This document shows positions 1 to 7,570 of a stretch of DNA of 7,570 nt, piece by piece; positions within the stretch are counted from its first letter, which is position 1; each line of letters begins with the position of its first letter. Position numbers and translations under genes: made by a program. Under the pieces are notes generated by a model that ran no database searches, was not told the DNA's origin, and saw nothing but the letters and a program-made list of their open reading frames with translations. This DNA comes from Gemmatimonadota bacterium (GTDB lineage: Bacteria > Latescibacterota > UBA2968 > UBA8231): NCBI GenBank assembly GCA_028875335.1, contig JAPPEF010000079.1:1-7570 (forward strand). Direction: 5' to 3'.

Positions 1-3000
1 GTCACCGCGAGGCGCGAGAGGAACTCCTCGACCTCGCCGCGCACGTCGCTGCCCGAGGGGAAGCGCACGGCCACGGATTGCAGGGGATTGCCGCTACCGA
101 CGTTGCGCAACGTGTGGTAAGGCACGATTAGGATGTTGGCCGGCTCTATATGGACAAAGGGCTTGATGACGACCTTGGCGTCCTCCAAGCCCTGCTTCTC
201 GCGCTTTTCTTCCTCGGCGATTTCCTGCACAGCTTGGCCGCCGGTGACGGCGAAGTCGGCTGGCGTCAAGATTTCGTCGTCGAGGTCTTTGAGGTCCTTC
301 ATCCGCTTGGAGTCGAGGACGCCAACGACCGTGAACAAGTCGCCGAAGATGCGAACCTGCTCTTGGCCAACTTTGGCGAGGTCAATGTCGAGATGGGCCT
401 CCTTGACCATGTCGATGGGCAGGATGCAGACCTTGTCCTCGCCCGGCTCAAACCACCGCCCGGCGACTAGGGCTTGATTCAGCCCAGTGACCTGGGTTTC
501 CTCAGGGGTCAACCCAAGGACGCCGAGCGCGTTATGGGCGTTTTCTCCGTGTTTTATTTTAATGTGCGCTTTGGCCTTATTGCTATACCAGCTACGCGGT
601 GCGACCGCGGCCCGACCACCGAAATTGCTGCGGGCGTATTCGAGGACTGAATCCTCCATCGGATTCCACGCCTTGCTGCGGATTAGGATGCCCTCGTAGA
701 GCCCTTCGTTGTCGCGGCTGATTTGATTGAACCGCAGGCCCGTGCGGATAGAGGTGAAGGAGAGGACCGTAAAGGTCAGCAGCAAGAGCGTGGTAAAGGT
801 GAGGACCGTGCGCGTCTTGCGCCGCTTCATGTTGGAAATCCCGAGCTGGAAGGCGGTCAGCGAGGCCGAAGAGCGGCTGACGTCTGTGTCGTGGATCACG
901 GCCACCTCGGTGCGCAGCTTTTTCATCTGTTCGTTGAAGCGGCCGGAAATGATCGACATCACGAGAACGGCTAGCACGATGATGATGAAAGCGAGCAGGA
1001 TGACGAAGGGATTGGATAACTGGAAGGCTGGATGCACCAACCACAGCACGATCCAGATCACTAGGAAAACTCCGGCAAACCCGATGATTTGATTGCGAAT
1101 CGTGGCGGCAGTAAAAATGAGCCGCTCGGTAAAAAAGGCGCAGGGAAGGACGAGGGCCATGAAGAAGATAATGCCCTGAATGACGTCGTTTTGGGTGGAT
1201 TTGACGTCTGGATAGGCGCGCGATTCTAGCCCGAAGGCCGCGCGCGTGTGACGCACGAAATCTCCCCAGCGTTGCTCAGTGCCAGCCGCTGCGGCTTGGT
1301 TTAACTCGGTTTCAGCCCGGTAGTGGAGGTCGTTGAGGCGCTGGTTCTCAATGGCAAAGCTCCGCAGTTCGCGCATCCGCGACTCGTCGAGATTCCACAT
1401 GTCTTGGGCGGCTTGGAAGGTCGTGCGGGCAAAGGAAGTGCCGGGACGAATCTCGAATCCCTCGCCCTCGGCCTTGTCTTTGTCAGTGACGCTGGTGGCG
1501 TTGAGCAGTAGCGAGCGGAATCCCAGCAGGCCCGCGCCAAAACCCATTTTTATGCGCGAGCCGGGCCGCGCGAAGAGCACTCCGACCGGCTCGTTTTGGG
1601 CCGAGGGCCCCTCGCCAATGGTATAACCGTACTCCACGGGCGGGCCGTTCGTCTCGTCGAAGACCTGTACGTTGGCCAGCTTGGTAAGATAGCGCGGATC
1701 GACGATGTCGAAGAAATTGTAGGGCACGCAGGGGAAGAGGATGACCATCCACTGCTTGTCGCGCCAGTCCATGGAGACCCTCATCGGGTAGCTCTCGTCG
1801 CCTTGCACGCCGCGGTCCGGGGCGTAGGTGATGCGGCCGGTGATCGGGTCCATGTAGTAGCCCTCAATCTGCACGTTGTTGACTCGCACCCGATTTACGT
1901 AGAAGGCCCCCTTATCATCGACAACCTCGTAGTACTCGCCGCGCACGCCTTTATACGACTTTTTCTTGCCGTTGCGCACGACGGCTACTGCGTCTGCGCG
2001 CGGCAGGTCGGGGATGATACTGCGGCGCGGAAAGACCATGGTCCGGCCGCGCAGCGAGCGCAAATTGTCGCGCAGGCGCATCTTGAAGTCCGGGAAAAGC
2101 TCTGGGTCTTCAAAGGCCATCTCGAACATGCCGGCGAGCACTCGGATCTGTTTGGCGAGATTGGCGTGATTGACGCGCTCGGCTCGGTCTAAGGGTGTAT
2201 CGACGAGGAAGCGCGCGTCGTTGACTGTGACAAAGGCCAACGCCGGCGTACCAGTCGCCAACACCAATTCGCTGTTGACCGATATTTCGCCCGGGACAAA
2301 AGTCTGCCAGCTCATCCCGCCTTCGGGGCTAATGCCATTGACCAGCACGTCGCGTTGCTGGTAGCCCAACTCGCGGCTGATCTTGCGCGCATAACCCATA
2401 AAATTCTTGCCGAAAGGCGCGAAGTAGCGCTTGTAGTAAAAGCTGGTATTGCTGTTCCAGACTCCAAGCTCGTCGGTTTGCGACGAAAGATCGAGGCTAA
2501 TGAAGAGCTTGACCGCGAGCGAATCGACTTTGGGGTCGGCCCAAGTTTTGTAGAGCGCCAAGCGCAAATCGTCGTCCGAATGCAACTCATCAACTAGTTC
2601 GTCGCGGTTTTTGAATTGCTCGTCGGCGAGGTGCAGTGCGCCTTGTTCTTGGCTCAGCAGCCCTTCGGCGAGCGCGGCGTCGGCAATGTGCGCGGCCAAG
2701 TCGGTGAGTCCTTCAGCAACGCTCCGCACGAGGGCTTCCTTGCCGGTAAATTCCTCCTCGCCGATGGCGTAGTGGATGCCGTCTTGGGCGATCATATTTT
2801 GCGCGAGTGCGGCATCGACGACCCGCCGCACCAGCATGTGTTCGATGAAGGGATCCTCTTTGCGCAGGTAGCGCTGGATGAAATCATCGACCCCGCGCAA
2901 GCCCAAGTGGTGGGCCGAAGTGGCGAGAAAGACGATCGTGCGCGCCGGGGGGTTGGCGCGAAAATAGCGCGCTAGCTCTAACAGCGCAGTAATGCTGGAG

Positions 3001-3818
3001 GCCTGCTCGGCACCCGGGGCTAGAGCAGGCACGACCGACATGGCGTCATAGTACGCCTCCAGCACGATCACGTCTTCTTTCAGCAAGGGGTCGTATCCGG
3101 GGATCGTGCCGAGGATATTCCAAGCGGAACGCCGCTCCCAATCCATGCGGTACTCCAAGTGGAGCGTCTGCTCGCCCGCTGCGGCCAACTGGCGGCGCAA
3201 GTGCTGGCCGGTTTGGCGATTGACCCAAAACCTCGGTAGGTCGAGCGGCATGGTGAGAAATTTCTTTTCACCCTCCAAGTACACGGTGGAATCCGGCTCG
3301 ATAAAGAGGATGGCCTGTGCCCCGAGATAGGCGGCATTGAGCCAGGCGTCGCCCGAATTAAAGTCCATCAGGGCCACGGCTCCTTCGACTTGTTTGCCGT
3401 CCATATCCGCGTACTCACCCGCGCCAGCGTCTATCAGGCGCCCGGTCATCCCGCCTTCGGGCAACGTCGAAGTTTTGACGAGGTTGGGCCAGAGGCCGTG
3501 GATTGGCACTTGTTCGTCGCTGCCAACGACTTGCAGAAACCCGCCCTTATCGACCGGAATCGAGATATCGTATTCGTGGATTGCGATATCGTCGAGGCCG
3601 ATTGCGCGGAAGCGCTCCTGCACGATCTGGGCCGCTTGGTCGGCACCTGGATAGCCAGCGACTCTAGATCCCAAGCTGGCAAAGGTGTCCATCGTCTGCT
3701 GCACGCGCTCGACTGGGGTCGTCCGTGCCAACTCGGCAAAATCGACCTCGGTCCAGGCCGGTGCCACGCTGGCCAAAATCCAGCCGAGGGCCATCCACTT
3801 CACCGCGAACTTAGGCAT
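1..3818 (-). CDS. M28 peptidase-like / FtsX-like ABC permease fusion protein (partial, C-terminus beyond window)
   Basis: One uninterrupted frame of 1272 codons runs from ATG at 3818 to the left edge. Residues 1-22 look like a signal peptide (basic start, hydrophobic core, APA before W22). Residues ~126-215 resemble a PA insert. An M28 fold follows: EAYYDA (254-259), GAEQASS (269-275), FLATSAHHLGLRG (around His303-His304), LDLSS (Asp443) and VDTPLD (539-544). Residues ~560-870 are soluble and unassigned. Three membrane helices lie near 879-898, 911-932 and 938-958. A basic cytoplasmic stretch with NMKRRKTRT leads to the FtsX/MacB first helix (~1004-1024) and a MacB-like periplasmic domain (GRWFEPGED, FTVVGVLD). 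Topology is consistent: both large domains face outwards. Known: FtsX-type permeases pair with a cytoplasmic ATPase, and their last helices lie at the C-terminus. Neither is in view. Inferred: an ABC complex at the inner membrane with a peptidase-derived outer domain. M28 metal ligands are mostly replaced, so peptidase activity is doubtful. Sure of the FtsX part, fairly sure of M28 ancestry. Confidence 0.85.
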   Translation of the reverse strand, partial: MPKFAVKWMALGWILASVAPAWTEVDFAELARTTPVERVQQTMDTFASLGSRVAGYPGADQAAQIVQERFRAIGLDDIAIHEYDISIPVDKGGFLQVVGSDEQVPIHGLWPNLVKTSTLPEGGMTGRLIDAGAGEYADMDGKQVEGAVALMDFNSGDAWLNAAYLGAQAILFIEPDSTVYLEGEKKFLTMPLDLPRFWVNRQTGQHLRRQLAAAGEQTLHLEYRMDWERRSAWNILGTIPGYDPLLKEDVIVLEAYYDAMSVVPALAPGAEQASSITALLELARYFRANPPARTIVFLATSAHHLGLRGVDDFIQRYLRKEDPFIEHMLVRRVVDAALAQNMIAQDGIHYAIGEEEFTGKEALVRSVAEGLTDLAAHIADAALAEGLLSQEQGALHLADEQFKNRDELVDELHSDDDLRLALYKTWADPKVDSLAVKLFISLDLSSQTDELGVWNSNTSFYYKRYFAPFGKNFMGYARKISRELGYQQRDVLVNGISPEGGMSWQTFVPGEISVNSELVLATGTPALAFVTVNDARFLVDTPLDRAERVNHANLAKQIRVLAGMFEMAFEDPELFPDFKMRLRDNLRSLRGRTMVFPRRSIIPDLPRADAVAVVRNGKKKSYKGVRGEYYEVVDDKGAFYVNRVRVNNVQIEGYYMDPITGRITYAPDRGVQGDESYPMRVSMDWRDKQWMVILFPCVPYNFFDIVDPRYLTKLANVQVFDETNGPPVEYGYTIGEGPSAQNEPVGVLFARPGSRIKMGFGAGLLGFRSLLLNATSVTDKDKAEGEGFEIRPGTSFARTTFQAAQDMWNLDESRMRELRSFAIENQRLNDLHYRAETELNQAAAAGTEQRWGDFVRHTRAAFGLESRAYPDVKSTQNDVIQGIIFFMALVLPCAFFTERLIFTAATIRNQIIGFAGVFLVIWIVLWLVHPAFQLSNPFVILLAFIIIVLAVLVMSIISGRFNEQMKKLRTEVAVIHDTDVSRSSASLTAFQLGISNMKRRKTRTVLTFTTLLLLTFTVLSFTSIRTGLRFNQISRDNEGLYEGILIRSKAWNPMEDSVLEYARSNFGGRAAVAPRSWYSNKAKAHIKIKHGENAHNALGVLGLTPEETQVTGLNQALVAGRWFEPGEDKVCILPIDMVKEAHLDIDLAKVGQEQVRIFGDLFTVVGVLDSKRMKDLKDLDDEILTPADFAVTGGQAVQEIAEEEKREKQGLEDAKVVIKPFVHIEPANILIVPYHTLRNVGSGNPLQSVAVRFPSGSDVRGEVEEFLSRLAV

Positions 3819-3828
3819 AATTGTAACG

Positions 3829-3834
3829 CCTTTC
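3829..3834 (-). promoter_or_regulatory. Ribosome binding site of the M28-FtsX gene
   Basis: GAAAGG on the minus strand lies 10 bases before the ATG at 3818 and directly after the stop codon of the upstream gene (3837-3835). The spacing is slightly long. It supports this start, which also gives a well-formed signal peptide. Confidence 0.5.
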
Positions 3835-5802
3835 TCAGATCCAGAAGACCACATTGTCGGTCATGCCCGTAAAAAAGTCGATAATCAACCAGAGCCCCGC
3901 GATAAAAAACTGGCCTATGATCAGGCCTAAAAAGAAGGGACGTGCCCGGCGAAAAAGGCTGGGACCGCCGTATTTCATCGCCAACAACTTTAAGAGCCAA
4001 GCGAGGGCAATGCTAAACCACAACTGGTCCATCAGCCACACAGCACCAATGGGGTATCCAATGGGATGCAGAGGCCACCACAAGAGCTGCTGACGCGCCC
4101 ACATGAGCAGGGCCATGATGCCCCCGCCGACAAAAGTGTGAATCCAACCATCTATGTTCGGCTCGGTGGGCGCGCTTAACTTGGTGGTAATATAATCAAA
4201 AGGGGCGCGAGTTCCACCACCAAAAAACCACGCGTTGAGGTTGATGCCGCCGTATTCGTAGGCGAGGTACAAAATCGTTGCGACCGAGCCGACAATGCTG
4301 ACAAAAATCGCCAGCAGCACGTACCAAAAAAGCGGCCGCAGCCGCGATCCTAACTCCTCGCCCAATTTGAGGCCGTGCGCGCAGGAAGCCATGACAAACG
4401 TACGGATGTCTGCCGCCCACACGAAGGTGTACGCGAGGCCGACCATGCCGGCCGGGCCGATCGCCGAAGAGCCGACGGCCGAGACCAAGACCGTCGAAGA
4501 AATCATCGGTCCGACCGCCGCGGCCACGCCTCCTTCTACTACCACTCGAGTTAGACCGACGAAGATAAGGATGGCCAGCATCAGGGTCAAAAAGGCCGCC
4601 CACAGGGGCAAGCCAGACTGCCATAGCCAGATGGTCATCACTGCGACGCCAGCGAGCCAAGTTAAGACCGCTGCCCGATAGGAGATCATCTCGCCGCTGT
4701 CATCGATGCGGTCGTCGCCCTTGAGGGCCTTGCGCAGTACGTCGCGCAGGTGCTCGCGGCCGACCCACAGGCCGAAAAGCACTAAGACGATCATCGCTCC
4801 CTGCCCTTGGTGGGCGAGGATCGGCTCGCTAGGAGCACCGTAAACGAGCTTTTCGGTGCTGCCGACCCCTAAGATCCCCAGTCCCCCTCGGATCAGCTTG
4901 GCGATGGTGTTGAAAAACCATAGGCTGAAGGCGATGTCGAGGTTGATGAGATAGGCAAACCCCACCATGGGAAAGCTCAGGCGGAAGATCAGGCTTGTGG
5001 TGTTGCGCAGAATCGGGATGGAGGAGACGAGTTGGATGGCGGGGATGAAGTTGAAGTACGCGTGTAGGGCGTTGAGGCTGCTGACGAGCGCGGGTAGGGC
5101 AAAGCCGATCCACATAATCGGATTTTTGAAGAAAGGGCCTAGGGCCTCTCCGCGGCCCCCACTCTGCACCATGGCTAGGGGCACCTGCACCAGCGGATAA
5201 ACTAGCCGCTCTCGCTCCACCCACTGGCGGCGCATAATGACCATAGACGAGATCATGACCAAGTACAGGGCTACGATCAGAATAGTCCAATAGCACAGCG
5301 GGCCGCCCCAGACAGCCCAAGGTACCCCAACAGTGCGCGGTGCTCCTTCGTAAAACCACTTGACCGCCTCGGGATTCTGTGGCGCGATCCAGTCGGGAAG
5401 GTGCGGCAGGATGTGCAAGGCCCACTCGTTTTCCGGGGTGGCGTAGTATTGGGCACCGGTGATGATCGTCAACCAGTACTCGCTGAGGCCCATCGTGGGG
5501 ATGGCCGAGGCCGTGAGCATCATAATGTACGCGACGATAAGCTCGCAACGCCCGAGGGCCACAGGAGCGGCGAAGCGCGTCAGCAAGGCATTGAACAAGC
5601 CCGTTAGCAAGAAGAAGAGAAACAGGGCACCCGCTGCGCTGAAATCAATCGACATGTAGGAGCCGCGGATGACCATGTTGCCGTACGGTGCTCCCACGGC
5701 AATGCACAGCGACCCTAGGGTGCCCGCCACCAGTGCCTTGGCGCTGAAGACCGGCTCGGCTCGTACTGGGGCCTGAAAGGTAGGCTCTTTCGACAAATCC
5801 AT
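3835..5802 (-). CDS. DUF6785/DUF6784-type polytopic membrane protein, possible OPT-like transporter
   Basis: A 655-residue protein with about 14 predicted membrane segments and a short cytoplasmic N-terminus (first helix from ~22). Recognisable family motifs are RRQWVERERLVYPLVQVPL (191-209), HQGQGAM (331-337), RVVVEGG (419-425), WWPLHPIGYP (575-584) and RPFFLGLIIGQFF (621-633). From memory these mark the DUF6785 N-terminal and DUF6784 C-terminal regions found together in membrane proteins of Planctomycetota, Armatimonadota, Poribacteria and similar phyla. Length fits a complete family member. The substrate is unknown; a relation to oligopeptide (OPT/YSL) transporters is a guess from overall shape. 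It starts 35 bases after the Gx gene and ends 16 bases before the M28-FtsX gene, so it is probably co-transcribed with the latter. No Shine-Dalgarno sequence is visible before its ATG. Sure it is a membrane protein, fairly sure of the family, unsure of function. Confidence 0.88.
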   Translation of the reverse strand: MDLSKEPTFQAPVRAEPVFSAKALVAGTLGSLCIAVGAPYGNMVIRGSYMSIDFSAAGALFLFFLLTGLFNALLTRFAAPVALGRCELIVAYIMMLTASAIPTMGLSEYWLTIITGAQYYATPENEWALHILPHLPDWIAPQNPEAVKWFYEGAPRTVGVPWAVWGGPLCYWTILIVALYLVMISSMVIMRRQWVERERLVYPLVQVPLAMVQSGGRGEALGPFFKNPIMWIGFALPALVSSLNALHAYFNFIPAIQLVSSIPILRNTTSLIFRLSFPMVGFAYLINLDIAFSLWFFNTIAKLIRGGLGILGVGSTEKLVYGAPSEPILAHQGQGAMIVLVLFGLWVGREHLRDVLRKALKGDDRIDDSGEMISYRAAVLTWLAGVAVMTIWLWQSGLPLWAAFLTLMLAILIFVGLTRVVVEGGVAAAVGPMISSTVLVSAVGSSAIGPAGMVGLAYTFVWAADIRTFVMASCAHGLKLGEELGSRLRPLFWYVLLAIFVSIVGSVATILYLAYEYGGINLNAWFFGGGTRAPFDYITTKLSAPTEPNIDGWIHTFVGGGIMALLMWARQQLLWWPLHPIGYPIGAVWLMDQLWFSIALAWLLKLLAMKYGGPSLFRRARPFFLGLIIGQFFIAGLWLIIDFFTGMTDNVVFWI

Positions 5803-5831
5803 TGAGACGATTTAAAGGGAAGGTCTATACA

Positions 5832-5840
5832 TTTATATCA
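5832..5840 (-). promoter_or_regulatory. Possible extended -10 promoter before the DUF6785 gene
   Basis: The minus strand reads TGATATAAA, fitting an extended -10 (TGn followed by TATAAA). It overlaps the TGA stop of the Gx gene. A start of transcription near 5825 would give a leader of about 22 bases. No convincing -35 box is seen at 16-18 bases. It could give the DUF6785/M28-FtsX pair expression independent of the upstream pair. An AT-rich stretch by chance is the alternative. Confidence 0.3.
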
Positions 5841-6359
5841 CTGTCCTTGGTTCAACCAGCCTATTTTCTCTAATTGCGCCAAGGTCCACCAAGCCAACAG
5901 GCCGATCGCCCCTCCGCTCACCAGAGCGCTGAACAAGGCCAGCGGTAACAGCGCGAATAAACCGCTGTGGCCGATATAGCCAGCGGCGAGAGCGAGCTGG
6001 CTGAGTTGGTGCGCCAACGCGCCCCAAATACTCAGGCCCACGACGCTGAAAAGCCGCGCCCTTATGCGGCGGACCGCAACCATGACCAGCCAACTTGCCA
6101 ATCCAGCCCCGCCGCCAATGACAAAGGCCGGACCGGCAAACCCCCCGCTGAGCAAGCCGCCAACTACCAGCTTGATGGCACTAACGGCCAATGCCGGACC
6201 GCTGCCAAAGCTCACCAGCGCGACCAAAACCGGCAAATTGCCGAGTCCCAACTTCATCCAAGGTAAGGGTTTGGGCACCAGCGATTCAAAGGCGAAGAGC
6301 ACGATTGCCGCGCTGGCCATAAGCCCCAAACGGGCCACATCTCTAGGGCGTGCAAACAT
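5838..6359 (-). CDS. Gx transporter family membrane protein (Hpre_diP_synt_I type, ECF-S-like)
   Basis: A 173-residue, highly hydrophobic protein with five or six membrane segments. Family hallmarks are a Glu in the first helix (E25), PKPLPWMKLGLGN (29-41), a Lys in the next helix (K66), GGLLSGGFAGP (67-77) and GALAHQLSQL (113-122). The family was once named heptaprenyl diphosphate synthase component I, but it looks like the small membrane S component of ECF importers. Its substrate is not known to me. Length is usual. The same frame is open upstream to an ATG at 6425, but I chose the ATG at 6359: it forms TGATG with the stop of the preceding gene, and the 22 extra residues are charged and unlike the family. 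This overlap implies translational coupling to the NusG_II protein, a common partner. Neither a polyprenyl synthase nor an ApbE flavin transferase gene, frequent companions elsewhere, is in the window. Confidence 0.87.
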   Translation of the reverse strand: MFARPRDVARLGLMASAAIVLFAFESLVPKPLPWMKLGLGNLPVLVALVSFGSGPALAVSAIKLVVGGLLSGGFAGPAFVIGGGAGLASWLVMVAVRRIRARLFSVVGLSIWGALAHQLSQLALAAGYIGHSGLFALLPLALFSALVSGGAIGLLAWWTLAQLEKIGWLNQGQ

Positions 6360-6748
6360 CAGCGAATCATCGCATCTATGGGCGCGGCTCCAGCGATCCT
6401 CAGCACTAGGCCGTTGGGCACGCACGCGGTCACGTCGCCCGCCCGTTGCATCCAGCCCCGCCGCATGCAGATCTTGTGGACACAGGGCGCGGAAATCACG
6501 CGCGCACCCTTGGGGCCGATCTCGATCTCGCTCGCTCCCAGAGGTCCTACAACTGGCAAGACTCCGTAGTTGGAGAGGGCATGTGTGGCGGGCGCGGCTC
6601 CTGCTAACTCGACGATAAGCATGTCGCCGGCTTCGGTCGTATAGCGGCCGTAGAGTACCAGCCCGATCGCACTCAAGCCCACGACGAGTGCGAGAATCTT
6701 ATCTGCTCGCGTCAGCACCGGGGCGTTTTCGGTATTTAGCCGCCACAT
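6359..6748 (-). CDS. NusG domain II-containing membrane-anchored protein
   Basis: A 129-residue protein with one N-terminal membrane helix (~16-34) and an exported domain of about 90 residues. The domain matches stand-alone NusG domain II: ASEIEIGPKGARV (72-84), APCVHKICMRRGW (87-99) and ACVPNGLVLRI (108-118). Three cysteines (C89, C94, C109) sit at the family's usual positions. This is not the transcription factor NusG; the KOW and NGN parts are absent. The domain lies outside the cytoplasmic membrane. In other bacteria it commonly sits beside Gx proteins, with ApbE or FMN-binding proteins nearby, hinting at a redox or envelope role, but the function is not established. The ATG at 6748 has an AAGGA ribosome site six bases upstream. 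It is the first gene of the leftward cluster. Confidence 0.88.
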   Translation of the reverse strand: MWRLNTENAPVLTRADKILALVVGLSAIGLVLYGRYTTEAGDMLIVELAGAAPATHALSNYGVLPVVGPLGASEIEIGPKGARVISAPCVHKICMRRGWMQRAGDVTACVPNGLVLRIAGAAPIDAMIR

Positions 6749-6754
6749 CCTGCG

Positions 6755-6759
6755 TCCTT
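6755..6759 (-). promoter_or_regulatory. Ribosome binding site of the NusG_II gene
   Basis: AAGGA on the minus strand stands six bases before the ATG at 6748. It is the clearest Shine-Dalgarno site in the window and fixes the start of this gene. Confidence 0.7.
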
Positions 6760-6769
6760 TTCTGTGCCC

Positions 6770-6799
6770 ATTTTAATTTAACTTCTACCGCGCGTGCAA
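6770..6799 (-). promoter_or_regulatory. Candidate sigma70-type promoter for the leftward cluster
   Basis: On the minus strand TTGCAC (6799-6794) and TAAAAT (6775-6770) are 18 bases apart. The -10 matches the consensus in five of six positions, the -35 in only three. Transcription would begin near 6763, leaving a leader of about 15 bases that still contains the AAGGA site. The position is right for the NusG_II-Gx genes. It assumes a consensus like that of well-studied bacteria, which may not hold in this lineage. Confidence 0.4.
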
Positions 6800-6816
6800 A
6801 CGAACGCGGAACTTCT
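6780..6816. repeat. Direct repeat AACTTCT flanking a CCGCG/CGCGG inverted repeat
   Basis: AACTTCT occurs at 6780-6786 and again at 6810-6816, exactly 30 bases apart. Between the copies lie inverted arms CCGCG (6788-6792) and CGCGG (6805-6809) around a 12-base centre that contains the candidate -35 box. The arrangement could be an operator for the leftward promoter. The elements are short and chance is possible. Confidence 0.35.
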
Positions 6817-6851
6817 GCTTGTATGTACTTGTTTTTTTTTCATCTGCTTGT
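6814..6851. repeat. Direct repeat TCTGCTTGT in the divergent promoter region
   Basis: TCTGCTTGT occurs at 6814-6822 and 6843-6851, 29 bases apart. The similarity continues imperfectly for about nine further bases. A third CTTGT lies between them at 6828-6832. The second copy abuts the candidate -10 of the rightward gene. A run of nine T (6832-6840) separates the copies. These may be tandem sites for a regulator; no known binding protein is recognised. Confidence 0.35.
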
Positions 6852-6858
6852 TTATATT
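6829..6858 (+). promoter_or_regulatory. Candidate promoter for the rel gene
   Basis: TTGTTT (6829-6834) and TATATT (6853-6858) are 18 bases apart. The T-tract at 6832-6840 runs from the -35 box into the spacer. Transcription would start near 6865, only about 18 bases before the ATG at 6883 and close to an in-frame GTG at 6868. The boxes match the sigma70 consensus moderately. Confidence 0.35.
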
Positions 6859-6882
6859 GACGAGCAAGTGACGAATGATCCC

Positions 6883-7570
6883 ATGACCGAAACCTCTCCC
6901 ACACATCTTTCGGCCCTTCCTAACACCTACTTGGACGAACTCGTCGAGCAGGGGGGCGACGAACTGCGGCTGTCAATGCTGCTGATCGAGGTCTCCTCCT
7001 GCAATGACCAAGCCGATTTCGAGTTGCTCAACCGCGCCTACTACTTCGCCAAGGAGCATCACAAGGGCCAGATCCGCAAGTCCGGCGAACCGTTCATAGC
7101 CCACTGCGTCGAAGTGGCTCGGCTTCTGGCCCAGTTGGGCTTGGATCACACTACGGTTGCAGCTGGTCTTTTGCACGACGTCATCGAGGATACACCGGCC
7201 ACGGATGCGGAGGTCGCCGAGCAATTTGGCGACAAGATCGCCGAACTGATCGCCGGGGTTACCAAGATCGATCAGATAACCTACGAAAGCCGCGAGGCGC
7301 GCCAAGCCGAGACCTACCGCAAGATGCTGATCTCCATGGTCAAGGACATCCGCGTCATGCTCATCAAGCTGGCCGACCGCCTGCACAACATGCGCACCCT
7401 CCAATACTTAAGCCCCGAATCCCGCGAGCGGACCGCGAGCGAAACGCTCGAAGTGTACGCACCGCTAGCCCACCGCTTTGGGCTGGCGCGGATCCGCTGG
7501 CAGTTGGAGGACCAAAGCCTCAAGTTTCTCGAACCCAAAATTTACCAAGAATTGCGCGAAAGCGTGGCCA
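6883..7570 (+). CDS. Rel/SpoT-family (p)ppGpp synthetase/hydrolase (partial, N-terminal 229 residues)
   Basis: Bifunctional Rel enzymes make and break the alarmone (p)ppGpp in the cytoplasm and drive the stringent response. The complete HD hydrolase domain is visible: QIRKSGEP (63-70), His74, HDVIED (98-103) and LADRLHNMRTL (163-173). His74, His98, Asp99, Glu102, Asp103 and Asp165 correspond to the metal and catalytic residues of the Streptococcus Rel enzyme (H53, H77, D78, E81, D82, D144) with a constant shift of 21. All are kept, so hydrolase activity is expected. The stretch ETLEVYAPLAHRFGL (188-202) leads into the synthetase domain, whose active site lies beyond the window, as would the TGS and ACT domains. 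No good ribosome site precedes the ATG at 6883. An in-frame GTG at 6868 would add five residues. I give no symbol because rel, relA and spoT cannot be told apart here. Confidence 0.95.
   Translation, partial: MTETSPTHLSALPNTYLDELVEQGGDELRLSMLLIEVSSCNDQADFELLNRAYYFAKEHHKGQIRKSGEPFIAHCVEVARLLAQLGLDHTTVAAGLLHDVIEDTPATDAEVAEQFGDKIAELIAGVTKIDQITYESREARQAETYRKMLISMVKDIRVMLIKLADRLHNMRTLQYLSPESRERTASETLEVYAPLAHRFGLARIRWQLEDQSLKFLEPKIYQELRESVA

Follow-up and report, generated by a model that had tools for sequence, protein, structure and literature searches.

Whether a domain with the fold of a zinc peptidase, fused to a permease and with most of its metal ligands replaced, is a broken enzyme, an altered one or a protein with a different job is the question raised by this locus. 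The window, by which the whole stretch of 7,570 nucleotides is meant, is open and stop-free at 3-3818 of its minus strand, so that the frame was found undamaged, as the sequence-only reading had held. The gene leaves the window at its left end, full-length relatives being mostly about 1500-1600 residues long (P0006 has 1583). Pfam matches to PF04389 and PF12704 were obtained for the window protein, the former placing residues 234-352 in the M28 family at 36.8 bits against a cut-off of 21.3. With the MacB-like periplasmic core domain present in the window (PF12704) and the FtsX domain found in the full-length relative L060 (PF02687, which falls beyond the window's end), both domains of a type VII ABC permease were recovered, and the fused permease proposed earlier was identified as one of the MacB/FtsX type. 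The parts of the gene are listed below, the state of the active-site positions being taken from column counts.

3 to 3818, minus strand: M28-FtsX fusion protein, first 1272 residues; open frame with its ATG at 3816-3818 and no stop.
2139 to 3746, minus strand: ectodomain of M28 fold (residues 25-560) that carries a PA-like insertion.
3045 to 3053, minus strand: Tyr256-Tyr257-Asp258, the canonical His-x-Asp; 256 is the former zinc His, Asp258 is retained.
3003 to 3008, minus strand: Glu271, the most probable counterpart of the bridging Asp, followed by Gln272, which varies; the register could shift by one residue.
2907 to 2912, minus strand: His303, at the catalytic base position and nearly invariant, and His304, at the Glu ligand position (H/F/Y/C).
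2529 to 2846, minus strand: insert of about 100 residues within the M28 domain, skipped by matches to other M28-FtsX copies of genome G005 and faster evolving.
2490 to 2492, minus strand: Asp443, canonical zinc ligand, retained.
2187 to 2201, minus strand: Asp540-Thr-Pro-Leu-Asp544; Asp540 is the former zinc His, Asp544 is retained.
1719 to 2087, minus strand: CnaB/transthyretin-like beta-sandwich, residues 578-700 approximately.
948 to 1184, minus strand: three extra predicted membrane segments ahead of the FtsX part, residues 879-957 approximately, from the hydropathy of relative P0006.
249 to 809, minus strand: region of the MacB-like periplasmic core domain, residues 1004-1190 (PF12704, E 2.2e-9).

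The canonical M28 site is built from His, bridging Asp, Glu, Asp and His ligands, with a Glu as the general base. In the window domain these positions are occupied by Tyr256, probably Glu271, His303/His304 and Asp540, with Asp443 kept, which is not the ligand and base set of an active co-catalytic M28 enzyme. The codons of Tyr256 (3051-3053), His303 (2910-2912), His304 (2907-2909), Asp443 (2490-2492) and Asp540 (2199-2201) were placed correctly in the sequence-only reading, and its claim that the canonical di-zinc site is lost was well supported, the canonical HxD/D/EE set being present in 0 of 352 aligned rows, which are not independent, since near orthologues are among them and a few genes appear more than once (for example L073/L139 and L077/L137). 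The bridging Asp, earlier thought to be replaced by Gln272, probably corresponds to Glu271 instead. As GAEQASS is one residue shorter than the canonical GAxDNASG, two placements of the gap are possible, and alignments of single sequences conflict, the bridging Asp of 2ek8 falling on Glu271 and that of YwaD on Gln272. A 55-sequence profile aligned Glu271 with the bridging Asp of both; against Vibrio AAP (DDD), Glu271 fell one residue ahead of it. Glu271 is favoured because column 271 is conserved (231 E and 2 D in 234 rows) and column 272 is variable (Q/M/N/S/A/T).

Alignment of homologues, which had been suggested as a check on the replaced residues, upheld His303 as nearly invariant and residue 256 as Tyr or Phe in most rows, but Gln272 and the second half of the proposed His303-His304 pair varied, His304 not being family-wide (Phe in 38/234 and in 65/113 rows, gapped rows having been put aside per column in the 113-row counts). 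Nor is Asp443 the sole residue kept, since Asp258 of the HxD motif (234/234) and the C-terminal Asp544 (233/233 letters) are retained as well; the 234-row counts leave out 10 of 244 aligned rows in which residues 258 and 303 are uncovered. Rather than having been emptied, the site carries a nearly invariant new set consisting of Tyr257, Asp258, Glu/Asp271, His303, Asp443 and Asp540. Asp258, His303 and Asp443 occur together in 315 of the 316 rows that have a residue at each of these positions, and across the 55 sequences, whose relatives share 34-84% identity with the window protein, positions 257, 258, 303, 443 and 544 are five of the 21 invariant among 556 domain columns, the 16 others sitting elsewhere in the M28 domain. 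Conservation across hundreds of rows shows the replacements to be more than chance. Exceptions were few: Gln at 303 and Pro at 256 in L138 (divergent, with a short alignment); Ile at 303 in P0254, within a frame-disturbed stretch; Ser at 443 in P0218; Ala (L063, P0256), Thr (P0244, P0251), Ile (P0194), Asn (P0261) or Gly (P0268) at 271; and Asn (L121, L122, L124, L132, P0269), Ala (L129), Phe (P0194) or Tyr (P0283) at 540.

The homologue search gave 330 matches at E ≤ 1e-10, the best 120 of which were listed, and the other protein searches were treated likewise (best 120 of 712; best 120 of 185). By source labels the rewired domain is present in several phyla, with members in Armatimonadota and Planctomycetota; outside Latescibacterota, the proteins eligible for the search were M28-sized or partial ones. 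Several of these proteins are labelled M28 family peptidase in the source databases, a label that is probably wrong as to activity.

That a different set has been kept almost unchanged suggests a new job such as the gripping of peptides rather than a broken enzyme. The reading as a whole, in which the ectodomain of M28-FtsX is a ligand-binding pseudo-peptidase of a type VII ABC machine, its ligand probably a peptide, is considered probable. A competing view, unlikely yet the strongest of the alternatives, is that the site was rebuilt for other chemistry and is still that of an enzyme, either with one metal ion, for which Glu271, Asp443 and Asp540 would be ligands together with His304 or His256 where present, or as a hydrolase that needs no metal and uses His303 as its base. 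Glu or Asp stands at 271 in 340 of the 347 rows in which both 271 and 304 could be scored, Asp443 and Asp540 are kept with the nearly invariant His303, and PDB entry 2anp, going by its title, describes the Glu151-to-His mutant of AAP as functional, so that a His at this same base position may by itself be no bar to activity. Asp540 was also lost in 0/203 rows with His304 against 8/99 other rows, a pattern that would fit an exchange of Glu/His for His/Asp at one zinc site; this link, however, was weak after near-identical rows had been thinned (in A2, 0/21 with His304 against 5/34 with Phe304). Moreover, with Phe at 304 in much of the family and Tyr or Phe at 256 in most rows, neither zinc site retains its terminal ligands family-wide.

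It is improbable that the domain is purely a scaffold, holding a partner protein or forming part of a complex, with the old pocket kept for folding only. Non-enzymatic pseudo-M28 receptors and scaffolds exist, among them the transferrin receptor, which was found here among the fold matches, and nicalin, found among the profile matches; the inclusion of 257, 258, 303, 443 and 544 in the 21 invariant columns, however, goes beyond what keeping the fold would ask, although with 16 such columns elsewhere it is not decisive. A degenerating enzyme or assembly error, as might be suspected from the joint absence of several canonical ligands and from metagenome rows that are truncated or frame-disturbed (such as P0254, or P0226 and P0237, which end early), has next to no likelihood and was refuted by column conservation, with identical replacements kept and the canonical set in none of the 352 rows, and by an M28-domain dN/dS of 0.06-0.14 against 10 orthologues, indicative of purifying selection, the frames also being open in many separate assemblies.

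Together with the fixed replacement residues, these ratios bear out the earlier claim of changed function rather than decay. Within the insert, where matches to other M28-FtsX copies of G005 break off at about residue 326 and restart at about 430, dN/dS was 0.13-0.28 (9/10 comparisons, those with finite dS). The rows branching nearest to canonical M28, P0283 and P0269, retain His256 and Asp271 and already have His303; the order of residues may thus point to a stepwise origin in which His303 came earlier than Tyr256 and Glu271, both rows being partial proteins with uneven tree supports nearby (0.778, 0.999 and 0.766).

The ligand-binding reading draws further on the genes that surround M28-FtsX, the first of which lies directly upstream.

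3838 to 5802, minus strand: gene A, DUF6785/DUF6784 membrane protein, upstream partner of M28-FtsX (PF20581, E 4.3e-123; PF20580, E 6.3e-31).

The two Pfam matches place gene A in the DUF6785 family, for which no characterised member was found in the set of papers searched. Other neighbours of M28-FtsX are a weakly OPT-like membrane protein (gene B), an unknown gene and a PqqD-like gene. Gene A was present at 13/17 orthologue loci and gene B at 15/17; at the two loci without B, less than 0.8 kb lies between the matched part and the end of the contig. Two genomes contribute ten M28-FtsX loci, seven in G005, which include the orthologue of the window gene, and three in G030; of these, 8 have A and 6 have B. 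In L063 gene A is fused to the M28-FtsX frame. A and B share a region (hhalign probability 89, E 2.3e-6). In the genome search one B gene (L061) reached 28.6 bits for OPT (PF03169; cut-off 25.8), and no OPT match at E ≤ 1 was obtained for seven B proteins, that of L061 included.

In the deep-branching genomes G050, G052 and G055, representing two families with G052 and G055 in one genus, a half-size FtsX permease (E) and an ABC ATPase (F) come next in the run on the same strand, their identities in G052 being backed by Pfam. The E/F pair is apart from M28-FtsX in G005 (L152) and G043 (L151), and at least tens of kb separate the E match from the listed M28-FtsX matches in the single-contig genomes G001, G027 and G030, so that the ATPase link comes from the three genomes and from co-occurrence. 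A Walker A/LSGGQ motif scan was positive in 1/29 sources (L139), with none in the window. Among 64 genomes of the phylum, taken to be Latescibacterota, M28-FtsX was detected in 59 (E ≤ 1e-20) and DUF6785 in exactly those 59, with many copies per genome (at most 19 candidates being scored in each); E was found in 56 of the 59, in 52 of these as a single copy, and in 0/5 others. Since the five genomes lacking M28-FtsX and DUF6785 are one family (G046-G049) and one 67%-complete genome, these absences represent few independent events. Single-contig G005 has one E and seven M28-FtsX copies.

Under the ligand-binding reading, the domain would be the periplasmic ectodomain of a MacB/LolC/FtsX-type permease, derived from a PA-domain-containing M28 aminopeptidase and now a pseudo-peptidase, its zinc His and Glu ligands gone and the new residue set apparently rebuilt at the old positions. 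The putative acid-rich pocket would bind a peptide, perhaps through the amine at the N-terminus, and would not hydrolyse it by the canonical di-zinc route. Peptide is proposed as the ligand because of the fold's ancestry and the OPT-like neighbour, the OPT link being weak. The ABC ATPase would power the permease by mechanotransmission, the mode of action described for type VII ABC systems in PMC7668044, and the ligand would move to or from the neighbouring DUF6785 and OPT-like proteins. A bolder and doubtful extension is a new envelope machine in which one F and one E per cell would serve several interchangeable M28-ectodomain permeases with the new site, every one of them acting together with DUF6785 and OPT-like proteins. 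ATP hydrolysis would then drive either the capture of peptides at the membrane or their processing by a novel, non-dizinc chemistry. The active site of a well-studied zinc peptidase has here been swapped for a different, strictly kept residue set, and this site is linked with an ABC permease, with DUF6785 proteins, which have no known function, and with a mostly single-copy half-permease; if true, the reading would offer a first clue to what DUF6785 does and to how peptides are handled in uncultured Latescibacterota.

Among known systems, transferrin receptor 1, nicalin and nicastrin are eukaryotic pseudo-M28 receptors or scaffolds and are not known to carry an FtsX permease; nicastrin was not among the matches listed. 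With the M28 aminopeptidases YwaD/BSAP of Bacillus (6hc6), Aneurinibacillus AP (2ek8) and Vibrio/Aeromonas AAP (1amp), the window domain shares the predicted fold and PA-like insertion, and it retains the Asp of the HxD motif, a single Asp ligand and the Asp of the C-terminal motif; unlike them, it has the zinc-site His, Glu-Glu and His replaced and a permease fused to it. MacAB-TolC, LolCDE, FtsEX-EnvC and YbbAP-TesA resemble M28-FtsX in their MacB_PCD and FtsX domains and in the ABC ATPase and second FtsX permease found in the run in three genomes, and YbbAP works with a periplasmic hydrolase, TesA, according to PMC12646458. In contrast to these type VII systems, M28-FtsX has a large M28-like ectodomain and three extra predicted membrane segments in the permease chain, DUF6785 and OPT-like neighbours and, in G005, one E for seven copies. 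Of its neighbours, gene A is a clear member of the DUF6785/DUF6784 proteins, while B has a weak resemblance to OPT-type membrane proteins, one B protein lying above the OPT cut-off in the genome search.

The sequence-only reading had proposed that most zinc-ligand positions of an M28 peptidase domain fused to a permease are replaced, with hydrolysis lost and the function changed. Full-length relatives of this fusion protein (M28-FtsX), among the matches listed in the protein searches, mostly have about 1500-1600 residues.

Features of the window
3-3818, minus strand: M28-FtsX open frame of 1272 residues, truncated at the window end
residues 234-352 of M28-FtsX, minus strand: M28 domain (Pfam)
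residues 1004-1190 of M28-FtsX, minus strand: MacB-like periplasmic core domain (Pfam)
3838-5802, minus strand, upstream of M28-FtsX: DUF6785/DUF6784 protein (gene A)
5841-7569: Hpre_diP_synt_I (PF07456)-like protein, NusG domain II protein and divergently oriented RelA/SpoT start (Pfam)

The link to a permease was borne out in outline by the MacB-like periplasmic core domain in the frame and by an FtsX domain found with Pfam in the full-length relative at locus L060. The neighbours at 5841-7569 are ordinary. Seventeen loci match the window at 69-96% identity; they come from named MAGs that carry the labels Latescibacteria/Latescibacterota, Gemmatimonadetes/-ota and others. Of the window's sampled words, 20% are common to genome G001; the source organism is a Latescibacterota relative.

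Site roles, which we take to be those of the Vibrio/Aeromonas aminopeptidase (AAP), were followed in 234 alignment rows covering residues 258 and 303, in 118 further proteins from a third protein search, which targeted relatives of M28 size (among the matches listed), and in a thinned alignment of 55 rows and 556 columns (relatives 34-84% identical to the window).

Canonical positions and their replacements (234-row set; 118-protein set; conservation rank among 556 columns)
zinc His, now Tyr256: Y 218, F 11, H 4, P 1; rank 148
HxD Asp, kept as Asp258: 234/234; 118/118
bridging Asp, most probably Glu271: E 231, D 2, A 1; E 101 and D 10 of 117; rank 40
Glu base, now His303: 233/234; 112/113
Glu ligand, now His304 or Phe: H 190, F 38, others 6; F 65, H 29, Y 8, C 6 of 113; rank 179
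Asp ligand, kept as Asp443: 233/233 letters; 82/83
second zinc His, now Asp540: 227 of 234, rest N 4, A 1, X 1, one gap; 67/70; rank 63
Asp after second zinc His, kept as Asp544: 233/233 letters

Tyr257 is present in 233/234 and 117/118 rows and, with 258, 303, 443 and 544, belongs to the 21 invariant columns of the 55-row alignment. The canonical HxD/D/EE set was found in none of the 352 pooled rows, and no row carries Glu at 303 or 304; the proposed ligand replacement stood, except that one position, the bridging Asp, had probably been placed off by one. Asp258, His303 and Asp443 occur jointly in 315 of 316 scorable rows. By column rank, the conserved core consists of Tyr257, Asp258, His303 and Asp443, followed closely by Glu271 and Asp540, and not of the His-His pair; the site has been rebuilt rather than emptied. 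The main rival to a pseudo-peptidase, a mono-metal or His-based hydrolase of a new kind, stays viable: AAP in which His replaces the base (E151H) is described as functional in the title of PDB 2anp, a title that also stands in the reference list of PMC4320195.

Changed function was upheld in outline by the conservation of the replacement residues and by an M28-domain dN/dS of 0.06-0.14 against 10 orthologues, with faster evolution in the insert at residues 325-430 (0.13-0.28; nine comparisons with finite dS). This fast-evolving insert of about 100 residues (window 2529-2846) is skipped in matches to the other M28-FtsX copies of genome G005, and its two halves look alike on visual inspection (BLASTP E no better than 0.018). 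A single FastTree run on 54 sequences, rooted on a canonical M28 protein from G005, places the partial proteins P0283 and P0269 as the first branches, with SH-like supports of 0.778 for the family including both, 0.999 without P0283 and 0.766 without both. As the two have His303 yet retain His256 and Asp271, the sequences suggest that replacement of the base preceded that of the zinc His and the bridging Asp.

Source labels among the matches listed in the M28-sized search included Latescibacteria, Gemmatimonadetes, Armatimonadota, Chthonomonadales, Planctomycetota, Omnitrophica, Fervidibacterota and Bathyarchaeia, a spread resting on MAG labels, which can be wrong. The protein labelled Bathyarchaeia (P0286) joins a stretch weakly like nucleotide-binding oxidoreductases (below-cut-off N-terminal matches to FAD/NAD-binding families) to an M28-like protein that contains membrane segments; it is probably a misassembly, and its label is therefore doubtful.

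The changed M28 site sits in a larger system than the window alone could reveal. Of the 17 orthologue loci, several of them cut by contig ends, 13 carry gene A (DUF6785) and 15 carry the weakly OPT-like gene B (660-1075 aa); B is followed in 13 by gene C (about 300 aa, no Pfam match) and the PqqD-like gene D (42.2 bits in G005, 41.5 in G052). Profile comparison finds a region common to A and B (probability 89, E 2.3e-6). Ten M28-FtsX loci, seven of G005 (including the window's orthologue) and three of G030, have A in eight cases and B in six. At L063 4193-10456, A is fused to the M28-FtsX C-terminus in a single 2088-aa frame, a natural M28-FtsX and DUF6785/DUF6784 fusion. Frames of more than 2000 aa were also seen at matches in G001, G002, G003, G008, G011, G017 and G024, and one B gene (L061 2989-6213, 1075 aa) has PDZ domains near its C-terminus. 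In three genomes of families f8 and f9 (G050, G052 and G055), the run extends on the same strand to E, an FtsX half-permease of 228 aa, and then to the ABC ATPase F, which carries Walker A and LSGGQ (in G052, FtsX 73.9 and ABC_tran 115.5 bits); in G005 (L152) and G043 (L151) the pair lies away from M28-FtsX. E and F were adjacent in five of five loci looked at.

Loci of D and of the E/F pair
L060 2958-3404: D, behind B and C
L149 8772-9167: D, behind B and C
L149 9178-10849: E/F
L148 8506-10108: E/F
L150 6036-7473: E/F
L151 2193-3590: E/F
L152 4011-5513: E/F

Across 64 genomes of the phylum, M28-FtsX (E<=1e-20) and DUF6785 occur in the identical 59, and E in 56, every one among these 59. The three genomes lacking E only are 73, 60 and 80% complete; the five lacking all three are the four of family f7 and one that is 67% complete. 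E is single-copy in 52/56 genomes (G019, G021, G023 and G064 have a second, weak match), and M28-FtsX gives 1 to 10 matches per genome having it, fragments included. DUF6785 (PF20581) is greatly expanded in the phylum, a first look giving as many as 60 candidates in a genome (no more than 19 of them scored), and was found in 0/14 control genomes.

The predicted fold, replacements, conservation, selection and gene context are established by computation. In the proposed mechanism, ATP would drive movement of the M28-like ectodomain, whose acid-rich pocket may bind a peptide, and the ligand might then be handed over to the DUF6785/OPT-like proteins. In RiPP pathways, PqqD-type domains serve as peptide-binding elements, and the conserved gene D may hint at the handling of a made peptide. 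Judged from its domains, the protein has the predicted anatomy of a type VII ABC permease with a pseudo-peptidase ectodomain; for type VII ABC systems, mechanotransmission is the mode described in two papers (PMC7668044; PMC12646458).
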